A model generated the notes under the pieces. It saw only the letters and a list, made by a program, of their open reading frames with translations, had not been told where the DNA came from and made no database searches. Shown here piece by piece: positions 1 to 64,000 of a stretch of DNA of 64,000 nucleotides. Numbering within the stretch: the stretch's first letter is position 1; every line of letters begins with the position of its first letter. Made by a program: the position numbers and the translations under genes. Origin of the DNA: Alphaproteobacteria bacterium (GTDB lineage: Bacteria; Pseudomonadota; Alphaproteobacteria; Thalassobaculales; Thalassobaculaceae); assembly GCA_022822665.1 (NCBI GenBank), contig JAJEAR010000012.1, positions 124,001 to 188,000 of the forward strand, read 5' to 3'.

Positions 1-24
1 CTTGACTTCGCCGGTCTCGGCCAT
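1..24 (-). CDS. start of an unidentified gene, cut by the window edge
   Basis: Only eight codons lie inside the window, reading M-A-E-T-G-E-V-K on the minus strand, with GAGGGAA about ten bases upstream as a possible ribosome binding site. The stop of the cupin gene lies 43 bases upstream, so this could be the next gene of a short minus-strand operon. The product cannot be identified. Confidence 0.35.
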
Positions 25-67
25 GTCCGTCTGATTCCCTCGGGCGGATGGAACGGGGTCGTGCCGG

Positions 68-577
68 TCAGTCGCCGGCAACCATGTATGCATCCCGGGC
101 GACGCCGTCCATGTTGCGCCCCTCGATGCGGATGAGGCGGGTCTCCGCCTCGCGGTGCGGAGAATGCAGGTCGCCGATCCGGTAGGCCCTCGCCATCCCG
201 GGTTCGAGATCGTAGCGGCGGACCGCCTTGACCAGTCCGGGCTCGTCGCCGGACGGCCGGCGGACACATTCCCAGTCGGTCATGGTGGTCCGGCCCGTGG
301 CCTGGCCGTAGATCGCCCAGTTCGGACCGTGGTCATGCGGAGGACTGCTGCGCGCGCCGGTGTGAACATGCGCAAGGATGCAGAAACCGAGTTCCGGATC
401 CTCGTAGAGCACCTGGCGCGGCGAGGAGTTGTCCGGTCCGAGATGGGTCTCGACAAACCGATCGTCCTGGCACGCCCGCTCGACGAAGCCGCGTACCTGC
501 TCGAGGCCGCCGGGTCCATCGTCCTCAAGCAGCGCCGTGCGGCAATCGGCGGCAAACTGTTCCAGCGTGTACGACAT
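68..577 (-). CDS. cupin-fold protein, cysteine dioxygenase-like
   Basis: The 169-residue protein has a cupin-type metal site: an H-D-H triplet at residues 81-83, followed by histidines 138 and 141 in the second half of the barrel. The tyrosine-rich core and small size resemble bacterial cysteine-dioxygenase-like proteins, which bind Fe(II) and oxidise small thiols or related compounds. The substrate here is not evident. An in-frame ATG lies 12 codons upstream, but the chosen start agrees with where the fold begins. The gene lies 57 bases downstream of the membrane methyltransferase-like gene on the same strand. Confidence 0.7.
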   Translation of the reverse strand: MSYTLEQFAADCRTALLEDDGPGGLEQVRGFVERACQDDRFVETHLGPDNSSPRQVLYEDPELGFCILAHVHTGARSSPPHDHGPNWAIYGQATGRTTMTDWECVRRPSGDEPGLVKAVRRYDLEPGMARAYRIGDLHSPHREAETRLIRIEGRNMDGVARDAYMVAGD

Positions 578-634
578 GACGGCTATCTCCGCACGAAAAT
601 GACGGCCCGACACTATCAGCGGACTTCGGGTTGC

Positions 635-1093
635 TCAACGCGCCTGCGCATTCCGGTGCGGAATCCAGCGCGGAACCGTTTCGCACCAGGCCTCGAAGGC
701 AGCGCCCGAACGTGCAGCGCCGGCGGGCTCGGCGGCAAACCGGAGCAGGCAGTCCGCGACCACGAACAGCACCACGCCATAGGCAATGATCGGCGGCCAG
801 TCGTAGAGCAGGTACTGCGAGAAGATGGCGACAAGCGCACCCAGCCAGACCGGGTTGCGGACCCGCCGGTACAGGCCCGTCGGCTCGCGCCCGTTGCGTG
901 GCGGACGGGAGAACAGGCCGAAACCCATCACCACCACCCCGGCGGCGAAGGGAACGAGCCCTGCCATCCTGATCCAGGAGTCCGTCATCGAGCCCAGGAA
1001 GTCGAACCGGGCCCCGACCAGGAACACCGGCACCAGAAACACCAGCACGATGCCGCAGGCGAAGGTGAGAAGGATGTTCCCGAACACCGGCAT
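635..1093 (-). CDS. membrane protein, isoprenylcysteine carboxyl methyltransferase-like
   Basis: This 152-residue integral membrane protein has about four hydrophobic segments (roughly 5-28, 42-62, 83-97 and 101-120). The motif Y-R-R-V-R-N-P-V-W-L-G at 75-85 and the C-terminal F-E-A-W-C-E-T-V-P-R-W-I-P match the ICMT/PEMT-like family of S-adenosylmethionine-dependent membrane methyltransferases. Bacterial members of this size are mostly uncharacterised and the acceptor is unknown. GGAG precedes the ATG. The gene is divergent from the dehydratase gene, with 76 bases between them. Confidence 0.7.
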   Translation of the reverse strand: MPVFGNILLTFACGIVLVFLVPVFLVGARFDFLGSMTDSWIRMAGLVPFAAGVVVMGFGLFSRPPRNGREPTGLYRRVRNPVWLGALVAIFSQYLLYDWPPIIAYGVVLFVVADCLLRFAAEPAGAARSGAAFEAWCETVPRWIPHRNAQAR

Positions 1094-1169
1094 CAGGATA
1101 TGCTCCGGCCCGCCGAACTGCGTATCGGCGCGGGAGCATAGCGGCTACCTCGAGGGAGATCAAAACGTC

Positions 1170-2876
1170 ATGGCCGAAAGAAGAAGCGGACTGGCCCGGG
1201 GCCTGACCAACTACGGCGACATGGACTTCAGCCTGTACCTGCGCCGGGCCAACGCGGCGTCGATGGGTTACGGCCGCAGAACGCTCGACCGGCCGGTGGT
1301 CGGCATCGCCGACACCACCAGCGGCTACAACAACTGCCACCGACACGTACCCGAACTGGTCGAGGCAACCAGTCGCGGCGTGCTCGCCGCAGGCGGCCTT
1401 CCGATGGTGTTTCCGACCATTTCGCTCGGCGAGTCGTTCCTGAGCCCGACGTCGATGATGTTCCGCAACCTGATGAGCATGGACACCGAGGAAATGCTGG
1501 CCGCCCAGCCCATGGACGCGGCCGTGCTCATCGGCGGGTGCGACAAGACCCTGCCCGCGCAGCTGATGGGGGCTGCGAACGCCGACGTCCCTGTGATCTC
1601 GTTGATTGTCGGGTCACAGCTCACCGGCCACTCCGAGGGCGAGAGACTGGGGGCGTGCACCGACTGCCGCCGGTTCTGGGCCCGCTACCGGGCCGGCGAG
1701 ATCGACCGCGACGGCATCGCGCGCATCGAGGAAAGACTGGTGACCACGGCGGGAACCTGCGCGGTGATGGGCACGGCCAGCACCATGGCCTGTCTCGTCG
1801 AAACACTCGGCATGGCGCTGCCGGGGACCGCCGCCATTCCGGCGGTCCATGCCGACCGCCTGCGTGCCGCCGAGGCCTCGGGCGAACGCGCGGTCGCGCT
1901 TGCGTCCGGCGAGCTGGTGCCGCGCCGGATCATCACCCGTGACGCGGTGGAGAACGCGCTTCGGGTGCTGCTCGCCATCGGCGGGTCGACCAATGCCATC
2001 CTGCACCTGACCGCGATCGCCGGGCGGCTCGGCATTGCCATCCCGCTCGACTGGCTGAACGAGCTTTCCGACACCACGCCGGTGCTGATCAATCTCAAGC
2101 CCACCGGCGAGCACTACATGGAGGACCTGTTCAGGGCCGGCGGGTTGGGGCCGGTGCTGCGCGAGCTGCGCCCGCTCCTCAACCTCGCCTGCGAGAACGT
2201 CGCGGGACAGACGCTCGGCGAACGGCTGGAGGCGGAACCCGGCTGGGTCGACCGTGACGTGGTTCGCCCCTTCGCCGAGCCGGTCCAGCCGGTGGGCGGG
2301 CTGGTTGCGCTGTTCGGGTCGCTTGCGCCGGGCGGTGCGATTCTCAAGCGTTCGGCAGCCGATCCCGCACTGTTCGAGACCGAGGCCCGCGCCGTGGTGT
2401 TCTCCTCGCTCGAGGACCTGTCAGCGCGCATCGACGACCCCGACCTCGACGTTGACGCCAACGACATCCTGGTACTGCAGAATGCCGGACCCGCGAGCGC
2501 GTCGGCGATGCCGGAAGCGGGCTACCTGCCCATTCCGCGCAGGCTGGCCGCCGCCGGGGTGACCGACATGGTCCGGATCTCGGACGCCCGCATGAGCGGA
2601 ACTGCCTACGGGACCATCGTGCTGCACGTGACACCGGACGCCGCCTCGGGCGGGCCGCTCGGCCTGGTCCGGACCGGGGACAGGATCGCGCTCAGCGTCG
2701 CGCAACGCCGGCTCGACCTGCTGGTGGCTCCAGAAGTCCTGGAACGGCGCCGGGCCGACGCCGCTCCCTCGCGCCCGGCCCCCGCCCGCGGGTACCGCAA
2801 GCTCTACCACGACAGCATCCTGCAGGCGGATGCCGGCTGCGACTTCACCTTCCTGCGCCACCCGCCACCCGGGTGA
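1170..2876 (+). CDS. IlvD/Edd-family dehydratase, probably for a sugar acid
   Basis: The 568-residue protein belongs to the [2Fe-2S] IlvD/Edd dehydratases, which convert dihydroxy acids or aldonates to 2-keto acids. Cys56, Cys124 (in G-G-C-D-K) and Cys197 (in T-A-G-T-C-A-V-M-G-T-A) fit the three cluster ligands, and Asp125 fits a Mg ligand. Their spacing, and A-C-T-D-C-R-R-F-W near 162-170, resemble the pentonate (L-arabinonate/D-xylonate) branch more than biosynthetic dihydroxyacid dehydratase. GAGGGAGA lies ten bases before the ATG. A UxaA-type dehydratase and a fuconate-type dehydrogenase nearby support a sugar-acid role. Branched-chain amino acid synthesis is the less likely alternative. 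Confidence 0.85.
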   Translation: MAERRSGLARGLTNYGDMDFSLYLRRANAASMGYGRRTLDRPVVGIADTTSGYNNCHRHVPELVEATSRGVLAAGGLPMVFPTISLGESFLSPTSMMFRNLMSMDTEEMLAAQPMDAAVLIGGCDKTLPAQLMGAANADVPVISLIVGSQLTGHSEGERLGACTDCRRFWARYRAGEIDRDGIARIEERLVTTAGTCAVMGTASTMACLVETLGMALPGTAAIPAVHADRLRAAEASGERAVALASGELVPRRIITRDAVENALRVLLAIGGSTNAILHLTAIAGRLGIAIPLDWLNELSDTTPVLINLKPTGEHYMEDLFRAGGLGPVLRELRPLLNLACENVAGQTLGERLEAEPGWVDRDVVRPFAEPVQPVGGLVALFGSLAPGGAILKRSAADPALFETEARAVVFSSLEDLSARIDDPDLDVDANDILVLQNAGPASASAMPEAGYLPIPRRLAAAGVTDMVRISDARMSGTAYGTIVLHVTPDAASGGPLGLVRTGDRIALSVAQRRLDLLVAPEVLERRRADAAPSRPAPARGYRKLYHDSILQADAGCDFTFLRHPPPG

Positions 2877-3160
2877 CCGGTGGCGACCACTCGCGCCTGA
2901 CGCGGGAAGCGATGGCCCTCGCCAGCGGACCAGCCGGGCGCGTTGCATTCGCATTTCCTGACCAACGGGACGGGTTCGCGGCGGCGAGCGGCGCTCCGCC
3001 CGCGCCGTCATTGCGCGGTGGGCACGCGTCCGCGTGCGCACCCATGGTGTTGCCGCGCCCGTCCCACCGGTATCCGGGGAGCCGCGCATCGCCATGGCCT
3101 GCCTGGTCCTGGTACCCACACCTCCGCGGGGCGCCAGGCGGTCCCGGAGAGCGAGGTCCG

Positions 3161-4065
3161 ATGCCGCCCGTCCGGCGCCACGACGCCATCTTTCGTTCCC
3201 TCCTGGAAGATCCCGGGTGGGCCGACGCGCTGATCCGCCGATGCCTGCCCGGGGATGTCGCGGCACTGCTGCCCGAGGCGCCGTTCGCAGCTCACGAGCG
3301 GGCCTTCGTCGATGACGCGCTGTGGGGGACCAGTGCCGACGGCGTGTTTTCGATACGCCTCACGGGCGGGAAAAAGCTGTACGCAATAGTCGGAGCACAA
3401 GAGCACCCCCGAAGCCAGGACGCCGGTGCAGAGCGCCGAGTACATGCTGGGCGTCTGGCGGGACCATGAACGCCGGGAAGGTCCGGGCGGCGCGGCCCCG
3501 CTCATCACCCCCGTCGTCGTCTACCAGGGTCCTGCACGATGGATCGTGCCGCGGTCGTTGTCGGAGCTTTCCGGCCGGCCCGGCGACCCGTCCCGCTGCG
3601 AAGTCCTCGATCTGGTCCTGACACCGTTTCCGGGGCCCTCGCCCGACACCCATCTGCGCGCCGGCCCCGGGATCGTGAAATACCCCCTGGTCGAGGAGCC
3701 CTCCTACGAGAGCCTCCTGGAGGCGCTGCGGGACCTGCGCATGCTCAGCCCGGCGCTGAAGTTCCGACTGGCGAGTGATTATCGTGACGACCCACCGGTT
3801 GACCCGGGAAGCCCTCAAGGGGCTTCTCCGCGAGGCTGATCCGGAACTGCGGGAAACAGTCATGCCGACGGTCGCAGAACAGTGGAAAGAGGAAGGCAGG
3901 GCACAGGGCAATGCGGAAACGCTGCTCAGGCAACTCGAACGCCGCTTCGGCGTGGTGCCCGAACATGCCAGGACCCGCATTCTCGAGGCCCCGGTCGGAG
4001 ACCTCGACGCCTTCGTATCCGCGTCCAGTCTTGATGACGTCTTCGGCAACGGCGCCATTCACTGA
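3161..4065 (+). pseudogene. Rpn-family nuclease / Transposase_31, broken by two frameshifts
   Basis: Three consecutive reading frames together spell one Rpn-type PD-(D/E)XK protein of about 300 residues. The first part begins M-P-P-V-R-R-H-D-A-I-F-R-S-L-L and runs to K-L-Y-A-I-V. The frame then changes near 3392, and the expected E-H-K-S-T-P-E continues in another frame through Y-M-L-G-V-W and P-V-V-V-Y-Q-G. A second change near 3776 leads into the C-terminal helical part ending at 4065. Family members promote RecA-independent recombination and some act against phages. GGAGAGCGAGG precedes the start. Two separate shifts make decay more likely than a single read error. Confidence 0.8.
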
Positions 4066-4186
4066 ACGGCGCCGAAACACACGTGATTCCGCCCGCCCCG
4101 GGGACAGTCGACCTGAACGGACAGGCTGCCGACCGCCTCGGCCAGGACGCCAGACGACCGGGCGTGCGGGGCAGGACCGGCGAATG

Positions 4187-5731
4187 CTACATGGTGGCGC
4201 CAATCTGCCAGGGGATGAACTCGTTGTCGCCGATACCGAGTTCCTCGCTCTTGGTGGCCTCGCCGGACGCGACCCGGATCACCTTCTCGAAGATCCGCTC
4301 GCCCATCGCATCGATGGACAGGTCCTCGTCGAGCACCTCGCCGCAGTTGATGTCCATGTCCTCTTCCATCCGGCGGAACATCGGCGTGTTGGTGGCAAGC
4401 TTGAGCGACGGTGCCGGCTTGCAGCCGTAGCAGGATCCGCGACCGGTAGTGAAAGTCACGACGTTCGAGCCCGACGCCACCTGCCCGGTGATCGAGCACG
4501 GATCGTAGCCGGGGCTGTCCATGAACACGAAGCCGCGGGCATCGACGCGCTCGGCGTAGCGGTAGACCCCGCACAGGTTGGTGGTCCCGCCCTTGGCGGC
4601 CGCACCCAGCGACTTCTCGAGGATGGTGGTCAGCCCGCCGGCCTTGTTGCCCGGTGACGGGTTGTTGTTCATCTCGCCACCGTTGCGCTCGCAGTAGTCC
4701 TCCCACCACCTGATCCGTTCAACCAGCTTCTCGCCGATCTCGCGCGAGGCCGCACGCCGCGTCAGCAGGTGCTCGGCGCCGTAGATTTCCGGGGTCTCGG
4801 CAAGGACGGCGGTTCCGCCGTGACGGACCAGCAGGGTGGCGGCCGCACCAAGCGCCGGATTGGCGGTGATGCCGGAGTAGGCATCCGATCCGCCGCACTG
4901 GAGCGCGAGCGTGATCTCTCCGACCGGGACGGTCTGGCGCACGCTGCGGCTGGCCTCGGGAAGCATGTCGGTGATCAGCCCGACGCCGCGGTCGACCGTC
5001 CGGCGTGTCCCGCCGGTTTCCTGCAGCGTCATGGTCTGGAACCGCGGGCCGCGTTCAAGCCCGTAGGCCTCCAGCAGGAAATCGATCTGGTTGACCTCGC
5101 AACCGAGCCCGACCATCAGGATGCCGGCGAAGTTGGGGTGCTGCGCGAACCCCCACAGCACCCGCTGCAGGTTCTCGTACCCATCACCGGCCCCGGCCAT
5201 GCCGCAGCCGGTCGAATGGGCAAGCGCAACCACGCCGTCAACGCCCGGATAGCGTGCGAGCACTTCGGCGGGCATCGAGTTCGCGATGTAGCGGGCCGCG
5301 GTTGCCGAACAGTTGACGCTGGTCAGAACCCCGATGTAGTTGCGGGTCCCGACCCGGCCGCCCGGGCGCACGTATCCCTCGAAGGTTCGGCGCTCCGCCT
5401 CGGCAACGAACTCGGTCGGCCGGGCGTCGACGCAGAATGCGTAGTCACGGTCGAACCCGCGCATCTCCACGTTGTGCACGTGAACGTGCTCGCCCGGCGC
5501 AATGTCGCTGCTGGCAAACCCGATGACCTGGTCGTACTTGCGCACGACCTCACCCTTCGCGATGGGTCGGGTCGCGACCTTGTGCCCGGCCGGGACCGGG
5601 CCCGTCGTCTTCACGCCCTCGACATCGTCACCGGTTCCCGCCAGCAGGTCGATGCGTGCGGTCACGACGTTGTCCGCCGGATGCAGGCGGACGGACAAGC
5701 GGTGCCCCGAATTGTGCCCCAGATCGGCCAT
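4187..5731 (-). CDS. UxaA-family altronate/galactarate-type dehydratase
   Basis: This 514-residue protein has the UxaA layout: an N-terminal SAF domain (roughly 10-100) joined to the long altronate-dehydratase domain. Typical stretches include G-Y-V-R-P-G-G-R-V-G-T-R-N-Y, H-S-T-G-C-G-M, L-Q-C-G-G-S-D-A-Y-S-G-I-T-A-N-P and T-T-G-R-G-S-C-Y-G-C-K-P-A-P. The family dehydrates sugar acids such as altronate or galactarate in a metal-dependent way. GGGAGGAGAGG sits just before the ATG. It is divergent from the SDR gene, with a 119-base shared promoter region, so the two are likely co-regulated. The exact substrate is not fixed by the sequence. Confidence 0.88.
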   Translation of the reverse strand: MADLGHNSGHRLSVRLHPADNVVTARIDLLAGTGDDVEGVKTTGPVPAGHKVATRPIAKGEVVRKYDQVIGFASSDIAPGEHVHVHNVEMRGFDRDYAFCVDARPTEFVAEAERRTFEGYVRPGGRVGTRNYIGVLTSVNCSATAARYIANSMPAEVLARYPGVDGVVALAHSTGCGMAGAGDGYENLQRVLWGFAQHPNFAGILMVGLGCEVNQIDFLLEAYGLERGPRFQTMTLQETGGTRRTVDRGVGLITDMLPEASRSVRQTVPVGEITLALQCGGSDAYSGITANPALGAAATLLVRHGGTAVLAETPEIYGAEHLLTRRAASREIGEKLVERIRWWEDYCERNGGEMNNNPSPGNKAGGLTTILEKSLGAAAKGGTTNLCGVYRYAERVDARGFVFMDSPGYDPCSITGQVASGSNVVTFTTGRGSCYGCKPAPSLKLATNTPMFRRMEEDMDINCGEVLDEDLSIDAMGERIFEKVIRVASGEATKSEELGIGDNEFIPWQIGATM

Positions 5732-5766
5732 GGATCCTCTCCTCCCGGATTCCCCACGGGTTATAG

Positions 5767-6591
<825 letters not shown>

Positions 6592-6594
6592 CGC

Positions 6595-7836
6595 TCAGCC
6601 CGCTGCCACGGCGTTGAGCCCGAGGTCGAAGGCATCGAAGTTGCGCAGCCGCCGTCGGGGCGGCGTGAGCGGCAGGTTGCAGTAGATCGGCACTTCCTGT
6701 TCCGCGAGCCCTCCGTGCGAGCGCAGCGGGCCTTCCAGCGCGGAGAGATCGTGTGCCGCCTCCGTGGTCCCCAGCGCCTGTTCGGTGGTGGCGACAACCA
6801 CGATGTCACCGATCCGGTCCGGCGGCAGCGCGAAGCGGTCGCAGGCATCTTCGCGGCTGTACACCGACAGGACACCGGGACACTGCCCGAGGTGCCGCAT
6901 GACCCGCTCCCGGTCCTGGCCGTCGGCAAGGTAGACCGTCGCATAGCCCCCGAGTGCGCCGTGGTGCACCACGTAGGGGTCGGTGATCGGCAGGATCACC
7001 CGGGTCTGGCCGACACCGGACAGCGCATCGAGCGCGTCCTGCAGGTAGGTCACGTTGATGCTCCCGTCGGCCGAGTGCTTGGCACTCATGCCATGGTCCG
7101 CGGTCAGCACCAGGGTGACACCGAGCGCGTCGAGCCCGGCGAAGTGGCGATCCATCATCGCGTAGAACGCGTTGGCCCCGTCACTGCCCGGTTCCGCACC
7201 GTGCTGGATGTAGTCGGTGGTGGACAGGTACATGATGTCGGGCCGCTGCCGGCGCATCAGGGCAACACCCGCGGCAAGCACGAACTCCGACAGGTCGGCG
7301 CTGTACACCTCGGGGACAGGCATGCCGACCAGCCCGGTCAGGTCCTCGATACCATGCTCCCCGATGCTGGTCCGGCCCGCCTGTTCGGCCGAGACCGAAA
7401 CCGCCGCATGCCGTCCGAACTCCAGACCGTGGCCCAGCAGCCGGCGCAACTTGTCCTTGGCGGTCACCGCCGCAACGCTGGCACCCGCCTTCGCGAAGGC
7501 CTCGAGGATGGTCGGCGCCCGGAGCAGCCCCGGGTCGTTCATCATGACCTCGGTGCCGGTGGCCGGGTCGTAGTAGTAGTTGCCGCAGATCCCGTGTTGC
7601 GACGGCGGACACCCGGTGATGATCGAGACATTGTTGGGGTTGGTGAAGGTCGGCATCACCGCGTCGGCCCGCAGGTCGGCGCCGCGTGCGAGCATGTCAC
7701 GCACAAACGGCATGCACCCGGCATCGATCGCGCGGCTGACGTAGTCGGGGGCCGAGCCGTCGATGCACACGACGACCAGCGGGCGCTCCGGCCATGCGTA
7801 GCTGCGCCCGTTCACCGTCACCCGGTTCCCGCTCAT
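6595..7836 (-). CDS. phnA: phosphonoacetate hydrolase
   Basis: The 413-residue protein is an alkaline-phosphatase-superfamily enzyme matching phosphonoacetate hydrolase, which cleaves phosphonoacetate to acetate and phosphate. Visible landmarks are V-C-I-D-G at 23-27 (metal Asp26), M-P-T-F-T-N-P-N-N-V-S-I-I-T-G with the nucleophilic threonine, H-G-I-C-G-N-Y-Y-Y-D, S-T-T-D-Y-I-Q-H-G, L-T-A-D-H-G-M and a late S-H-G-G. The chosen ATG overlaps the stop of the SRPBCC gene as ATGA and lies nine bases after GGAGG; an ATG three codons upstream abuts that GGAGG. It is the last gene of the operon that begins with the peptide-type ABC importer. Confidence 0.88.
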   Translation of the reverse strand: MSGNRVTVNGRSYAWPERPLVVVCIDGSAPDYVSRAIDAGCMPFVRDMLARGADLRADAVMPTFTNPNNVSIITGCPPSQHGICGNYYYDPATGTEVMMNDPGLLRAPTILEAFAKAGASVAAVTAKDKLRRLLGHGLEFGRHAAVSVSAEQAGRTSIGEHGIEDLTGLVGMPVPEVYSADLSEFVLAAGVALMRRQRPDIMYLSTTDYIQHGAEPGSDGANAFYAMMDRHFAGLDALGVTLVLTADHGMSAKHSADGSINVTYLQDALDALSGVGQTRVILPITDPYVVHHGALGGYATVYLADGQDRERVMRHLGQCPGVLSVYSREDACDRFALPPDRIGDIVVVATTEQALGTTEAAHDLSALEGPLRSHGGLAEQEVPIYCNLPLTPPRRRLRNFDAFDLGLNAVAAG

Positions 7837-8279
7837 GTCCGGCATCCTCCCTGCTCGTCGCGTGCACGCTCGACCACGCCCTTCAGGTAGGCGAGCTGCC
7901 ACCTGTCTGCCTTGCGGATCATTGCCCTGACGAACGGTGCGGCACACCGCGCGATGCCGCGCGCGGTGCAGGTCGCATCGAGCGAGACCGTCACCGTGCC
8001 GTCATCGCCGGGCGTCATCGCGTAGGTGTAGGTGGCGGTAAACCCGTTGTTCTCGCTCCCGAGCACCAGCCGGACCCCGGGGTCGCTGTCGATCACCGAG
8101 ACCAGGCTCTCGCGCCCTCTGCCGGTGTACTCGAGGCACGAGCCCGTCCTGACCGGGCCCCCGTCGCGGCTGCGCACCGAGGTGATGCCGGGGATCCAGT
8201 TCGCCATCAGCGCCGGATCGGAGAGGTGCCGCCACACCTCGCTTGCCGGTGCCCGGATATCGATCCGCGCACTGAACAT
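7833..8279 (-). CDS. SRPBCC/CoxG-like protein
   Basis: The 148-residue protein begins M-F-S-A-R-I-D-I-R-A-P-A-S-E-V-W-R-H-L-S-D-P, the usual first strand and helix of the START/SRPBCC ligand-binding fold. It continues with W-I-P-G-I and a repeated strand pattern to a long C-terminal helix. The fold makes a hydrophobic pocket, and members include aromatase/cyclases, CoxG and lipid carriers. No catalytic residue can be assigned. The gene starts ten bases after tusA and overlaps phnA by four bases, so it is translated as part of the operon. Its role there is unknown. Confidence 0.7.
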   Translation of the reverse strand: MFSARIDIRAPASEVWRHLSDPALMANWIPGITSVRSRDGGPVRTGSCLEYTGRGRESLVSVIDSDPGVRLVLGSENNGFTATYTYAMTPGDDGTVTVSLDATCTARGIARCAAPFVRAMIRKADRWQLAYLKGVVERARDEQGGCRT

Positions 8280-8289
8280 CGCAGCGCGG

Positions 8290-8523
8290 TCAGGAACACG
8301 CCTTGCGGATCAGGAACTCGATCCGCTCGCCGTCCTGCGCCATCTCGACCAGCTCGTGGCCCGCCGTGTTGCAGAAGTGACGGAAGTCGAGCGGAGAGGC
8401 CGGGTCGGTGGCGATCACCCGGATCCGGCTGCCTGCCCCGAGCGATTTCAGCACCCGGCGGGCCTTCAGTACCGGCAACGGACACTGCAGCCCGCTCGTG
8501 TCGACCAGGATCTCGTCATCCAT
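8290..8523 (-). CDS. tusA: TusA-family sulfur carrier protein
   Basis: At 77 residues this is a typical TusA/SirA/YedF-sized protein. The family motif C-P-L-P-V-L-K-A-R begins at Cys14, the persulfide-bearing cysteine, and is followed by the conserved D-P-A-S-P-L-D-F and F-C segments. TusA proteins pass sulfane sulfur in tRNA thiolation, molybdenum cofactor or dissimilatory sulfur pathways. The ATG overlaps the end of the M20 peptidase gene by eight bases; a GTG two codons upstream is an alternative start. No other sulfur-relay gene is adjacent, so the partner is unknown. Confidence 0.82.
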   Translation of the reverse strand: MDDEILVDTSGLQCPLPVLKARRVLKSLGAGSRIRVIATDPASPLDFRHFCNTAGHELVEMAQDGERIEFLIRKACS

Positions 8524-9928
8524 GGCCACCGTCCCCGCCCGGATCCTCGCCGAGGTCCCAGTAAAGGCCGGCCATCAGTCCGAGCGCTTCGCGGCACAGC
8601 GGCAGCAGCACGTGTTCGTCCGGCGCATGCTGGCTGCAGGCGGCGTAGGAGTGCGGGATCCAGATCGCCGGCAGTCCGAGAAGGTCGGTGAACACGTCGT
8701 TGCAGATCGACCCGCCCATCTGCGGCAGGATCGCCGGCGCCTGGCCGGTGGAACGGACGATCGATGCGTGCACCCGCCGTGCCCAGGGATCATCGAGCTC
8801 GGTCCGGCTCGCCGGGAACCCGGCGGCGTTTCCGGCCGGCGGCGGCTTGATCTCGACCGCGGAAAACCCGTGCGCATCGAGGTGTTTGCGCAGGGCGTCG
8901 AGCACGTTCTCGATATCGGTCCCGGCAATGTAGCGGAGCTGGCAGTGCGCGCGGGCCCAGGGCTGGATCGCGTTGACCGGTCCCTCGGGGTTGCCCGACA
9001 GCATGGCGAGGACCGCAAACGAGTTCCACGCGTAGACGTTCTCCGCCGGCGAGAGTGTCGGCTCGCCCCAGTCCGGATCGACCTGGGGCCCGTCGGGCCC
9101 GCCGTCGATCTCCACGTCCTTCAGCACGTCACGTACCCGGTTGCTGATCGGCTCGGGCAGCCACTCCCTGACCAGGATCCGGCCCCGGTGATCGACGATG
9201 CAGCCCAGCGCGTGAGCGAGAATGACGCCCGGATCGGCGAGCGCGCCGCCCCAGTTGCCGGAATGGTGACCGCCCTCGCGCAGCTCGCAGACCAGGTCGA
9301 AGTTGAGCGCGCCGCGCGCACCGAGCGACATGGTGGGCCGGTCCCTGCGCACCCGCGGGCCGTCCGAGGCGATGAAGACGTCGGCGGAAAACGCCTCCAG
9401 CTGTTCCGAAACCAGCTGGTGGACCCCGGCGGAACCGTTCTCCTCGCCGGTTTCGATCATGAACTTGGCGTTGAACCCGAGCTGTCCCCTGGTCTCGAGC
9501 ACCGCGCGCATCGCCAGCATGTTGATGGTGTGCTGGCCCTTGTTGTCGGCGGTTCCCCGCCCGTAGAGCCGCTCGCCGTCGCGGGCCGTGACCCAGGGAC
9601 CGGCGCCCCGGGTCCACTGGTCGTCCAGCCCGCGGATGGTGTCACCGTGCCCGTAGCCGAGGATGACCGGCAGGCCGTCGGCCTCGTGGCGCGTGGCGAG
9701 CAGGATCGGTCCGCAGGACTCGACCGGGTTGTCCCAGATCCGGCATTCGAATTCCATGGCCTCGAATGCCGGGAGCATTTCCGCCTCGAGATAGGTTCGG
9801 CAGTGCGGCAGTCCTTCCGGGGTCTGGCTCTCGGAAGGGACCGCGACCCGCTGACGAAGTTCCTCCTCGAAGGTCCCGTCGTCGAAAAACGCCATTGCCC
9901 GCTCAACGGCATCGTCACGTTCCGGCAT
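8516..9928 (-). CDS. M20-family metallopeptidase
   Basis: The 470-residue zinc peptidase has the M20 di-metal site: H94 and D96 (G-H-G-D), D128 (G-T-A-D-N-K-G-Q), and E162/E163 (E-T-G-E-E-N-G). A late histidine lies in the C-terminal half, and a dimerisation domain is inserted between. Relatives include carnosinase-like dipeptidases, ArgE and DapE deacylases. The start overlaps the upstream ATPase gene by 14 bases and is preceded by GGAGG. Directly following all five genes of a peptide importer, it probably hydrolyses the imported peptide or N-acyl compound in the cytoplasm. Confidence 0.85.
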   Translation of the reverse strand: MPERDDAVERAMAFFDDGTFEEELRQRVAVPSESQTPEGLPHCRTYLEAEMLPAFEAMEFECRIWDNPVESCGPILLATRHEADGLPVILGYGHGDTIRGLDDQWTRGAGPWVTARDGERLYGRGTADNKGQHTINMLAMRAVLETRGQLGFNAKFMIETGEENGSAGVHQLVSEQLEAFSADVFIASDGPRVRRDRPTMSLGARGALNFDLVCELREGGHHSGNWGGALADPGVILAHALGCIVDHRGRILVREWLPEPISNRVRDVLKDVEIDGGPDGPQVDPDWGEPTLSPAENVYAWNSFAVLAMLSGNPEGPVNAIQPWARAHCQLRYIAGTDIENVLDALRKHLDAHGFSAVEIKPPPAGNAAGFPASRTELDDPWARRVHASIVRSTGQAPAILPQMGGSICNDVFTDLLGLPAIWIPHSYAACSQHAPDEHVLLPLCREALGLMAGLYWDLGEDPGGDGGHG

Positions 9929-10895
9929 CGCTTCCGCCTCCGTTCTGGTGCAGGTGACAGGTGACATGGCCGCCCGGGACCGTCGTGTGCACCGGGATGC
10001 GACTGGAACAGTCGTCCATGACATCGGCACAGCGCGGATGGAAGGTGCATCCCGAGGGAAGTTCAAGCGGATTGGGATAGGACGCCCCGAGGTGGGTGTC
10101 CGGCACGCCGAGCCCGGGATCCGGGGTCAGCACCGAGGCGAGCAGGGCGCGGGTGTAGGGGTGACGCGGCGCGGAGAACAGCACCTCCGCCGCGTTCTGC
10201 TCGACGATCCGGCCCAGGTACATCACTGCCGCCCGGGTGGCGATATGTTCGACGACCGCCAGGTTGTGACTGATCAGCAGGTAGGTCAGCCCGAGTTCGG
10301 CCCGGAGATCCTGCAACAGGTTCAGGATCTGCGACTGCACCGACACGTCGAGCGCCGAGGTGGGTTCGTCGCAGATGACCATCTTCGGCCGGTTGATCAG
10401 GGCGCGGGCGATCGCCACCCGCTGGCGCTGGCCGCCGGACAGCTGGTTCGGATAGGCGTTGAACAGCCGGCGCGGCAGTCCGACCAGCTCCATCATCTCC
10501 TCGGCCCGGCGTGTCCACCCTTCCGGTTCCGCCGCGCCCTGAACGCGCAGCGGCAGCGTGATGATGGAGCCGACCGTCTTGCGCGGATTGAGGGACGAGT
10601 AGGGGTCCTGGAATATCGGTTGGACCGCACGGGCGATGACCGACCGGTTCCAGCCGGCGATCGGCTTGCCGTCGAGCAGGATCTCGCCCTCGCTCGGCGA
10701 CAGCAGCCCCATCATCATCCGCGCGAGCGTGGTCTTGCCGCAGCCGGACTCGCCGACAAGCGCCATGACCTCGCCGGGTTCGATTGCAAGGTCGACGCCG
10801 TTGACGGCATGCAGCGGCCGTTTCGGACGCATGAACCCGCTGGAGATCATGAAGGTACGCCCGACGTCGCGCACCTCGATCACCGGGATGCTCAT
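9915..10895 (-). CDS. peptide ABC importer ATPase, DppF/OppF type
   Basis: The 326-residue ATPase has Walker A ([10 protein letters not shown]), signature L-S-G-G-Q-R-Q-R, Walker B with D-E-P-T-S-A-L-D, and the C-terminal oligopeptide-transporter extension with its cysteine-containing C-T-F-H-P-R-C segment, which in several relatives binds an Fe-S cluster. The start ATG overlaps the stop of the DppD-type gene as ATGA; an upstream in-frame ATG at 10925 lies inside that gene and is less likely. It powers the importer together with the preceding ATPase. Confidence 0.9.
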
Positions 10896-11884
10896 GGCTG
10901 CAGCTCCTCGGGCGAGAAGACGCACCGGACGCGGTGATCGGGCTCGAGCCCGTCGCCGAGGTCGACCGGCCGCGAGGTGCAGCGCCCGGTCGCGTGGCGA
11001 CAGCGCTCGGCGAAGTGGCAGCCCGGCATCTCGCCGATGAGCGAGGGAACGATGCCCGGAATCGACCCGAGATGGCTGCCCCGTGCGGTCTTGCCCGGGA
11101 TCGGGATGCAGTCAAGCAGGCCGCGGGTATAGGGGTGCGACGGCGTGGTGAAGATACGGTGCGCCGACCCTTCCTCGACGATCTGGCCGGCATACATCAC
11201 GGCTACGCGGTCGGCCACCCGAGCGACAACGCCGAGATCGTGCGTGATCAGGATCAGGCCGGTGTGGAACTCGCGCTGGAGTTCCGCCAGCAGGTGCAGG
11301 ATCTGCGCCTGGATGGTGACGTCGAGGGCGGTTGTCGGTTCGTCGGCGATGATAAGATCGGGCCCGCACATCAGTGCCATCGCGATCATGACCCGCTGGC
11401 GCAGTCCACCAGAGAGCTGGTGGGGGTACTGGCGCAGCCGGTTGGCGGCGGCGGTAATGCCGACCTTCTCCAGCAGCCAGACCGCCCGGTCGCGCGCCTC
11501 GGACATGCCGGACTGACCGTGCCGGCGCGGACCCTCGGTCAGCTGGTCGCCAATGGTGTAGGCCGGGTTGAGCGAGGTCATCGGCTCCTGGAAGATCATG
11601 CTCATCCGGTTGCCGCGGATGTCCGACATCTGGCGCTCGCCAATGCGCAGCATGTCGGTATTGTCAAGCACGAGGCGATCGGCACTGCGCGTCGCCCGGA
11701 GCGGCAGCAGGTCCATGATGGCGAGCGAGGTGAGCGACTTGCCGCACCCGGACTCACCCACGATCGCGACGGTCTCGCCCCGGTCGACGTGAAATCCCAC
11801 GTTCTGGACCGGGTGCAGCATTCCCGACGGCGTGGGGATGGCGACGCTCAGTCCCTCGACCTCGAGAATGCGCTCCGAGGCCAT
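10892..11884 (-). CDS. peptide ABC importer ATPase, DppD/OppD type
   Basis: The 330-residue ATPase shows Walker A (V-G-E-S-G-C-G-K-S), I-F-Q-E-P-M-T-S-L-N-P at the Q-loop, signature L-S-G-G-L-R-Q-R, and D-E-P-T-T-A-L-D. The C-terminal C-H-F-A-E-R-C motif is usual in the Dpp/Opp subfamily. It overlaps the upstream permease gene by one base (TGATG) and the downstream ATPase gene by four, consistent with coupled translation of the paired nucleotide-binding subunits. Confidence 0.9.
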   Translation of the reverse strand: MASERILEVEGLSVAIPTPSGMLHPVQNVGFHVDRGETVAIVGESGCGKSLTSLAIMDLLPLRATRSADRLVLDNTDMLRIGERQMSDIRGNRMSMIFQEPMTSLNPAYTIGDQLTEGPRRHGQSGMSEARDRAVWLLEKVGITAAANRLRQYPHQLSGGLRQRVMIAMALMCGPDLIIADEPTTALDVTIQAQILHLLAELQREFHTGLILITHDLGVVARVADRVAVMYAGQIVEEGSAHRIFTTPSHPYTRGLLDCIPIPGKTARGSHLGSIPGIVPSLIGEMPGCHFAERCRHATGRCTSRPVDLGDGLEPDHRVRCVFSPEELQP

Positions 11885-12789
11885 CAGTTGCGCCCGTCCG
11901 GAGCGGTCACGTCCCGCACGCCGTCACCCATCAGGTTGATCGACAGGACCAGCAGGAACAGGGCGGCGCCCGGAATGGCGATCAGCCAGCCGTCGAAGAA
12001 CATCATGCCCTTGGCCTCGGACACCATCAGGCCCCAGCTCGGCTCGGGCGGCTGCACCCCGAGCCCGAGGAACGAGAGGGCGGCCTCCAGCAGGATCGCG
12101 TGCGCCATCTCGATGGTGGCGACCACGATCAGGTGGTTCATGATGTTGGGCAGGATCTCGGTCAGCACGATGCGGGCGGTCGAACAGCCGGTCGCCTCGG
12201 CCGCGGTGACAAAGTCGAGCGATCGGACCTGCATGGTCGCGCTGCGCATCACCACCGCGAACCGGTCCCAGATCAGCAGGCCAAGCACCCAGATCACCAC
12301 GGTGAGCGACGAGCCGACCAGGCTGACCACGGCGATCGCAACCAGCACCACCGGCATCGACAGCCGCGTGGTGATGATGAAGTTGGCAATCATGTCGACC
12401 CGACCGCCGAAATACCCGGCAATCACGCCGATGGCGGTGCCGATCAGCCCGGAGATCAGCATCGCCGAGAACCCGATCAGCAGCGAGATCCGCGCGCCCC
12501 AGAACAGCCGCGACAGGTAGTCGCGGCCGAGCTGGTCGGTGCCGAGCAGGTGCTCGGTGGTCACCTTCGGGCTGTCGAACCAGATCGGGGGAATGAGCTT
12601 GCGGTCGAGCACCTGGTCATAGGGATCGTGCGGGGAGATCCAGGGTGCCAGCAGCGCCATCAGGATTATGATTACCAGCACCGCCGTGCCGATGATCAGC
12701 CCGGCATGGCCGAAGACGCGCCGACGCAGCAGGGCTGCCGGCGAGGGCTCCAGGATTTCGTTCGCGGTCGGCAGGCTGCGTGTCGCCAT
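11884..12789 (-). CDS. peptide ABC importer permease, DppC/OppC type
   Basis: The 301-residue inner-membrane permease has an N-terminal transmembrane helix near 28-50, the DppC-type periplasmic loop (H-P-Y-D style followed by L-L-G-T-D-Q-L-G-R-D), and the EAA loop E-A-T-G-C-S-T-A-R-I that docks on the ATPase. Five further hydrophobic segments complete the usual six. It follows the DppB-type gene by one base, so the two permeases form a heterodimer made from one transcript. Confidence 0.9.
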   Translation of the reverse strand: MATRSLPTANEILEPSPAALLRRRVFGHAGLIIGTAVLVIIILMALLAPWISPHDPYDQVLDRKLIPPIWFDSPKVTTEHLLGTDQLGRDYLSRLFWGARISLLIGFSAMLISGLIGTAIGVIAGYFGGRVDMIANFIITTRLSMPVVLVAIAVVSLVGSSLTVVIWVLGLLIWDRFAVVMRSATMQVRSLDFVTAAEATGCSTARIVLTEILPNIMNHLIVVATIEMAHAILLEAALSFLGLGVQPPEPSWGLMVSEAKGMMFFDGWLIAIPGAALFLLVLSINLMGDGVRDVTAPDGRN

Positions 12790-12790
12790 G

Positions 12791-13708
12791 TCAGGCCACC
12801 CTGATCCGCGGATCGAGCCAGGCGTTCAGCATGTCGGCCAGCAGGGTCAGCAGGATGTAGAACACGCTGAGCACGAGCACGATCGCCTGCATCATCGGCA
12901 GGTCGGCGCGCTGGATCGATTCCCATGCGAGGAAGCCGAGACCGTTGATGGCAAAGATGGTCTCGATCACGATCGAGCCGCCGAGCATGAAGCCGAACTG
13001 AACGGCCGCGAGCGAGATCACCGGCAGGATCGCGTTGCGAAGCGCGTGCTTGAACAGCACCGTGACCGGCCGCAGCCCCTTGGCACGGGCGGTACGGATG
13101 TAGTCGGCGGAAAGCACCTCGAGCATTCCCGCCCTGGTCAGGCGCATCGCCGCCGGAGTGATGTAGTAGCCGAGCGCGATCGAGGGCATGACGAAGTTGG
13201 CCCACGAGTCGCTGCCGGTGATCGGCAGCAGCCGCCAGATGATGCCGAGCCACAGCATGAGCGTCAGGGCGAACCAGAAGCTCGGCATCGCCTGACCGAT
13301 CACCGCGATGGTGAGCGCGGTGCGGTCGATCAGGCTGTTCGGCCTGATCGCCGCAAGAACGCCAAGCGGGATCGACAGGACCAGCGCGAACACCAGCGCG
13401 CACAGGCCGAGCATCATGGTGGTGGGAAGGCGCTCGAAGATGACCAGGGCCACCGGTTGCTTGAGGTAGTGCGACTGCCCGAAGTCGCCCTGCAGGGCCT
13501 TGAACAGCCAGTCGCCGTACTGGACCAGGATCGGTCGGTCATACCCGTAGTAGGTGCGGATGGACTCGATGTCCTCCTCGGTCGCCGCCTCGCCCGCCAG
13601 CGCCACCGCCGGGTCGCCGGACAGGTAGATCATCGAGAACGTGATCAGCGAGACGGTGAGCGCCACCAGGACGGCAACGCCGAGTCGTCGAAGCAGGTAG
13701 GTAAACAT
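12791..13708 (-). CDS. peptide ABC importer permease, DppB/OppB type
   Basis: The 305-residue permease begins M-F-T-Y-L-L-R-R-L-G, the hallmark DppB start, and carries six membrane segments and the EAA loop T-A-R-A-K-G-L near 230. It is the first permease gene after the binding-protein gene, separated by 69 bases that hold a strong hairpin. A GGGGG run lies shortly before the start codon. It pairs with the downstream DppC-type subunit. Confidence 0.9.
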   Translation of the reverse strand: MFTYLLRRLGVAVLVALTVSLITFSMIYLSGDPAVALAGEAATEEDIESIRTYYGYDRPILVQYGDWLFKALQGDFGQSHYLKQPVALVIFERLPTTMMLGLCALVFALVLSIPLGVLAAIRPNSLIDRTALTIAVIGQAMPSFWFALTLMLWLGIIWRLLPITGSDSWANFVMPSIALGYYITPAAMRLTRAGMLEVLSADYIRTARAKGLRPVTVLFKHALRNAILPVISLAAVQFGFMLGGSIVIETIFAINGLGFLAWESIQRADLPMMQAIVLVLSVFYILLTLLADMLNAWLDPRIRVA

Positions 13709-13746
13709 CGACCCCCGGTCCGGACGTAGTCCGTAGGCAGGAAAGG

Positions 13747-13771
13747 GCCCCGCCGGCCGAGCCGGCGGGGC
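13747..13771 (-). terminator. perfect 11-bp hairpin between binding-protein and permease genes
   Basis: An 11-base arm GCCCCGCCGGC is followed, after a CGA loop, by its exact reverse complement. It lies seven bases after the stop of the binding-protein gene and 38 bases before the permease start. There is no T-run. Such hairpins commonly stabilise the upstream mRNA 3' end or weaken read-through, so that the binding protein is made in excess over membrane subunits. Confidence 0.6.
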
Positions 13772-13777
13772 GGTACG

Positions 13778-15313
13778 CTACTTCCACTTGGCCGCGTAGA
13801 AACGCGGGATCTCGTCGGACGTGGTCTGGAAGTCCAGGTCCTTCGCGTAGACATAGTACTTGGCGTAGGTGAACATCGGCAGCCAGTACAGCTCGCCCGA
13901 GATCCGCTCCAGCGCCTTCTTGTACGCCGCCTCGCGGTCCGCCGGGTTGGTGCTGCTGTCGCCCTCGGCGACCCAGGCCACCACCTCGGGATCCTTCGCC
14001 GGGTCGTCACGGCCGCCGGAGAAGAAGTGGCTGGTGATTGCCGAGACGTCCGGGATCGAGCTCGAGCCCCACGTCATGTGGTTGATCGGGGTCTCGCCTT
14101 CCCAGACCAGGTCGCGCAGCGCGCGGTACTGCAGGAAGGTCAGCTTGGCCTCGATTCCGACCTTCTTCAGGTCACCGATTACCGCTTCCGTGTATTCCCG
14201 CTGGCGATAGGCGTAGATGTCGAACTCGAACCCGTCCGGATGTCCCGCCTCCGCGAGCAACGCCTTGGCCTTTTCCGGATCGAAGTCCCACCTCGGCACG
14301 TCCTGGGTGCAGCCGAACTGGTCGGGATGGCACGCGGAGTGGATCACGACCGATGCCGGGCCGACCAGGTTGCGGGTGATCGACTCGCGGTCGATGGCGT
14401 GGGCTACCGCGGCGCGGATGCGCTTGTCGGTAAAGAAGGTCTGCCCGCTGTCACCGTCGACGTCAAACGCGAGGTACGAAACCCGCATGGTCTTCGCGTT
14501 CTCCACCGTGACCTGGCCGGACTCTTCCAGCCGTTCGGCCTGGTCCTTCGGCACGTCCCACATCCAGTCGAGCCCGCCGGTCAGCATCTCGGCGATCTGC
14601 GTGTTCATCTCCTTGATGGTGCGGAACCGGATATTGCCGATGGAGGGCTGGCCCTTCGGCGAGCCCTGCATGTAGGTGTCGTTCTTTTCCCACAGCACGT
14701 ATTCGCCGGCCTTGACCTCGACGAAGCGGTACGGGCCGGTGCCGACGGCCCGGACGGCGCCGTAGTCCTTCTTGCCATCCGCTGCCGTCGGCGCACTGTC
14801 ATAGTGGCCTTCCGGCACGATGAAGACGGCGTTCGACAGGTAGGCGAGCGCGGCCGGGAATGGATTGACAAGGTGGATGCGGACCTTGTGCGATCCGAGC
14901 GCCTCGGCACTCTTCATCCAGCTCACGTTCTTGGGCGTGAGCACGCCGCTGTCGGGCGAGGAGACATGGTTGATGGTGTAGACCACGTCTTCGGCGCCGA
15001 AGCTGCTGCCGTCGTGAAACACGACGCCCTCGCGCAGCTCGAGATCCATGGTCACGTTGTCGACCCAGTTCCACGAGGTCGCCAGCAACGGCTTGTAGTC
15101 GCCGGTATCCAGGTCGCGGAACAGCAGGGCGTCCCAGCCGAGATGGCCCATGACCACGAGTTCACGAGTGTTGTTGTAGTAGGGATCGACAACCGCAACC
15201 TCGCGGTCGGTCGCCCAGTTCAGGGTATCGTCCGACTTGCCCGCGTGCGCCGGGCCGAACCAGGTACTGGCGCCCAGGGCACACGCAGCGGCAAACAGGA
15301 TCTGTCGTCTCAT
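13778..15313 (-). CDS. peptide-type ABC importer substrate-binding protein (SBP_bac_5)
   Basis: The 511-residue periplasmic protein has an N-terminal signal peptide (positively charged start, hydrophobic core, probable cleavage after A-H-A near residue 24). It has the family 5 extracellular-solute-binding fold, with V-F-H-D-G-S-S-F-G-A-E-D-V-V-Y near 95-110. Family members bind peptides, nickel, opines or other compounds, so the ligand is open. AGGAGGAC precedes the ATG. It is the first gene of the minus-strand operon and is divergent from the cytochrome gene across 204 bases. Confidence 0.88.
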   Translation of the reverse strand: MRRQILFAAACALGASTWFGPAHAGKSDDTLNWATDREVAVVDPYYNNTRELVVMGHLGWDALLFRDLDTGDYKPLLATSWNWVDNVTMDLELREGVVFHDGSSFGAEDVVYTINHVSSPDSGVLTPKNVSWMKSAEALGSHKVRIHLVNPFPAALAYLSNAVFIVPEGHYDSAPTAADGKKDYGAVRAVGTGPYRFVEVKAGEYVLWEKNDTYMQGSPKGQPSIGNIRFRTIKEMNTQIAEMLTGGLDWMWDVPKDQAERLEESGQVTVENAKTMRVSYLAFDVDGDSGQTFFTDKRIRAAVAHAIDRESITRNLVGPASVVIHSACHPDQFGCTQDVPRWDFDPEKAKALLAEAGHPDGFEFDIYAYRQREYTEAVIGDLKKVGIEAKLTFLQYRALRDLVWEGETPINHMTWGSSSIPDVSAITSHFFSGGRDDPAKDPEVVAWVAEGDSSTNPADREAAYKKALERISGELYWLPMFTYAKYYVYAKDLDFQTTSDEIPRFYAAKWK

Positions 15314-15517
15314 GCCGTCTGTCCTCCTCGTCTCGGGTTCCGGACAGCCTGCGCGGGGCGTGCTGCCGGTCGGTGACGCACCTTAACCCAAACCCGCCAG
15401 TCGCACACAGGAAATGCTCCCGATCCGCCCGGTCCGCCGTATCGACACGTGGCCGTGAAAAACGCTACCGTCGCCCGGGAGGGGAAAATGTACCGCCGGG
15501 CCGGGGAGGAGAACGCC

Positions 15518-16315
15518 ATGATCCTGCTGCCGAGAGCAGTCGCGACATGCTGTCTTGCCGTGCTGCTTGCCGGCAACGTCGCGGCGGCCCCGATGCCCCC
15601 GCCCGGGGAGCTGGGCGGGATCATGGAAACCCCGGCGCAGGACGTGACAGTGGTGGAGCCGCATCTGCTCGGGAACGGCGCCGACGCCACCACGCGCTAC
15701 CTCGCCTACCCTGCTCTCGACGTGCTGGCAGCGCTGTTCGGGTCCGGCTGGCGCGAGGGGACAGAGGCCGTCGAGTTCCGGGCCCTGGACGGGTATGTCG
15801 CGCGGATCGGGATCGAGCGGTTCGACGCCGACACGGCGTTCCTGGCGTTCGCGCGCGCCGACGGCGCGCCGTTTACCGTCGACAACCTGGGCCAGAACGA
15901 GACCGGCGTCCCGCTCGGGCCGTACTACCTGATCTGGGATAACATCACCAATCCGGACCTGGTGCGCGCCGGGGCCTCGGGCTGGCCCTACCAGGTCGCG
16001 GAGATCGCGCCGGTGCGCCGCGCCGACACCCTGCCCCTGCCGCCGGGGCTCGAGCGGGCCGCCGGGCTCACGCGCGAGAAGTGCCTGGTCTGCCACCAAC
16101 TGAACGGGATCGGCGGTACCAAGGCCGAGGGAAACCTTGCCCGGATGGTCAAGGCCTGGGACGAGGAGGACTTCCTGACCCTGGTGCTGACGCCCGCGGC
16201 GCAACGCGAGGGTTCGACCATGCCCGCCCTGACGGAAACGCTGCCGGAAGCCGAGCGCCGCGCCATGGCCCGCGCCATCTTCAGCTATCTCGTCGCGGTT
16301 CCGGTCACGCCCTGA
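15518..16315 (+). CDS. exported monohaem c-type cytochrome with a sulfite-oxidase-like fold region
   Basis: The 265-residue protein has a signal peptide (about 1-24) and a single C-L-V-C-H haem-c site at 189-193, with Met235 in S-T-M-P as the likely axial ligand. Residues about 60-110 (A-L-D-V-L, then V-E-F-R-A-L-D-G-Y-V-A-R-I) resemble the molybdopterin-domain region of sulfite-oxidase-like proteins. The only mature-region cysteines are the haem ones, so a molybdenum cofactor is unlikely. GGGGAGGAG lies shortly before the chosen ATG. It stands alone between the divergent importer operon and a convergent hydrolase gene. Confidence 0.75.
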   Translation: MILLPRAVATCCLAVLLAGNVAAAPMPPPGELGGIMETPAQDVTVVEPHLLGNGADATTRYLAYPALDVLAALFGSGWREGTEAVEFRALDGYVARIGIERFDADTAFLAFARADGAPFTVDNLGQNETGVPLGPYYLIWDNITNPDLVRAGASGWPYQVAEIAPVRRADTLPLPPGLERAAGLTREKCLVCHQLNGIGGTKAEGNLARMVKAWDEEDFLTLVLTPAAQREGSTMPALTETLPEAERRAMARAIFSYLVAVPVTP

Positions 16316-16391
16316 GCATCACGCCGGGCGGGCATCCGGCGCGACGGCGCCCGGGTCCCGCACAACACCGGCGTCACGCGACCTCACGGGA

Positions 16392-17237
16392 TCAGATCAC
16401 GGCCGGGCTCGCTGACGGGCGACCACGATGCCGCTCGAGAAAATCCACGACCAACCTGTTGAAGACATCGGGTTGTTCGATGTTGAGGAGGTGGCCGGTC
16501 TCCGGCAACAGCACGAACTCCGACCCGGGGATTTCGGCATGCATTCGGTGGCCGAATTCCGGTCGGGCAAGCGTGTCGGCTTCACCGAACAGCAACAGTG
16601 TCGGGCAGGCAATGTCTCCGAGTGCGACATCCTGCTCGTAGGTCGCCGTTGCCTCGATGGTCTTGATGTAGCTCTCGGGGTGGACCGCCGCGATCGAGGC
16701 GACGAGTTCCTCGTAGTGCGCCGGATCCGCCTTCGGACCGAGGAGCGTGCGCGCGACACCGGGCGCCATCTCCCGCGGAGTCTTGCCCTCGAGAAGCGGC
16801 TGCTTTCTCAGGCGAATGAACTCTTCGCGATCTTCCCGCGAAACCGTGCGGGAAAACCCAGGCATGGTCGCGCACAGGGTGAGCGTCAGGATCCGTCCGG
16901 CGTGGTTCGCATGGAAGTCCTGCAGGATGCGCCCGCCCATCGACAGGCCAACGAGATGCGCCCGGTCAACCTCGAGATGGTCAAGAAACCGGGCCAGATC
17001 GGCGCTGAATTCGGAAAACTCCAGGGGGCCGTTGTAATCCTCCGACTCGCCGTAGCCCCGCGCGTCCCAGGCGATGGCGCGAAACCCGGCCCGGGCCACT
17101 ACCGGCAGTTGCCGTCGCCAGTTGGTCCGGTTTCCGCCGATCCCGTGCAGGAAGATCACTGTCTCTCCGTCACCGATCGTGTCGTAGGCCAGTGCCGGCT
17201 GCCCGGGCGCGCGGAACCTGCGGGTCTCGAGGGTCAT
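16392..17237 (-). CDS. alpha/beta hydrolase
   Basis: The 281-residue protein has the alpha/beta-hydrolase signature: oxyanion H-G-I-G-G at 31-35, D-A-R-G-Y-G-E-S at 58-65, nucleophile Ser99 in G-L-S-M-G-G, a catalytic acid in L-F-G-E-A-D-T, and histidine in E-T-G-H-L-L. It resembles 3-oxoadipate enol-lactonase-like hydrolases, but no aromatic-pathway neighbours are present, so the substrate stays open. Longer in-frame starts exist upstream; the chosen ATG begins at the conserved N-terminus of the fold. It converges on the cytochrome gene. Confidence 0.8.
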   Translation of the reverse strand: MTLETRRFRAPGQPALAYDTIGDGETVIFLHGIGGNRTNWRRQLPVVARAGFRAIAWDARGYGESEDYNGPLEFSEFSADLARFLDHLEVDRAHLVGLSMGGRILQDFHANHAGRILTLTLCATMPGFSRTVSREDREEFIRLRKQPLLEGKTPREMAPGVARTLLGPKADPAHYEELVASIAAVHPESYIKTIEATATYEQDVALGDIACPTLLLFGEADTLARPEFGHRMHAEIPGSEFVLLPETGHLLNIEQPDVFNRLVVDFLERHRGRPSASPAVI

Positions 17238-17450
17238 GTCGATCGTCCCGTGTGTAAAACTTCCGGCGGGTCGCCGGCTGCGCAAGAGGGCGTGAAGTCC
17301 GGTCGCACTCCACTCACCCGCAGCGCTCCGACCACCCCCGACCGGCCCGCACGCAAGACACCGCTTGCCTGCGGGCGCTGAAGGCCTTGTGGCCCTTTCG
17401 GCGTGGCCTGGCAATGCTCCGCAACGCGGGCGCGGCCCGGCCGGCCCGCA

Positions 17451-18113
17451 TCAGTCACGCAGCCTGCCTTCCGCATGGGCCCGGGCACAGACATAGTGCC
17501 AGTTGGTAAATGGCTTCCCGTATCGGCGAAGCGTGCAGCCGGGGGCCGCGTCACCGTGCGGCGTCTTGCCGGCATAGAAGATGGTCCGATCGCCCCGCGC
17601 GTTCGCGGTCAGCCTGCAGAACAACGGGATGTAGCTGCGACCACCGAAGAACGTGATCGGCTCTTCGACGTCGTCGGGCAGGGGGAAATCCTCAAAGGAA
17701 TCCCCGGGCTTTCTTTGCTTGTACCGTTCGGCATTGCTGAAGGTGATGTCGTAGCCGGGTGTCAGGAAGTCCGCGCGGATCAGCCCCCAACCGGCCGACA
17801 GGATGTAGAGGCGCTCGGTTCCGTAGTGACAGGCCAGCTTCTGGTATGCCGGGTTCTTGTAGAGTTTCCAGGCAGGCAGGAGTCCGAGAGGATTGGCGCC
17901 CGGCGCACTCTTATGCTTCTCGTTGTACTCCTGAAGCACGGTCCGCCAGGATTTCCCCGTGTCCGAAACATCATCCGGCCGGGCACGGAGTTCGCCCGTG
18001 CCGGCGGGTGCGGCATCCGGCTTCGCCACGAAGACGACGTTCCGGCCATCGCGCGTGCGCAGATGGCCCGCGTGGGGCTGTTTCCCCGATGCGCACTGAA
18101 TGACGATGATCAC
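17451..18113 (-). CDS. uncharacterised protein, YaaA/DUF6884-like
   Basis: The 220-residue protein begins I-I-V-I-Q-C-A-S-G-K after a GTG start that overlaps the stop of the upstream gene as GTGA. The early C-A-S-G-K and the later Y-I-L-S-A-G-W-G-L-I followed by P-G-Y-D-I-T-F-S resemble the first strand and the S-A-x-x-G-L segment of the YaaA/DUF6884-type fold. No catalytic role can be assigned. Tight coupling to a GIY-YIG nuclease-like gene suggests a two-protein cassette. The similarity is from motifs only and needs profile confirmation. Confidence 0.6.
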   Translation of the reverse strand: MIIVIQCASGKQPHAGHLRTRDGRNVVFVAKPDAAPAGTGELRARPDDVSDTGKSWRTVLQEYNEKHKSAPGANPLGLLPAWKLYKNPAYQKLACHYGTERLYILSAGWGLIRADFLTPGYDITFSNAERYKQRKPGDSFEDFPLPDDVEEPITFFGGRSYIPLFCRLTANARGDRTIFYAGKTPHGDAAPGCTLRRYGKPFTNWHYVCARAHAEGRLRD

Positions 18114-18820
18114 CCGGCGCTCTCCGCCTGATCGACCAGGTCCGCCAGCATGTCGATGAAGGCGGGATCGTAGTCTTCCTCGACATGGTTCGAGTTCCAC
18201 AGCCCGGATTTCCGAACCTTTTCCCGATCGCTATGGGACCCAAGCCAGGTGCTGGAAGGAGGGTCGATGACCTCCCTGCCTCGGTTGCTGAGCAGGGCAA
18301 TCGAGTTTCGCTCGATGAACCCGCGCCGACTGCCCGGGCCCGCGTCATCTCCGATCGCAAGCCAGAGAAACGGCATCGCGCCGATCTCCTCGCTCACGGC
18401 CCGTTCAAGCTCCAGTTCGCGCGCCCGGACCTCGCGTGGTACTCCGCCGCGGCTGCTGCCCCAGGTCGGGCACTCGAGCCCGTCCCTTCTGATCAGCGCC
18501 GCACCCACGATGAGCCGGAAGATCGAGCCCCGGTGATTGCCTCCGCCGGATCTGACGGTTCCCTTGTGCTGTTTCAGGCGTCGCCAGAGCGTGGTGCGGG
18601 AACCGGCCTTCAGGGCATGGGTGCCGACGCGCACGATGCGCGGACCGGTCCCGCTTTCGGTGCGGACCTCACCGGGTTCGTGGAAGAAGTACATACCTCG
18701 CATCGGCCAGGACATGCCGCCGGAACACTCGCACAACCGGCGCGCGCCCCCCGACTTCTCCTCAAGCGCACTCAACAGGTCGTGGAACCGGCGAAGGTGT
18801 TCCAGTCGCGACGATGCCAT
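18110..18820 (-). CDS. GIY-YIG nuclease-like protein
   Basis: The 236-residue protein has the ordered marks of a GIY-YIG nuclease: G-M-Y at 42-44 in place of GIY, R-V-G at 64-66 in place of YIG, T-T-L-W-R-R-L-K-Q-H with Arg80/81 and His85, and a late F-I-E-R-N with Glu170 in the place of the metal-binding glutamate. The G-N-H-R-G-S-I-F-R stretch at 94-102 is distinctive. The gene is coupled to the YaaA/DUF6884-like gene by a four-base overlap. The 447 bases upstream hold no recognisable gene. DNA cleavage in defence or a selfish role are possibilities; neither is shown. Confidence 0.65.
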   Translation of the reverse strand: MASSRLEHLRRFHDLLSALEEKSGGARRLCECSGGMSWPMRGMYFFHEPGEVRTESGTGPRIVRVGTHALKAGSRTTLWRRLKQHKGTVRSGGGNHRGSIFRLIVGAALIRRDGLECPTWGSSRGGVPREVRARELELERAVSEEIGAMPFLWLAIGDDAGPGSRRGFIERNSIALLSNRGREVIDPPSSTWLGSHSDREKVRKSGLWNSNHVEEDYDPAFIDMLADLVDQAESAG

Positions 18821-19267
18821 CAGGTCAACTCAACGTGGTTTCGCCGCAGCCTGTCCCGAACCGTACAGGCCATGCGGCCTGATCGGAGCTCGCTTCGTGC
18901 GACTGTATACATGGAACGATACATGGAACGGCGGTCGGGCGATTCTGCAGCGTGGCGAAGGCCGCGGCCATCGTTCACCACGGCCATGACCCGCACCTCC
19001 TGGCATGCGTCCGGGATGGCCATGGCTGACTGCTGCCGACTCTCACGGGAGTATCCAACGATACTCGCTCGAGGTAGTCGCCACCCGCTGAGCGCAGTGG
19101 AATTTTGAGCGACTCAGGGAACCATTCCGCCTCCCGGACTTTCGGGCGACCGGAGGCTTCAGTCGGCATCGGGACGACATTCTGAGCCGGCTCTTCCGTT
19201 CCCCCGGTTCATTCGGGCTGGATCAGCCCTCCGCCCATCAGAAGCTCTGCAGATGCTCAACACTTGC
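18821..19267. other. intergenic stretch without a recognised gene
   Basis: No convincing coding region is visible on either strand; the short frames present have no family features. A perfect 12-base unit, ATACATGGAACG, occurs twice in tandem at 18907-18930. The promoter of the GIY-YIG cassette presumably lies here. Nothing else was identified. Confidence 0.5.
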
Positions 19268-20251
19268 TCACTGCGACGGTCTCAGCAGGCGGATCGCGCG
19301 ATCCGGGTAGTCGGTGATCAGACCGTCAACCCCGAGCTTCGCCAGTGCCGCCATGTCATCGACATCGTTCACGGTCCAGACCACGACCTCGAGGCCCAGG
19401 CTGTGCGCCTCGGCGAGGGTTTCGGCGGTTAGGTCACGGAAATACGGAGACCACACCGCGCATCCGGCCTGCTCTACCAGTCGCGGAACGGAACCGCCGA
19501 CGGCATCGATGTCGAGACCGGCGGTCCAGGGCGACGGCCCGGGCCGCCCGCGCTGGATATTGTCGTGCCACGAGCGCTCGACAGTCAGGCAGGCTGTCCG
19601 GATTTCCGGCGCCCGCGCCTGCACCTCCCGGATGATGCGCCAGTCGAAGGACTGGATGGTGGCCCGGCCGGTCATCCCCTCGGCCTCCAGGACCTCGACA
19701 CTCGCCTGCGCAAGCCCGGACGGATCCGCCGTGGCATCGGGTTCCAGGGGCGAGATCTTGATTTCGATATTGAAGCGCAGCGCCTCCGCACCCGGGCTGC
19801 GCCCCAGGGCCAGGACTTCGGACAACATCGGAATACGGGCACCGTCACGGGGCTCCTGTTCCGGAAACAGGTCGGCGATCCTGCTGCCGGGCCGGATCCG
19901 ACCGACATCGAACGCCGACACCGCGCGATACTGCACGTGCCACAGCAGCAGTTCCGGCCCGCTCAGCCAGTTGCCGTCGGCATCGCGGGCGATGTCGGGG
20001 TTCAGTGCCCGGTCATGGTGCACCACGAGGACGCCGTCCCGGGTCATGCCGAGGTCGAGTTCCAGCTGATCGACGCCGAGTGCAACGGCACGCTCGAATG
20101 CCGGCAGCGTGTTTTCGGGCAGCAGCCCGCGCGCACCGCGGTGGCCCTGGATTTCCATGGCCTGGACCATCATCGGCGGCGCAATGCACAGCAACAGGAT
20201 GCACGCATGTCGGATCCCCGCGCAGAGTCGATCAGACAAGCCGGTTTCCAT
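19268..20251 (-). CDS. exported glycerophosphodiester phosphodiesterase
   Basis: The 327-residue protein has a signal peptide (hydrophobic 16-31) and the GDPD TIM-barrel motifs: G-H-R-G with His37 and Arg38, E-N-T-L-P-A-F, E64 and D66 in E-L-D-L, His79 in V-V-H-H-D, and I-E-I-K. Such enzymes release glycerol-3-phosphate from glycerophosphodiesters. It overlaps the Ugp ATPase gene by 20 bases and is the last gene of the operon. The signal peptide implies periplasmic cleavage ahead of uptake by the Ugp importer, unlike the cytoplasmic UgpQ of Escherichia coli. Confidence 0.9.
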   Translation of the reverse strand: METGLSDRLCAGIRHACILLLCIAPPMMVQAMEIQGHRGARGLLPENTLPAFERAVALGVDQLELDLGMTRDGVLVVHHDRALNPDIARDADGNWLSGPELLLWHVQYRAVSAFDVGRIRPGSRIADLFPEQEPRDGARIPMLSEVLALGRSPGAEALRFNIEIKISPLEPDATADPSGLAQASVEVLEAEGMTGRATIQSFDWRIIREVQARAPEIRTACLTVERSWHDNIQRGRPGPSPWTAGLDIDAVGGSVPRLVEQAGCAVWSPYFRDLTAETLAEAHSLGLEVVVWTVNDVDDMAALAKLGVDGLITDYPDRAIRLLRPSQ

Positions 20252-21317
20252 TCCCGGGATCGAACAGGTGGACGTGGTCCGGGGACACGGTCAGCGGCAC
20301 CGTATCCCCGACGTCGACGCGCCGGGAACCTTCCAGACGGACCGTCAGGGCCGGGCCCGCGCCGTCGCCGGGAAGGATTCCATGCGCCAGGGTATCGGCG
20401 CCGAGTGCTTCAACAAGATCGACGGCAACCTTCAGGGCGGCCGAGTCCTCACTGGCAGGCAGCAGGTGCTCGGGCCGCAGTCCGACAAGAACCGGCCGTT
20501 GCGGCTCGCATGCGGTCACGGCGGCAGTCAAGGTGTGACCGGTGCCTGAAATGATGACACCGGAGCCCGTCGCGGCAACGGTGGCGGGAAGAAAGTTCAT
20601 CGCCGGCGACCCGATGAAGCCGGCGACGAACGCCGTCGCCGGGTGTCTGTATACGTCCAGTGGCCTGCCGATCTGCTCGGCAACGCCTCCATTCATGACG
20701 ATCAGCCGGTCGGCAAGGGTCATGGCTTCCACCTGGTCATGGGTCACGTACAGGCTGGTGGTGCCCAGTGACTGTTGCAAGCGCCTGATTTCCAGGCGCA
20801 TCTGCACACGGAGCCTGGCATCGAGGTTCGACAGCGGTTCGTCGAACAGGAACACGTCCGGTTCCCGGACGATGGCGCGGCCCATCGCAACCCGCTGTCG
20901 CTGGCCGCCGGACAGTTGGCCGGGGCGCCGGGCGAGCAGGTCCTCGAGTTGCAGTGTCTTCGCGGCCGCCGCAACGCGGCGCGCAATCTCGTTGCGTGGC
21001 GTCCGCCGGTTCCGCAGGCCATAGGCCATGTTGTCGAACACGCTCATGTGCGGGTAGAGCGCGTAGTTCTGAAACACCATCGCGATATTGCGATCCGCCG
21101 GCTCGAGTTCGTTGACCCGCCGTTCACCGATACGGATCTCGCCTTCGCTGATGGCTTCCAGTCCCGCAACCATGCGCAGCAGGGTCGACTTGCCGCAACC
21201 GGACGGCCCGACAATGACGATGAGCTCACCATCGCCGACGGACGCGTCGATCCCGTGCACCGCCCGGACACCGTTCGGATAGGTCTTGCGCACGCCGGAA
21301 AATGTCAGGCCTGCCAT
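20232..21317 (-). CDS. ugpC: sn-glycerol-3-phosphate ABC importer ATPase UgpC
   Basis: The 361-residue ATPase belongs to the MalK/UgpC group: Walker A G-P-S-G-C-G-K-S-T at 37-45, F-Q-N-Y-A-L-Y-P-H-M at the Q-loop, signature [16 protein letters not shown], and a C-terminal TOBE-type regulatory domain with G-L-R-P-E-H. It energises the UgpA-UgpE permease. In Escherichia coli the UgpC C-terminal domain also takes part in phosphate inhibition. It lies 39 bases after ugpE. Confidence 0.9.
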   Translation of the reverse strand: MAGLTFSGVRKTYPNGVRAVHGIDASVGDGELIVIVGPSGCGKSTLLRMVAGLEAISEGEIRIGERRVNELEPADRNIAMVFQNYALYPHMSVFDNMAYGLRNRRTPRNEIARRVAAAAKTLQLEDLLARRPGQLSGGQRQRVAMGRAIVREPDVFLFDEPLSNLDARLRVQMRLEIRRLQQSLGTTSLYVTHDQVEAMTLADRLIVMNGGVAEQIGRPLDVYRHPATAFVAGFIGSPAMNFLPATVAATGSGVIISGTGHTLTAAVTACEPQRPVLVGLRPEHLLPASEDSAALKVAVDLVEALGADTLAHGILPGDGAGPALTVRLEGSRRVDVGDTVPLTVSPDHVHLFDPGNGNRLV

Positions 21318-21356
21318 GGTGTGATCTCCGTGTCGGGCATGCGGCCGCGAGGCACC

Positions 21357-22205
21357 CTATTTCTCCTGCTCGATCAGGCCCTTGATGAACAGCCGCTGCA
21401 TGCAGATCACCACCAGCACCGGCGGCAGCATTGCCAGCATCGTCGTTGCCATGATCAGGTGCCACGCCGGTTCCGCGTCGTCGACGGCAAGCATGCGCTG
21501 GATGCCGACGACGATCGTGTAGAAACTCTCGTCAGTCGTGACCAGCAGCGGCCAGAGGTACTGGTTCCAGCCAAATATGAACAGGATCACGAACAGTGCC
21601 GCGATATTGGTTCGGGACAGTGGCAGAAGGATATCGAACAGGAATTTGAGAGGGCCGGCACCGTCAATCCTGGCCGCTTCGGCCAGTTCCTCCGGCACGG
21701 TCAGAAAGAACTGCCGGAACAGGAAGGTCGCCGTGGCGCTGGCAATCAATGGAACCGACAGTCCCCAGTAGCTGTTCAGCATCTCGAGGCTCGCCACGAC
21801 CCCGAAGGTGGGCAGGATTCGGACTTCCACCGGCAACATCAAGGTAACGAAGATCAGCCAGAAGCACGTCCTGCGCAGAGGGAAGCGGAAGTAGACGATC
21901 CCGAACGCCGCGATGATCGAGATCACGATCTTTCCGACCGCGATCATCAGGGCCATGATCAGCGAATTCCACATCATCATGCCCACGGGCACGCTGCCGG
22001 CAGCCCGCAGTCCGGAATCGAGAACGGTCGCATAGTTCTCGAACAGGTGTGCGCCCGGCCATAGCGGCGCGCGTCCCGACATCAGCGAATCCGCAGGATG
22101 GGTCGATGCGACGAAGGTGATCCAGATTGGCAGGGCGGTGACCAGAACACCGGCGCACAGAACGAAATGCGACAGGACATTCAGCCAGGGGCGACGTTCG
22201 ATCAT
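21357..22205 (-). CDS. ugpE: glycerol-3-phosphate ABC importer permease UgpE
   Basis: The 282-residue inner-membrane protein has six hydrophobic segments, a MalG-type periplasmic loop, and the EAA loop E-E-L-A-E-A-A-R-I-D-G-A-G-P near 176-190 that contacts the ATPase. It starts 15 bases after ugpA. Together with UgpA it forms the channel for glycerol-3-phosphate or glycerophosphodiesters. Confidence 0.9.
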   Translation of the reverse strand: MIERRPWLNVLSHFVLCAGVLVTALPIWITFVASTHPADSLMSGRAPLWPGAHLFENYATVLDSGLRAAGSVPVGMMMWNSLIMALMIAVGKIVISIIAAFGIVYFRFPLRRTCFWLIFVTLMLPVEVRILPTFGVVASLEMLNSYWGLSVPLIASATATFLFRQFFLTVPEELAEAARIDGAGPLKFLFDILLPLSRTNIAALFVILFIFGWNQYLWPLLVTTDESFYTIVVGIQRMLAVDDAEPAWHLIMATTMLAMLPPVLVVICMQRLFIKGLIEQEK

Positions 22206-22220
22206 GGCCGGCGCACCCGT

Positions 22221-23102
22221 TCAGTATGCGACTTTCCGCTCGATATAGCGGAACTGGAATACCGTGAGCGCGATCACGACGGCCATGAGTATCACCGACT
22301 GGGCTGCGGAGCCGCCCAGGTCGAGGCCGATGAACCCGTCACTGTACACCTTGTAGACAAGGATCGTGGTCGCCTGGGCCGGCCCACCGCTGGTGATTGC
22401 ATGCACGATGCCGAACGTGTCGAAGAAGGCGTAGACGATGTTGACGACAAGCAGGAAGAACGTTGTCGGTGACAGCAACGGAAAGATGATGGTGCGGAAC
22501 CGCTTGAAGGGGCCGGCGCCATCGATCGCGGCCGCTTCAACGAGGGACCGCGGAATCGCCTGAAGCCCGGCCAGGAAGAACAGAAAATTGTAGCTGACCT
22601 GCTTCCACGAGGCGGCAAGGATGATCAGTGCCATCGCGTCCGTCCCGTTCAGGTAGTGGTTCCACTGGTATCCGAGAAATCTCAGCAGGTAGGTCAGGGT
22701 GCCGATCGAGGGATTGAACATGAAGAACCACAGGACGCCGGCCACGGCAGGAGCAACGGCATACGGCCAGATGAGGAAGGTCCGGTAGAGCGCGGTGCCC
22801 TTGATGACACGGTCGGCCATGACCGCAAGAACGAGCGCCAGGCCGAGCGACAGCGCGGCCGTCACGCTCGAGAAGAAGGCTGTCCGGCCGAAACTGTCCA
22901 GGTAGAGCGGGTCGGCAAACAGTATCCTGAAATTGTCGAGCCAGACGAATTTGCGACTGAGACCGAAAGCGTCCTCAAGCAGGACCGACTGGTAGAGCGC
23001 CTGGCTTGCCGGCCAGATGAAGAAGACGAGCGTGATGGTGACCTGCGGCGCCAGCAACAGCACCGGGACCCAACGGCCGGAAAAGACGACCCGTTTTTCC
23101 AT
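22221..23102 (-). CDS. ugpA: glycerol-3-phosphate ABC importer permease UgpA
   Basis: The 293-residue permease carries an N-terminal helix near 13-35, five more hydrophobic segments, and the EAA loop [13 protein letters not shown] near 205-217. It resembles UgpA/MalF-type permeases without the extra MalF loop. It is separated from ugpB by 91 bases that hold a perfect hairpin. It pairs with UgpE. Confidence 0.9.
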
Positions 23103-23128
23103 GCTCCCACCTTGATCTGAATACGGGA

Positions 23129-23157
23129 CGGTGGCGCGATACCGGATCGCGCCACCG
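23129..23157 (-). terminator. perfect 12-bp hairpin between ugpB and ugpA
   Basis: The arm CGGTGGCGCGAT is followed, after a five-base loop, by its exact reverse complement. It lies about 37 bases after the ugpB stop and 26 bases before the ugpA start, without a T-run. Position and form match an intra-operon hairpin that protects the ugpB message or lowers read-through into the permease genes. Confidence 0.6.
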
Positions 23158-23193
23158 GACCCCGGGGACCGGACCGCTCAGGGTCGGTTGAAC

Positions 23194-24504
23194 TCAGTTG
23201 GTGGACTCAAACCTGCGCAGAAGAACGTTGCCCCGCTGGACGGCAGCATCAAGCCCCGCCTGGGCGCTCTTCTGTCCGGACCAGATTGCTTCCAGTTCCT
23301 CGTTGATGATGTCGCGTATCTGGACAAAATTCCCGAACCGCAGGCCCTTTGAGTTCTTGGTCGGTGCCTTGCCGGTCATCTGCTTGATTGCAATACCTGT
23401 GCCCGGGTTCTTGTCGTAAAACCCTTGCGACTTTGTCAGTTCGTACGCGGCCGTGGTGATCGGAAGATACCCGGTGAACTGGTGCCAGTCAGCCTGCACT
23501 TCGGCCGAGGAGAGATAGCTGAAGAACCGGGCAATACCCTTGTAGTCGCCGGAGCCATGACCCTGCAGGACCCACAGGGTGGCGCCACCGATAATGGTAT
23601 TCTGCGGCGCACCGTCGATATCGGGCCAGAACGGCAGGGACGACACCCCGAACTCGAAGTCCTTTGTGTTGGCCTTGACCCCGGCGTAGGCCGCCGAGGA
23701 GTTCATGTACATCACGCATTCCTGCTGGTAGAACTTCGGTGCGCTGTCGGAACGCCGGCCGCCATAGCTGAAGATCCCGGATTTCTGCCATTCGGCGAGT
23801 TGCCCGATGTGTCGGACATGCACCGGGCTGTTGAAGGTGAACTCGGTATCCGTACCGGCAAAACCATTGGACCTGGTCCCGGTCGGCTGATTGTGCCAGG
23901 CTGAGAAGTTCTCTATCTGCACCCATGACTGCCAGCCGGTCGTGAACCCGCAGGGGTAACCCGCGGCCTGCGCTTTCCTGGCGGCGGCCTCGACTTCCGG
24001 CCAGGTCGTCGGAACCCTGGTGACGCCGGCCTTCTCGAACGCGGTCTTGTTGTAGTACAGCACCGGTGTGGAACTGTTGAACGGCATTGACAGCATGTTG
24101 CCATCGGTATCGGTGTAATAACCGGTCACCGAGGCGAGGTAACTGCCGGGATCAAACGGCTCGCCGGTATCCGCCATCAGGCTGTAGACCGGATAGATTG
24201 CGCCCTTCGCAGCCATCATGCTGGCGGTTCCGACTTCGAACACCTGCACGATATGCGGCTGCTGCCGGGCCCGGAAGGCGGCGATGGCAGCGGTCATTGT
24301 TTCGGTGTAGTTGCCCTTGTAGACCGGCAACACCTTGTAGTCGGACTGGGATGCGTTGAAACCATCAGCGATTTCAACCACTTTTTCGCCGAGCTTTCCG
24401 CCCATGGCATGCCACCACTGGATTTCCGTTGCCGCGTGACCGGGACCGGTCATCGCAAGCACGGTGGCTGCGCCGATGGCAGCAAGTACGACCCTTCTTT
24501 TCAT
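23194..24504 (-). CDS. ugpB: glycerol-3-phosphate ABC importer binding protein UgpB
   Basis: The 436-residue periplasmic protein has a signal peptide with cleavage probably after G-H-A near residue 24. Mature features are those of UgpB: W-W-H-A-M-G-G near 30-36, P-V-Y-K-G-N-Y at 60-66, M-P-F-N-S-S-T-P-V-L-Y-Y-N near 140, W-P-E-V near 164, and the tryptophans that stack on the glycerol moiety in related structures. It heads the ugpBAEC-glycerophosphodiesterase operon, preceded by a PhoB-box-like repeat about 80 bases upstream. Confidence 0.9.
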   Translation of the reverse strand: MKRRVVLAAIGAATVLAMTGPGHAATEIQWWHAMGGKLGEKVVEIADGFNASQSDYKVLPVYKGNYTETMTAAIAAFRARQQPHIVQVFEVGTASMMAAKGAIYPVYSLMADTGEPFDPGSYLASVTGYYTDTDGNMLSMPFNSSTPVLYYNKTAFEKAGVTRVPTTWPEVEAAARKAQAAGYPCGFTTGWQSWVQIENFSAWHNQPTGTRSNGFAGTDTEFTFNSPVHVRHIGQLAEWQKSGIFSYGGRRSDSAPKFYQQECVMYMNSSAAYAGVKANTKDFEFGVSSLPFWPDIDGAPQNTIIGGATLWVLQGHGSGDYKGIARFFSYLSSAEVQADWHQFTGYLPITTAAYELTKSQGFYDKNPGTGIAIKQMTGKAPTKNSKGLRFGNFVQIRDIINEELEAIWSGQKSAQAGLDAAVQRGNVLLRRFESTN

Positions 24505-24577
24505 CGGGCTTCTCCCGTAAGTCGCGAGTTACGCCGGCGCACGGCACGCTGGCGTCGACGGACCGGAATGTAGGCAT

Positions 24578-24601
24578 GTTCGATGACGAATTGATGACGG
24601 G
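24578..24601 (-). promoter_or_regulatory. candidate PhoB box upstream of ugpB
   Basis: On the minus strand CGTCAT occurs twice with exactly 11-base periodicity (24588-24583 and 24599-24594), separated by AT-rich bases. This matches the layout of a PhoB box, whose consensus is two TGTCAT-like units 11 bases apart. It lies about 80-95 bases upstream of the ugpB start codon. Phosphate-starvation control is established for ugp operons; the match here is by eye. Confidence 0.5.
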
Positions 24602-25088
24602 AAATTATTCATTCAAGAAAATCGTTCTGCCAGTTTTTTATTAGATGACCCCATAGTATTACAGAGAAATACTTACCGCGCGTTCCCTGATTTTTTTTGG
24701 ATCTTGTGTAATTCATGCGTATGGTGGTCAGATACCAGGAACCGTCTGCAGTGCCCGGGGGTCCCCCCTGCGCAGGCCGTTGCTCCTGTCGACCGGGCAG
24801 GCCTGCCTGTTCGCGGTGGCACTGACGCCGGGGCCGACAGGGCGTGCCTGTCCGGACGTTCCGGTGCGAACCTCGGCCGCAGACATCTCCAACCGCTGGA
24901 GCATCGAAGTCCACTGCACGCTGCCGTACCGATGGCGGTCTTGCGGGCGTGGGCCGACGCGCCGGGGAAGATCGGGCCACCTGTTGCATTCTGGAATCTC
25001 CTTTCGTGGCACGATCAGACATTTGACGCACCGATCTGCTCGCTGCGATCTGGATGCTCTTTCTCTGAACCGCGTGGATTTTTTGCGC
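24602..25088. other. AT-richer intergenic stretch with no confident gene
   Basis: The segment separates the ugp operon from a toxin-antitoxin locus. Bases 24600-24720 are markedly AT-richer than the surroundings. A plus-strand frame at about 24780-24911 ends in N-R-W-S-I-E-V, which resembles the late R-W-x-I-E-V segment of IS4-type transposases. The flanking sequence does not support more than a possible relic. Confidence 0.4.
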
Positions 25089-25094
25089 TATAAT
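25089..25094 (+). promoter_or_regulatory. TATAAT -10 element of the antitoxin gene
   Basis: A perfect TATAAT lies 26 bases before the antitoxin ATG, and GAGGA (25109-25113) gives a ribosome binding site six bases before the start. The -35 region is poor (CTGAAC or TGAACC), as is common for autoregulated toxin-antitoxin promoters. Confidence 0.45.
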
Positions 25095-25119
25095 GAGTGG
25101 AAAATTCTGAGGATCGGTC

Positions 25120-25470
25120 ATGCAGTTTCAGCAATTCATTGCGGACGAAGCATTTTCGCCGAAGCTCATCGCCGATGCTTTACGTATCACGAAGTCTGAG
25201 ATCGCAGGTACTTTGGGCTTGGGAAAGGACGCATTCGCGCGAGCGTCGCGCATCCGCGCACGCAAGACACAGGTCCGTTTGCGCCAGATTCTGGAAATCC
25301 TCAATCGCGTCGAAGCCGCGACCGGTTCGCCGCTTGCCGCCTATGCTTGGTTCCGCGTCGAGCCGTTGCCCGGTTTCGGTGGCGTGACGCCGGACCAACT
25401 CGTGCGCGAGGGTCGCGCGAAATACGTCCATGCTTATCTCGACAGGATCATGGCCGGCGGTTACGCCTGA
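25120..25470 (+). CDS. antitoxin of the Xre/MbcA/ParS family
   Basis: The 116-residue protein has an N-terminal helical DNA-binding part (residues about 10-50, with S-E-I-A-G-T-L-G-L-G). It ends in the MbcA/ParS/Xre toxin-binding domain, typified by L-A-A-Y-A-W-F-R-V-E-P-L-P-G-F-G-G and L-V-R-E-G-R-A-K-Y-V-H-A-Y-L-D-R-I. Such antitoxins neutralise RES-domain toxins and repress their own promoter. The gene is intact and lies 15 bases before the RES gene, whose reading frame is interrupted. Confidence 0.85.
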   Translation: MQFQQFIADEAFSPKLIADALRITKSEIAGTLGLGKDAFARASRIRARKTQVRLRQILEILNRVEAATGSPLAAYAWFRVEPLPGFGGVTPDQLVREGRAKYVHAYLDRIMAGGYA

Positions 25471-25485
25471 ATTTGCAGTCTTCCG

Positions 25486-25998
25486 ATGCGGTTCCGCGGG
25501 ATTGTGCATCGCGCACACAATCCACAGTGGTCCTTGACGCCGCTGTCCGGCGAAGGTGCGCGCCACCACGGGAGACGGTTCAATCGGCGCGGCGTGCCGG
25601 CGCTTTATTCATCGCTCGCACAGTTGACAGCGATCCGCGAGGCACAGCCGTTGGGCTGACCATTGCAGTCGCTTACCCTCTGTGCCTGCGAAATCGATGC
25701 CCAATCCGTGTTCAACGCAACGGACGCGGACAGTCGCCGGGCGTTGAACCTGGCCGAAGCCGATCTGGATTGCCCCACCGGGGAGTTAGAAATACTGGCC
25801 GGGTCTGTGCCTTCAACGCAAATCCTCGCTGACCGTCTGATCGCGGCGGGTTATGTTGGAATGCAGGTGCGATCCTTCGCACCCGGAGCGGTTCCCGAAG
25901 ACCTCAACCTTGTGATGTGGAAATGGAGCGACAGGGTGCCGGCGCTCATCGTGCTGATTGACGACGAAGGCCGGCTGTCCGAAAACCGCGCGATGTGA
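25486..25998 (+). pseudogene. RES-domain toxin gene interrupted by one in-frame TGA
   Basis: From the ATG the frame reads M-R-F-R-G-I-V-H-R-A-H-N-P-Q-W-S, then G-R-R-F-N-R-R-G-V-P-A-L-Y-S-S, the conserved RES active-site region. It meets TGA at 25657-25659 after Q-P-L-G. The same frame resumes at once with P-L-Q-S-L-T-L-C-A-C-E-I-D and continues to a normal C-terminus with S-F-A-P-G-A and L-I-D-D-E-G-R-L. The family expects arginine at the stop position, so a single CGA-to-TGA change explains it. RES toxins degrade or modify NAD+. A sequencing error is the other explanation. Confidence 0.82.
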
Positions 25999-26662
25999 TC
26001 GTTTTGACAAACCCGGTTCGCCGACACGGTGTTTCAGCCCTCCTCGCCCTCGCGTTTCGGTCTCCCGGGCCGTGGTGAAGAGGGCATCAGTTCGGGAAGG
26101 ACGTCGGCGGCACGGGCGCGAGCGGCGGCACCTCACCCCGGAATGGCGAAGCGAGGTCGCCATCCGCATTCCGGTCGCGGGACCGGGTCGCGCACTGCCG
26201 GCGGATCCCGCGTGCCCCCAGCGATGATGGCAGGGTGTGGTGCCACCCGGTTCGCGCAGGTCGGGTCGTGACACCGGGCCGACGGGCGGGGTGATCTGCG
26301 GCAGGCACATACTCCTGTACCGCCACGGCAGGTGGCCGGCAGCCGCGGGGAACATCTCGCCTTGAAACCGCTACCGAGCCTCGCCTACAGTCTTCCCCGA
26401 GGGCATCGAGGAGACCGCCATTCGTCAGCACGTGGCAGGTTGAGCAACGCCGACGGGCGTGTTTCCATGTCCCGCTATCCCCAGAACATCTGTCTTGGCC
26501 GGGGTCCCGGGTCTGCGCCTGTTCGCAGCAGGACTGGAGACCCCGTCTTCAGGGAACAGCCGGACCACGGTGTCACACGACGAATACAGGCGGCATTCGA
26601 ACTGACCTGAAGCCCGGCACGGGCAGACGGTCCCGCACGGGCTGCCATGGAAGGGGAGAGCA
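25999..26662. other. intergenic stretch without a recognised gene
   Basis: The short frames present on both strands lack any family feature and look like GC-driven noise. The promoter of the hydantoinase operon should lie in the last 200 bases, and AAGGGGAG at 26651-26658 is its ribosome binding site. Nothing else was identified. Confidence 0.5.
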
Positions 26663-28774
26663 GTGACGACAGGAAACCCGGGCACCGGAGCACGCTGGCG
26701 TGTCGGTGTCGATGTTGGCGGGACCTTCACCGACCTCGCGCTGGTCAACGACGCGACCGGCGCCATGTCGATCCACAAGCAGCTGACCACGCCGCAGGAT
26801 CCGTCGCTGGCCGTGCTTGCCGGTCTCGAGACCCTGCTTGGGCGCGCAGGCGTGGCGGTGAGCGAGGTCGCGACCGTGGCCCACGGCACCACGCTGGTGA
26901 CCAACGCCGTGATCGAGCGGCGCGGTGCGAAGACCGGCATGCTGGTCACCCGCGGGTTCCGCGACGTGCTCGACATCGCGATGGAGCGCCGCTTCGATCT
27001 GTTCGACCTCTCGATCACCTTCGCCGATCCGGTGGTGCCCCGCGAGCTGCGCCTCGAGGTCGACGAGCGCATCCGCTACGACGGCGCCCTCGAGACCGCG
27101 CTCGACCCCGACCAGGTCGAACGGGCAACCCGCACCCTGGTCGAGGAGCACGGTATCGAGGCGCTCGCGCTGTGCTTCCTGCACTCCTATGTCGACGACC
27201 GGCACGAGGCCGCGGCGCGCGAGGTCGTCGCCACCCGCTTTCCCGGGCTCACGGTCACCACCTCGTCCGAGATCCTGCCCTTCATGCGCGAGTACGAGCG
27301 CTGGTCGACGACCACGGTCAACGCCTATGTCCAGCCGCTGACCGACCGGTACCTGCGCCGCCTGGAGGACGGCCTCGCCCGGATGGGGTTCGCGGGAACC
27401 CTGCTGATCATGACGGCCTCGGGCGGCATGGTCACGCCGGCCATCGCGCGCCGATTCCCGGTCCGGCTGATCGAGTCCGGGCCCGCGGCGGGGGCGCTGG
27501 TCGCCGCCTTCCTCGGCGAACAGATCGGCGAGGGCGACCTGCTCTCCTTCGACATGGGAGGAACCACGGCGAAGGGCGCGCTCATCAGGAACGGCCGGCC
27601 ATTGCGGCGCTACGAGTTCGAGGTGGCGCGGGCCTACAACTACAAGGCCGGCAGCGGCCTGCCGCTCAGGATCCCGGTCATCGACATGATCGAGATCGGT
27701 GCGGGCGGCGGCTCGATCGCCCGGGTCGATGACCGCGGGCTGCTCGCCGTGGGACCGTACAGCGCCGGCGCCGACCCCGGACCGGCCTGTTACGCAGCCG
27801 GCGGGGACAGCGCCACCCTGACCGACGCCAACCTCGCGCTCGGCTACCTCGAGCCCGACGCCTTCCTCGGCGGGCGCATGACGCTCGACACCCGGGCCGC
27901 CGACGGTGCGATCGAGACCGGTGTCGCCGGCCCGCTCGGCATCAGCCGCGACCGGGCAGCATGGGGCATTCACGAGGTCATCAACGAGGATGTCGCCCGG
28001 GCCTTCCGCATGCACGCCTCCGAAATCGGGTTCGACTACCGACGCTGCGCCATGATCGCATTCGGCGGCTCCGGACCGGCACACGCGATCAGGGTCGCGC
28101 GCAAGCTGCGAATTCCCCGGGTGATCCTGCCGGTAGGGGCCGGGGTGATGTCGGCGATCGGCCTGCTCACCACCCCGGTTTCCTACGCCACCCTGCGTTC
28201 CGGACAGATCCTGCTGGAAGACCTGGGTGCGGACGGGATCGAGGACGGGTTCAGGCCGGTGATCGACCAGGCCACGGGACTGCTTGCGGCAGCCGGGATC
28301 GCGCGCGTCGACATGTCCGTCGAGCGGCGCCTCGACATGCGCTTTCACGGCCAGGGCCACGAGGTCGAGGTGGTCTGCAGCGCCGGCCTCTCGCCGGGTG
28401 AACTCGGCGAGCGGTTTCTCGAGGCCTACGCTGCGATCTACGCCGCAACACCGATCGACGCCGTGATCGAGATCGTCAACTGGAAGGTCGAGGCCTCCGG
28501 CCCGAGCCCGGAATTCGCCCGCGGGTACAAGCCGTTCCCCGGCGCCTCCGGGACCGACCGCGAAGTCGGATCAATCGACGCATGGGACCCGCAGGCCGGC
28601 GAGAAGCGCCCCTGGCCGGTGCTCGACCGCTACGCGCTCGAACCCGGCCTGACGGTCGTCGGTCCGGCCCTCGTGCGCGAGGACGAGGCCACGACGGTCC
28701 TCGGCCCCGGCGACAGCATGCGGGTCGACGACATGGGTAACCTGGTGGTCACACTTGCCGAGGAGGAATCATGA
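26663..28774 (+). CDS. hyuA: hydantoinase/oxoprolinase family protein, subunit A
   Basis: The 703-residue protein has the HyuA layout: an N-terminal actin-like ATPase domain starting V-G-V-D-V-G-G-T-F-T-D at 14-24, H-G-T-T-L-V-T-N-A near 77-85, F-D-M-G-G-T-T-A-K and G-A-G-G-G-S-I-A in the central part, and the C-terminal domain of N-methylhydantoinases. Such subunits, with HyuB, perform ATP-dependent hydrolysis of hydantoins or 5-oxoproline; acetone carboxylase subunits are related. It starts at GTG after AAGGGGAG and overlaps hyuB by four bases. The substrate is not fixed. Confidence 0.87.
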   Translation: MTTGNPGTGARWRVGVDVGGTFTDLALVNDATGAMSIHKQLTTPQDPSLAVLAGLETLLGRAGVAVSEVATVAHGTTLVTNAVIERRGAKTGMLVTRGFRDVLDIAMERRFDLFDLSITFADPVVPRELRLEVDERIRYDGALETALDPDQVERATRTLVEEHGIEALALCFLHSYVDDRHEAAAREVVATRFPGLTVTTSSEILPFMREYERWSTTTVNAYVQPLTDRYLRRLEDGLARMGFAGTLLIMTASGGMVTPAIARRFPVRLIESGPAAGALVAAFLGEQIGEGDLLSFDMGGTTAKGALIRNGRPLRRYEFEVARAYNYKAGSGLPLRIPVIDMIEIGAGGGSIARVDDRGLLAVGPYSAGADPGPACYAAGGDSATLTDANLALGYLEPDAFLGGRMTLDTRAADGAIETGVAGPLGISRDRAAWGIHEVINEDVARAFRMHASEIGFDYRRCAMIAFGGSGPAHAIRVARKLRIPRVILPVGAGVMSAIGLLTTPVSYATLRSGQILLEDLGADGIEDGFRPVIDQATGLLAAAGIARVDMSVERRLDMRFHGQGHEVEVVCSAGLSPGELGERFLEAYAAIYAATPIDAVIEIVNWKVEASGPSPEFARGYKPFPGASGTDREVGSIDAWDPQAGEKRPWPVLDRYALEPGLTVVGPALVREDEATTVLGPGDSMRVDDMGNLVVTLAEEES

Positions 28775-30327
28775 CGACCTACGATCCGGTCAGCCTCAAG
28801 ATCCTGTGGGACCGCCTGGTCGCGATCGCCGACGAGCTCGTGCTCTCGCTGGTGCGGACCTCGTTCTCGATGAACGTGCGCGAGGGCTACGACCTGTCCT
28901 GCATGGTCTTCGACGCGAAGGCCCGGCTGGTCGCCCAGGGAACCTACTCGGTCCCGTCCTTCACCGGCACGGCGCCGCGCACCATCGGCCACATGCTCGC
29001 GGTCTATCCGCCGGAAACCCTGCGTCCGGGCGACATCGTGATGACGAACGATCCCTGGATGGGAACCGGGCACCTGTTCGACGTCACCATGCTGCGACCG
29101 GTATTCCGCGGCGACAGGCTGGTCGGCTACACCATGAGTGTCACCCACCTGCCCGACATCGGCGGCCGGGGGATGGCGTCCGACTGTACCGAGATCTACC
29201 ACGAGGGGCTGCGGCTGCCGGTCTGCAAGCTGCGCGATGACGGTGTCCTGAACACCCTGCTGATCGACGTGGTCGGCGCCAATGTCCGGGTTCCGGAACA
29301 GACCATCGGCGACCTGATGGCGAATGCCGCCTGCAACGAGGTCGGTGGACGGGCATTGCTCGAGTTCATGGACGACTACGGCCTTGACGAGATCGACAGC
29401 CTCTCCGACGCCATCAACGACCACTCCGAAGCCGCCATGCGGGCCAGGTTCCGCGACATGCCCGACGGAACCTGGCACAACAGCATCCAGATCGAGGGAC
29501 CGGGCCACCCGGTCACGCTTGCCGCCTCGGTGACCATCGAGGACACGTCGGCAAGGGTCGATTTCGCCGGCACCGACGGGCCGGTCCGCGGCTCGATCAA
29601 CGTTCCGTTCTGCTACACCGTCGCCCAGTCGAACTACGTGATGAAGTGCCTCACGATCCCGGACCTGCCCAACACCATGGGCAGCACCAGGCCGGTCACG
29701 GTCCGGGCCCCGGAAGGCTGCATCCTCGATGCCCGCCACCCCTGGCCGACCGGCGGGCGCCACTCGGTCGGACACTTCGTGGTCCCGCTGCTGATGGGCG
29801 CGATGGCCGACGTGGTACCCGAGCGTGTGCAGTCCGACAGCGCAATGATGACCATCTTCAGCGTCCAGGGCCGGCATCGCGACGGCGGCGACGTCTCGTC
29901 GCTGTTCTTCCTCGCCGGTGGTCTCGGCGCCATGCACGGGCTTCACGGCCGCGACGTGACCCCGGCGCCGTCCAACATGATGGTGGTCCCCACCGAAATC
30001 TGGGAGAGCCGGACCAGCATGACCGTCGAATCCCGCGAAGTGCTTGTCGGCACCGGTGGCGCCGGCCGCTGGCGCGGCGGGGACGGTCAGAAGGTCGTGT
30101 TCCGCAACGATACCGGGCATCCGCTGGAGTTCGCGCTGATGGGCCAGCGCACCAGCTTTCCCGCCCTGGGACTTGCCGGAGGCGGCTCCGGCGCGCTGCG
30201 CCGCTACGAAGTCAACGGCGCGCCGGTCGATCCGAAGGCCCGCGTCCTGCTCGAACCGGGTGACCGGATCTCGATGTACGAAGCCGGTGGCGGCGGCTAC
30301 GGAGTACCGGACACACAGGACGCCTGA
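28771..30327 (+). CDS. hyuB: hydantoinase family protein, subunit B
   Basis: The 518-residue protein matches the HyuB/N-methylhydantoinase B family. Features are the N-terminal D-P-V-S-L-K-I-L-W-D-R-L, the metal-site stretch T-N-D-P-W-M-G-T-G-H-L-F-D near 91-103, H-L-P-D-I-G-G, and a glycine-rich C-terminus with R-W-R-G-G-D-G-Q. It forms a complex with subunit A and is translationally coupled to it through an ATGA overlap. No transporter or racemase gene follows; the permease gene downstream is on the opposite strand. Confidence 0.88.
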   Translation: MTTYDPVSLKILWDRLVAIADELVLSLVRTSFSMNVREGYDLSCMVFDAKARLVAQGTYSVPSFTGTAPRTIGHMLAVYPPETLRPGDIVMTNDPWMGTGHLFDVTMLRPVFRGDRLVGYTMSVTHLPDIGGRGMASDCTEIYHEGLRLPVCKLRDDGVLNTLLIDVVGANVRVPEQTIGDLMANAACNEVGGRALLEFMDDYGLDEIDSLSDAINDHSEAAMRARFRDMPDGTWHNSIQIEGPGHPVTLAASVTIEDTSARVDFAGTDGPVRGSINVPFCYTVAQSNYVMKCLTIPDLPNTMGSTRPVTVRAPEGCILDARHPWPTGGRHSVGHFVVPLLMGAMADVVPERVQSDSAMMTIFSVQGRHRDGGDVSSLFFLAGGLGAMHGLHGRDVTPAPSNMMVVPTEIWESRTSMTVESREVLVGTGGAGRWRGGDGQKVVFRNDTGHPLEFALMGQRTSFPALGLAGGGSGALRRYEVNGAPVDPKARVLLEPGDRISMYEAGGGGYGVPDTQDA

Positions 30328-30409
30328 CCCTCTCAGGGCGTCCCCGCCCGGGGTCCCGGCGAGACCGCCGCGGACGTGATGGTCCCTGCGTGGGCGGCCG
30401 GCGGGGCGC

Positions 30410-31663
30410 CTACTGACGCAGCACGGGTCGAAGGTTGACCAGCAGTTCCTCCCAGCCGCGCCTGAACGCGCCGGCGCGGAAGCGCCAGACAATGAGCGCA
30501 AGCAGCGCGAATGCGCCGGCCCACTGCAGCACCTGGACGGTCGGAACCCCGGATGCCTGGAGAGTGACGATCACCGGCCAGCCGCTTGCGATGACCAGGA
30601 TGTCGACCAGCACCCCGCAGACGACGGTCACACCGACGACGCTGCCGACGTAGATCGACGCGAAGCGCAGGCCGAACCGCTGCATGATGATGGCGATGGT
30701 CCCGGTATTGGTCGCCGGACCCGTCATCAGGAACACCAGCGCCGCGCCGGGACTGACCCCCTTCGCCACCAGCGCCGCCGCGATCGGGGTGCTGGCCGAG
30801 GCGCAGATGTAGAGTGGCACGCCAACCAGCAGCATCACCGGATAGGACAGCCACACCGAGTACTCGCTGGCCATGAGGTCGGCCGGGATCGCGACGTAGA
30901 GCACCGCGCCGAGGACGATGCCCACCAGGAGGGCGAACAGGATGTCGTCGGCGATTTCGACGAAACCGTACCGGAAGACGTGGCCAACGATGGTCCGGAA
31001 GTCGGGAAGGCGGCCAGCCGCCACCGGCTCGCCGACCACCGGCCCGGCACCGGCGCTCCGGCTCGCGGAGCGGACCGCGGCCTTCGCCCAGTCGATGCCC
31101 GCACGCCACATCTGCGCCGGGCTGACGTAACAGCTGTCCAGGCCCGGCATCAGCGGCTGGTGCGCGTCCGATCCCGTGCTGCCCTGATGACAGCAACAGC
31201 CGTCCGCCACGTCCTGCTGAACCCGCTCGTGGTCACCCCGGACGAACCCGATGGAAAGCAGCCCCGCGACAACGGCAGTCGTGAAGCTGATAACCGGGCG
31301 AACGACGGCCGCGACCGGTCCGAAGAACGCGTGGGTGACCAGGATCGAGTCGGCCCCGGTCTCGGGTGCGGTGATCAGCAGTGACATGCAGGACGAGCGC
31401 GACGCCCCCTTGGTGCGCATCTCGGCAACCACCGGTACCACCGAACAGCTGCACAACGGGATCGGCACCCCGACCGCAGCGGCGGCGGTGACCGATTTCA
31501 GGGTGTCGTGACGGAACCAGCGCGTGATCGCGTGACGCGAGATGAAGACATGGATCAGCCCACCGAGGAACAGACCCAGCAGCAGCATCGGGGCGAGCAG
31601 CAGGAACGACTGCACGAGGAAGTCGAGGAAATCGATCCCGACGCCAACAAGTCCTTCCGCCAT
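30410..31663 (-). CDS. UPF0718/SO_0444-type permease with cysteine-rich loop
   Basis: The 417-residue membrane protein has the two-half UPF0718 architecture with about eight to ten helices. The conserved P-L-C-S-C-S-V-V-P lies at 69-77, with a matching second-half segment P-L-Y-I-C-A-S-A-S-T-P-I. A cytoplasmic or periplasmic loop near 150-190 carries C-C-C-H at 156-159, a probable soft-metal site. Relatives have been linked to arsenical or divalent-metal efflux. The chosen start is the ATG at the first conserved residues; an upstream in-frame ATG would add 19 atypical residues. No regulator is adjacent. Confidence 0.78.
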   Translation of the reverse strand: MAEGLVGVGIDFLDFLVQSFLLLAPMLLLGLFLGGLIHVFISRHAITRWFRHDTLKSVTAAAAVGVPIPLCSCSVVPVVAEMRTKGASRSSCMSLLITAPETGADSILVTHAFFGPVAAVVRPVISFTTAVVAGLLSIGFVRGDHERVQQDVADGCCCHQGSTGSDAHQPLMPGLDSCYVSPAQMWRAGIDWAKAAVRSASRSAGAGPVVGEPVAAGRLPDFRTIVGHVFRYGFVEIADDILFALLVGIVLGAVLYVAIPADLMASEYSVWLSYPVMLLVGVPLYICASASTPIAAALVAKGVSPGAALVFLMTGPATNTGTIAIIMQRFGLRFASIYVGSVVGVTVVCGVLVDILVIASGWPVIVTLQASGVPTVQVLQWAGAFALLALIVWRFRAGAFRRGWEELLVNLRPVLRQ

Positions 31664-31766
31664 CCGCGCATCCCCTGACACACAGGCGGCCATGGTGCCA
31701 CAGCCGCACACCGGTGACACGGCAATTCACCGGGGAGCGTGCGGGCGCCGGCCACCAGCCGCCTCG

Positions 31767-31936
31767 TGAGCGCAGCGGAAAGCCGCGCTGGCGCACGATA
31801 TACGTCAAGGCCTCGGGGCCGTTCATCAGCGCGAGCCTGCCCGGTCGCGCCGGCATACGCTCCACGTCCGCGGCGCCAGGCCACTGCGCAACCGCAAGCC
31901 GGTCACCTCCCGGTCACAGGCCGCGCGCAGCGACAT
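31767..31936 (-). pseudogene. C-terminal remnant of a nitroreductase paralogue
   Basis: On the minus strand one frame reads S-L-R-A-A-C-D-R-E-V-T-G-L-R-L-R-S-G-L and, after a frame change near 31860, another reads P-G-R-L-A-L-M-N-G-P-E-A-L, then R-Q-R-G-F-P-L-R. These align in order with the last 55 or so residues of the intact nitroreductase encoded at 35142-35990 (E-L-R-E-A-Y-D-R-E-M-N-G, L-G-R-L-T-S-M-N-G-R-E-V-L, R-E-R-G-F-P-L-R). The DNA is also visibly similar. The stop codon is lost and the upstream part of the gene is gone. Confidence 0.75.
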
Positions 31937-32087
31937 GGCAGGCGGACAGTCGCGGCCAGGAACGGTTTCGATGAACATGGCCATACGCATGAGCGGGTCA
32001 CCTTCCGGTCGAGTTCCCGGTCCCGGGCGGGTACCGTGGGCGCCCGGGACTTGATCGGACAGTCGCGAAAGGAGTGCAGGCAGCATC

Positions 32088-33755
32088 ATGGCGGACGTTG
32101 ATTCCTATTTCGACCTCGGAGGGTACAGCCGGCCGGTGACGACCCGCTCTGCCCAGGCGCAGGCGTGGTTCGACCGCGGGCTGATCTGGACATACGGCTT
32201 CAATCACGGGGAAGCCGTTGCCTGTTTCCGCCGCGCGCTCGACGCCGACGGGACCTGCGCCATGGCCTGGTGGGGCATCGCCTACGCGTCGGGACCCAAC
32301 TACAACAAGCCCTGGGAGGGTTTCGACGAGGAGGACCTGGTCCGGTCGGTCGAAGTTTCCCATGAGGCAGCGGAGCGCGCGCTCCGCCATTGTGCCGGTG
32401 CGAGTGCGGCGGAACGGGCCCTGGTCGAGGCGATCGGCACGCGTTGCCCCTCCGTGCGGCCGCAGGACGGAATGGACGCCTGGAACCATGCCTGGGCCGA
32501 GGCGATGAGGGACGTGTACAGGGCCCATCCGGACGATTCCGACGTGCAGGCCCTGTTTGCGGAAGCGTTGATGAACCTGACGCCCTGGGCGCTGTGGGAC
32601 CTGGAAACCGGGCGCATCGCCGAAGGCGCGCATACGGCCGAAGCAACCGAGGTGCTCGAACGGGGCCTGGAGGCGCGCGCGCAACGGGGCGAGCTGCCGC
32701 ACCCGGGGCTGCTGCACATGTACATCCACCTGATGGAAATGTCCCCGCATCCGGAGCGCGCACTGGGCGCCTGCGAGCAGTTGCGCGACGCCGTGCCGGA
32801 TGCCGGGCATCTCCGGCACATGCCGACCCATATCGACGTGCTGTGCGGCGACTACGCCGCGGTCGTGCGTTCGAACGAGGCGGCGATCGCCGTCGACCGC
32901 AAGTTCCTGGCCCGCGAGGGAGCGATCAACTTCTACTCGCTCTACCGTTGCCACAACATCCACTTCAAGATCTACGGCGCCATGTTCCTCGGTCGGTTCC
33001 GCGACGCGCTCGATGCGGCGGAAGAGATGGCGGCGGGGCTTCCCGCCGACCTCCTTGCCGTTCGCTCTCCGCCCATGGCCGACTGGCTGGAGGGGTTCGT
33101 GGCGATGAAGCTGCACGTGCTCGTGCGGTTCGGACGCTGGGAGGACATCCGGGCGTACGACCTGCCGGCGGACCGCGATCTGTACTGCGTCACGCTCGCG
33201 ATGACCCGCTATGCCAGGGCCGTCGCCAATGCCGTGCTGGGGAACGTCGAGGCGGCGGAGCAGGAAGCGGACGCCTTCGAGGTGGCGTTCGACCGGGTGC
33301 CGGACAGCCGGTACGTCTTCAACAACTCCTGCCGGGACATCCTGGCCGTGGCGCGGGCGATGATGCGCGGCGAGATTGCCTACCGCCGCAGCGAATACGA
33401 TAGGGCGTTCGAACTTCTTCGCCGCTCGGTGGAACTGTCGGACACCCTTGCCTACGACGAGCCGTGGGGCTGGATGCAGCCGGCCCGCCATGCGCTGGGC
33501 GCGCTGTTGCTCGAGCAGCACCGGGTCGAGGAGGCGGCGGCGGTCTACCGGGCCGACCTGGGTTACGACACCACAGTGAGCCGCGCGTGCCAGCACCCCG
33601 ACAACGTCTGGAGCCTGCACGGGTATCTCGAATGCCTCGAGCGTCTCGGGCGCACGGACGAGGCGGCGATCGTCCGGCAGAAACTGGATATCGCCATGGC
33701 CCGGGCGGACGTACCGATCGCGGCGTCCTGCTTTTGCCGCAAGTCCGCAGCCTGA
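32088..33755 (+). CDS. tetratricopeptide-repeat protein
   Basis: The 555-residue protein is helical and TPR-like throughout. The best repeat begins F-N-H-G-E-A-V-A-C-F-R-R-A-L near 39-52, and later ones include G-R-F-R-D-A-L-D-A-A-E-E-M and H-R-V-E-E-A-A-A-V-Y-R. The W-W-G-I-A-Y-A-S-G-P-N-Y-N motif at 63-75 and many His/Trp residues in the middle are conserved-looking and suggest more than a plain scaffold. There is no signal peptide. AAAGGAG precedes the ATG. Function is not known; the neighbours give no clear lead. Confidence 0.72.
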   Translation: MADVDSYFDLGGYSRPVTTRSAQAQAWFDRGLIWTYGFNHGEAVACFRRALDADGTCAMAWWGIAYASGPNYNKPWEGFDEEDLVRSVEVSHEAAERALRHCAGASAAERALVEAIGTRCPSVRPQDGMDAWNHAWAEAMRDVYRAHPDDSDVQALFAEALMNLTPWALWDLETGRIAEGAHTAEATEVLERGLEARAQRGELPHPGLLHMYIHLMEMSPHPERALGACEQLRDAVPDAGHLRHMPTHIDVLCGDYAAVVRSNEAAIAVDRKFLAREGAINFYSLYRCHNIHFKIYGAMFLGRFRDALDAAEEMAAGLPADLLAVRSPPMADWLEGFVAMKLHVLVRFGRWEDIRAYDLPADRDLYCVTLAMTRYARAVANAVLGNVEAAEQEADAFEVAFDRVPDSRYVFNNSCRDILAVARAMMRGEIAYRRSEYDRAFELLRRSVELSDTLAYDEPWGWMQPARHALGALLLEQHRVEEAAAVYRADLGYDTTVSRACQHPDNVWSLHGYLECLERLGRTDEAAIVRQKLDIAMARADVPIAASCFCRKSAA

Positions 33756-33859
33756 GCGGGCCAGAGCGCAGTCTGGACGCTGATCAGCGCGATAAGGTGC
33801 TGATACGCTTCGTTTCGGAGGGGTCAAACGGCGAAGCCGTACAACAGGACGCAAGGACC

Positions 33860-34687
33860 GTGAACATCGTCTGCTGGAACATGGCTCACAAGCAGGAATC
33901 GTGGCGATACCTGCTGGAGACGGACTTCGACCTCGCGCTTCTTCAGGAAGCCTGCCGTCCCCCAGAGGACCTCCCCAGGAGAGTGGAGATCGACCCGGCA
34001 CCCTGGTCCGCCGCCGAACTGGGAGGCCGTGTCAAATGGCGCACCGCGATTGCGGTGGTCTCGAACCGCGTGACCGTCGAATGGTTGGCCACGGAGCCCA
34101 TCGGCAAGGCCACGTCCGGCGAACTCGCGGTCTCCTCGCCCGGCACTCTCACGGCGGCACGGGTGACGCCGCGCTCCGGCGAGCCCTTCATCGCGGTGTC
34201 CATGTATGCGGAACTGGAAGGCCCGCTGAAGAACGAAGGGAGCTGGATCTATTCCGACGCCTCGTCTCACCGGCTCGTCTCGGATATCGCGGCACTTGTC
34301 GGGCGGCAGCGGGGACACCGGATCATCGCCGCGGGCGACCTGAACCTGATGCGCGGCTACAGCGCGGATGGCAGTCCGTATTGGGCGGCACGCTACCAGA
34401 CGGTGTTCGACCGCATGGAGGCGATGGATCTGCCCTGCCTCGGACCGGAATTCCCCAACGGCCGACAGGCCGATCCCTGGCCGCCGACGTTGCCGAAGGA
34501 CAGCCGGAATGTCCCCACCTGGCACTTGCGTGGGCGGTCTCCGGCGATGGCGGACCGCCAGCTCGACTACGTTTTCGCCTCGCGAAGCCTCGCCGATACC
34601 CTGTCGGTCCGCGCCCTCAATGAGCCGGAGGACTGGGGTCCGAGCGACCATTGCCGGATCTCGATTGAGGTCTCGTTTCCGGGCTGA
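33860..34687 (+). CDS. endonuclease/exonuclease/phosphatase-fold protein
   Basis: The 275-residue protein has the EEP superfamily order: N-I-V-C-W-N-M at the start, a glutamate in L-A-L-L-Q-E-A at 28-34, A-A-G-D-L-N-L-M in the centre, and a terminal G-P-S-D-H-C metal/catalytic motif. Members act on DNA, phosphoinositides or other phosphodiesters. The GTG start is chosen because the fold begins there and it lies five bases after GCAAGG. It follows the TPR gene by about 100 bases on the same strand. The substrate is unknown. Confidence 0.75.
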   Translation: MNIVCWNMAHKQESWRYLLETDFDLALLQEACRPPEDLPRRVEIDPAPWSAAELGGRVKWRTAIAVVSNRVTVEWLATEPIGKATSGELAVSSPGTLTAARVTPRSGEPFIAVSMYAELEGPLKNEGSWIYSDASSHRLVSDIAALVGRQRGHRIIAAGDLNLMRGYSADGSPYWAARYQTVFDRMEAMDLPCLGPEFPNGRQADPWPPTLPKDSRNVPTWHLRGRSPAMADRQLDYVFASRSLADTLSVRALNEPEDWGPSDHCRISIEVSFPG

Positions 34688-35141
34688 CCCCGGTTTTCCG
34701 GTCCCGCGACCCGGTTGGTTCGAAAATCCGGCTGCAGGATCGAAACGGGTCAGCCCGTCCCGGTTGGATATCCCTATTCCCGGGTCCGTGCGGGGTCGTT
34801 GTGTCGCCGGGGGATGTGCTGGCTTGCCGCCGACGCCGGCGCCGCTGGAGCGGTGGCCGGCATGAACTCCGCGGCGGTGGGAAGACTCACGGGCCTTTCC
34901 CGACGGCCGAATGCGATCTGCTTCGCCGCGGCACCGCCCCCGCCCCTGCAGCGAGCGGCCGTCTTGCGCAGCAGCGTCCTGCATCCGCAGCCCGGCGGCC
35001 CACCCGCACCCGCGGTTCCGTGTGCTGGAAACCTGCCCTGGTCCCGCGTCCTTGCCTCTTTTTCGATCCGGGAGACTGGCCATTCACGAAGGGTGGGCGC
35101 GAACGCGGCCCATGGGCCCGAGCAGGCTTTCGGTCGTCCCG
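34688..35141. other. intergenic stretch without a recognised gene
   Basis: This region lies between two genes that end towards each other (plus-strand EEP gene and minus-strand nitroreductase gene). No frame shows family features. It is GC-rich with several short palindromes, but no clear terminator with a T-run was seen. Confidence 0.5.
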
Positions 35142-35990
35142 TCAGCGCAGCGGAAAGCCGCGTTCGCGAACGACGTCCTTCAGGACCTCGCGGCCATTCA
35201 TCGACGTGAGCCTGCCCAGCCGGGCCAGTACCAGCTCGCTCCAGGTCTGCGGCGGCAGGCCGTTGCGCAACCTGAAGCCGTTCATCTCGCGGTCGTAGGC
35301 CTCGCGCAGCTCCGGATCGTCCTCGCGGCCGTACCGTTCCCGGTGCAGCACCGTCGCCTGTGGCAGCCGGGGCTTCACTTCCCCCGCTTCGCCCTCGGCC
35401 GCATAGCCGACGCACAGTCCGAACACGCCCACGGTTCCGGCAGGCAGGCCGAGGAGCCGCGCGACCCGCAGCGGATCATTGCGCATCGCACCGATGTAGA
35501 CCGTTGACAGGCCGAGCGATTCCGCCGCCACGACGGCGTTCTGGGCCGCGAGTGCGGCGTCGATCACCGCGAGCATGAAGGTCTCGAGATAGGGGATGGC
35601 CTGCATCTCCACCTCGGCCGACCGGCCAAGACGGCTGTTGCGTGCCAGGTCGGCCAGCCACACCAGGTAGAGCGGGCATTGCACGATGTGCTGCTGGCCG
35701 CCGGCGATCTCGGCCAGTTCCCGCCTGGCGTCGGCATCGGTGACGGCGACGACGGACCACACCTGCAGGTTGGAACTGGTCGCGGCCGACTGCGCGGCTG
35801 CCACCAGTGTTTCGAGAGTCCCGTCGGGCAACGGGTCGGGCCGGTAGCCGCGCACCGAGCGGTGCGACAGCAGGGCGGCGATCTGGTCGTTCCACGGGCC
35901 GGCCGGGGGCACCGGTCCATCGCCGTACCGCAGGGTCAGGGCCTCGGACCTCGACACCTGCCGGGTCGCACTCGTCGTCGTCACGTTCAT
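35142..35990 (-). CDS. NADPH-dependent nitroreductase, NfsA-like
   Basis: The 282-residue flavoprotein has H-R-S-V-R-G-Y near 43-49 for FMN binding, S-S-N-L-Q-V-W-S at 72-79, a central helix with A-A-Q-N-A-V-V-A-A-E-S-L-G, and a C-terminal arm that in the NfsA/Frp group binds NADPH. It overlaps the SMP-30 gene by four bases and is the last gene of the MetY-fusion operon. A decayed second copy of its 3' end lies at 31767-31936. Confidence 0.85.
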   Translation of the reverse strand: MNVTTTSATRQVSRSEALTLRYGDGPVPPAGPWNDQIAALLSHRSVRGYRPDPLPDGTLETLVAAAQSAATSSNLQVWSVVAVTDADARRELAEIAGGQQHIVQCPLYLVWLADLARNSRLGRSAEVEMQAIPYLETFMLAVIDAALAAQNAVVAAESLGLSTVYIGAMRNDPLRVARLLGLPAGTVGVFGLCVGYAAEGEAGEVKPRLPQATVLHRERYGREDDPELREAYDREMNGFRLRNGLPPQTWSELVLARLGRLTSMNGREVLKDVVRERGFPLR

Positions 35991-36865
35991 CTCTCCTGTT
36001 CGCCTCCCTGCCCGATCCTGACCCTGGCCGGTGTGACCGGCAGGCCCGGCACGTCGACCGCGATCCGGTAGACGGTGCCGCAGTTCTCCGTCGGCCCCTC
36101 CCTGCTCCCGGTCACGACATGCAGGTCGCGCAGGTCATCGCCGCCGAAACACACCGAGGTGACCATGGGCAGCGGCACCGGCAGGCTCAGGCGCAGCTCT
36201 CCGCCCGGCTCGAAGACATCGACCCGCGAGCCGAAGGCCATCGCCACCCACACCGAGCCGTCCTCCGCCACCGCCAGACCGTCGGGATGACCGTCGCGGG
36301 TGCGCACGAAGGGTCTCCACGGGGCGAGCCGGCCATCGTCCCGATCGACATCGTAGACCCGGACGACATCGTCCCGGGCGTCGGCATGGTAGAGGCGGGC
36401 GCCGTCCGGCGAGACGCCGAGACCGTTGGTCAGCCGCACGCCATCGGCGACGGTATGCACTGAACCATCCAGGTCGATCATGTGCAGGTGACCGGGTCGC
36501 ACGGGCTCGCCCGAGAACACCCGGAAGGCAAGCGAGCCGACATAGATCCGGCCCGCCCCGTCGGTGGCGAGATCGTTGAACCCGATCGCACCGGGCGTCA
36601 CCTGCGCATCGAGCAGCACGCTTGAGCGCTGTCCGTCGATGCTTTTCCACGCAATGTTCCTGCCACCGACGACCAGGCCGCCCGCCTCGTGCGGCGCCAT
36701 GCCGCCGATGCCCCGGCGGTGTGGCAGCAGCACCGACACCTGCCCATCGCGGTGGACCCGATGCACGCCGCCGCCCAGCACGTCGCTGAACAGCAGTCCG
36801 AGTTCCGAATCCCACACCGGCCCCTCGACCAGGCCGTAGCCGGTGGCAAGGACGTCCATGGTCAT
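35987..36865 (-). CDS. SMP-30/gluconolactonase-family protein
   Basis: The 292-residue beta-propeller begins G-L-V-E-G-P-V-W-D with the metal-ligand glutamate (E15) and includes N-D-L-A-T-D-G-A-G near 95-103, T-N-G-L-G-V-S-P-D-G and D-G-H-P-D-G-L-A-V-A with the other conserved ligands. Family members are calcium- or zinc-dependent lactonases. The start one base after the upstream stop region (ATG at 36865; a second ATG two codons later is possible) and the ATGA overlap with the nitroreductase gene show tight coupling. The lactone is unknown. Confidence 0.85.
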   Translation of the reverse strand: MTMDVLATGYGLVEGPVWDSELGLLFSDVLGGGVHRVHRDGQVSVLLPHRRGIGGMAPHEAGGLVVGGRNIAWKSIDGQRSSVLLDAQVTPGAIGFNDLATDGAGRIYVGSLAFRVFSGEPVRPGHLHMIDLDGSVHTVADGVRLTNGLGVSPDGARLYHADARDDVVRVYDVDRDDGRLAPWRPFVRTRDGHPDGLAVAEDGSVWVAMAFGSRVDVFEPGGELRLSLPVPLPMVTSVCFGGDDLRDLHVVTGSREGPTENCGTVYRIAVDVPGLPVTPARVRIGQGGEQER

Positions 36866-36866
36866 C

Positions 36867-37172
36867 CTACGCGTCGTCGCCGAGAACCTCCTGCAGCACC
36901 CGCCCGGCGTTCACCGCCGTGGGCCAGCCGGAGTAGAAGGCGATGTGGGTGATCATTCCGAACAGCTCCTCGCGGGTGACCCCGTTGTCGAGCGCGCGCT
37001 GCAGGTGCCCCTTCAACTCCGGCGTGCGGTAGAGCGCAGCCAGGACCGAACAGGTCACGAGGCTGCGGTCGCGCTTGGAAAGTTCCGGCTGTTCCCACAC
37101 GTCGCCGAACAGCACCTCGTCGCGCAGTTTGCCGAATTGCGGAATCATGTCGTAGACGGTCTTCTGTGCCAT
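36867..37172 (-). CDS. carboxymuconolactone decarboxylase-family protein
   Basis: The 101-residue protein matches the CMD/AhpD fold: D-R-S-L-V-T-C-S-V-L-A-A-L at 35-47, then H-L-Q-R-A-L-D-N-G-V-T-R-E-E-L and H-I-A-F-Y-S-G-W-P. It lacks the AhpD C-x-x-C pair, so a peroxidase-type redox role is unlikely, and it resembles gamma-carboxymuconolactone decarboxylase-like proteins. It is separated from the SMP-30 gene by one base. Pairing of a CMD-like protein and a lactonase suggests lactone ring chemistry, though no aromatic pathway is nearby. Confidence 0.8.
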   Translation of the reverse strand: MAQKTVYDMIPQFGKLRDEVLFGDVWEQPELSKRDRSLVTCSVLAALYRTPELKGHLQRALDNGVTREELFGMITHIAFYSGWPTAVNAGRVLQEVLGDDA

Positions 37173-37207
37173 GGCGTTCAATCTCCCTTGATGTGCGTGG
37201 CAGGTGT

Positions 37208-38362
37208 TCAGAACAGGCGTCGGCTTGCGAGCTCCGCGCCCTCGGCGAGAGCGCGCAGCTTGGCCCACACGACGTCGGAGGTCAGCCGGCCCATGCCGGC
37301 CGAGGTGTCGAACCCGCAGTCGGTTCCCGCCATGATCCGGAACGGATCACCGAGGGCTTCGGCCGCCAGCTCCAGCCGGTCAGCCACCACTTCGGGATGT
37401 TCGACAAAGGTCGTGAGCGTGTCGATCGCGCCCACGATGAGGACCTGGTCCGGCGCCAGCGGCTGCGAGCCGAACAGCCGGATCTCGTGCGCATGGCGCG
37501 GGTTGGCGAAGGGGAACAGGAACCCGCCGACATTGGCCTGCAGCAAGCTGGGGAGGATGTCGGCAAGCGGCACGTCCCGGTCATGCGGCGATTCATAGTT
37601 GCCGTAGCAGACGTGCAGCCGGACCCGGTCGCGGGGCAGTCCCGCGACCATCCTGTTGATGCGCGCGATCACCCGGTCCACGAAGTCGACGAACTCTGCG
37701 AGCGGCCGGTCGTGGAACAGCATGTGCCGCTCGAGCCCGAGGTCGGGCGCATCGATCTGCAGGATGAACCCGGCCTCGACAGCGGCGCGGTACTCGACCT
37801 CGAGCGCATCGGCGAGAGCGTCGAGATAGGCATCGTCGTCCGGGTAGTAGGCATTGCGGATGGCCGTCGCAACGATCCCCGGCGAGGGCGCGGTCATGAA
37901 GGCATCCGCAAACGCCCCCTCGTGCCGGCCGAGCGCGTCGCGGAACACGGCGATCTCGGCGGCATTGGCCTCGGGCGCGGTGTGCCGGACCTCGCCGATC
38001 GCCTCGGGCGGTTCCATGTTGCTGACAGCGAGCCGGTCACGCATGAAGGCGCGCCGGACCTCGGCGAACTCCGGGTAGTCGGCCAGTTCCGACCCGCCCC
38101 CGCGGTCCCAGCGGCCGCCGAACCCCGACATCCGCCGCTGCACGTAGAGGAAGAAGGCCTCGCGAACCTGTTCGCCGTCGCTGGGGATATCGATGCCGCA
38201 CTCGCGCTGGCGCTCGACCACCCAGTGGGTGGCCGCCTCACCCTCGCGCTCCAGCACGTCGGGGTCGATCTCGCCGCCGCGGGCGCGCGCGACGTAGAGT
38301 TCCACCAGCGAGCGCGGACGCGGCAGGCTCCCGGCATGGGTGGTAAGGATGCGGCCCGTCAT
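37208..38362 (-). CDS. MetE C-terminal-domain-like zinc methyltransferase
   Basis: The 384-residue protein is a stand-alone cobalamin-independent methionine synthase catalytic domain. His250 and Cys252 in H-V-C-Y-G-N, and Cys349 in T-D-C-G-F, fit the zinc ligands, and T-H-A-G-S-L-P-R-P at 8-16 is the usual N-terminus. Members include folate-independent methyltransferases and CoM-dependent epoxyalkane enzymes; a methionine-synthase partner domain is absent. It lies between a MetY-type enzyme and a CMD-like gene in one operon, so transfer of a methyl or alkyl group to or from a thiol is the best guess. Confidence 0.82.
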   Translation of the reverse strand: MTGRILTTHAGSLPRPRSLVELYVARARGGEIDPDVLEREGEAATHWVVERQRECGIDIPSDGEQVREAFFLYVQRRMSGFGGRWDRGGGSELADYPEFAEVRRAFMRDRLAVSNMEPPEAIGEVRHTAPEANAAEIAVFRDALGRHEGAFADAFMTAPSPGIVATAIRNAYYPDDDAYLDALADALEVEYRAAVEAGFILQIDAPDLGLERHMLFHDRPLAEFVDFVDRVIARINRMVAGLPRDRVRLHVCYGNYESPHDRDVPLADILPSLLQANVGGFLFPFANPRHAHEIRLFGSQPLAPDQVLIVGAIDTLTTFVEHPEVVADRLELAAEALGDPFRIMAGTDCGFDTSAGMGRLTSDVVWAKLRALAEGAELASRRLF

Positions 38363-38398
38363 TCCGGTCCCCTCGGTGTCAGGTGCCCGATGAACCGG

Positions 38399-40228
38399 TC
38401 ACGGAGCCAGGGCGGCTTCGAGGTCGGCGATGATGTCCCCGACCGACTCGAGCCCGATCGACAGGCGCACCACGTCATCGCCCGCACCGGCCGCGGCGCG
38501 CTGCTCGTCGGTCAGCTGCCTGTGCGTTGTCGAGGCCGGGTGCAGGATCAGCGAACGCGTATCGCCGATATTGGCGAGATGGCTGAGCAGTTCGCACCTC
38601 TGCACGCAGCGCACCCCGGCCTCGTACCCGCCCCGCACCCCGAAGGTGAACACGGAACCGGCACCCTTCGGCAGGTATTTCCGTGCAAGCGCCCGGTAGG
38701 GCGAGCCCGGCAGGTCAGCGTGGGACACCCACGAGACCGCGGAGTGTGACGCGAGGAACCCCGCCACCTCGCGGGCATTCGCGACATGGCGCTCCATGCG
38801 CAGCGCCAGGGTCTCGATCCCCATCAGCGTGAGATACGCGTTCATCGGCGCAAGCGTCGGACCAAGATCGCGCAACCCCACGGCATGGCCGTAGGTGGTG
38901 TAGGCAAGATCGCCGAAGGTCTCGAAGAAGGTCAGCCCGTGGTAGGCCGGTTCCGGTTGCGACAGCGCCGGGAACCGGTCGTTGCGAAACCAGTCGAATC
39001 GGCCGGAGTCAACGATGGCGCCACCCATTGCGTTGCCGTGTCCGGACAGGAACTTGGTGGTGGAGTGGATGACGATGTCGGCACCGTGGTCGATCGGCTG
39101 GCACAGGTACGGCGTCGCCATGGTGTTGTCGATGATCAGCGGCACCCCGACCTCGTCCGCCACCGACTTGAGTGCCTCCATGTCGCTGACCACCCCGCCC
39201 GGGTTGGCGAGGGATTCGGCAAAGATCGCCTTCACCCCGGGTGCTGCCGCCGCCTCGCGCACCGCGTCGATGTTGTCGGTATCGACGAAGCTGCAGTGCC
39301 AGTCGAACTTGCGGAACGTCTTACCGAACTGGGTGATCGATCCGCCGTAGAGCCGGGTCGAGGCCACGATCCGGTCGCCCGGCTCCATCAGCGGCAGCAG
39401 CGCGACCATCTGGGCCGAATGTCCTGATGCCGTGCACGTGGTCCCGCGCCCACCCTCGAGGCTTGCGATCCGCTCCTCGAGCACCGCCGTGGTCGGGTTC
39501 GACAGCCGGGCATAGATATTGCCGAAGGTCTGCAGGTTGAACAGCGACGCGGCGTGCTCGACATCGTCGAACACGAATGCAGTGGTCTGGAAGATCGGCG
39601 TCGACCGCGCCCCGGTGGTGGGATCGGGGGCCGCGCCGGCGTGGATGGCCCGGGTCTCGAACCCCGGCGGCGGAGCCTGGGTCGGAGCCGCCGGTGTGTT
39701 CGCCGGACGCGCCTGGCCAACGGTTCGCCGGCGCGAACTGATCACCTTCGAGTCGAACCCGTGCCAGGAGAGTTCCCCGAACAGGCGGGAGAACTCGATC
39801 TTGGGACAGCGGTTCATCACCACCCTGAGACCGGCGGCCTCGGCCCGGGCCGCCGCCTCGTCATTGCGCACGCCCAGCTGCATCCACACCACCCGGGCGC
39901 CATGGCGGACCGCCTCGTCGGCGATCGGTCCGGCCGCCGCCGAATTGCGGAAGATGTCCACCATGTCGACGGTCTCGGGCAGGGTGTCGAGCGACGCGTG
40001 GACCGGTTCGCCGAGGATTTCACTGCCCACCGCGCCGGGATTGACCGGGTAGACCTTGTAGCCTTTTGCCTGCAGGTACTTCATCGCGAAGTTGGAGGGC
40101 CGGTTCCAGTTCGCGCTCGCCCCGACCATCGCGATGGTCCGCACATCGGACAGGATGCTCCTGATGAAGGCATCACTGTAGCTGTCGTGGACCGGTACCC
40201 CGGCCGGATCATGCTCGGCCATGTTCAT
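38399..40228 (-). CDS. fusion of a CoA-binding-domain protein with a MetY-type sulfhydrylase
   Basis: The 609-residue protein joins two normally separate proteins. Residues about 20-168 form a complete CoA-binding-domain protein (T-I-A-M-V-G-A-S-A-N-W-N-R-P at 31-44, M-N-R-C-P-K-I-E at 138-145, ending V-I-S-S-R-R-R). After a proline/alanine linker, 190-609 is a full Cys/Met-metabolism PLP enzyme with the PLP lysine at K392 in H-S-T-T-K-F-L-S-G-H-G. The latter resembles O-acetylhomoserine sulfhydrylase. Its ATG overlaps the enoyl-CoA hydratase stop. The CoA domain may sense acyl-CoA state; that is inference. Confidence 0.87.
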   Translation of the reverse strand: MNMAEHDPAGVPVHDSYSDAFIRSILSDVRTIAMVGASANWNRPSNFAMKYLQAKGYKVYPVNPGAVGSEILGEPVHASLDTLPETVDMVDIFRNSAAAGPIADEAVRHGARVVWMQLGVRNDEAAARAEAAGLRVVMNRCPKIEFSRLFGELSWHGFDSKVISSRRRTVGQARPANTPAAPTQAPPPGFETRAIHAGAAPDPTTGARSTPIFQTTAFVFDDVEHAASLFNLQTFGNIYARLSNPTTAVLEERIASLEGGRGTTCTASGHSAQMVALLPLMEPGDRIVASTRLYGGSITQFGKTFRKFDWHCSFVDTDNIDAVREAAAAPGVKAIFAESLANPGGVVSDMEALKSVADEVGVPLIIDNTMATPYLCQPIDHGADIVIHSTTKFLSGHGNAMGGAIVDSGRFDWFRNDRFPALSQPEPAYHGLTFFETFGDLAYTTYGHAVGLRDLGPTLAPMNAYLTLMGIETLALRMERHVANAREVAGFLASHSAVSWVSHADLPGSPYRALARKYLPKGAGSVFTFGVRGGYEAGVRCVQRCELLSHLANIGDTRSLILHPASTTHRQLTDEQRAAAGAGDDVVRLSIGLESVGDIIADLEAALAP

Positions 40229-41019
40229 TCTCCGCTCCAGACCGGTTCACGCCGGTTGATGAAGGCGTCGATCCCCTCTGCCGCGTCGCGCGCCAGCATG
40301 TTCCGCGTCATCACCTCGCTCGCATAGTCATAGGCGTCCTCGATCGGCATCTCGAGCTGGCGGTAGAACGCCTCCTTGCCGATCTCGAGCACCAGCGGCG
40401 ACTTGGCGACGATGCTTCCCGCCAGCGCGGCGACCTCCTCGTCGAGGCTTTCGTCGGGAACCACGCGGTTGACCAGTCCGTAACCGGCCGCGGTTTCCGC
40501 GTCGATCATGTCCCCGGTCAGCAGCATCTCCATGACCCGCTTGCGCGGAACCGCGCGCGAGACCGCAACCATCGGCGTCGAGCAGAACAGGCCGATGTTG
40601 ACACCCGGGGTGGCGAACCGGGACGTGTCCGCCGCAATGGCAAGATCACAGGTCGCAACCAGCTGGCATCCCGCCGCGGTGGCGATGCCGTGGACCCGCG
40701 CGATCACCGGCTTGGGCAGTCGCAGGATGGTCTGCATCAGCTGCGAGCAGCTGGCGAACACCGCCTCGTGCGCGGCCCGGCTGTCGTTGGCGCGCATCTG
40801 CTTCAGGTCGTGCCCGGCGCAGAACCCCTTGCCGGCGCCGGCGATCACCGCCACCCTGACCGTGCGATCCTGGGAGATTGCATCGAGCTCGTGCTGCAGT
40901 GCCGCCATCAGTTCGAGCGAGAGCGCGTTGTACGCGTGCGGCCGGTTCAGCGTGAGCCAGGCGACCCCGTCGCGGTCCTGCCGCAACACCAGCGCGGTTT
41001 CGTCCCCGTTCGACGCCAT
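40225..41019 (-). CDS. enoyl-CoA hydratase/isomerase family protein
   Basis: The 264-residue crotonase-fold protein has A-G-K-G-F-C-A-G-H-D-L-K-Q-M for the first oxyanion segment and H-G-I-A-T-A-A-G-C-Q-L for the second. The G-H-D-L-K-x-M form is typical of the ECHDC3-like branch. The start is the ATG where the conserved N-terminus begins; upstream extension lacks family features. It is the first gene of the operon with the CoA-binding/MetY fusion, overlapping it by four bases. Confidence 0.85.
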   Translation of the reverse strand: MASNGDETALVLRQDRDGVAWLTLNRPHAYNALSLELMAALQHELDAISQDRTVRVAVIAGAGKGFCAGHDLKQMRANDSRAAHEAVFASCSQLMQTILRLPKPVIARVHGIATAAGCQLVATCDLAIAADTSRFATPGVNIGLFCSTPMVAVSRAVPRKRVMEMLLTGDMIDAETAAGYGLVNRVVPDESLDEEVAALAGSIVAKSPLVLEIGKEAFYRQLEMPIEDAYDYASEVMTRNMLARDAAEGIDAFINRREPVWSGE

Positions 41020-41155
41020 GGCTCCATCCTCCAGGCCAGAGGGCCGGCCTGCCACCGGCAACCTGATGGACGTCTCTATAGCACGGATGGAGCAGGTCGA
41101 CCGTGATCCCGGTACGCGTGGGAAATTTCGGGCGGGACGGCCGGAACTGCGCTCC

Positions 41156-41494
41156 CTACAGCGCGACCTCGCCTTCCTCGCCCGTCCTGATCCGCACCGT
41201 CCGGCTGACGTCGAGCACAAACAGCTTGCCGTCGCCGATGCGCCCGGTTCGCGCCGAGGCCTGGATCGCCTCGACCACCCGGTCCTCGTCGTCATCGCGG
41301 ACCACGACCTCGATCTTGGTCTTGGGCACGAAGTGCACCGTGTATTCGGCGCCGCGGTAGATTTCCCGGTGACCGCCCTGGCGGCCGTATCCCTGGACCT
41401 CGCTCGCGGTCATTCCCTGGACCCCGATCCCGGCCAGCGCTTCGCGGACCGGATCGAGGCGGTGCGGTTGTATGACGGCGATGATGAGTTTCAT
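41156..41494 (-). CDS. glnK: nitrogen regulatory protein PII
   Basis: The 112-residue protein is a PII trimer subunit. It starts M-K-L-I-I-A-V-I-Q-P, has the T-loop with Tyr51 in R-G-A-E-Y (the uridylylation site), and ends with the B-loop T-G-R-I-G-D-G-K and a beta hairpin. PII reports nitrogen and energy state and, as GlnK, blocks AmtB. It lies 28 bases downstream of amtB. Chosen start is the conserved M-K-x-I-x; a longer in-frame start exists. Confidence 0.93.
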   Translation of the reverse strand: MKLIIAVIQPHRLDPVREALAGIGVQGMTASEVQGYGRQGGHREIYRGAEYTVHFVPKTKIEVVVRDDDEDRVVEAIQASARTGRIGDGKLFVLDVSRTVRIRTGEEGEVAL

Positions 41495-41522
41495 GCCATG
41501 CTCCCGAATGTGACTGCGCGGA

Positions 41523-42836
41523 TCAGCTGAGGTCGTAGCCCCGTTCGCCATGCCCGGTTATGTCGAGGCCGTCGATCTCGTCTTCGGTCGAGACCCGCAG
41601 CCCGGTCGTGGCGGCCACGATCCGGGCGATGATGAAGGTCATGACCGCCGAGAGCGCGGTGATGGCGACAACACCGATCAGCTGGGTCACGAACTGGTCC
41701 CCGACCGACACCCCGTCGGCGAGACCGAGCCCGCCCAGGGCCGGAAGCGCCAGGAACGCAACCAGCAGCGTGCCGAGGATTCCGCCGACGCCGTGTACGG
41801 CAAACACGTCGAGCGAGTCGTCGATGTTCAGTCCCTGCTTGATCCAGGTGGTGAACCACTGGCACAGCGCGCCGGCAAGCACGCCGATCACGATCGCGCC
41901 AAACGGTCCCACGAAGCCGGAAGCCGGGGTGATGGCCGCCAGGCCGGCAACCATGCCGGTGACGATTCCGACCACGCTGGGCTTGCCGAACCGGTACCAC
42001 TCGATCGCGGCCCAGACCATTGAGGCGGTCGCTGCCGAAACATGCGTGACCACCATCGCCATTCCGGCACCGCCACCCGCTGACAGCGCGCTTCCGGCGT
42101 TGAACCCGAACCAGCCGACCCACAGCATGCAGGCCCCGACGACCGTCAGGCCGGGATTGTGCGGCGGACGCAGTTCGTTGGGAAATCCGCGCCGCGGCCC
42201 GAGCACCATGACCAGCACCAGGGCCGATACCCCGGCTGTGGTGTGCACCACGATGCCGCCGGCGAAGTCCATCACGCCCATGTCGGCAAGCCAGCCGCCG
42301 CCCCATACCCAGTGGCACGCCGGGGCGTAGACCAGGATCAACCAGAGCAGCGTGAACAGCAGGACGCCGGAAAACCGGATCCGCTCCGGAAAGGCCCCGA
42401 CGATGAGCGCCGGCGTAATGATGGCGAAGGTCATCTGGAACATGAAGAACACGGTTTCCGGGATCGACCCCGCCATCGTTTCGGGACCGACGCCCGCGAG
42501 GAAGGACTTGCCTAGACCACCGATCACCGAGTGCGCGGCGCCACCGTCGCCGAATGCCAGGCTGTAGACGACCACCAGCCACGCGATCGAGGCCAGACAG
42601 GCGACCGAGAAGCAGTGCATCAGCACCGAAAGCACGTTCCGGGACCTGACGAGGCCGGCATAGAACAATGCGAGTCCCGGCAGTGTCATGAACAGAACCA
42701 GTGCCGTCGACGTCAGGATCCACGCGGTATCACCGCCGGACAGACCGTCCTCGGCACCGGCATGACCGCTTGCGAGCAATACCGCCAGCACGGTTGAAAG
42801 CCCGACACTCCTTCGGGCCGATCGCCAGGTCTTCAT
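41523..42836 (-). CDS. amtB: ammonium transporter AmtB
   Basis: The 437-residue protein has a signal-type N-terminus and eleven hydrophobic helices of the Amt family. Landmarks are P-G-L-A-L-F-Y-A-G-L-V-R near 57-68, D-F-A-G-G-I-V-V-H near 187-195 with the first pore histidine, G-W-F-G-F-N-A-G-S and the late F-A-V-H-G-V-G-G-I with the second pore histidine. It imports ammonium or ammonia. GAGGAGG lies ten bases before the ATG. The PII gene follows on the same strand. Confidence 0.93.
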   Translation of the reverse strand: MKTWRSARRSVGLSTVLAVLLASGHAGAEDGLSGGDTAWILTSTALVLFMTLPGLALFYAGLVRSRNVLSVLMHCFSVACLASIAWLVVVYSLAFGDGGAAHSVIGGLGKSFLAGVGPETMAGSIPETVFFMFQMTFAIITPALIVGAFPERIRFSGVLLFTLLWLILVYAPACHWVWGGGWLADMGVMDFAGGIVVHTTAGVSALVLVMVLGPRRGFPNELRPPHNPGLTVVGACMLWVGWFGFNAGSALSAGGGAGMAMVVTHVSAATASMVWAAIEWYRFGKPSVVGIVTGMVAGLAAITPASGFVGPFGAIVIGVLAGALCQWFTTWIKQGLNIDDSLDVFAVHGVGGILGTLLVAFLALPALGGLGLADGVSVGDQFVTQLIGVVAITALSAVMTFIIARIVAATTGLRVSTEDEIDGLDITGHGERGYDLS

Positions 42837-42936
42837 GCTTCGAAGCCTCCTCGCTTCACGCGTTCCAGCCGGCGAACATACAGCGACATGCACACAAATC
42901 AAGCACTGAAACTACATTGCCTAATATTTAATCATC

Positions 42937-43632
42937 ATGACATCGCAGGACCGAGCCTGTATGACCTGCGCCATGGACTGGGACCTGGTGATCTTCGACT
43001 GCGACGGGGTGCTCGTGGACAGCGAGCCGATCGCGCACCGTCTCCTCGTCCGGGCCCTGGACGAGGCCGGGCTGTCCGGCGCGAAAGAGCACGACTACGC
43101 CGCGTTCCTCGGCGGCAAGCTCACCCAGATCCGGTCCGCCATCGAGCAGCGGTTTTCCCGGACATTGCCGGCGGATTGGGTGGAGCGGATCTACGATCAG
43201 CAGTTCGCTGCGTTCAGGCGGGAACTGGAGAAGATCGACGGGGTCGACACCGTACTCGATGCGCTTGACGCCGCATCGGTGCCGTACTGCGTGGGCTCCA
43301 ACGGACCTCCGGAGAAGATGGAGGTGACCCTGGGGCTTACCGGTCTCGCACCGCGATTCTCCGGCCGGGTGTTCTCGGCCGACCATGTCGGCGTGCCGAA
43401 GCCCGCGCCCGATCTCTACCTGCACTGCGCGGACCGGATGCGCGCGCGCCCGGCACACTGTGCGGTGATCGAGGACAGCCCGCGCGGTGCCACGGCCGGC
43501 GTTGCCGCCGGAATGACCGTCTACGGGTTTGCGGCAGCGAGTGATGCCGGTGCACTGCGCAGGGCCGGGTGCCGCGCCGTCTTCGACACCATGGCCGACC
43601 TCGTCCGACTGCTCGGGTGTTCTCCCGCCTGA
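42937..43632 (+). CDS. HAD-superfamily hydrolase, subfamily IA
   Basis: The protein of up to 231 residues has the HAD motifs: nucleophile Asp21 in F-D-C-D-G-V-L-V-D-S-E, Ser120 in V-G-S-N-G-P, and Lys144 in G-V-P-K-P-A-P-D with the acidic I-E-D-S loop. It resembles small sugar or pyrimidine phosphatases. The start is uncertain: ATGs at 42937, 42961 and 42973 are all possible, and the last immediately precedes the conserved fold. It ends one base before the convergent haloacid-dehalogenase gene. Confidence 0.85.
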   Translation: MTSQDRACMTCAMDWDLVIFDCDGVLVDSEPIAHRLLVRALDEAGLSGAKEHDYAAFLGGKLTQIRSAIEQRFSRTLPADWVERIYDQQFAAFRRELEKIDGVDTVLDALDAASVPYCVGSNGPPEKMEVTLGLTGLAPRFSGRVFSADHVGVPKPAPDLYLHCADRMRARPAHCAVIEDSPRGATAGVAAGMTVYGFAAASDAGALRRAGCRAVFDTMADLVRLLGCSPA

Positions 43633-44391
43633 TCAGGCGGGCGCGGGCCGGCGCTCCGGGACCGACCGGACCGCCGCCGCCATCTCGGCGAGGCTGAAGA
43701 ACAGGAAATCCGGCTTGTGCTGTTCCGCGACAACCGCGGTCGCGCCCCAGTCGCCTCCTTCGGACAGGCGCTGGCGATCGATCCAGGCCGTCGCCAGTCC
43801 GAGCCGGGCCGCCGGCACCAGGTCGTGGAATTGCGATTGGGCGGTGTGGAGAATGTCGCCCGGCGCAAGGCCGAAGTCGCGATCGAGCCACTCGAGGACG
43901 TTGTGGAACCCGCGCGGGTCCGGCTTGTAGCTGCCGACGTCCTCGGCCGTCATGACGCCGTCGAAGGTCACGCCGAGGCGCGCGGCCGAGCCGGCAAATC
44001 CGGCGCGGTCCACGTTGGAGAGCACAAACAGGTGATACCGCGTGGCGAGCAGGCGCAGCGCGGCACCGCTGTCCTCGAAGGCCGGCCAGTCCGGCACCGA
44101 CCCGCCGAAGGCCCGGTCCAGCGGCCCCGACGTCTCGAGCCCGAGGGCCACGGCAATCTCCCGGTGCGCCCGCTCCAGGATCCCCGGATACGGACAGTCC
44201 GGGGTTTCCGCCTGCGCGGCCGATTCCGCGCGGCTGAAGGCCTGCAGCAGGATGGAACGGGAGATGTCGGTGCGCCCGTTGGCCCGCAGCATCGGCTGCG
44301 CCGCCGCCCAGATGCCGCCTTCCCAGTCGATCAGGGTACCGTAGCAGTCGAATACCAGGGCCCGGTACCGGCCCAGCTCATCCCGTGACAT
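43633..44391 (-). CDS. HAD-superfamily hydrolase, haloacid dehalogenase type II-like
   Basis: The 252-residue protein has nucleophile Asp14 in V-F-D-C-Y-G-T-L-I-D-W-E-G-G-I, a form typical of type II 2-haloacid dehalogenase-like enzymes. It also has L-S-N-V-D as motif II and Y-K-P-D-P-R as motif III with the lysine. The active substrate cannot be read from the sequence; many relatives are phosphatases. The start is set by the conserved N-terminus; it is divergent from the agmatinase gene with 89 bases between. Confidence 0.83.
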   Translation of the reverse strand: MSRDELGRYRALVFDCYGTLIDWEGGIWAAAQPMLRANGRTDISRSILLQAFSRAESAAQAETPDCPYPGILERAHREIAVALGLETSGPLDRAFGGSVPDWPAFEDSGAALRLLATRYHLFVLSNVDRAGFAGSAARLGVTFDGVMTAEDVGSYKPDPRGFHNVLEWLDRDFGLAPGDILHTAQSQFHDLVPAARLGLATAWIDRQRLSEGGDWGATAVVAEQHKPDFLFFSLAEMAAAVRSVPERRPAPA

Positions 44392-44480
44392 GGTGCGTGT
44401 GACCTCAAGATTGCGGTGGCGCCGTGGCGCCGAAAGTCCCAGACTGTCGGTCACCCTGATCGTTGCGACAAGAGGCACTC

Positions 44481-45437
44481 ATGGCAATGGACCCCTCCGC
44501 GCTCGAGAAGATGCAGCGGCCCCGCTACCTCGGCATGCCAACCTTCATGCGGGCGCCGGCACATGACGGTCCGGTCGGGCTCGACATCGCCATGATCGGG
44601 GTCCCGTACGACGGGGGTGTCACCAACAGGCCGGGCGCGCGGCACGGGCCGCGCGAGGTCCGCAACCAGTCCTCGCTGATGCGACTGGTCAACCAGGCAA
44701 CCGGCGTCGAGCCCTATTCGCTGGCGACGGTCGGCGACATCGGGGACGTCTTCATCGAGCGTCCGTTCCACCTCGAATCGTCGCACGAGGAGATCCGCCG
44801 CGCCTTCGAGCCGATCGCGGAGGCCGGCGCCGTGCCGCTCGCCGTCGGCGGCGACCACTCGATCTCGCTGCCGATCCTGCGCGTCGTCGGCGCCGATCGA
44901 CCGGTCGGTCTCGTCCATATCGACGCGCATTGCGATACCGGTGACGGCCATCTCGGTTCACGGTTCCACCACGGGGCCCCGTTCTCCCGCGCGGTCGACG
45001 AGGGAGTCCTCGACCCGGAACGCACCGTGCAGATCGGCATCCGCGGGGCGCTCAACGACCCGGACCAGTGGAAGTTCAGCTACGACCACGGCATGCGCGT
45101 GATCCACATGCACGAGGCCCGCGAGATGGGGCTCGATGCCGTCATCGCCGAGGCCCGCCGGGTCGTCGGAGACGGGCCCGCCTACCTCTCCTTCGACATC
45201 GATGCGCTCGACCCGGCCTACGCGCCGGGAACCGGCACCCCCGAGATCGGCGGGTTCACCTCGTTCGAGGGCCAGGTGCTGGTCCGCGGCATGGCCGGGC
45301 TGAACCTGGTCGGCGCCGACCTGGTCGAGGTCGCCCCGCCGTTCGACCCCTCCGGAGTGACCGCGCTCACCGGTGCGACACTGATGTTCGAGATCATCTG
45401 CATCCTGTCTCAGGTCATCGCTTCGCGACGGGGGTGA
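44481..45437 (+). CDS. speB: agmatinase-type ureohydrolase
   Basis: The 318-residue protein is a ureohydrolase with the bi-manganese site: G-G-D-H-S near 131-135, H-I-D-A-H-C-D near 154-160 and S-F-D-I-D-A-L-D-P near 236-244. The family hydrolyses guanidino compounds, most often agmatine or 4-guanidinobutyrate, to urea. AAGAGGC precedes the ATG; a TTG six codons upstream is in frame but less likely. It overlaps pxpA tail to tail by 23 bases. Substrate assignment between agmatine and guanidinobutyrate is open. Confidence 0.87.
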   Translation: MAMDPSALEKMQRPRYLGMPTFMRAPAHDGPVGLDIAMIGVPYDGGVTNRPGARHGPREVRNQSSLMRLVNQATGVEPYSLATVGDIGDVFIERPFHLESSHEEIRRAFEPIAEAGAVPLAVGGDHSISLPILRVVGADRPVGLVHIDAHCDTGDGHLGSRFHHGAPFSRAVDEGVLDPERTVQIGIRGALNDPDQWKFSYDHGMRVIHMHEAREMGLDAVIAEARRVVGDGPAYLSFDIDALDPAYAPGTGTPEIGGFTSFEGQVLVRGMAGLNLVGADLVEVAPPFDPSGVTALTGATLMFEIICILSQVIASRRG

Positions 45438-46224
45438 TGCCAAGCGCCGGCAGCGGTACGACATCGACACCGGCATTCTCGAGAACCGCCCTCACCGCGC
45501 CGGCCACGGCCGGCCCAGTGGGTTCGTCACCGTGGATGCAGATCGTCCTGGCCTCGACGGGGATCTCCTTGCCGCCGGTGGAGACCACGACCCCGTCCAC
45601 CACCATGCGCCGGACCTGTTCCGCCGCCTGCCGGGGGTCGCGGATCATCGCGTTGTCGAGCCTGCGGCTGGTCATCAGACCGTCGTCGGCGTAGGTCCGG
45701 TCAGCATAGGTTTCCGACGCGACGGCAAGGCCCGCGTCCACACCGGCCCGGAACAGCGCCGATCCCGAGACCGCGACCAGGATCAGCGAGGCGTCGACGG
45801 CGCGGACCGCACGCGTGATCGCGCCGGCGATGTCATCGCGTTCGCTCGCCATGTTGTTGAGCGCTCCGTGCGGCTTCACGTGGGTCACCGACGTCCCGGC
45901 GGTTGCCGCCATCCCCTGCAGCGCGCCGATCTGGTAGGCGGTCATGGCCTCGATATCCGCCATTGCCATCTCGATGCGTCGCCGTCCGAACCCCCACAGG
46001 TCGTTGAATCCGGGGTGGGCGCCGATGCTGACGCCGCGGGCGACCGCGCCGCGGATCACCCGGTTCATGACGATCGGATCGCCGGCATGGAAACCGCAGG
46101 CGACATTTGCCGAGGTAACGAGATCGAGCATCGCCTCGTCATCGCCGATGTCCCAGGCTCCGAAACCCTCGGCCATGTCCGCGTTGAGGTCGACCGCCGC
46201 GCGGTCGGATCCGGTGTCCGGCAT
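45415..46224 (-). CDS. pxpA: 5-oxoprolinase subunit A (LamB/YcsF family)
   Basis: The 269-residue protein matches PxpA: V-D-L-N-A-D-M-A-E-G-F-G near 11-22, S-A-N-V-A-C-G-F-H-A-G-D-P near 38-50, H-V-K-P-H-G-A-L near 115-122, and I-C-I-H-G-D near 233-238. With PxpB and PxpC it hydrolyses 5-oxoproline to glutamate using ATP. In most genomes the three genes are adjacent. Here pxpBC lies 3.4 kb away on the other strand, beyond an accessory insert. Confidence 0.87.
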   Translation of the reverse strand: MPDTGSDRAAVDLNADMAEGFGAWDIGDDEAMLDLVTSANVACGFHAGDPIVMNRVIRGAVARGVSIGAHPGFNDLWGFGRRRIEMAMADIEAMTAYQIGALQGMAATAGTSVTHVKPHGALNNMASERDDIAGAITRAVRAVDASLILVAVSGSALFRAGVDAGLAVASETYADRTYADDGLMTSRRLDNAMIRDPRQAAEQVRRMVVDGVVVSTGGKEIPVEARTICIHGDEPTGPAVAGAVRAVLENAGVDVVPLPALGITPVAKR

Positions 46225-46395
46225 CCCCTCTCTCCCGATTTCTGTCCCGCGCCCACGAACGCCCGTCACCCACTATAGGTCCGCACCGCCCCGGTATGGA
46301 ACCGGCGAGGCGCCCCGGCGGGTTGACCGGTATCCACCCGGGGCCGGAGGCAGCCGGTCGCGCACGGCACGATTGCGAAACTGAACCCACTTTGC

Positions 46396-46458
46396 GCATG
46401 ATACAACGCATTTAATCACTTGATTTGTAAAAATATCGCAATTTTTACGTTATCATGC
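46396..46458. promoter_or_regulatory. nested inverted repeats upstream of the ATPase gene
   Basis: Two perfect eight-base inverted repeats are nested. The outer pair is GCATGATA (46396-46403) with TATCATGC (46451-46458); the inner pair is GTAAAAAT (46427-46434) with ATTTTTAC (46441-46448) around a six-base centre. The region is far AT-richer than its surroundings and ends 30 bases before the ATPase start. It could be an operator, a promoter or a structured leader. Confidence 0.5.
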
Positions 46459-46488
46459 ATTTACCATTGTCGTATGGAACCCGGACGG

Positions 46489-47631
46489 ATGCTGCTCCGC
46501 TTCAGTGTCGAGAACCATCTCTCCTATCGCGAGCGGAAGGACCTCGTCCTCGAGGCCTCGTCGCTCAAGGATACCGAAGAGGGACTGATCGCCTGCGATG
46601 CCGCCTACGGCGGTGCGGTCGTACCGGCGGTACTGGTCTACGGCGCCAACGGGTCCGGCAAGACCGGCCTGATTGGCGCGGCGTCGGTCATGAAGGACCT
46701 GGTGATGCAGTCCCGGGCGAGAACGGTCGACGGCGCGCACCCCTCGCCGGGCCCGTTCCTGCTGGACGCGGCCTGGTCCGGCAAACCGTCCGGCTTCGAA
46801 ATCGACCTGGTGATCGGCGCCATCCGCTATCACTACGGCCTTGAGGTCAGGAACGGAACGATCGCATCGGAGTGGCTGTACGAGTTCCCGAAGGCACACG
46901 GCCGCAAGCTGTTCGAGCGCGACGGCCAGGTCTTCGAGTTCGGGCGCTGGCTGAAGGGACAGAACCGGGCCTTGTCCAGGCTGACCCGCCCGGACAGCCC
47001 GTTCCTGTCGACCGCCGCCCATGCCGGTCACGACCAGCTCTCGCGGGTGCAGCGGTATTTTGGAAACATGGCCTTCATCGGTCCGGCGGCGGACCCGGAG
47101 GTCCCCGCTCGCCTGGCCGCGGACGAGCCGGACGCCCGGGTCATCGAATTCCTGAAATCCGTCGATGCCGGGATCGTCGGGTACCGCAGCAGGGACACCG
47201 GCGGGATCGAGCTTGCCCACCGTGGCAGGGGCGGGAAGGCCGTGTATCTCGACATGGACCGGGAGAGTTCCGGCGCCCGCCGCCTGCTGGTCATCCTGGA
47301 GCGCGTGTTCAGGGCCCTGGACGGCGGACATCCCGTCTTCATCGACGGGCTCGATGCGGGTCTGCATCCCCATGCCGGAGAGGCTGTCCTGCGTCTGTTC
47401 TGCTGCCCGCGGTCGAACCGCAACGGCGCGCAGCTCGTTGCGACGACCCACGACACCCACCTGATGAAATCGCCGGTGCTCCGTCGCGACCAGGTGTGGT
47501 TTACGGAAAAGAACCCCGACGGCGCCACGGACCTCTATCCCCTCACGGTCCTGCGGACACGCAAGGGGGACAACCTCGAGCTGGGATACCTGCAGGGACG
47601 GTACGGAGCGATCCCGCGCGGCGCATCCTGA
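46489..47631 (+). CDS. AAA-type/ABC-like ATPase of the phage-defence-associated kind
   Basis: The 380-residue protein begins M-L-L-R-F-S-V-E-N-H-L-S, the usual start of AAA_15/AAA_21 OLD-like ATPases, and has Walker A G-A-N-G-S-G-K-T near 52-59. Late motifs are S-S-G-A-R-R-L, F-I-D-G-L-D-A-G-L-H-P and A-T-T-H-D-T-H-L-M. In the Walker B position the usual D-E reads D-G, which may lower hydrolysis. Relatives occur in abortive infection and retron systems. No reverse transcriptase or nuclease gene follows directly; a transposase remnant and a toxin-antitoxin pair do. The start could also be 46474. Confidence 0.78.
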   Translation: MLLRFSVENHLSYRERKDLVLEASSLKDTEEGLIACDAAYGGAVVPAVLVYGANGSGKTGLIGAASVMKDLVMQSRARTVDGAHPSPGPFLLDAAWSGKPSGFEIDLVIGAIRYHYGLEVRNGTIASEWLYEFPKAHGRKLFERDGQVFEFGRWLKGQNRALSRLTRPDSPFLSTAAHAGHDQLSRVQRYFGNMAFIGPAADPEVPARLAADEPDARVIEFLKSVDAGIVGYRSRDTGGIELAHRGRGGKAVYLDMDRESSGARRLLVILERVFRALDGGHPVFIDGLDAGLHPHAGEAVLRLFCCPRSNRNGAQLVATTHDTHLMKSPVLRRDQVWFTEKNPDGATDLYPLTVLRTRKGDNLELGYLQGRYGAIPRGAS

Positions 47632-48178
47632 ACCACGCAAGTCCGGCCACAGCGGTCTGCGGCTCCTCGAACTCTCCGGAATGCCGGGTACGGCAGGGGC
47701 AGGTGGTCATCGGCATGCGCCCCGGCCACCCTGGTCGGGCGATCCGTCAGGACCACATGACCCAGGGCCGTGCCGACGGCCACCTGTTCATCACCGTTCT
47801 TGCCTATCAGTTGGTGCAGACCATCCGCAGGCGGTTGCGCGGGCATGGCGAGACCTCAAGCTGGGCCACCCTGCGTCGCGTCCTGGCCAGCCAGCAGCGT
47901 GTCACCGCCACCTTCCGCCGCAAGGATGGCACGGGTTGTGTCCCCAGAGGTGGTGTAGGAGGCCAGGCTTCCGCTGGTAGCCCAGGTCAGTGGCCCGCCA
48001 CTGCATGATCGGCTTTCGCTTCTCCAGCCTGCCTGAACTTCCCGACACCTGGGGCTTCGGACACGCGACAAGAAAGGGATAGCGATCCAGTGCAGACTTC
48101 GTTCCCACCCCAGCACTCGGCTCACCGCCGCGACGTGGTACCTCCGGCTGACAGAACATCCATTCCCGCCCACGGCGG
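47632..48178. other. intergenic stretch holding a transposase remnant
   Basis: Apart from the IS1634-like fragment annotated separately, no frame in this stretch shows family features. It connects the ATPase gene to the minus-strand toxin-antitoxin pair and looks like degraded mobile DNA. Confidence 0.5.
47754..47945 (+). pseudogene. C-terminal fragment of an IS1634-like transposase
   Basis: About 64 codons read D-G-H-L-F-I-T-V-L-A-Y-Q-L-V-Q-T-I-R-R-R-L followed by H-G-E-T-S-S-W-A-T-L-R-R-V-L and Q-Q-R-V-T-A-T-F-R-R-K-D-G. This is the characteristic C-terminal part of IS1634/IS4-type DDE transposases. The catalytic core upstream is missing, and the expected C-terminal end breaks off after K-D-G. 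It marks past mobile-element activity inside the pxp insert. Confidence 0.75.
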
Positions 48179-48496
48179 TCAGGCCACAGCTCCGAGCCCG
48201 TTCTTCGCCACCAGTGTCAGCAGCTTCAGTGACGTGCCTCGGGGGCGCTTCTCGCCACGCTCCCACTGGCTCACCAGGCCCGTCGTCACGTTGAGGTAGC
48301 GTGCGAATACCGCCTGGCTCGCACGCTCGCGCAACCGCAGTTCCCGGATCGCCTCCGGCGTCATCTCCTCGACCGGCGTGAGGCACATCTCGTCAAACTT
48401 GCGCATGGTCCGCTTCGACATGACGCCCGCCTCCGCCAGACCGAGCGCCGCCTCGTGCGCCGCCGCCAGCGCTTCACTCCTGTATTGCTTGGTCAT
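48179..48496 (-). CDS. HigA-like XRE-family antitoxin
   Basis: The 105-residue protein has a helix-turn-helix near 55-90 (S-Q-A-V-F-A-R-Y-L-N-V-T-T-G-L-V-S-Q-W-E-R-G). The stretch K-F-D-E-M-C-L-T-P-V-E-E-M just before it is typical of antitoxins paired with PF06296 RelE toxins. It follows and overlaps the toxin gene by 23 bases, the higBA order. It likely neutralises the toxin and represses the operon. Confidence 0.83.
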   Translation of the reverse strand: MTKQYRSEALAAAHEAALGLAEAGVMSKRTMRKFDEMCLTPVEEMTPEAIRELRLRERASQAVFARYLNVTTGLVSQWERGEKRPRGTSLKLLTLVAKNGLGAVA

Positions 48497-48863
48497 CGCA
48501 TGTCACCTCGATAATCGCTCCCGTGGCCTGCGCCGCTTCGATGCTTGCCGCATCCAGCGACAGATACTCGTCGGCCAGCACCCGGTAGGTTATCAGTTCG
48601 TCTCGTCGCAGGTTTTCCCGGTCGCTCTTGGCGAACCCGTAAACGAAGAACGCCAGCGCCCCCCGGTGGAACAGCACGATTGTACGGAACCCGCCGGAAC
48701 GGCCGCCACCCTTGCGGGCGATGCGCTGCTTGATGACGCCACCGCCAAGGTCGGCGTCGATCAACCCCTTTCCGGCACGCCGAACCGCTTCGCACAGCGC
48801 CGCATCCTCCAACTCCTCGCGGTCGGCGAACCGGGCGAACGCCTTGGTCTTGAACGTTTGCAA
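48474..48863 (-). CDS. RelE/HigB-type toxin (PF06296-like)
   Basis: The 129-residue protein starts from TTG with GAGG nearby. It has the RelE-type pattern K-A-F-A-R-F-A near 7-13, G-L-I-D-A-D-L-G-G-G-V-I-K-Q-R-I-A-R and G-R-S-G-G-F-R-T-I-V-L-F in the middle, and F-V-Y-G-F-A-K-S-D-R-E-N. Such toxins are ribosome-dependent mRNA interferases or relatives. It overlaps the HigA-like antitoxin gene. Both genes are intact, so the module may be active. Confidence 0.82.
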   Translation of the reverse strand: MQTFKTKAFARFADREELEDAALCEAVRRAGKGLIDADLGGGVIKQRIARKGGGRSGGFRTIVLFHRGALAFFVYGFAKSDRENLRRDELITYRVLADEYLSLDAASIEAAQATGAIIEVTCDDQAIQE

Positions 48864-49599
48864 CCCGGACCTCGCCAGTGACCGCCTTCATGGTTCCTAT
48901 TGTAATACTCGGTGCGGTGTTTTCAATCCACGCAGGCCGATCCTGCCGCCGTCTCCGCCATGCGGGTTCTCTTCTAGCGCCCAGCTCGCTCGACAGACCA
49001 TAGCCAGGGTCACCCCACGGTTACCGCGAAGGACGTCAGGTTCCTGCACCACCTGGGACACGATCCCGTCCCGGATTTGAACAATCTGCATTCGTCTTGA
49101 AGAGCGTTCTGTGGATGTCGCCTCTTGCCGAATGGCCATGGGGACAAATGGCCAATGATTACAGACAGGTGTCTGACACAGGTGCCAAACACTCGGACCT
49201 GGTCCCGGCGACACCGGGTGAACAGCCGGTTGGTACCGATGCAAGCGACCGTGCCTCCTGCGCCACGGCACTCCCGGGCCGATAGCGAATTCCGGGCACG
49301 GACCGCCCGGCGATGCCGATCGCGTCCCGGTGGCATCACCGGGTAGACGGCAGGGCAGAAACCTCCACGCACGCCACGGTCGGCGTTCCGCTCCGGGGAC
49401 CCCCGCGACCCGGTTTCGGCACCCGCGGTCGGCCGCGCCCGGCGCCGGTCCGCTTCCTTCGAAGTGACGGCCCGGGTTGGGCCGCGAGGTGCGCGCGGCT
49501 TCGCGCCGCCGGTTCCGTGCGTGTCCGGTGCGGCGTATAAGGTGGCACCATGCCGTCGGGCCCGGCCCGGACGCACAGCCTGCCGGAGCCATCGTACCC
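48864..49599. other. intergenic stretch with a palindrome and no recognised gene
   Basis: This 736-base gap separates the toxin-antitoxin pair from pxpB. A short palindrome, CAGACA-GG-TGTCTG, lies at 49162-49175, flanked by near-repeats of a GGCCA unit. The layout recalls insertion-sequence ends with internal repeats, but no transposase is visible. No coding frame shows family features. Confidence 0.45.
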
Positions 49600-50340
49600 A
49601 TGGTGGGTCGAGAACCCGATCGCGACATTGCGCCCGTCTTCCTGCCCGCGGGCGATACCGGGCTGGTGATCCAGTACGGCGACACCGTGGACGCCGCCGT
49701 GAACCGCCAGGTCCGCGGGCTGGCCACCTCCGTGGCCGGCCTCGACCTGCCCGGCGTGGTGGACCTGGTGCCGACACTGCGCTCCCTGCTCGTCCACTAC
49801 GACCCGCTGGTGGTCTCCCACGCCGACCTGGTCCGCGCCATCACCCCGCTCACCCGGCGCCGCCACACCACCGGGCTGTCCGGGCGCCGGTGGCGCATTC
49901 CGGTCTGCTACGAGGACGACTGCGCGCCGGACCTGCCGCTGGTTGCCGAACTTACCGGTCTCGATCCCGCCGAGGTGGTGCGCCGTCACGCCGCCACCGA
50001 GTTCGAGGTCTTCATGATGGGATTCCTGCCCGGGTTTCCCTACCTGGGCATGCTGCCCCAGGAGTTCGACCTGCCGCGGCGCAGCAACCCGCGGATCCGC
50101 GTGCCTCCCGGGTCGATTTCCGTCGCGGCCCGCCAGTCCACCGTCTACACCCTGGCGAGTCCCGGCGGCTGGCACCTGATCGGACGCACTCCCGTGCGCT
50201 TCTACGATCCCGGCCGCGAGCGCCCGATCCTCGTGCGCGCGGGCGATCTGGTCCGGTTCGAGCCGGTCCCGATGGCGCGGTACCGGGAACTGAACGCCCG
50301 GCCCGAATGCCACGAGATCCAGCCGGAGGTCAGCGGGTGA
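49600..50340 (+). CDS. pxpB: 5-oxoprolinase subunit B (KipI family)
   Basis: The 246-residue protein shows the PxpB/KipI order: G-D-T-G-L-V-I-Q-Y-G near 18-27, V-H-Y-D-P near 65-69, R-W-R-I-P-V-C-Y near 95-102, and F-M-M-G-F-L-P-G-F-P-Y-L-G near 142-154, followed by V-P-P-G-S-I and S-P-G-G-W. It is one of three subunits of the ATP-dependent 5-oxoprolinase. It overlaps pxpC by four bases. A start at this ATG removes a low-complexity upstream extension. Confidence 0.87.
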   Translation: MVGREPDRDIAPVFLPAGDTGLVIQYGDTVDAAVNRQVRGLATSVAGLDLPGVVDLVPTLRSLLVHYDPLVVSHADLVRAITPLTRRRHTTGLSGRRWRIPVCYEDDCAPDLPLVAELTGLDPAEVVRRHAATEFEVFMMGFLPGFPYLGMLPQEFDLPRRSNPRIRVPPGSISVAARQSTVYTLASPGGWHLIGRTPVRFYDPGRERPILVRAGDLVRFEPVPMARYRELNARPECHEIQPEVSG

Positions 50341-51344
50341 ACGCGCTCGGGATCATCGAACCCGGATTCGGCGTGACGGTGCAGGACCTGGGCCGTCCGC
50401 GCACACAGCACCTCGGGATACCGGTCTCCGGCGTGCTCGACCCTGTCGCCCTGCACCTTGCCAACGCGCTGGTCGGCAATGCCCCCGACTGTGCCGCGCT
50501 CGAGATTCGCCTGGCGGGGCCCGTGCTGGAAGTCAAGGCGCCGGCGGTCCGCCTGGCGCTCGCCGGCACCCGCACCCCGCTCGAGGTTTCCGGCGCCGGC
50601 ACGGTGCCGGCTCACCGCGCCGTGCGGCTTCGACGTGGCCAGAGGGTGCGGATCGGGCCGCTTGCCGACAGCGGCTCGGCGGTGCTCGCGGTCGAGGGCG
50701 GCTTCGATCTGCCCGCCGTCGCCGGCAGCCTCTCGACCTGCGTGCGGGCGCGCATCGGCGGTCTTGCCGGCCGCGCGCTGATGGCCGGCGACGCGCTGGC
50801 ACTGCGCATCGGGGACCCCGTACCCCGCGGTGACTGCCGGCTGCCCCTCGACATCTACCTCGACGAGACGGGTCCCGTGCGCGTGGTCCCCGGCCCGCAG
50901 CGGGATGCGTTCACCGCGGCCGCGTTCGACCTGTTTCTCGCGAGCATCTGGCAGGTGACGCACGATGCCGACCGCATGGGCATACGGCTCGAGGGGCCGG
51001 TGCTCGAGCACCGTTGCGGCCACGACATCGTCTCCGACGGCATAGTCACCGGCTCGGTGCAGGTGCCCGGAACCGGTCGGCCCATCATCCTTCTGGCCGA
51101 TCACCAGACCACCGGCGGGTACCCCAAGATCGCAACGGTGATCTCGGCGGACATCGCACGGCTCGGACGCCTGCGGCCGGGTGATGCGGTGGGTTTCAGG
51201 CCGGTGAGCGTCGAGGAAGCGCAGGCGGCCCGGTCCGCCCAGCGGGACTGGCTCGAGGAGATGGCGGCGTCGCTTGAACCCGCCGGCGCGTGGCTCGACC
51301 GGGACGCGCTCTACCGGGAGAACCTCATCAGCGGCGTGGTCTGA
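50337..51344 (+). CDS. pxpC: 5-oxoprolinase subunit C (KipA family)
   Basis: The 335-residue protein is the PxpC/KipA subunit, with G-F-G-V-T-V-Q-D-L-G-R-P near 10-21, D-P-V-A-L-H-L-A-N near 35-43, A-V-E-G-G-F-D, and a late D-G-I-V-T-G-S-V-Q-V-P and Q-T-T-G-G-Y-P-K. The GTG start overlaps the pxpB stop as GTGA. With PxpA and PxpB it converts 5-oxoproline to glutamate. It ends five bases before the convergent metallo-beta-lactamase-fold gene. Confidence 0.87.
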   Translation: MNALGIIEPGFGVTVQDLGRPRTQHLGIPVSGVLDPVALHLANALVGNAPDCAALEIRLAGPVLEVKAPAVRLALAGTRTPLEVSGAGTVPAHRAVRLRRGQRVRIGPLADSGSAVLAVEGGFDLPAVAGSLSTCVRARIGGLAGRALMAGDALALRIGDPVPRGDCRLPLDIYLDETGPVRVVPGPQRDAFTAAAFDLFLASIWQVTHDADRMGIRLEGPVLEHRCGHDIVSDGIVTGSVQVPGTGRPIILLADHQTTGGYPKIATVISADIARLGRLRPGDAVGFRPVSVEEAQAARSAQRDWLEEMAASLEPAGAWLDRDALYRENLISGVV

Positions 51345-51348
51345 ACAC

Positions 51349-52392
51349 TCAGGCGCCGCGCCGGTAGAGATCGCATCCGTTCCCGCCGTCGCTGCGAACA
51401 AGCCCGCCGGTCGCGAGCAACCTGTTGATGTGCGCGATGGTCTCGCCGAAGGCGAAACGGGTCTGGAAGGTGTCGAGCTCGCGCGGAAACAGAGCCCGCA
51501 TCACCGCCGATGCGGGGGCCGGCTCGCTGCAGGCATCCAGCGTCATCGCGAGACGCGCCTCGTGGTGGCGGCCGAGATCGGCGATCCGGGTCCGCAGCTC
51601 GCGGTACGGCCGGTTGTGGGCTGGCAGCACCAGCACGTCGTCGGCCACCTCGCCGAGCGATCCGAGAAAATCCAGGTAATCCGACAGCGGATCGGCATCG
51701 GGCTCCTGCCACCACACGGCAATGATCGGGGTGATCCGCGGCAGCAGCATGTCGCCGCCCAGCAGCACCCGGTCGCTTTCGCTGTAGAGCGCGACGTGAT
51801 CGGGCGAGTGGCCGGAACCGAAGATCGGCTGCCACCGCCGGTCGCCGATGCTGAACCCGGTCTGCGAAGTGATCCGGCTGTAGGACACCGGGATCGGGGT
51901 GACCAGGCCGCGATAGTCGTTACCGAGCTCGCATTGGGCCTGGATGTCATGCTCGTCGAAACCGGCGCGGCGGTAGAACTCCTGCATCTGCGGCGACCGG
52001 TCGCTCTCGGTGTCGAGCCAGGTCGACCGGGCCATCAGCCATTCGACCCGGCTCATCCACAGGCCCGCACCGGTCCGCTCCTGCAGCCAGCCGGCCATGC
52101 CCACGTGGTCCGGGTGGAAGTGGGTGACGATGATGCGTGTGATCGGACGGCCGTTCAGCCTGGTTGCCAGCAGCCTCTCCCACACCGCCCTCGTTCCGGG
52201 ATCGGCAAGGCCGCAGTCGACCAGCGTCCAGCCGTCGCCGTCCTCCAGCAGGTAGAGATTGACGTGGTCGAGCGCCAGCGGCATCGGCAACCGGATCCAC
52301 AGGATGCCGGGGGCGATCTCGATCGGGTCGTCGGGCTCCGGAATCCGGGCGCCGAGGACATAGTCGACGTTGCTTTCCATGGCCGGCACCAT
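51349..52392 (-). CDS. metallo-beta-lactamase-fold hydrolase
   Basis: The 347-residue protein has T-H-F-H-P-D-H near 89-95, a metal histidine in F-G-S-G-H-S-P, and L-G-G-D-M for the bridging aspartate, followed by a C-terminal helical extension with a winged-helix-like end. It resembles the glyoxalase II/LACTB2-like group. Substrate is unknown. Starts at 52392 and 52380 are both possible and neither has a strong ribosome binding site. It is divergent from the DUF4286-like gene. Confidence 0.8.
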   Translation of the reverse strand: MVPAMESNVDYVLGARIPEPDDPIEIAPGILWIRLPMPLALDHVNLYLLEDGDGWTLVDCGLADPGTRAVWERLLATRLNGRPITRIIVTHFHPDHVGMAGWLQERTGAGLWMSRVEWLMARSTWLDTESDRSPQMQEFYRRAGFDEHDIQAQCELGNDYRGLVTPIPVSYSRITSQTGFSIGDRRWQPIFGSGHSPDHVALYSESDRVLLGGDMLLPRITPIIAVWWQEPDADPLSDYLDFLGSLGEVADDVLVLPAHNRPYRELRTRIADLGRHHEARLAMTLDACSEPAPASAVMRALFPRELDTFQTRFAFGETIAHINRLLATGGLVRSDGGNGCDLYRRGA

Positions 52393-52473
52393 ACCGGCGG
52401 GACCAACTGTTGCAATACACCCCCCGGTCCTGTCAAACAGGCGGGATCAGGCTCGGGAACGGGAGAGGGACTC

Positions 52474-52833
52474 ATGCCGCTTGAGGGAAACTGGCTGCTC
52501 ATCGTCAGCATGGACGTGGCTCCGGAAAAGGAGGCGCTGTTCAACGAGGTCTACGACACCGAACACATTCCCTACCTGTCCGAGGTGCCCGGCGTGATCT
52601 CGGTCTCGCGCCTGGTTCGCGAACCGCTCGAGCTCAACCTGGGCGGATCCGTGCAGGCGATCGACGTGGCCGATGAACCCAAATACTGCGCCATGTACGA
52701 GATCACCGGCCCGCAGGTCCTGACCAGCGCCGCCTGGGGCAAGGCCGGCGAGAAGGGCCGGTGGGCGAGCGAGGTCAGGCCGCACACCTTCAACCGGCGC
52801 CACGTGCTGCGCCGGGTGCCGGACGGGAACTGA
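52474..52833 (+). CDS. DUF4286-like dimeric alpha/beta-barrel protein
   Basis: The 119-residue protein has L-L-I-V-S-M-D-V-A-P near 8-17, F-N-E-V-Y-D-T-E-H-I-P near 23-33 and P-G-V-I-S-V-S-R near 39-46. This is the pattern of EthD/DUF4286-type ferredoxin-like dimers that often act as small oxygenases, isomerases or binding partners in degradation pathways. GGGAGAGGGA precedes the ATG. It starts a plus-strand pair with the ornithine-cyclodeaminase-family gene seven bases downstream. Confidence 0.72.
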   Translation: MPLEGNWLLIVSMDVAPEKEALFNEVYDTEHIPYLSEVPGVISVSRLVREPLELNLGGSVQAIDVADEPKYCAMYEITGPQVLTSAAWGKAGEKGRWASEVRPHTFNRRHVLRRVPDGN

Positions 52834-52840
52834 CACGCCC

Positions 52841-53812
52841 TTGACAGGGATCCCGTTCCTCTCGGGCGCCGCCATCGACGCCCTTGCCATTACCGGCAGG
52901 GACGTCATGGACATGATCGAGGAACTGCTCGCGCGGCGTGACCGTGGCACCGTCTGGTGGGCGGACAAGTCGATGATCCGGACCCCGGACGGGCGCTACA
53001 TGATGTCGGTCATGGCGGCAGCCGACGATCCCGCCTGCCTGGTGGTGAAGTCGCTCATCGTGAACGACCGCAACGGCGCACGGGGACTTCCAGCGCTCAA
53101 CGGCCTGATCACGGTGCTCGACGGCGAAACCGGCGTGCCGCTTGCAACGCTTGATTCCAACCGGGTGACCGAGCTGCGCACACCGGCACTCAGCTGCGTG
53201 GCGGCGCTGCGGCTGTGCCGGACCGACGCCTCGGTCGCCGCCTTCGTCGGCTGCGGCGTCCAGGCCCGCAGCCACCTCGACGCCTACCTGGAGCTGTTTC
53301 CGCTGCGCGAGATCCGGCTGTTCGGGCGCGGGCGTCCCAACATCGACCGGCTGGCCCGGCTCGGGCGCGACCGGGGCCTCGGGGTGGAGATCTGCGACAC
53401 GCCCCGCCAGGCGGTCGAAGGTGCGGACATCGTGACCAGCACCATCACCGTTTACCCGCCCGTGCCGCCGTTCCTCGATGCCGGCTGGCTCAAGCCCGGC
53501 GCCTGCGCCGTGATCACCGACAGCTCGTTGCCGTGGTTCCGCGAGACCTTCGGCGCGTTCGACCGCATCATCATCGACGACATGGAACAGGAAGCCGGCA
53601 TGGCGAAGAAGCTCGCCGACCCCGACCTGGTCAGCGGCGACCTCGCCGACCTGGTGGCGGGGCGCACAGGCGGGCGCGGATCGCCGCGGGAGCGCACGGC
53701 GTTCAATTTCCGTTCGCACCCGGTCGGCGACCTCGCGTTCGCAGCACTCGCGGTCACGCGGGCCTTCGGCGGCAGCCGGGGCGCCATGGACAGGTCACCC
53801 GGCACCTGCTAG
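52841..53812 (+). CDS. ornithine cyclodeaminase/mu-crystallin family protein
   Basis: The 323-residue protein has the Rossmann segment V-G-C-G-V-Q-A-R-S-H near 130-139, K-S-L-I-V-N near 70-75, T-A-L-type L-D-S-N-R-V-T-E-L-R-T near 104-114, and D-S-S-L-P-W near 226. Members are NAD(P)-dependent ornithine cyclodeaminases, ketimine reductases or alanine dehydrogenases. The TTG start is chosen because the conserved N-terminus begins there; no ATG lies upstream in frame. With pxp and agmatinase genes close by, an amino-acid role is plausible. Confidence 0.82.
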   Translation: MTGIPFLSGAAIDALAITGRDVMDMIEELLARRDRGTVWWADKSMIRTPDGRYMMSVMAAADDPACLVVKSLIVNDRNGARGLPALNGLITVLDGETGVPLATLDSNRVTELRTPALSCVAALRLCRTDASVAAFVGCGVQARSHLDAYLELFPLREIRLFGRGRPNIDRLARLGRDRGLGVEICDTPRQAVEGADIVTSTITVYPPVPPFLDAGWLKPGACAVITDSSLPWFRETFGAFDRIIIDDMEQEAGMAKKLADPDLVSGDLADLVAGRTGGRGSPRERTAFNFRSHPVGDLAFAALAVTRAFGGSRGAMDRSPGTC

Positions 53813-53869
53813 ACCACCGCCGGGTCTGTTCGGGACCCCGTGCCCCGTGCCAGGTGACGGAGGAAACTG

Positions 53870-54436
53870 ATGAAGATCAACGGCAATGCCGTGCGCCCGG
53901 GCAACGTGCTCGAGCACAATGGGCGGCTGTGGGTGGCGGTTCGCATCCAGGCCGTCAAACCCGGCAAGGGCGGCGCCTTCAACCAGGTCGAACTCAAGGA
54001 CATCCGGAACGGCTCGAAGCTCAACGAACGGTTCCGCGCCGATGAACAGGTGGAACGGGTGCGGCTTGAACAGCGCAAGGCACAGTACCTGTATCGCGAT
54101 GACGACCTGATCACCTTCATGGACAGCGAGACCTACGAACAGTCCGCAATCAGCGCGGACCTGCTGGGCGAGCAGGCCATCTACCTGCGCGACGGCATGG
54201 AGGTCACGGTGGAAAGCTACGAGGGGGAACCGCTGTCGGTGATCCTGCCGGACACGGTGACGATGGAGGTGGTCGAGGCCGACGCGGTGGTCAAGGGACA
54301 GACCGCGTCCTCGTCCTACAAGCCGGCCGTGCTCGACAACGGCGCACGCATCATGGTTCCGCCCCACATTGCCGCCGGAACCAGGGTGGTGGTAAAGCCG
54401 GCGGAAGGCACCTACGTGGAGCGCGCCAAGGACTGA
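53870..54436 (+). CDS. efp: translation elongation factor P
   Basis: The 188-residue protein has the three-domain EF-P fold, with the modification lysine at K33 in [17 protein letters not shown], and a C-terminal OB domain with [15 protein letters not shown]. It relieves ribosome stalling at polyproline. GGAGGAAA precedes the ATG. The suhB gene follows after 23 bases, a pairing common in Alphaproteobacteria. The lysine suggests EpmAB-type modification, although no epm genes are in the window. Confidence 0.95.
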
Positions 54437-54459
54437 CGCGCCAGGGACTGGCCGGACAC

Positions 54460-55269
54460 ATGCGCAGCGCCATCATCAACGTCATGGCCCGGGCCTGCTA
54501 CAAGGTGGCGCGCGGTCTCATCCATGATTTCGGCGAGGTCGAACAGCTGCAGGTGTCCCGCAAGGGCCCTGCCGACTTCGTTTCCACCGCAGATCTCGGC
54601 GCCCAGCGCGGCCTGGTGCGCGAGCTGTCGCGCGCCCGGCCGGAGTACGGTTTCCTGCTCGAGGAATCCGCTCCGGTCGAGAGCAGGGATCCGCTGGGCC
54701 GCCGCTGGATCGTGGATCCGCTGGACGGAACGACCAACTACCTCCACGGCCTGCCGCACTGGGCGATTTCGGTCGGGCTGGAGGAGAGCGGGGAGCTGGT
54801 GGCGGGGGTCATCTACGACCCGGTCCGCGACGAACTGTTCTGGGCCGAGAAGGGTGCCGGCGCCTTTCTCAACAACCGGCGCCTGAGGGTGGCGGAACGG
54901 CGCGGTCTCACCCAGTCCCTGATCGCGACCGGCCTGCCGTTCGCCGGACAGGGCGACCACGATGCCGCGTTTGCCCAGCTGCGCGCCGTCGCGGCGGAGA
55001 CCGCCGGCATCCGCCGTACCGGGGCGGCAGCACTCGATCTCGCCTATGTTGCCGCGGGACGATACGACGGGTTCTGGGAAAACGGGCTGCAACCGTGGGA
55101 CATTGCCGCCGGAATCGTCCTGGTGCGGGAGGCCGGCGGATACATCACCGACCGGGCCGGCGGCAGGGACATGATGGTCTCGGGCGACGTGGTGGCCGCC
55201 AGCGCCCGCGTCCACCATCGACTGTTCGCCCTGGTCCGTGCGCGCCGGGACCGGACGCCATCGTCCTGA
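54460..55269 (+). CDS. suhB: inositol-1-monophosphatase family protein
   Basis: The 269-residue protein has the lithium-sensitive phosphatase motifs: E-E-S at 68-70 for the first metal, I-V-D-P-L-D-G-T-T-N-Y near 87-97, and W-E-N-G-L-Q-P-W-D-I-A-A-G near 206-218 with the third metal aspartate. SuhB-type proteins act as phosphatases and, in Escherichia coli, in rRNA antitermination. It follows efp closely, which supports the assignment. Confidence 0.92.
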   Translation: MRSAIINVMARACYKVARGLIHDFGEVEQLQVSRKGPADFVSTADLGAQRGLVRELSRARPEYGFLLEESAPVESRDPLGRRWIVDPLDGTTNYLHGLPHWAISVGLEESGELVAGVIYDPVRDELFWAEKGAGAFLNNRRLRVAERRGLTQSLIATGLPFAGQGDHDAAFAQLRAVAAETAGIRRTGAAALDLAYVAAGRYDGFWENGLQPWDIAAGIVLVREAGGYITDRAGGRDMMVSGDVVAASARVHHRLFALVRARRDRTPSS

Positions 55270-55347
55270 AGGGGCATGTCGTTGTCGCGGGAACGGTGTT
55301 GGGATAGGTTGCCGGTGCTGCGCAAACCCGGGTGGAGGCCCAGGCGG

Positions 55348-56250
55348 ATGACCGCGACACGATCCGGAATCCGATTGGCCGGCAGTGTGCCGGTCGGGCT
55401 GCTGCTGGTCACCTGCCTGCTGTACCCGGAACCTGCGGGCGCGGATGGAACGATCGTCATCGGCACCGTGCGTCCCGCGGTCACGGTCAACCGGGAAGTA
55501 ATCGAGAGCCTGCCGGCCGTTCCGGTCCTGCCGGCGCCTCTGCTGAAGCAGTCCGATACCGGGAGCGGGGACGCGCCGGGCGGACAGGCCTCCGAACCCG
55601 GGCTTCCCCCAATGACCGGGGATGAAGACGCGCAGGGCAAACAGGCGTCCGAACCCGGGGTTCCTCCGATTCCCGTGCTCGCCAGGCCGCGGAACCGTCC
55701 GTCGCTGGTGTTCACCAGGCGCGGTACCGGTGACACCACGGTCCTGCCGCCGCCGGCGATCCCCCCCGGCCTGCTGTCCACGCTCTCGCAGGATTCACTG
55801 CTGCCCGAAGCGGTCGACGCCCCGGGCGCGCCCCCGGCCCTGCCCGAACCCGTGCTTCGCCGCAAGGCGGAGAAACCGGATGCCGGAACCGTGACGACGG
55901 CGGCCAGGACGCCGCCCGCCACGCGAGCGGAGCTGGTGGCCGTGCGCATCGAGTTTGCGGCCGGCTCGGCGTTGCTGCCGGACAACGGTCCCGAAACGCT
56001 GGAGCGCCTGCTCCCGGTCCTCGGGACCAGCGCGACCTCCCGGTTGCTGGTGGCAGCCTACGCCAGCGCGCCTGATGACAGCCGGGTCAAGGCCCGCCGC
56101 CTGTCGCTCTCGCGCGCACTGGCCGTTCGCTCGCACCTGATATCCCAGGGGATCGACGGATTGCGTATCGATGTGCAGGCGCGCGGCAACGTGGCGTCGG
56201 ACGGCCCGGCCGACCGGGTGGATGTCACGGTGCTGGAACAGCGCCAGTGA
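55348..56250 (+). CDS. exported protein with OmpA-like C-terminal domain
   Basis: The 300-residue protein has a hydrophobic signal segment near 15-33 and a long proline-, glycine- and acid-rich middle with an imperfect repeat of Q-A-S-E-P-G-x-P-P. It ends in an OmpA-like domain from about 195 (V-A-V-R-I-E-F-A-A-G-S-A-L-L-P, then R-R-L-S-L-S-R-A-L-A-V-R-S-H-L). The usual peptidoglycan-binding residues are only partly kept. AGGCGG lies four bases before the ATG. It is followed 40 bases later by the MotA/TolQ-like gene and probably works with it at the cell wall. Confidence 0.75.
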   Translation: MTATRSGIRLAGSVPVGLLLVTCLLYPEPAGADGTIVIGTVRPAVTVNREVIESLPAVPVLPAPLLKQSDTGSGDAPGGQASEPGLPPMTGDEDAQGKQASEPGVPPIPVLARPRNRPSLVFTRRGTGDTTVLPPPAIPPGLLSTLSQDSLLPEAVDAPGAPPALPEPVLRRKAEKPDAGTVTTAARTPPATRAELVAVRIEFAAGSALLPDNGPETLERLLPVLGTSATSRLLVAAYASAPDDSRVKARRLSLSRALAVRSHLISQGIDGLRIDVQARGNVASDGPADRVDVTVLEQRQ

Positions 56251-56290
56251 GCGTCGCCGGCCCGACACGCCCGTGTCTGCGAGAAACGCG

Positions 56291-57424
56291 GTGACCGACC
56301 CGCGCCAGTTCCTGGTCCGGACCGCACTTTTTCTCGGCATCGTCGCCGCGGGCGTCCTGGCGCTGTCCGGCGCCCTGGTCTCGGCATTCATGGCAAATCC
56401 GGCGCTGAACGGGATGATCGTTGCCGCTCTGCTGATCGGGATCATCTTCATCGTCCGCCAGCTGCTGCTGCTTCGTCCCGAAGTCGCCTGGGTCGAGGAA
56501 TTCCGGTCCGGCCGGCCGGCACATGCAATCCAGCGGCAGCCGAGACTCCTGGCGCCGATCGCGACCATGCTCGGAGAACGCCGCGACCTGACCGTCAGCC
56601 TGTCGGCCACCTCCATGCGTTCGCTGCTCGACAGCCTCGATTCGCGGCTGGCGGAATCGCGGGACCTGTCGCGGTACCTGATCGGCCTGCTCATCTTCCT
56701 CGGCCTGCTGGGAACCTTCTGGGGACTGCTTGGCACCGTCGATGCCATCGGGTCCGTCATCAACGACTTGACCATCGAGGGCGGCGACCTGGGCATGGCG
56801 TTTTCCGAGCTGAAACGGGGGCTCGAATCGCCCCTGTCGGGAATGGCCACCGCCTTCAGCTCGTCGCTCCTGGGGCTGGCGGGATCGCTGGTGCTCGGGT
56901 TTCTCGACCTCCAGCTCGGCCAGGCGCAGAACCGGTTCTACAACGACCTCGAGGAATGGCTCTCGGGATCCACCAGGCTTGGAGCCGGCGGCGGGTTCGG
57001 GGACGGCGAGACCTCGGCCAGCGCCTACCAGTCCGCGCTGTTCGAACAGACCGCGGAGAGCCTGGACAGGCTGCAGCGTGTCATCCTGCGCAGCGAGGAC
57101 GACCGCCGGTCCGCCAATGCCAACCTGCTGGAACTGAACGAGACACTTTCGACGCTGCTCGGCCAGATGCAGGTCGAGCAGGGGCTGATGCTGCGGATCG
57201 GCGAGGCACAGATGGAGCTGAAGCCGGTCCTCGACCTCCTGGTCCAGGACCTGTCCCAGCAGCGTGGTGACCGGGCCATCGTTCACCTGCGCAACATCGA
57301 GGCCCTGCTGGTCCGTCAGCAGGAGGAGGTCCAGACGGCGCGGGTCGAGGCCGTCGACGAGATCCGCCAGGAAATCAGGCTGCTTGCCAGGACCATCGCG
57401 GCGCTGGCGGAGGAAGATCGCTAG
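56291..57424 (+). CDS. MotA/TolQ/ExbB-type proton-channel subunit
   Basis: The 377-residue protein has membrane segments near 9-30, 36-53, 135-160 and 195-220. The motif L-G-L-L-G-T-F-W-G-L-L-G-T-V-D-A-I with later S-G-M-A-T-A-F-S-S-S-L-L-G-L-A-G is characteristic of MotA/TolQ/ExbB proteins. A long C-terminal coiled-coil tail (from about 245) is unusual for TolQ or ExbB. The GTG start is tentative; another GTG lies six codons upstream. It is paired with the MotB-like gene 21 bases downstream. Confidence 0.82.
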   Translation: MTDPRQFLVRTALFLGIVAAGVLALSGALVSAFMANPALNGMIVAALLIGIIFIVRQLLLLRPEVAWVEEFRSGRPAHAIQRQPRLLAPIATMLGERRDLTVSLSATSMRSLLDSLDSRLAESRDLSRYLIGLLIFLGLLGTFWGLLGTVDAIGSVINDLTIEGGDLGMAFSELKRGLESPLSGMATAFSSSLLGLAGSLVLGFLDLQLGQAQNRFYNDLEEWLSGSTRLGAGGGFGDGETSASAYQSALFEQTAESLDRLQRVILRSEDDRRSANANLLELNETLSTLLGQMQVEQGLMLRIGEAQMELKPVLDLLVQDLSQQRGDRAIVHLRNIEALLVRQQEEVQTARVEAVDEIRQEIRLLARTIAALAEEDR

Positions 57425-57445
57425 GGCGGGGGAAGGGAGGCGGCC

Positions 57446-59119
57446 ATGACGGCACTCGCCGGTCGGTCCCGAACCCGGGACACCAATACCTGGCCGGGAT
57501 TCGTCGACGCGCTGGCGACACTGCTGATGGTCATCATCTTCGTGTTGATGATCTTCATCGTCGCCCAGTTCTACCTGACGCAGCTGCTGTCGGGCCGGGA
57601 CGAGGCGCTGGACCGGCTGCAGCGCGAGGTCCAGGACCTGATATCCCAGCTCAGCCTCGAGCGCGATATCGCGTCGGAACTGCGCGTCAACCTGTCAGAG
57701 GCAACGGCCAGCCTCCACTCCTCGATCGCCGAACGCGACCGGCTCGGTGTCCGGCTCGAGGAACTCGCGGACCGCAACAGTTCGCTCGAGCTGCTCTTGG
57801 CCGAGGCGCAGGCCGACCGCGAGACGCTCAGCCGGCGGCTGGCGACCTTCGAGAGCCTGCAGGGCAACCTCGACGAGAACATCGCCCGGGTCATCAGTGA
57901 ACGCGACGCCCTGCTCGCGAGACTGCACGCCGCGGAGATGGAGGCACGGCTGAACAGGGCGGAGCGGGACGAACTCGATGCCGGCATGCAGGAAGCACTG
58001 CAGGTCATCGAGGCCAACCGGGAGACCATCAGCCTGCAGTTGCGTGACCTCGAGGCGTTGCGCCGGGACATCGTCGCCCTGAAGACGGTCCGCGACCGGC
58101 TCGAACGCACCGTCCTGGAGCTGACCGCGCTCAGGACCTCGCTCGAATCCGACCTCGAGCAGGTGCACAGTTCCGCGTCGCTGACCGAGGACGACCTCGA
58201 GCTCGCACGCGAAATGCTCGACTCTCTGGTCGCGAAGCTGGCGGCGTCACGCGCCGAGAACCAGGAGCTGATCACCGACGGCGAGCAACGCGAAGCACGA
58301 GCGGCGGAACTCGTCGTACTGCTCACCGACGAGCGCGACCGCACGAGCTCGCTCCAGGCCCGGCTGGCCGAGGCCGAGAACCGCACCTCGCTGGCACAGG
58401 CGGAACTCGAGAAGCGGGACATCCGGCTCGCCGAACTGCTGTCGGCCCATGATCTGGCCAGGGAGCAGCTCACCGAGGAGCAGCGACTCTCCGCCGAGGC
58501 GCGCCTGCGGGTCGAGAGGCTGCGCCGCGAAATCCAGGCCCTCAACCGGCGCCTGCAGGAAATCCAGCTGGCACTGGAGGACAGCGAACGCAAGGCCGAG
58601 GAGCAGAAGGCCACCATCGTCAACCTCAACAGCCGGCTGAACGCGGCGTTGCTCAACCGGGTCCAGGAGCTCGCCCGGTTCCGCTCGGAATTCTTCGGCG
58701 AGGTGCGCAAGATCCTGCAGGGACGCGAGGACGTCCGGATCGTCGGTGACCGGTTCGTGTTCCAGTCGGAGGTGCTGTTCGCGTCCGGCTCTGATGAAAT
58801 CGGCCGCGCCGGCAGGAGCGCCCTGCAACGGGTCGCCGAGGCGTTCGAGGAGATCCGCCCGCGGATTCCGAAGGAAATCGACTGGCTCCTGCAGGTGGAG
58901 GGTCACACCGACGCCGTCCCGATCCGGAGCCCGGACTTTCCCTCGAACTGGCACCTGTCGGCGGCACGGGCGATTTCGGTGGTGCAGTTCCTGAACGAAC
59001 GCGGCCTGCCGGCGAAGCGTCTGTCCGCCGCCGGTTTCGGCGAGTTCCGCCCGGAGGAACCGGACGTGCGCGAGAGCGCACGGAACCGGCGGATCGAGAT
59101 CAAGCTGACCCAGCGCTGA
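57446..59119 (+). CDS. MotB-like protein with a long coiled coil and OmpA domain
   Basis: The 557-residue protein has one N-terminal membrane helix (about 18-43) with Asp21 in W-P-G-F-V-D-A-L-A-T-L-L, the place of the proton-carrying aspartate of MotB/TolR. Residues about 48-410 are almost wholly heptad coiled coil. The C-terminal 435-557 is an OmpA/MotB-type peptidoglycan-binding domain with F-A-S-G-S-D-E-I, G-H-T-D-A-V-P-I and N-R-R-I-E-I-K-L. Normal MotB has no such coiled coil, so this is a distinct ion-driven wall-spanning machine. Its load is unknown. Confidence 0.85.
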   Translation: MTALAGRSRTRDTNTWPGFVDALATLLMVIIFVLMIFIVAQFYLTQLLSGRDEALDRLQREVQDLISQLSLERDIASELRVNLSEATASLHSSIAERDRLGVRLEELADRNSSLELLLAEAQADRETLSRRLATFESLQGNLDENIARVISERDALLARLHAAEMEARLNRAERDELDAGMQEALQVIEANRETISLQLRDLEALRRDIVALKTVRDRLERTVLELTALRTSLESDLEQVHSSASLTEDDLELAREMLDSLVAKLAASRAENQELITDGEQREARAAELVVLLTDERDRTSSLQARLAEAENRTSLAQAELEKRDIRLAELLSAHDLAREQLTEEQRLSAEARLRVERLRREIQALNRRLQEIQLALEDSERKAEEQKATIVNLNSRLNAALLNRVQELARFRSEFFGEVRKILQGREDVRIVGDRFVFQSEVLFASGSDEIGRAGRSALQRVAEAFEEIRPRIPKEIDWLLQVEGHTDAVPIRSPDFPSNWHLSAARAISVVQFLNERGLPAKRLSAAGFGEFRPEEPDVRESARNRRIEIKLTQR

Positions 59120-59126
59120 GGGAGTG

Positions 59127-60950
59127 CTACTCGCCGGCCGCCCGCAGCTGTGGGCCAGACGAGTCGGCACCGAACTGCAGTTCGGCGAACTGGGCATACA
59201 GGCGGTTGCTGCGCAACAGGTCGCCGTGGCTGCCGATCGCGACGATGCGCCCGCGGTTCAGCACCACGAGCCGGTCGGCACTCAGCACGGTCGCGAGCCG
59301 GTGCGCGATCACCAGCGTGGTCCTGCCATGCATGATGCGCTCGAGCGCACGCTGCACTTCGCGCTCGCCCTGGGCGTCGAGTGCGCTCGTGGCCTCGTCG
59401 AGCAACAGGACCGCGGGGTCGCGCAGGATGGCGCGGGCGATGGCGACCCTCTGGCGCTGTCCGCCGGAAAGCCGCACGCCGCGCTCACCGACCTTCGTGG
59501 CCAGCCCATGCGGCAACCTGTCGATGAATTCCATGGCATAGGCCGCCTCCGCGGCGGCCCGGATCTCGGTGTCGGTCGCCTCCGGCCGGCCATAGCGGAT
59601 GTTCTCCGCGACATCGGCGGAGAAGATCACCGCATCCTGCGGAACCAGGCCGATGCGGGATCGAAGCTGCGCCGGATCGGCCTCGATCAGCGGCACGTCG
59701 TCCAGCGTGATCACACCGTTGCTCGGGTCGTAGAACCTGAGCAACAGGTGGAACATGGTGCTCTTGCCGGCGCCCGACGGGCCGACCAGGGCCACGGTCT
59801 CGCCCGGCTTGACCTCAAGCGAGACGTCGGAGATGGCAGCGTTGTCCGGCCGGCTCGGGTAGCGAAACGAGACATCGCGAAACCCGATGTGTCCGACCGG
59901 CGGAACCGGCAACGGCCTTGGAACGGCGGGTGCCGCGACCTCGGCCTTGGTGGCAAGCAGCCCCATGAGCCGGTCCATGGCGCCTGCCGCCATCTGCAGG
60001 TCCCCCATCACGTCGGACAGGGCTCCGGTCGATCCGGCAACCACCACGGCGTAGAAGACGAAGGCCGACAGTTCGCCGGCGGTAATCCGCCCGGCGAGCA
60101 CGTCGCGCCCGCCGATCCACAGCACCAGGGTCACCGCGCCGAACACGAAGGCGATGACGACACCGGTGAGCGCGGCCCGGTTGCGGACCCGGTGCACCGC
60201 GGTCGCGAAGGCATCCTCGACCCGGCTGCCGAACCGGACCACGTCAATCTGCTCGTGACCGAATGCCTGGACAACGCGAATTCCGCCCAGGGATTCATCG
60301 ACATGGGTGCCGATATCGGCCACCCGGTCCTGCGAGGCGCGGCTCAGCCGCCGCACACGTCGTCCGAGCAGGATGATCGGCGCCACCACGAGCGGGATCA
60401 CCAGCAGCACCAGGCCCGAGAGCTTCGGACTGGTCACCAGCAGCATGATGAGACCGCCGGCGAACATCAGCGCATTGCGCATGGCAATCGACACCGATGC
60501 GCCGACCACGGTCTGGACCAGGGTGGTGTCCGCCGAAATCCGCGAGACCAGTTCTCCGGTGTTCCTGGTCTCGAAGAAGGCGGGGCTCAGGTGGATCACG
60601 TGGCTGAACACCGCCTTTCGCAGGTCGGCGACGACCCGTTCGCCTACCCAGGCAACCAGGTAGAACCGGCTGTAGCTGGCCACGGCAAGCAGCAGCACCA
60701 CTGCGAGGATGATGATCACCGCCTGGTCGAACACGAGGGGATCGCCCATGGCAAATCCCTCGTCGATCAGGACCCGCAGACCGATGCCGACCGCAAGCAC
60801 GGTTGTCGCCGCGATGGTGAGCGCGACCGCGGCTCCGACAATCGGCCAGCGGTATGGAACGAGATAGGGAACCAGCGTCGTCAGCGTCGACAGTTCACGC
60901 CGGCCATCCGGCTCGTTGTCGTGTCTCAGCAATGGTCTTCCCGTCGGCAA
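59127..60950 (-). CDS. ABC exporter, fused permease-ATPase (MsbA-like)
   Basis: The 607-residue protein has an N-terminal six-helix exporter domain (about 25-320) and a C-terminal ATPase with Walker A V-G-P-S-G-A-G-K-S-T, signature L-S-G-G-Q-R-Q-R, Walker B and D-E-A-T-S-A-L-D. It works as a dimer and resembles lipid or multidrug exporters. It is convergent with the MotB-like gene, with seven bases between, and divergent from rpmE; the neighbourhood of rpmE is a common alphaproteobacterial arrangement. The substrate is not evident. Confidence 0.88.
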   Translation of the reverse strand: MPTGRPLLRHDNEPDGRRELSTLTTLVPYLVPYRWPIVGAAVALTIAATTVLAVGIGLRVLIDEGFAMGDPLVFDQAVIIILAVVLLLAVASYSRFYLVAWVGERVVADLRKAVFSHVIHLSPAFFETRNTGELVSRISADTTLVQTVVGASVSIAMRNALMFAGGLIMLLVTSPKLSGLVLLVIPLVVAPIILLGRRVRRLSRASQDRVADIGTHVDESLGGIRVVQAFGHEQIDVVRFGSRVEDAFATAVHRVRNRAALTGVVIAFVFGAVTLVLWIGGRDVLAGRITAGELSAFVFYAVVVAGSTGALSDVMGDLQMAAGAMDRLMGLLATKAEVAAPAVPRPLPVPPVGHIGFRDVSFRYPSRPDNAAISDVSLEVKPGETVALVGPSGAGKSTMFHLLLRFYDPSNGVITLDDVPLIEADPAQLRSRIGLVPQDAVIFSADVAENIRYGRPEATDTEIRAAAEAAYAMEFIDRLPHGLATKVGERGVRLSGGQRQRVAIARAILRDPAVLLLDEATSALDAQGEREVQRALERIMHGRTTLVIAHRLATVLSADRLVVLNRGRIVAIGSHGDLLRSNRLYAQFAELQFGADSSGPQLRAAGE

Positions 60951-61099
60951 CCCCGGTTGCGTAGGTCACACTATTGGCTTTCGGCTCCCGAAAGGCAACG
61001 TCGGTCATTTTCCCGACGGTACCCGCCGGGATCCGGAGACGACTTGCACCCGTTTTCCATCAGGAGTATACGACCGTTGTCCGTGATGGAGCGTCCGCC

Positions 61100-61324
61100 A
61101 TGAAGCCCGAAATCCACCCCGATTACCATGAAATCACCGTCGTCATGACCGACGGGACCGAGTACAAGACCCGCTCGACGCTGGGCTCGGAAGGCGACGT
61201 GCTGAGGCTGGATATCGACCCCAAGACCCACCCTGCCTGGACGGGGCAGCGCCGGGTCGTCGATACCGGCGGACGTGTTGCGCAGTTCAACCGGCGGTTT
61301 GCCGGTCTGGGCGCGAACAGCTGA
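61100..61324 (+). CDS. rpmE: 50S ribosomal protein L31, zinc-free form
   Basis: The 74-residue protein begins [10 protein letters not shown] and continues with [22 protein letters not shown] and R-V-A-Q-F-N-R-R-F. The zinc-binding cysteines of the C-plus type are absent, so it is the C-minus, zinc-independent form typical of Alphaproteobacteria. GGAGCG lies before the ATG. A longer in-frame start upstream is not supported. Confidence 0.93.
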
Positions 61325-61482
61325 CGAAATCGCTCGTCGGCATGTCTTGACGTTCTCCTGACAGGTTCCCATATCCCCTGAAGTTCCGGATCGCTGCGTG
61401 TCAGGGTCCGGAAGCACGCACCCGGGTTCGGCCAGTCGGCGGACCCACCGTCCACATTGCTTGTGCGAAAGGATATGGACCA
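61325..61482 (+). promoter_or_regulatory. ROSE-like RNA thermometer leader of hsp20
   Basis: The 158-base leader has several stems. TTCCGGA pairs with TCCGGAA in the middle, and GGGTTC with GGACCC later. At 61452-61478 is a final hairpin: CCACATTGCTT, a short loop, then AAAGGATATGG, in which the ribosome binding site AAGGA is paired. The final stem has the features of ROSE elements: U-A, U-G, a G-G mismatch, a bulged C and U-A pairs facing AAGGA. It would open on heating to allow translation of the small heat-shock protein. Confidence 0.75.
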
Positions 61483-61953
61483 ATGCGCACCATCGACTTT
61501 ACCCCCTTCTTCCGTTCCTCGGTCGGCTTCGACCGCATGGCGAACCTGCTTGATGCCGCCTACCGGGCCGAGGGGTCGAACCAGACCGGCTATCCGCCCT
61601 ACAACATCGTTCGGACCGACAACGATCACTACAGGATCTCGATGGCGGTGGCCGGATTCTCCGAAGCGGACATCGACGTCACGGTCAAGGAAAACACGCT
61701 GGCGGTCAGCGGCAAGCTTGCCGCGCAGGATGGGGGCAAGGAGAGCGCCTTCCTGCACCGCGGAATCGCGACCCGCGCCTTCGAACAGCGGTTCGACCTT
61801 GCCGATCACATCTTGGTCACCGGTGCGAGCATGGAGAATGGCCTGCTCCACATCGACCTGGTCCGCGAGGTTCCGGAGGAGAAGAAGTCGCGCAAGATCG
61901 CGATCGGCTCCCGGCCTCACACGGTGATCGACAACTCCTCTGCCGCGGCCTGA
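61483..61953 (+). CDS. small heat-shock protein, Hsp20/IbpA family
   Basis: The 156-residue protein has the alpha-crystallin domain (about 40-130) with Y-N-I-V-R-T at 40-45, A-V-A-G-F-S-E-A-D-I near 55-64, and F-L-H-R-G-I-A-T-R-A-F-E-Q-R-F-D-L near 90-106, typical of class A alphaproteobacterial sHsp. It holds unfolding proteins. Its ATG is nine bases after AAGGA inside the ROSE-like hairpin. It is followed by a short gap and the convergent hydrolase gene. Confidence 0.92.
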   Translation: MRTIDFTPFFRSSVGFDRMANLLDAAYRAEGSNQTGYPPYNIVRTDNDHYRISMAVAGFSEADIDVTVKENTLAVSGKLAAQDGGKESAFLHRGIATRAFEQRFDLADHILVTGASMENGLLHIDLVREVPEEKKSRKIAIGSRPHTVIDNSSAAA

Positions 61954-62030
61954 CCGTCGGCGGCGGCTCTCCCCGGTACGACCGGGCGCGCACGGGACCG
62001 GCTCCTCCGGTCCCGTGCGCCTGCCGGACA

Positions 62031-62825
62031 TCATCCGGACATGAATGCCGCAAGCGCGTCGAGGGTCTCGTCGGGCTGTTCAACCATCATCATGTGCCCG
62101 GCGCGCTCGAGCACAACCGTGCTGCTTTCGGCAAGCGCGTCGGCCAGCGGCGCCGCTGCGCGCGCCGGCGTCATACGGTCATCCGACCCGAGCAGCAGCA
62201 ACGCCGGGCAGGCAACGGCGGCCGCTGCCTCGAGCCCGTCCTTCCAGTCATTGCACGCGGCAAGGTCGTTGGCGAGCACGCCCGACGCCCCGGCCTCGAG
62301 CAGCCGCAGGCTCGCACCGGTGACCCAGAGCCCCGGAGCCCGGTGACCGCCGATCTGGCCACGGCGCCCGACCCCCCATCCCACGATCGACTCGTACGCC
62401 TCGTGTCGTCCTTCCCGTGCCGCCCCGAGCAGGTCTGGATGCACCGGCATGTGCGCCAGCGCCCCGAGCAGTGCCAGCCGGCTGACGGAGTCCGGATGGC
62501 GTGCCGCATACGCAAGCACGATCAGCGCCCCGAGCGAATGTCCGACGAGATGCACCTCCCGGGCGCCGGCCGCGTCGAGTACCGCGGCGAGCCAGTCGGC
62601 ATAGCCCGGCACCGAATCCGGCGCCGGCCCCTGCGAGCGTCCGTGGCCCGGCAGGTCGAGACCAAGCACCGAGAAGCCGTGATGGGCGAAGTAGCGCGCC
62701 TGCATCGACCAGACGGTGTGATCCATTCCGGCGCCATGCACCAGAACCAGCGTCGCCCGGCCGGGCTCGAAGGGTGCCCCGCCGGTGGCCGCAAACACCC
62801 GCCGGCCCCGGACTTCGAGTTCCAT
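62031..62825 (-). CDS. alpha/beta hydrolase
   Basis: The 264-residue protein has oxyanion segment V-H-G-A-G-M-D near 29-35, L-D-L-P-G-H-G-R-S near 54-62, nucleophile serine in G-H-S-L-G-A near 93-98, aspartate in L-G-S-D-D-R-M and histidine in R-A-G-H-M-M-M. It resembles haloalkane-dehalogenase/esterase-type hydrolases; substrate unknown. The start is two bases after the stop of the MetY-type gene, so the two form an operon. Longer in-frame starts upstream overlap that gene and lack fold features. Confidence 0.82.
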   Translation of the reverse strand: MELEVRGRRVFAATGGAPFEPGRATLVLVHGAGMDHTVWSMQARYFAHHGFSVLGLDLPGHGRSQGPAPDSVPGYADWLAAVLDAAGAREVHLVGHSLGALIVLAYAARHPDSVSRLALLGALAHMPVHPDLLGAAREGRHEAYESIVGWGVGRRGQIGGHRAPGLWVTGASLRLLEAGASGVLANDLAACNDWKDGLEAAAAVACPALLLLGSDDRMTPARAAAPLADALAESSTVVLERAGHMMMVEQPDETLDALAAFMSG

Positions 62826-62827
62826 CG

Positions 62828-64000
62828 TCAGCTCGCCCTGCGTACCGTGGCGGCCCTGAGCGCCTGGCGCAGGTCGGCGACCAGGTCCGCAGGGTCCTCG
62901 AGACCGACCGACAGACGGACCAGGTCCTCGGACAGGCCGGCCCCGCGCATGGTCTCCGCGTCCATCTGCTGATGGGTCGTGCTTGCGGGATGGATGACCA
63001 GTGACTTGGCATCTCCCACATTGGCCAGATGCGACCACAGGCCCAGCCGCTCGATGAACCTGCGGCCGGCCTCGCGCCCGCCCCTGATGCCGAAGGCGAT
63101 CATCGACCCGGCACCGGAGGGAAGCAGCCGCCGCGCGAGCTCCCGGTCGGGATGATCGTCAAGCTCGGGGTAGCTGACCCATTCCACCGCGTCGGACCCG
63201 GCGAGGAACCGGGCAACGGCGCGTGCGTTGGCAACGTGCCGATCCATGCGCATCGGCAGGGTCTCGACGCCCTGGAGGATGTGGAACGCGGTTGCGGGCG
63301 CCATGCACGCACCGAAGTCGCGCAAGCCCTCGGCTCGCGCCCGCATGATGAAGGCCTGGGGTCCGAATTCCTCGGTGAAGTCGAGCCCGTGATAGCCGGC
63401 ATACGGCTCGGTGAGCGTGGGAAACAGTCCCGACCCCTCCCAGTCGAAGGTGCCGCCGTCCACCAGCACGCCGCCAATCGCGACACCGTGACCGCCGAGC
63501 CACTTGGTTGCGGAGTGGACGATCAGGTCGGCTCCGTGATCGAACGGCCGGCACAGCCACGGAGTGGCAAAGGTCGAGTCCACCATCAGCGGTATGCCGG
63601 CGGCATGGGCGATCTCCGCGATCGCGGGAATGTCCATGATCTCGAGGCCGGGATTGCCGATGGTCTCGCCGAACACCAGCCTGGTTTCCGGGCGGATCGC
63701 GGCGCGGAACCCCTCGAGATCACGCGGGTGCACCTTGGTGGTCTCGATCCCGAAACGCGGCAGGGTATGGCTGAACAGGTTGTGACTGCCGCCATAGAGC
63801 GCGCTCGAGGCGACGATGTGACCGCCCTGGCCCATCAGGGTCATGATGCCGAGGACCAGGGCGGCGTGGCCGCTCGCTGTCGCCACGGCTCCCACGCCGT
63901 TCTCGAGCGCGGCGACACGTTCCTCGAGAACCGCAACCGTCGGGTTCGAGATGCGCGAATAGATGTGGCCGGCCCGCTCGAGGTTGAACAGCGAAGCGGC
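62828..64000 (-). CDS. MetY-type O-acetylhomoserine sulfhydrylase-like PLP enzyme, cut by the window edge
   Basis: At least 390 C-terminal residues are present; the N-terminus lies beyond position 64000. The frame runs from A-A-S-L-F-N-L-E-R-A-G-H-I-Y-S-R through T-A-S-G-H-A-A-L and H-S-A-T-K-W-L-G-G-H-G with the PLP lysine. It belongs to the same Cys/Met PLP family as the C-terminal half of the fusion at 38399-40228, but carries no visible CoA domain in the part seen. It probably catalyses sulfide or methanethiol addition to O-acetylhomoserine. The alpha/beta hydrolase gene follows directly. Confidence 0.87.
   Translation of the reverse strand, partial: AASLFNLERAGHIYSRISNPTVAVLEERVAALENGVGAVATASGHAALVLGIMTLMGQGGHIVASSALYGGSHNLFSHTLPRFGIETTKVHPRDLEGFRAAIRPETRLVFGETIGNPGLEIMDIPAIAEIAHAAGIPLMVDSTFATPWLCRPFDHGADLIVHSATKWLGGHGVAIGGVLVDGGTFDWEGSGLFPTLTEPYAGYHGLDFTEEFGPQAFIMRARAEGLRDFGACMAPATAFHILQGVETLPMRMDRHVANARAVARFLAGSDAVEWVSYPELDDHPDRELARRLLPSGAGSMIAFGIRGGREAGRRFIERLGLWSHLANVGDAKSLVIHPASTTHQQMDAETMRGAGLSEDLVRLSVGLEDPADLVADLRQALRAATVRRAS

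Follow-up and report, generated by a model that had tools for sequence, protein, structure and literature searches.

Two overlapping minus-strand genes in a 64,000-nucleotide stretch of DNA (the window) encode a predicted GIY-YIG-type nuclease (B) and a protein of the YaaA/DUF6884 superfamily (A). Judged by their sequences and those of their relatives, they stand about an even chance of being a two-component, methyltransferase-free restriction module that would act against phages or other incoming DNA. The module is already catalogued in PADLOC as the candidate system PDC-M57, where it is listed, not demonstrated; the PDCs have been described as a guilt-by-embedding set, mostly unvalidated (PMC12988326). 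The initial annotation, made from the window alone, had held that neither protein has a known role. This stands insofar as no experimental report on PDC-M57 or on the pair was found in the literature searched, but the combination of B with a DUF6884-type partner already has its entry in PADLOC.

Gene B occupies positions 18110 to 18820 of the window (minus strand; 236 amino acids, ATG start), and gene A lies directly downstream at 17451 to 18113 on the same strand (220 amino acids, GTG start). The stop of B and the start of A share a GTGA at 18110 to 18113 (minus strand), and this overlap, read from the sequence, suggests translational coupling of the two genes. The automatic listing of open reading frames places A at 17451 to 18200 by using an earlier GTG; the GTG within the overlap was taken as the start because relatives use it, with the exact 4-nucleotide overlap present in 48 of the 60 A-type loci among the best 80 of 315 B relatives. 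The next gene upstream of B is gdpD-like and has its stop at 19268. The 447 bases between them (18821 to 19267, minus strand) are presumed to bear the promoter and contain only a 67-amino-acid mechanical open reading frame and no convincing gene; a search of this region for a sigma70-like promoter gave no match. The description of 17451 to 18820 as a GTGA-coupled two-gene cassette that sits alone behind a gene-free region is thus confirmed. The window copy is flanked by metabolic genes. The GC content and third-position GC content of A and B equal those of the neighboring genes, and a recent foreign origin of the pair, as judged by GC, was rejected, since the composition is that of the host.

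B matches the PADLOC model PDC-M57B (PDLC04714) over its full length (residues 5 to 233 of 236) with an E value of 1.2e-85. The ordered motifs of GIY-YIG nucleases, GxY, (Y)xG, Arg, His/Tyr, and Glu, are all present, as GMY (residues 42 to 44), RVG (64 to 66), R81, H85, and E170, placed by translation and an alignment of 70 relatives. The AlphaFold2 model of B (pLDDT 93.7) presents a strand (GMY), a strand (RVG), a helix (R81 and H85), inserted helices, a strand, and a helix (E170), so that the predicted order of secondary structure is as in GIY-YIG nucleases.

Direct scans with Pfam, NCBIfam, and PHROGs gave no name for B, and no Pfam GIY-YIG model matches it directly. The bridge to the GIY_YIG_2 family is a DUF7662-DUF6884-GIY_YIG_2 fusion protein from a Rhodococcus plasmid, which scores 51.5 bits against Pfam GIY_YIG_2 (cut-off 22.4) and resembles B across the TLWxR...GGxH..S.FR...G region. 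A GIY_YIG_2 profile was made from 11 members. Their sources were Rhodococcus plasmids and viral contigs, because the family was not found in 200 genomes of the phylum nor in the control genomes. Compared with this profile by hhalign, B reached 75 to 82% probability (E values of 1e-5 to 2.5e-5) with every motif in register. A profile comparison with Eco29kI relatives aligned the motifs with a nonsignificant score. In the PDB, the sole nuclease match by Foldseek was R.Eco29KI (3mx4), at a nonsignificant E value of 3.9 and a TM score of 0.26 to 0.29, and searching the PDB by phmmer and by profile returned nothing meaningful. As Foldseek found no significant PDB match for B, the claim of a GIY-YIG fold stands on profiles and motifs; by these computational means B is shown to belong to the GIY-YIG nucleases, and nuclease activity is predicted for it. 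The nuclease-like fold first guessed for B is in this way supported by the GIY_YIG_2 profile comparison.

A carries CASGK at residues 7 to 11 and LSAGWG at residues 105 to 110, placed by translation and alignment. They are instances of the CxxxK and LSAxxG motifs, proposed by the authors of the Pfam family to be part of an active site (PMC11701544). C7, K11, L105-S106-A107, and G110 are invariant in 49 A sequences, and G42, Y44, R64, G66, R81, H85, and E170 of B do not vary in any of the 70 aligned B sequences, which argues that these residues are not there by chance. The initial annotation had singled out the motif residues of B and, in A, CASGK and SAGWGL.

The Pfam DUF6884 model matches A with 22.6 bits (E value of 1.3e-4). 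Because this lies under the gathering threshold of 30, A is not counted as a DUF6884 member and is classed, on sequence, as a relative within the DUF6884/YaaA superfamily, with a longer inserted region than DUF6884 and its own NWHY motif at the C terminus. The PDC-M57A model (PDLC04712) matches A weakly over 55 residues (E value of 1.5e-4; 20.2 bits, where typical members score about 120 to 146), and DpdC models match its core weakly (E value of 5e-6 or weaker). Comparison with bona fide DUF6884 domains by hhalign gave 94% with an E value of 1e-7. The AlphaFold2 model of A has a pLDDT of 95.9. With this model, the top five Foldseek matches in BFVD, all viral proteins, have probabilities of 0.96 to 1.00 and include proteins named YaaA (1.00) and DUF6884 (0.99); the PDB yielded no significant match, only sirtuin-like noise. 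Membership of A in the YaaA/DUF6884 superfamily is thus shown computationally, and Pfam, hhalign, and the BFVD comparison bear out the first guess at its nature. A direct tblastn search of viral contigs with A retrieved no relative, whereas relatives of B there numbered 11, one of which carries an A-type gene as detected by profile. Neither A nor B was found in annotated phages.

Across the 84,980 species genomes scanned, B had 315 relatives, and the best 80 loci were examined. These come from Pseudomonadota, Acidobacteriota, Chloroflexota, Nitrospinota, Deinococcota, Spirochaetota, Kiritimatiellota, and others. A lies directly downstream of B in 61 of these 80 loci, DUF6884 is directly upstream of B or fused to it in 7, and a winged-helix YaaA protein follows B in 3, a 61:7:3 ratio that is biased to the window's own type, since the 80 loci are those closest to the window B. 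A YaaA-superfamily gene is therefore present within 600 bp of B in 71 of the 80 loci, and such genes are nearly absent from the remaining flanks; no partner was detected within 600 bp in the other 9. The case against the pairing, that the two families do not co-occur elsewhere, failed in this survey. The distances of A and B co-vary (r of 0.62, 0 of 2000 permutations). Fusions occur in both orders, as GIY-YIG-A at locus L051 and as DUF6884-GIY-YIG at loci L065, L067, and L080, and the linkage of A and B by operon overlap and natural fusion is shown computationally from these sequences. In the tree of B, which is poorly resolved, the partner type changes several or many times. Weak DpdC profile matches extend to other partners of B relatives.

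Related arrangements are found around other GIY-YIG genes, two of them being independent associations with DUF6884. On Rhodococcus plasmid pLW3, the DUF7662-DUF6884-GIY_YIG_2 triple fusion (L134:5680-7005) adjoins a type I restriction-modification locus. In Deinococcus peraridilitoris, a DUF6884 gene is followed by a different GIY-YIG gene, for which the Pfam GIY-YIG match is subthreshold (E value of 0.014). On Rhodococcus aetherivorans plasmid pN2 (L138:3269-4513), an annotated uracil-DNA glycosylase directly precedes a GIY_YIG_2 nuclease, possibly a parallel pair of base excision and nuclease. Going by the last two pairings, the association of a GIY-YIG nuclease with a glycosylase-like or base-flipping protein has come about more than once. 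Roseomonas plasmids (L136 and L137) carry a homologue of A, 48% identical, with no detectable B; this gene is convergent with an HNH endonuclease gene and has IS elements or a RecB-like nuclease in its vicinity.

Several loci among the relatives have further features. By eye, the N-terminal region that precedes DUF6884 in L065:1382-3190 and L085:4698-6005 resembles a helix-hairpin-helix DNA glycosylase, and in L065 this region, DUF6884, and the GIY-YIG domain make up a single polypeptide; a Pfam scan of the L065 N terminus gave no confirming model. In the operon at L084:5953-8730, an HNH protein with matches to type IV restriction models is encoded after B and before a winged-helix YaaA gene. 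The N-terminal domain of the HNH protein recurs, again by eye, in the DUF6884 proteins at L079 and L085. Three diverged B-A copies (L058, L066, and L071) lie on one contig of the MAG PRO23, with B 82 to 89% identical among them and the same ArdC-like gene following each.

The distribution of B is sparse. Within the order, 2 of 36 genomes carry it, one of these with a remnant; within the phylum, the count is 2 of 398. B also occurs on Deinococcus and haloarchaeal plasmids. The commonest neighbor family in the best 80 of the 315 loci is ArdC antirestriction-like (9 loci), and ParB-like and relaxase-like families come next, all named from inspection of the sequences. On three annotated Haloarcula plasmids B adjoins an ArdC-like gene, and on Haloarcula plasmids an HNH endonuclease gene overlaps B convergently; on haloarchaeal plasmids (L006 to L010), DUF6884 genes lie about 2 to 7 kb from B and are not adjacent to it. 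In a sister species, the same gdpD locus retains only an N-terminal remnant of B in two frames, that is, frameshifted, with A missing and a tnpB gene adjoining (L091, G001:C115:24000-40000, at about 10450 to 10706; L003). This sparse, plasmid-linked pattern, with decay in the sister species, fits horizontal transfer and a dispensable mobile function.

Defense genes occur near the relatives of B. The neighbors in the best 80 of the 315 loci include matches to AbiE, restriction-modification, Druantia, DISARM, and MADS models and occasional methyltransferase matches. As 49 control genes of the 64-kb window gave PADLOC matches at a similar order of frequency, this context is suggestive, and enrichment is not claimed. 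No obvious defense island was seen around the window copy within the 64 kb. Overall, the first interpretation of the pair is partly supported. An AbiLi/AriA-like ATPase gene (46420 to 47631; PADLOC AbiLi E value of 3e-78) lies about 28 kb from the cassette, and on the strand opposite to it is an apparent RelE/HigB-type toxin-antitoxin pair (48179 to 48863). Among the 49 window genes scanned, no methyltransferase family and no Dpd family, DpdA and DpdB included, was reported.

The lack of a partner methyltransferase among the scanned window genes favors a logic like that of type IV restriction, in which the target would be something normally lacking from host DNA. In the proposed mechanism, A would scan DNA and accommodate a flipped base in its CxxxK/LSAxxG pocket, the base probably being one that is modified or looks damaged. 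A may only recognize the flipped base, or it may excise it and leave an abasic site; B would then cut the strand at or near this place through its Tyr/Arg/His/Glu site. Both the flipping or excision by A and the cutting by B are inferred. Restriction directed at modifications or lesions in general has roughly equal odds for and against it, whereas true base excision followed by cleavage is a tentative proposal. The same caution applies to its explicit two-step form, a doubtful but specific one in which the YaaA-fold A would remove a modified phage base and the GIY-YIG protein B would be a dedicated abasic-site nuclease. In that form, the nuclease would stay constant, and the specificity would come from YaaA-superfamily partners that can be exchanged for one another. 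To our knowledge, neither members of YaaA nor the YaaA fold have so far been established as DNA glycosylases.

Precedents for the separate steps have been described. B. subtilis YfjM was recovered among proteins that interact with abasic and ribonucleotide lesions, and a base is flipped in an AlphaFold3 model (PMC11701544); DpdC, of the same superfamily, hydrolyzes a modified base in DNA (PMC12839542, PMC11888242). The glycosylases Brig1 and Brig3 act in defense by creating abasic sites, showing that base excision by itself can be antiviral (PMC11078745, PMC13160076), and AP endonucleases enhance restriction of the R.PabI type (PMC10273834). The parallels of Brig and DpdC to the pair are of function or superfamily, not of close homology. 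A possible defense role would agree with the sparse occurrence on mobile DNA and with the logic of the partners; against the restriction reading are the metabolic-gene setting of the window copy, the 9 of 80 partnerless B loci, and the Roseomonas A without a B match.

Other functions would account for part of these observations. In a host DNA-repair module, A would sense abasic or oxidized bases and B would nick at the lesion in the manner of UvrC, so that repair of the cell's own DNA begins. The place of YfjM among the lesion interactors and the part of E. coli YaaA in the oxidative stress response (PMC11701544) are in line with this, as is the occurrence of the GIY-YIG domain in UvrC, itself present in 16 of the 16 genomes of the family searched. 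However, a presence in only 2 of 36 genomes of the order, decayed copy included, and 2 of 398 of the phylum is unlike a core repair pathway, as are the plasmid carriage, the mobile-element neighbors, and the decay beside tnpB in the sister species, and a repair function is considered unlikely. The mobile setting would instead suit a cassette for the maintenance of mobile elements or for conflict among them, by addiction or competition between plasmids and not by phage defense proper, with A restraining or targeting B. The pair is plasmid-borne, ArdC-like, relaxase-like, and ParB-like genes lie near several loci, and the order of nuclease and then partner with an overlap resembles some toxin-antitoxin pairs. 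Yet the pocket of A is invariant and putatively of enzyme type, and three YaaA-type partners and fusions suit substrate delivery better than an antitoxin, which makes this reading improbable.

A Dpd-like modification system, with A hydrolyzing or editing a modified DNA base as DpdC does and B restricting unmodified DNA, draws on the weak DpdC matches to A (E value of 5e-6) and to other partners and on DpdC, a protein of this superfamily, being a hydrolase of a base in DNA (PMC12839542). This reading is quite improbable, given that the scan of window genes reported neither a Dpd nor a methyltransferase family and that the direct fusion of A to the nuclease in L051 leaves no separate modification arm. 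Methyltransferase-free restriction, the preferred reading, would have wider consequences. A constant nuclease that is operon-linked or fused to three different YaaA-type partners offers direct access to the action on DNA of the widespread YaaA/DUF6884 superfamily. If the pair restricts modified phage DNA, a methyltransferase-free class would be added to the known forms of restriction, and an unvalidated entry of a defense database would be explained.

Among known systems, the pair is most directly comparable to PDC-M57, with which it shares a full-length PDC-M57B protein and an adjoining YaaA/DUF6884-type gene. The PDC-M57A component is of the compact DUF6884 type and is located upstream or fused, whereas A of the window is longer, divergent, and downstream. 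As the PDC-M57A model fits the DUF6884 partners (about 3e-43 for L063 and L067) and not the window A, the window pair represents a variant form of this candidate system. A has the same CxxxK and LSAxxG motifs and the same predicted fold as the DUF6884 (PF21818) and YaaA (PF03883) proteins, including YfjM, and belongs to the same superfamily as DpdC of the Dpd 7-deazaguanine DNA-modification system, with weak matches over the core; unlike DpdC, it is paired with a nuclease. B has the GxY, VG, RxxxH, and Glu motifs in the same order as GIY_YIG_2 (PF20815) and R.Eco29KI but differs from GIY-YIG enzymes in having an arginine (RVG) in place of the YIG tyrosine, and from R.Eco29KI and classical restriction-modification in having no partner methyltransferase among the window genes scanned. 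Should A excise a base, the pair would be like Brig1 (uracil-DNA-glycosylase fold), Brig3, and PabI (HALFPIPE fold) by functional analogy alone, sequence relation not being among the grounds for this comparison.
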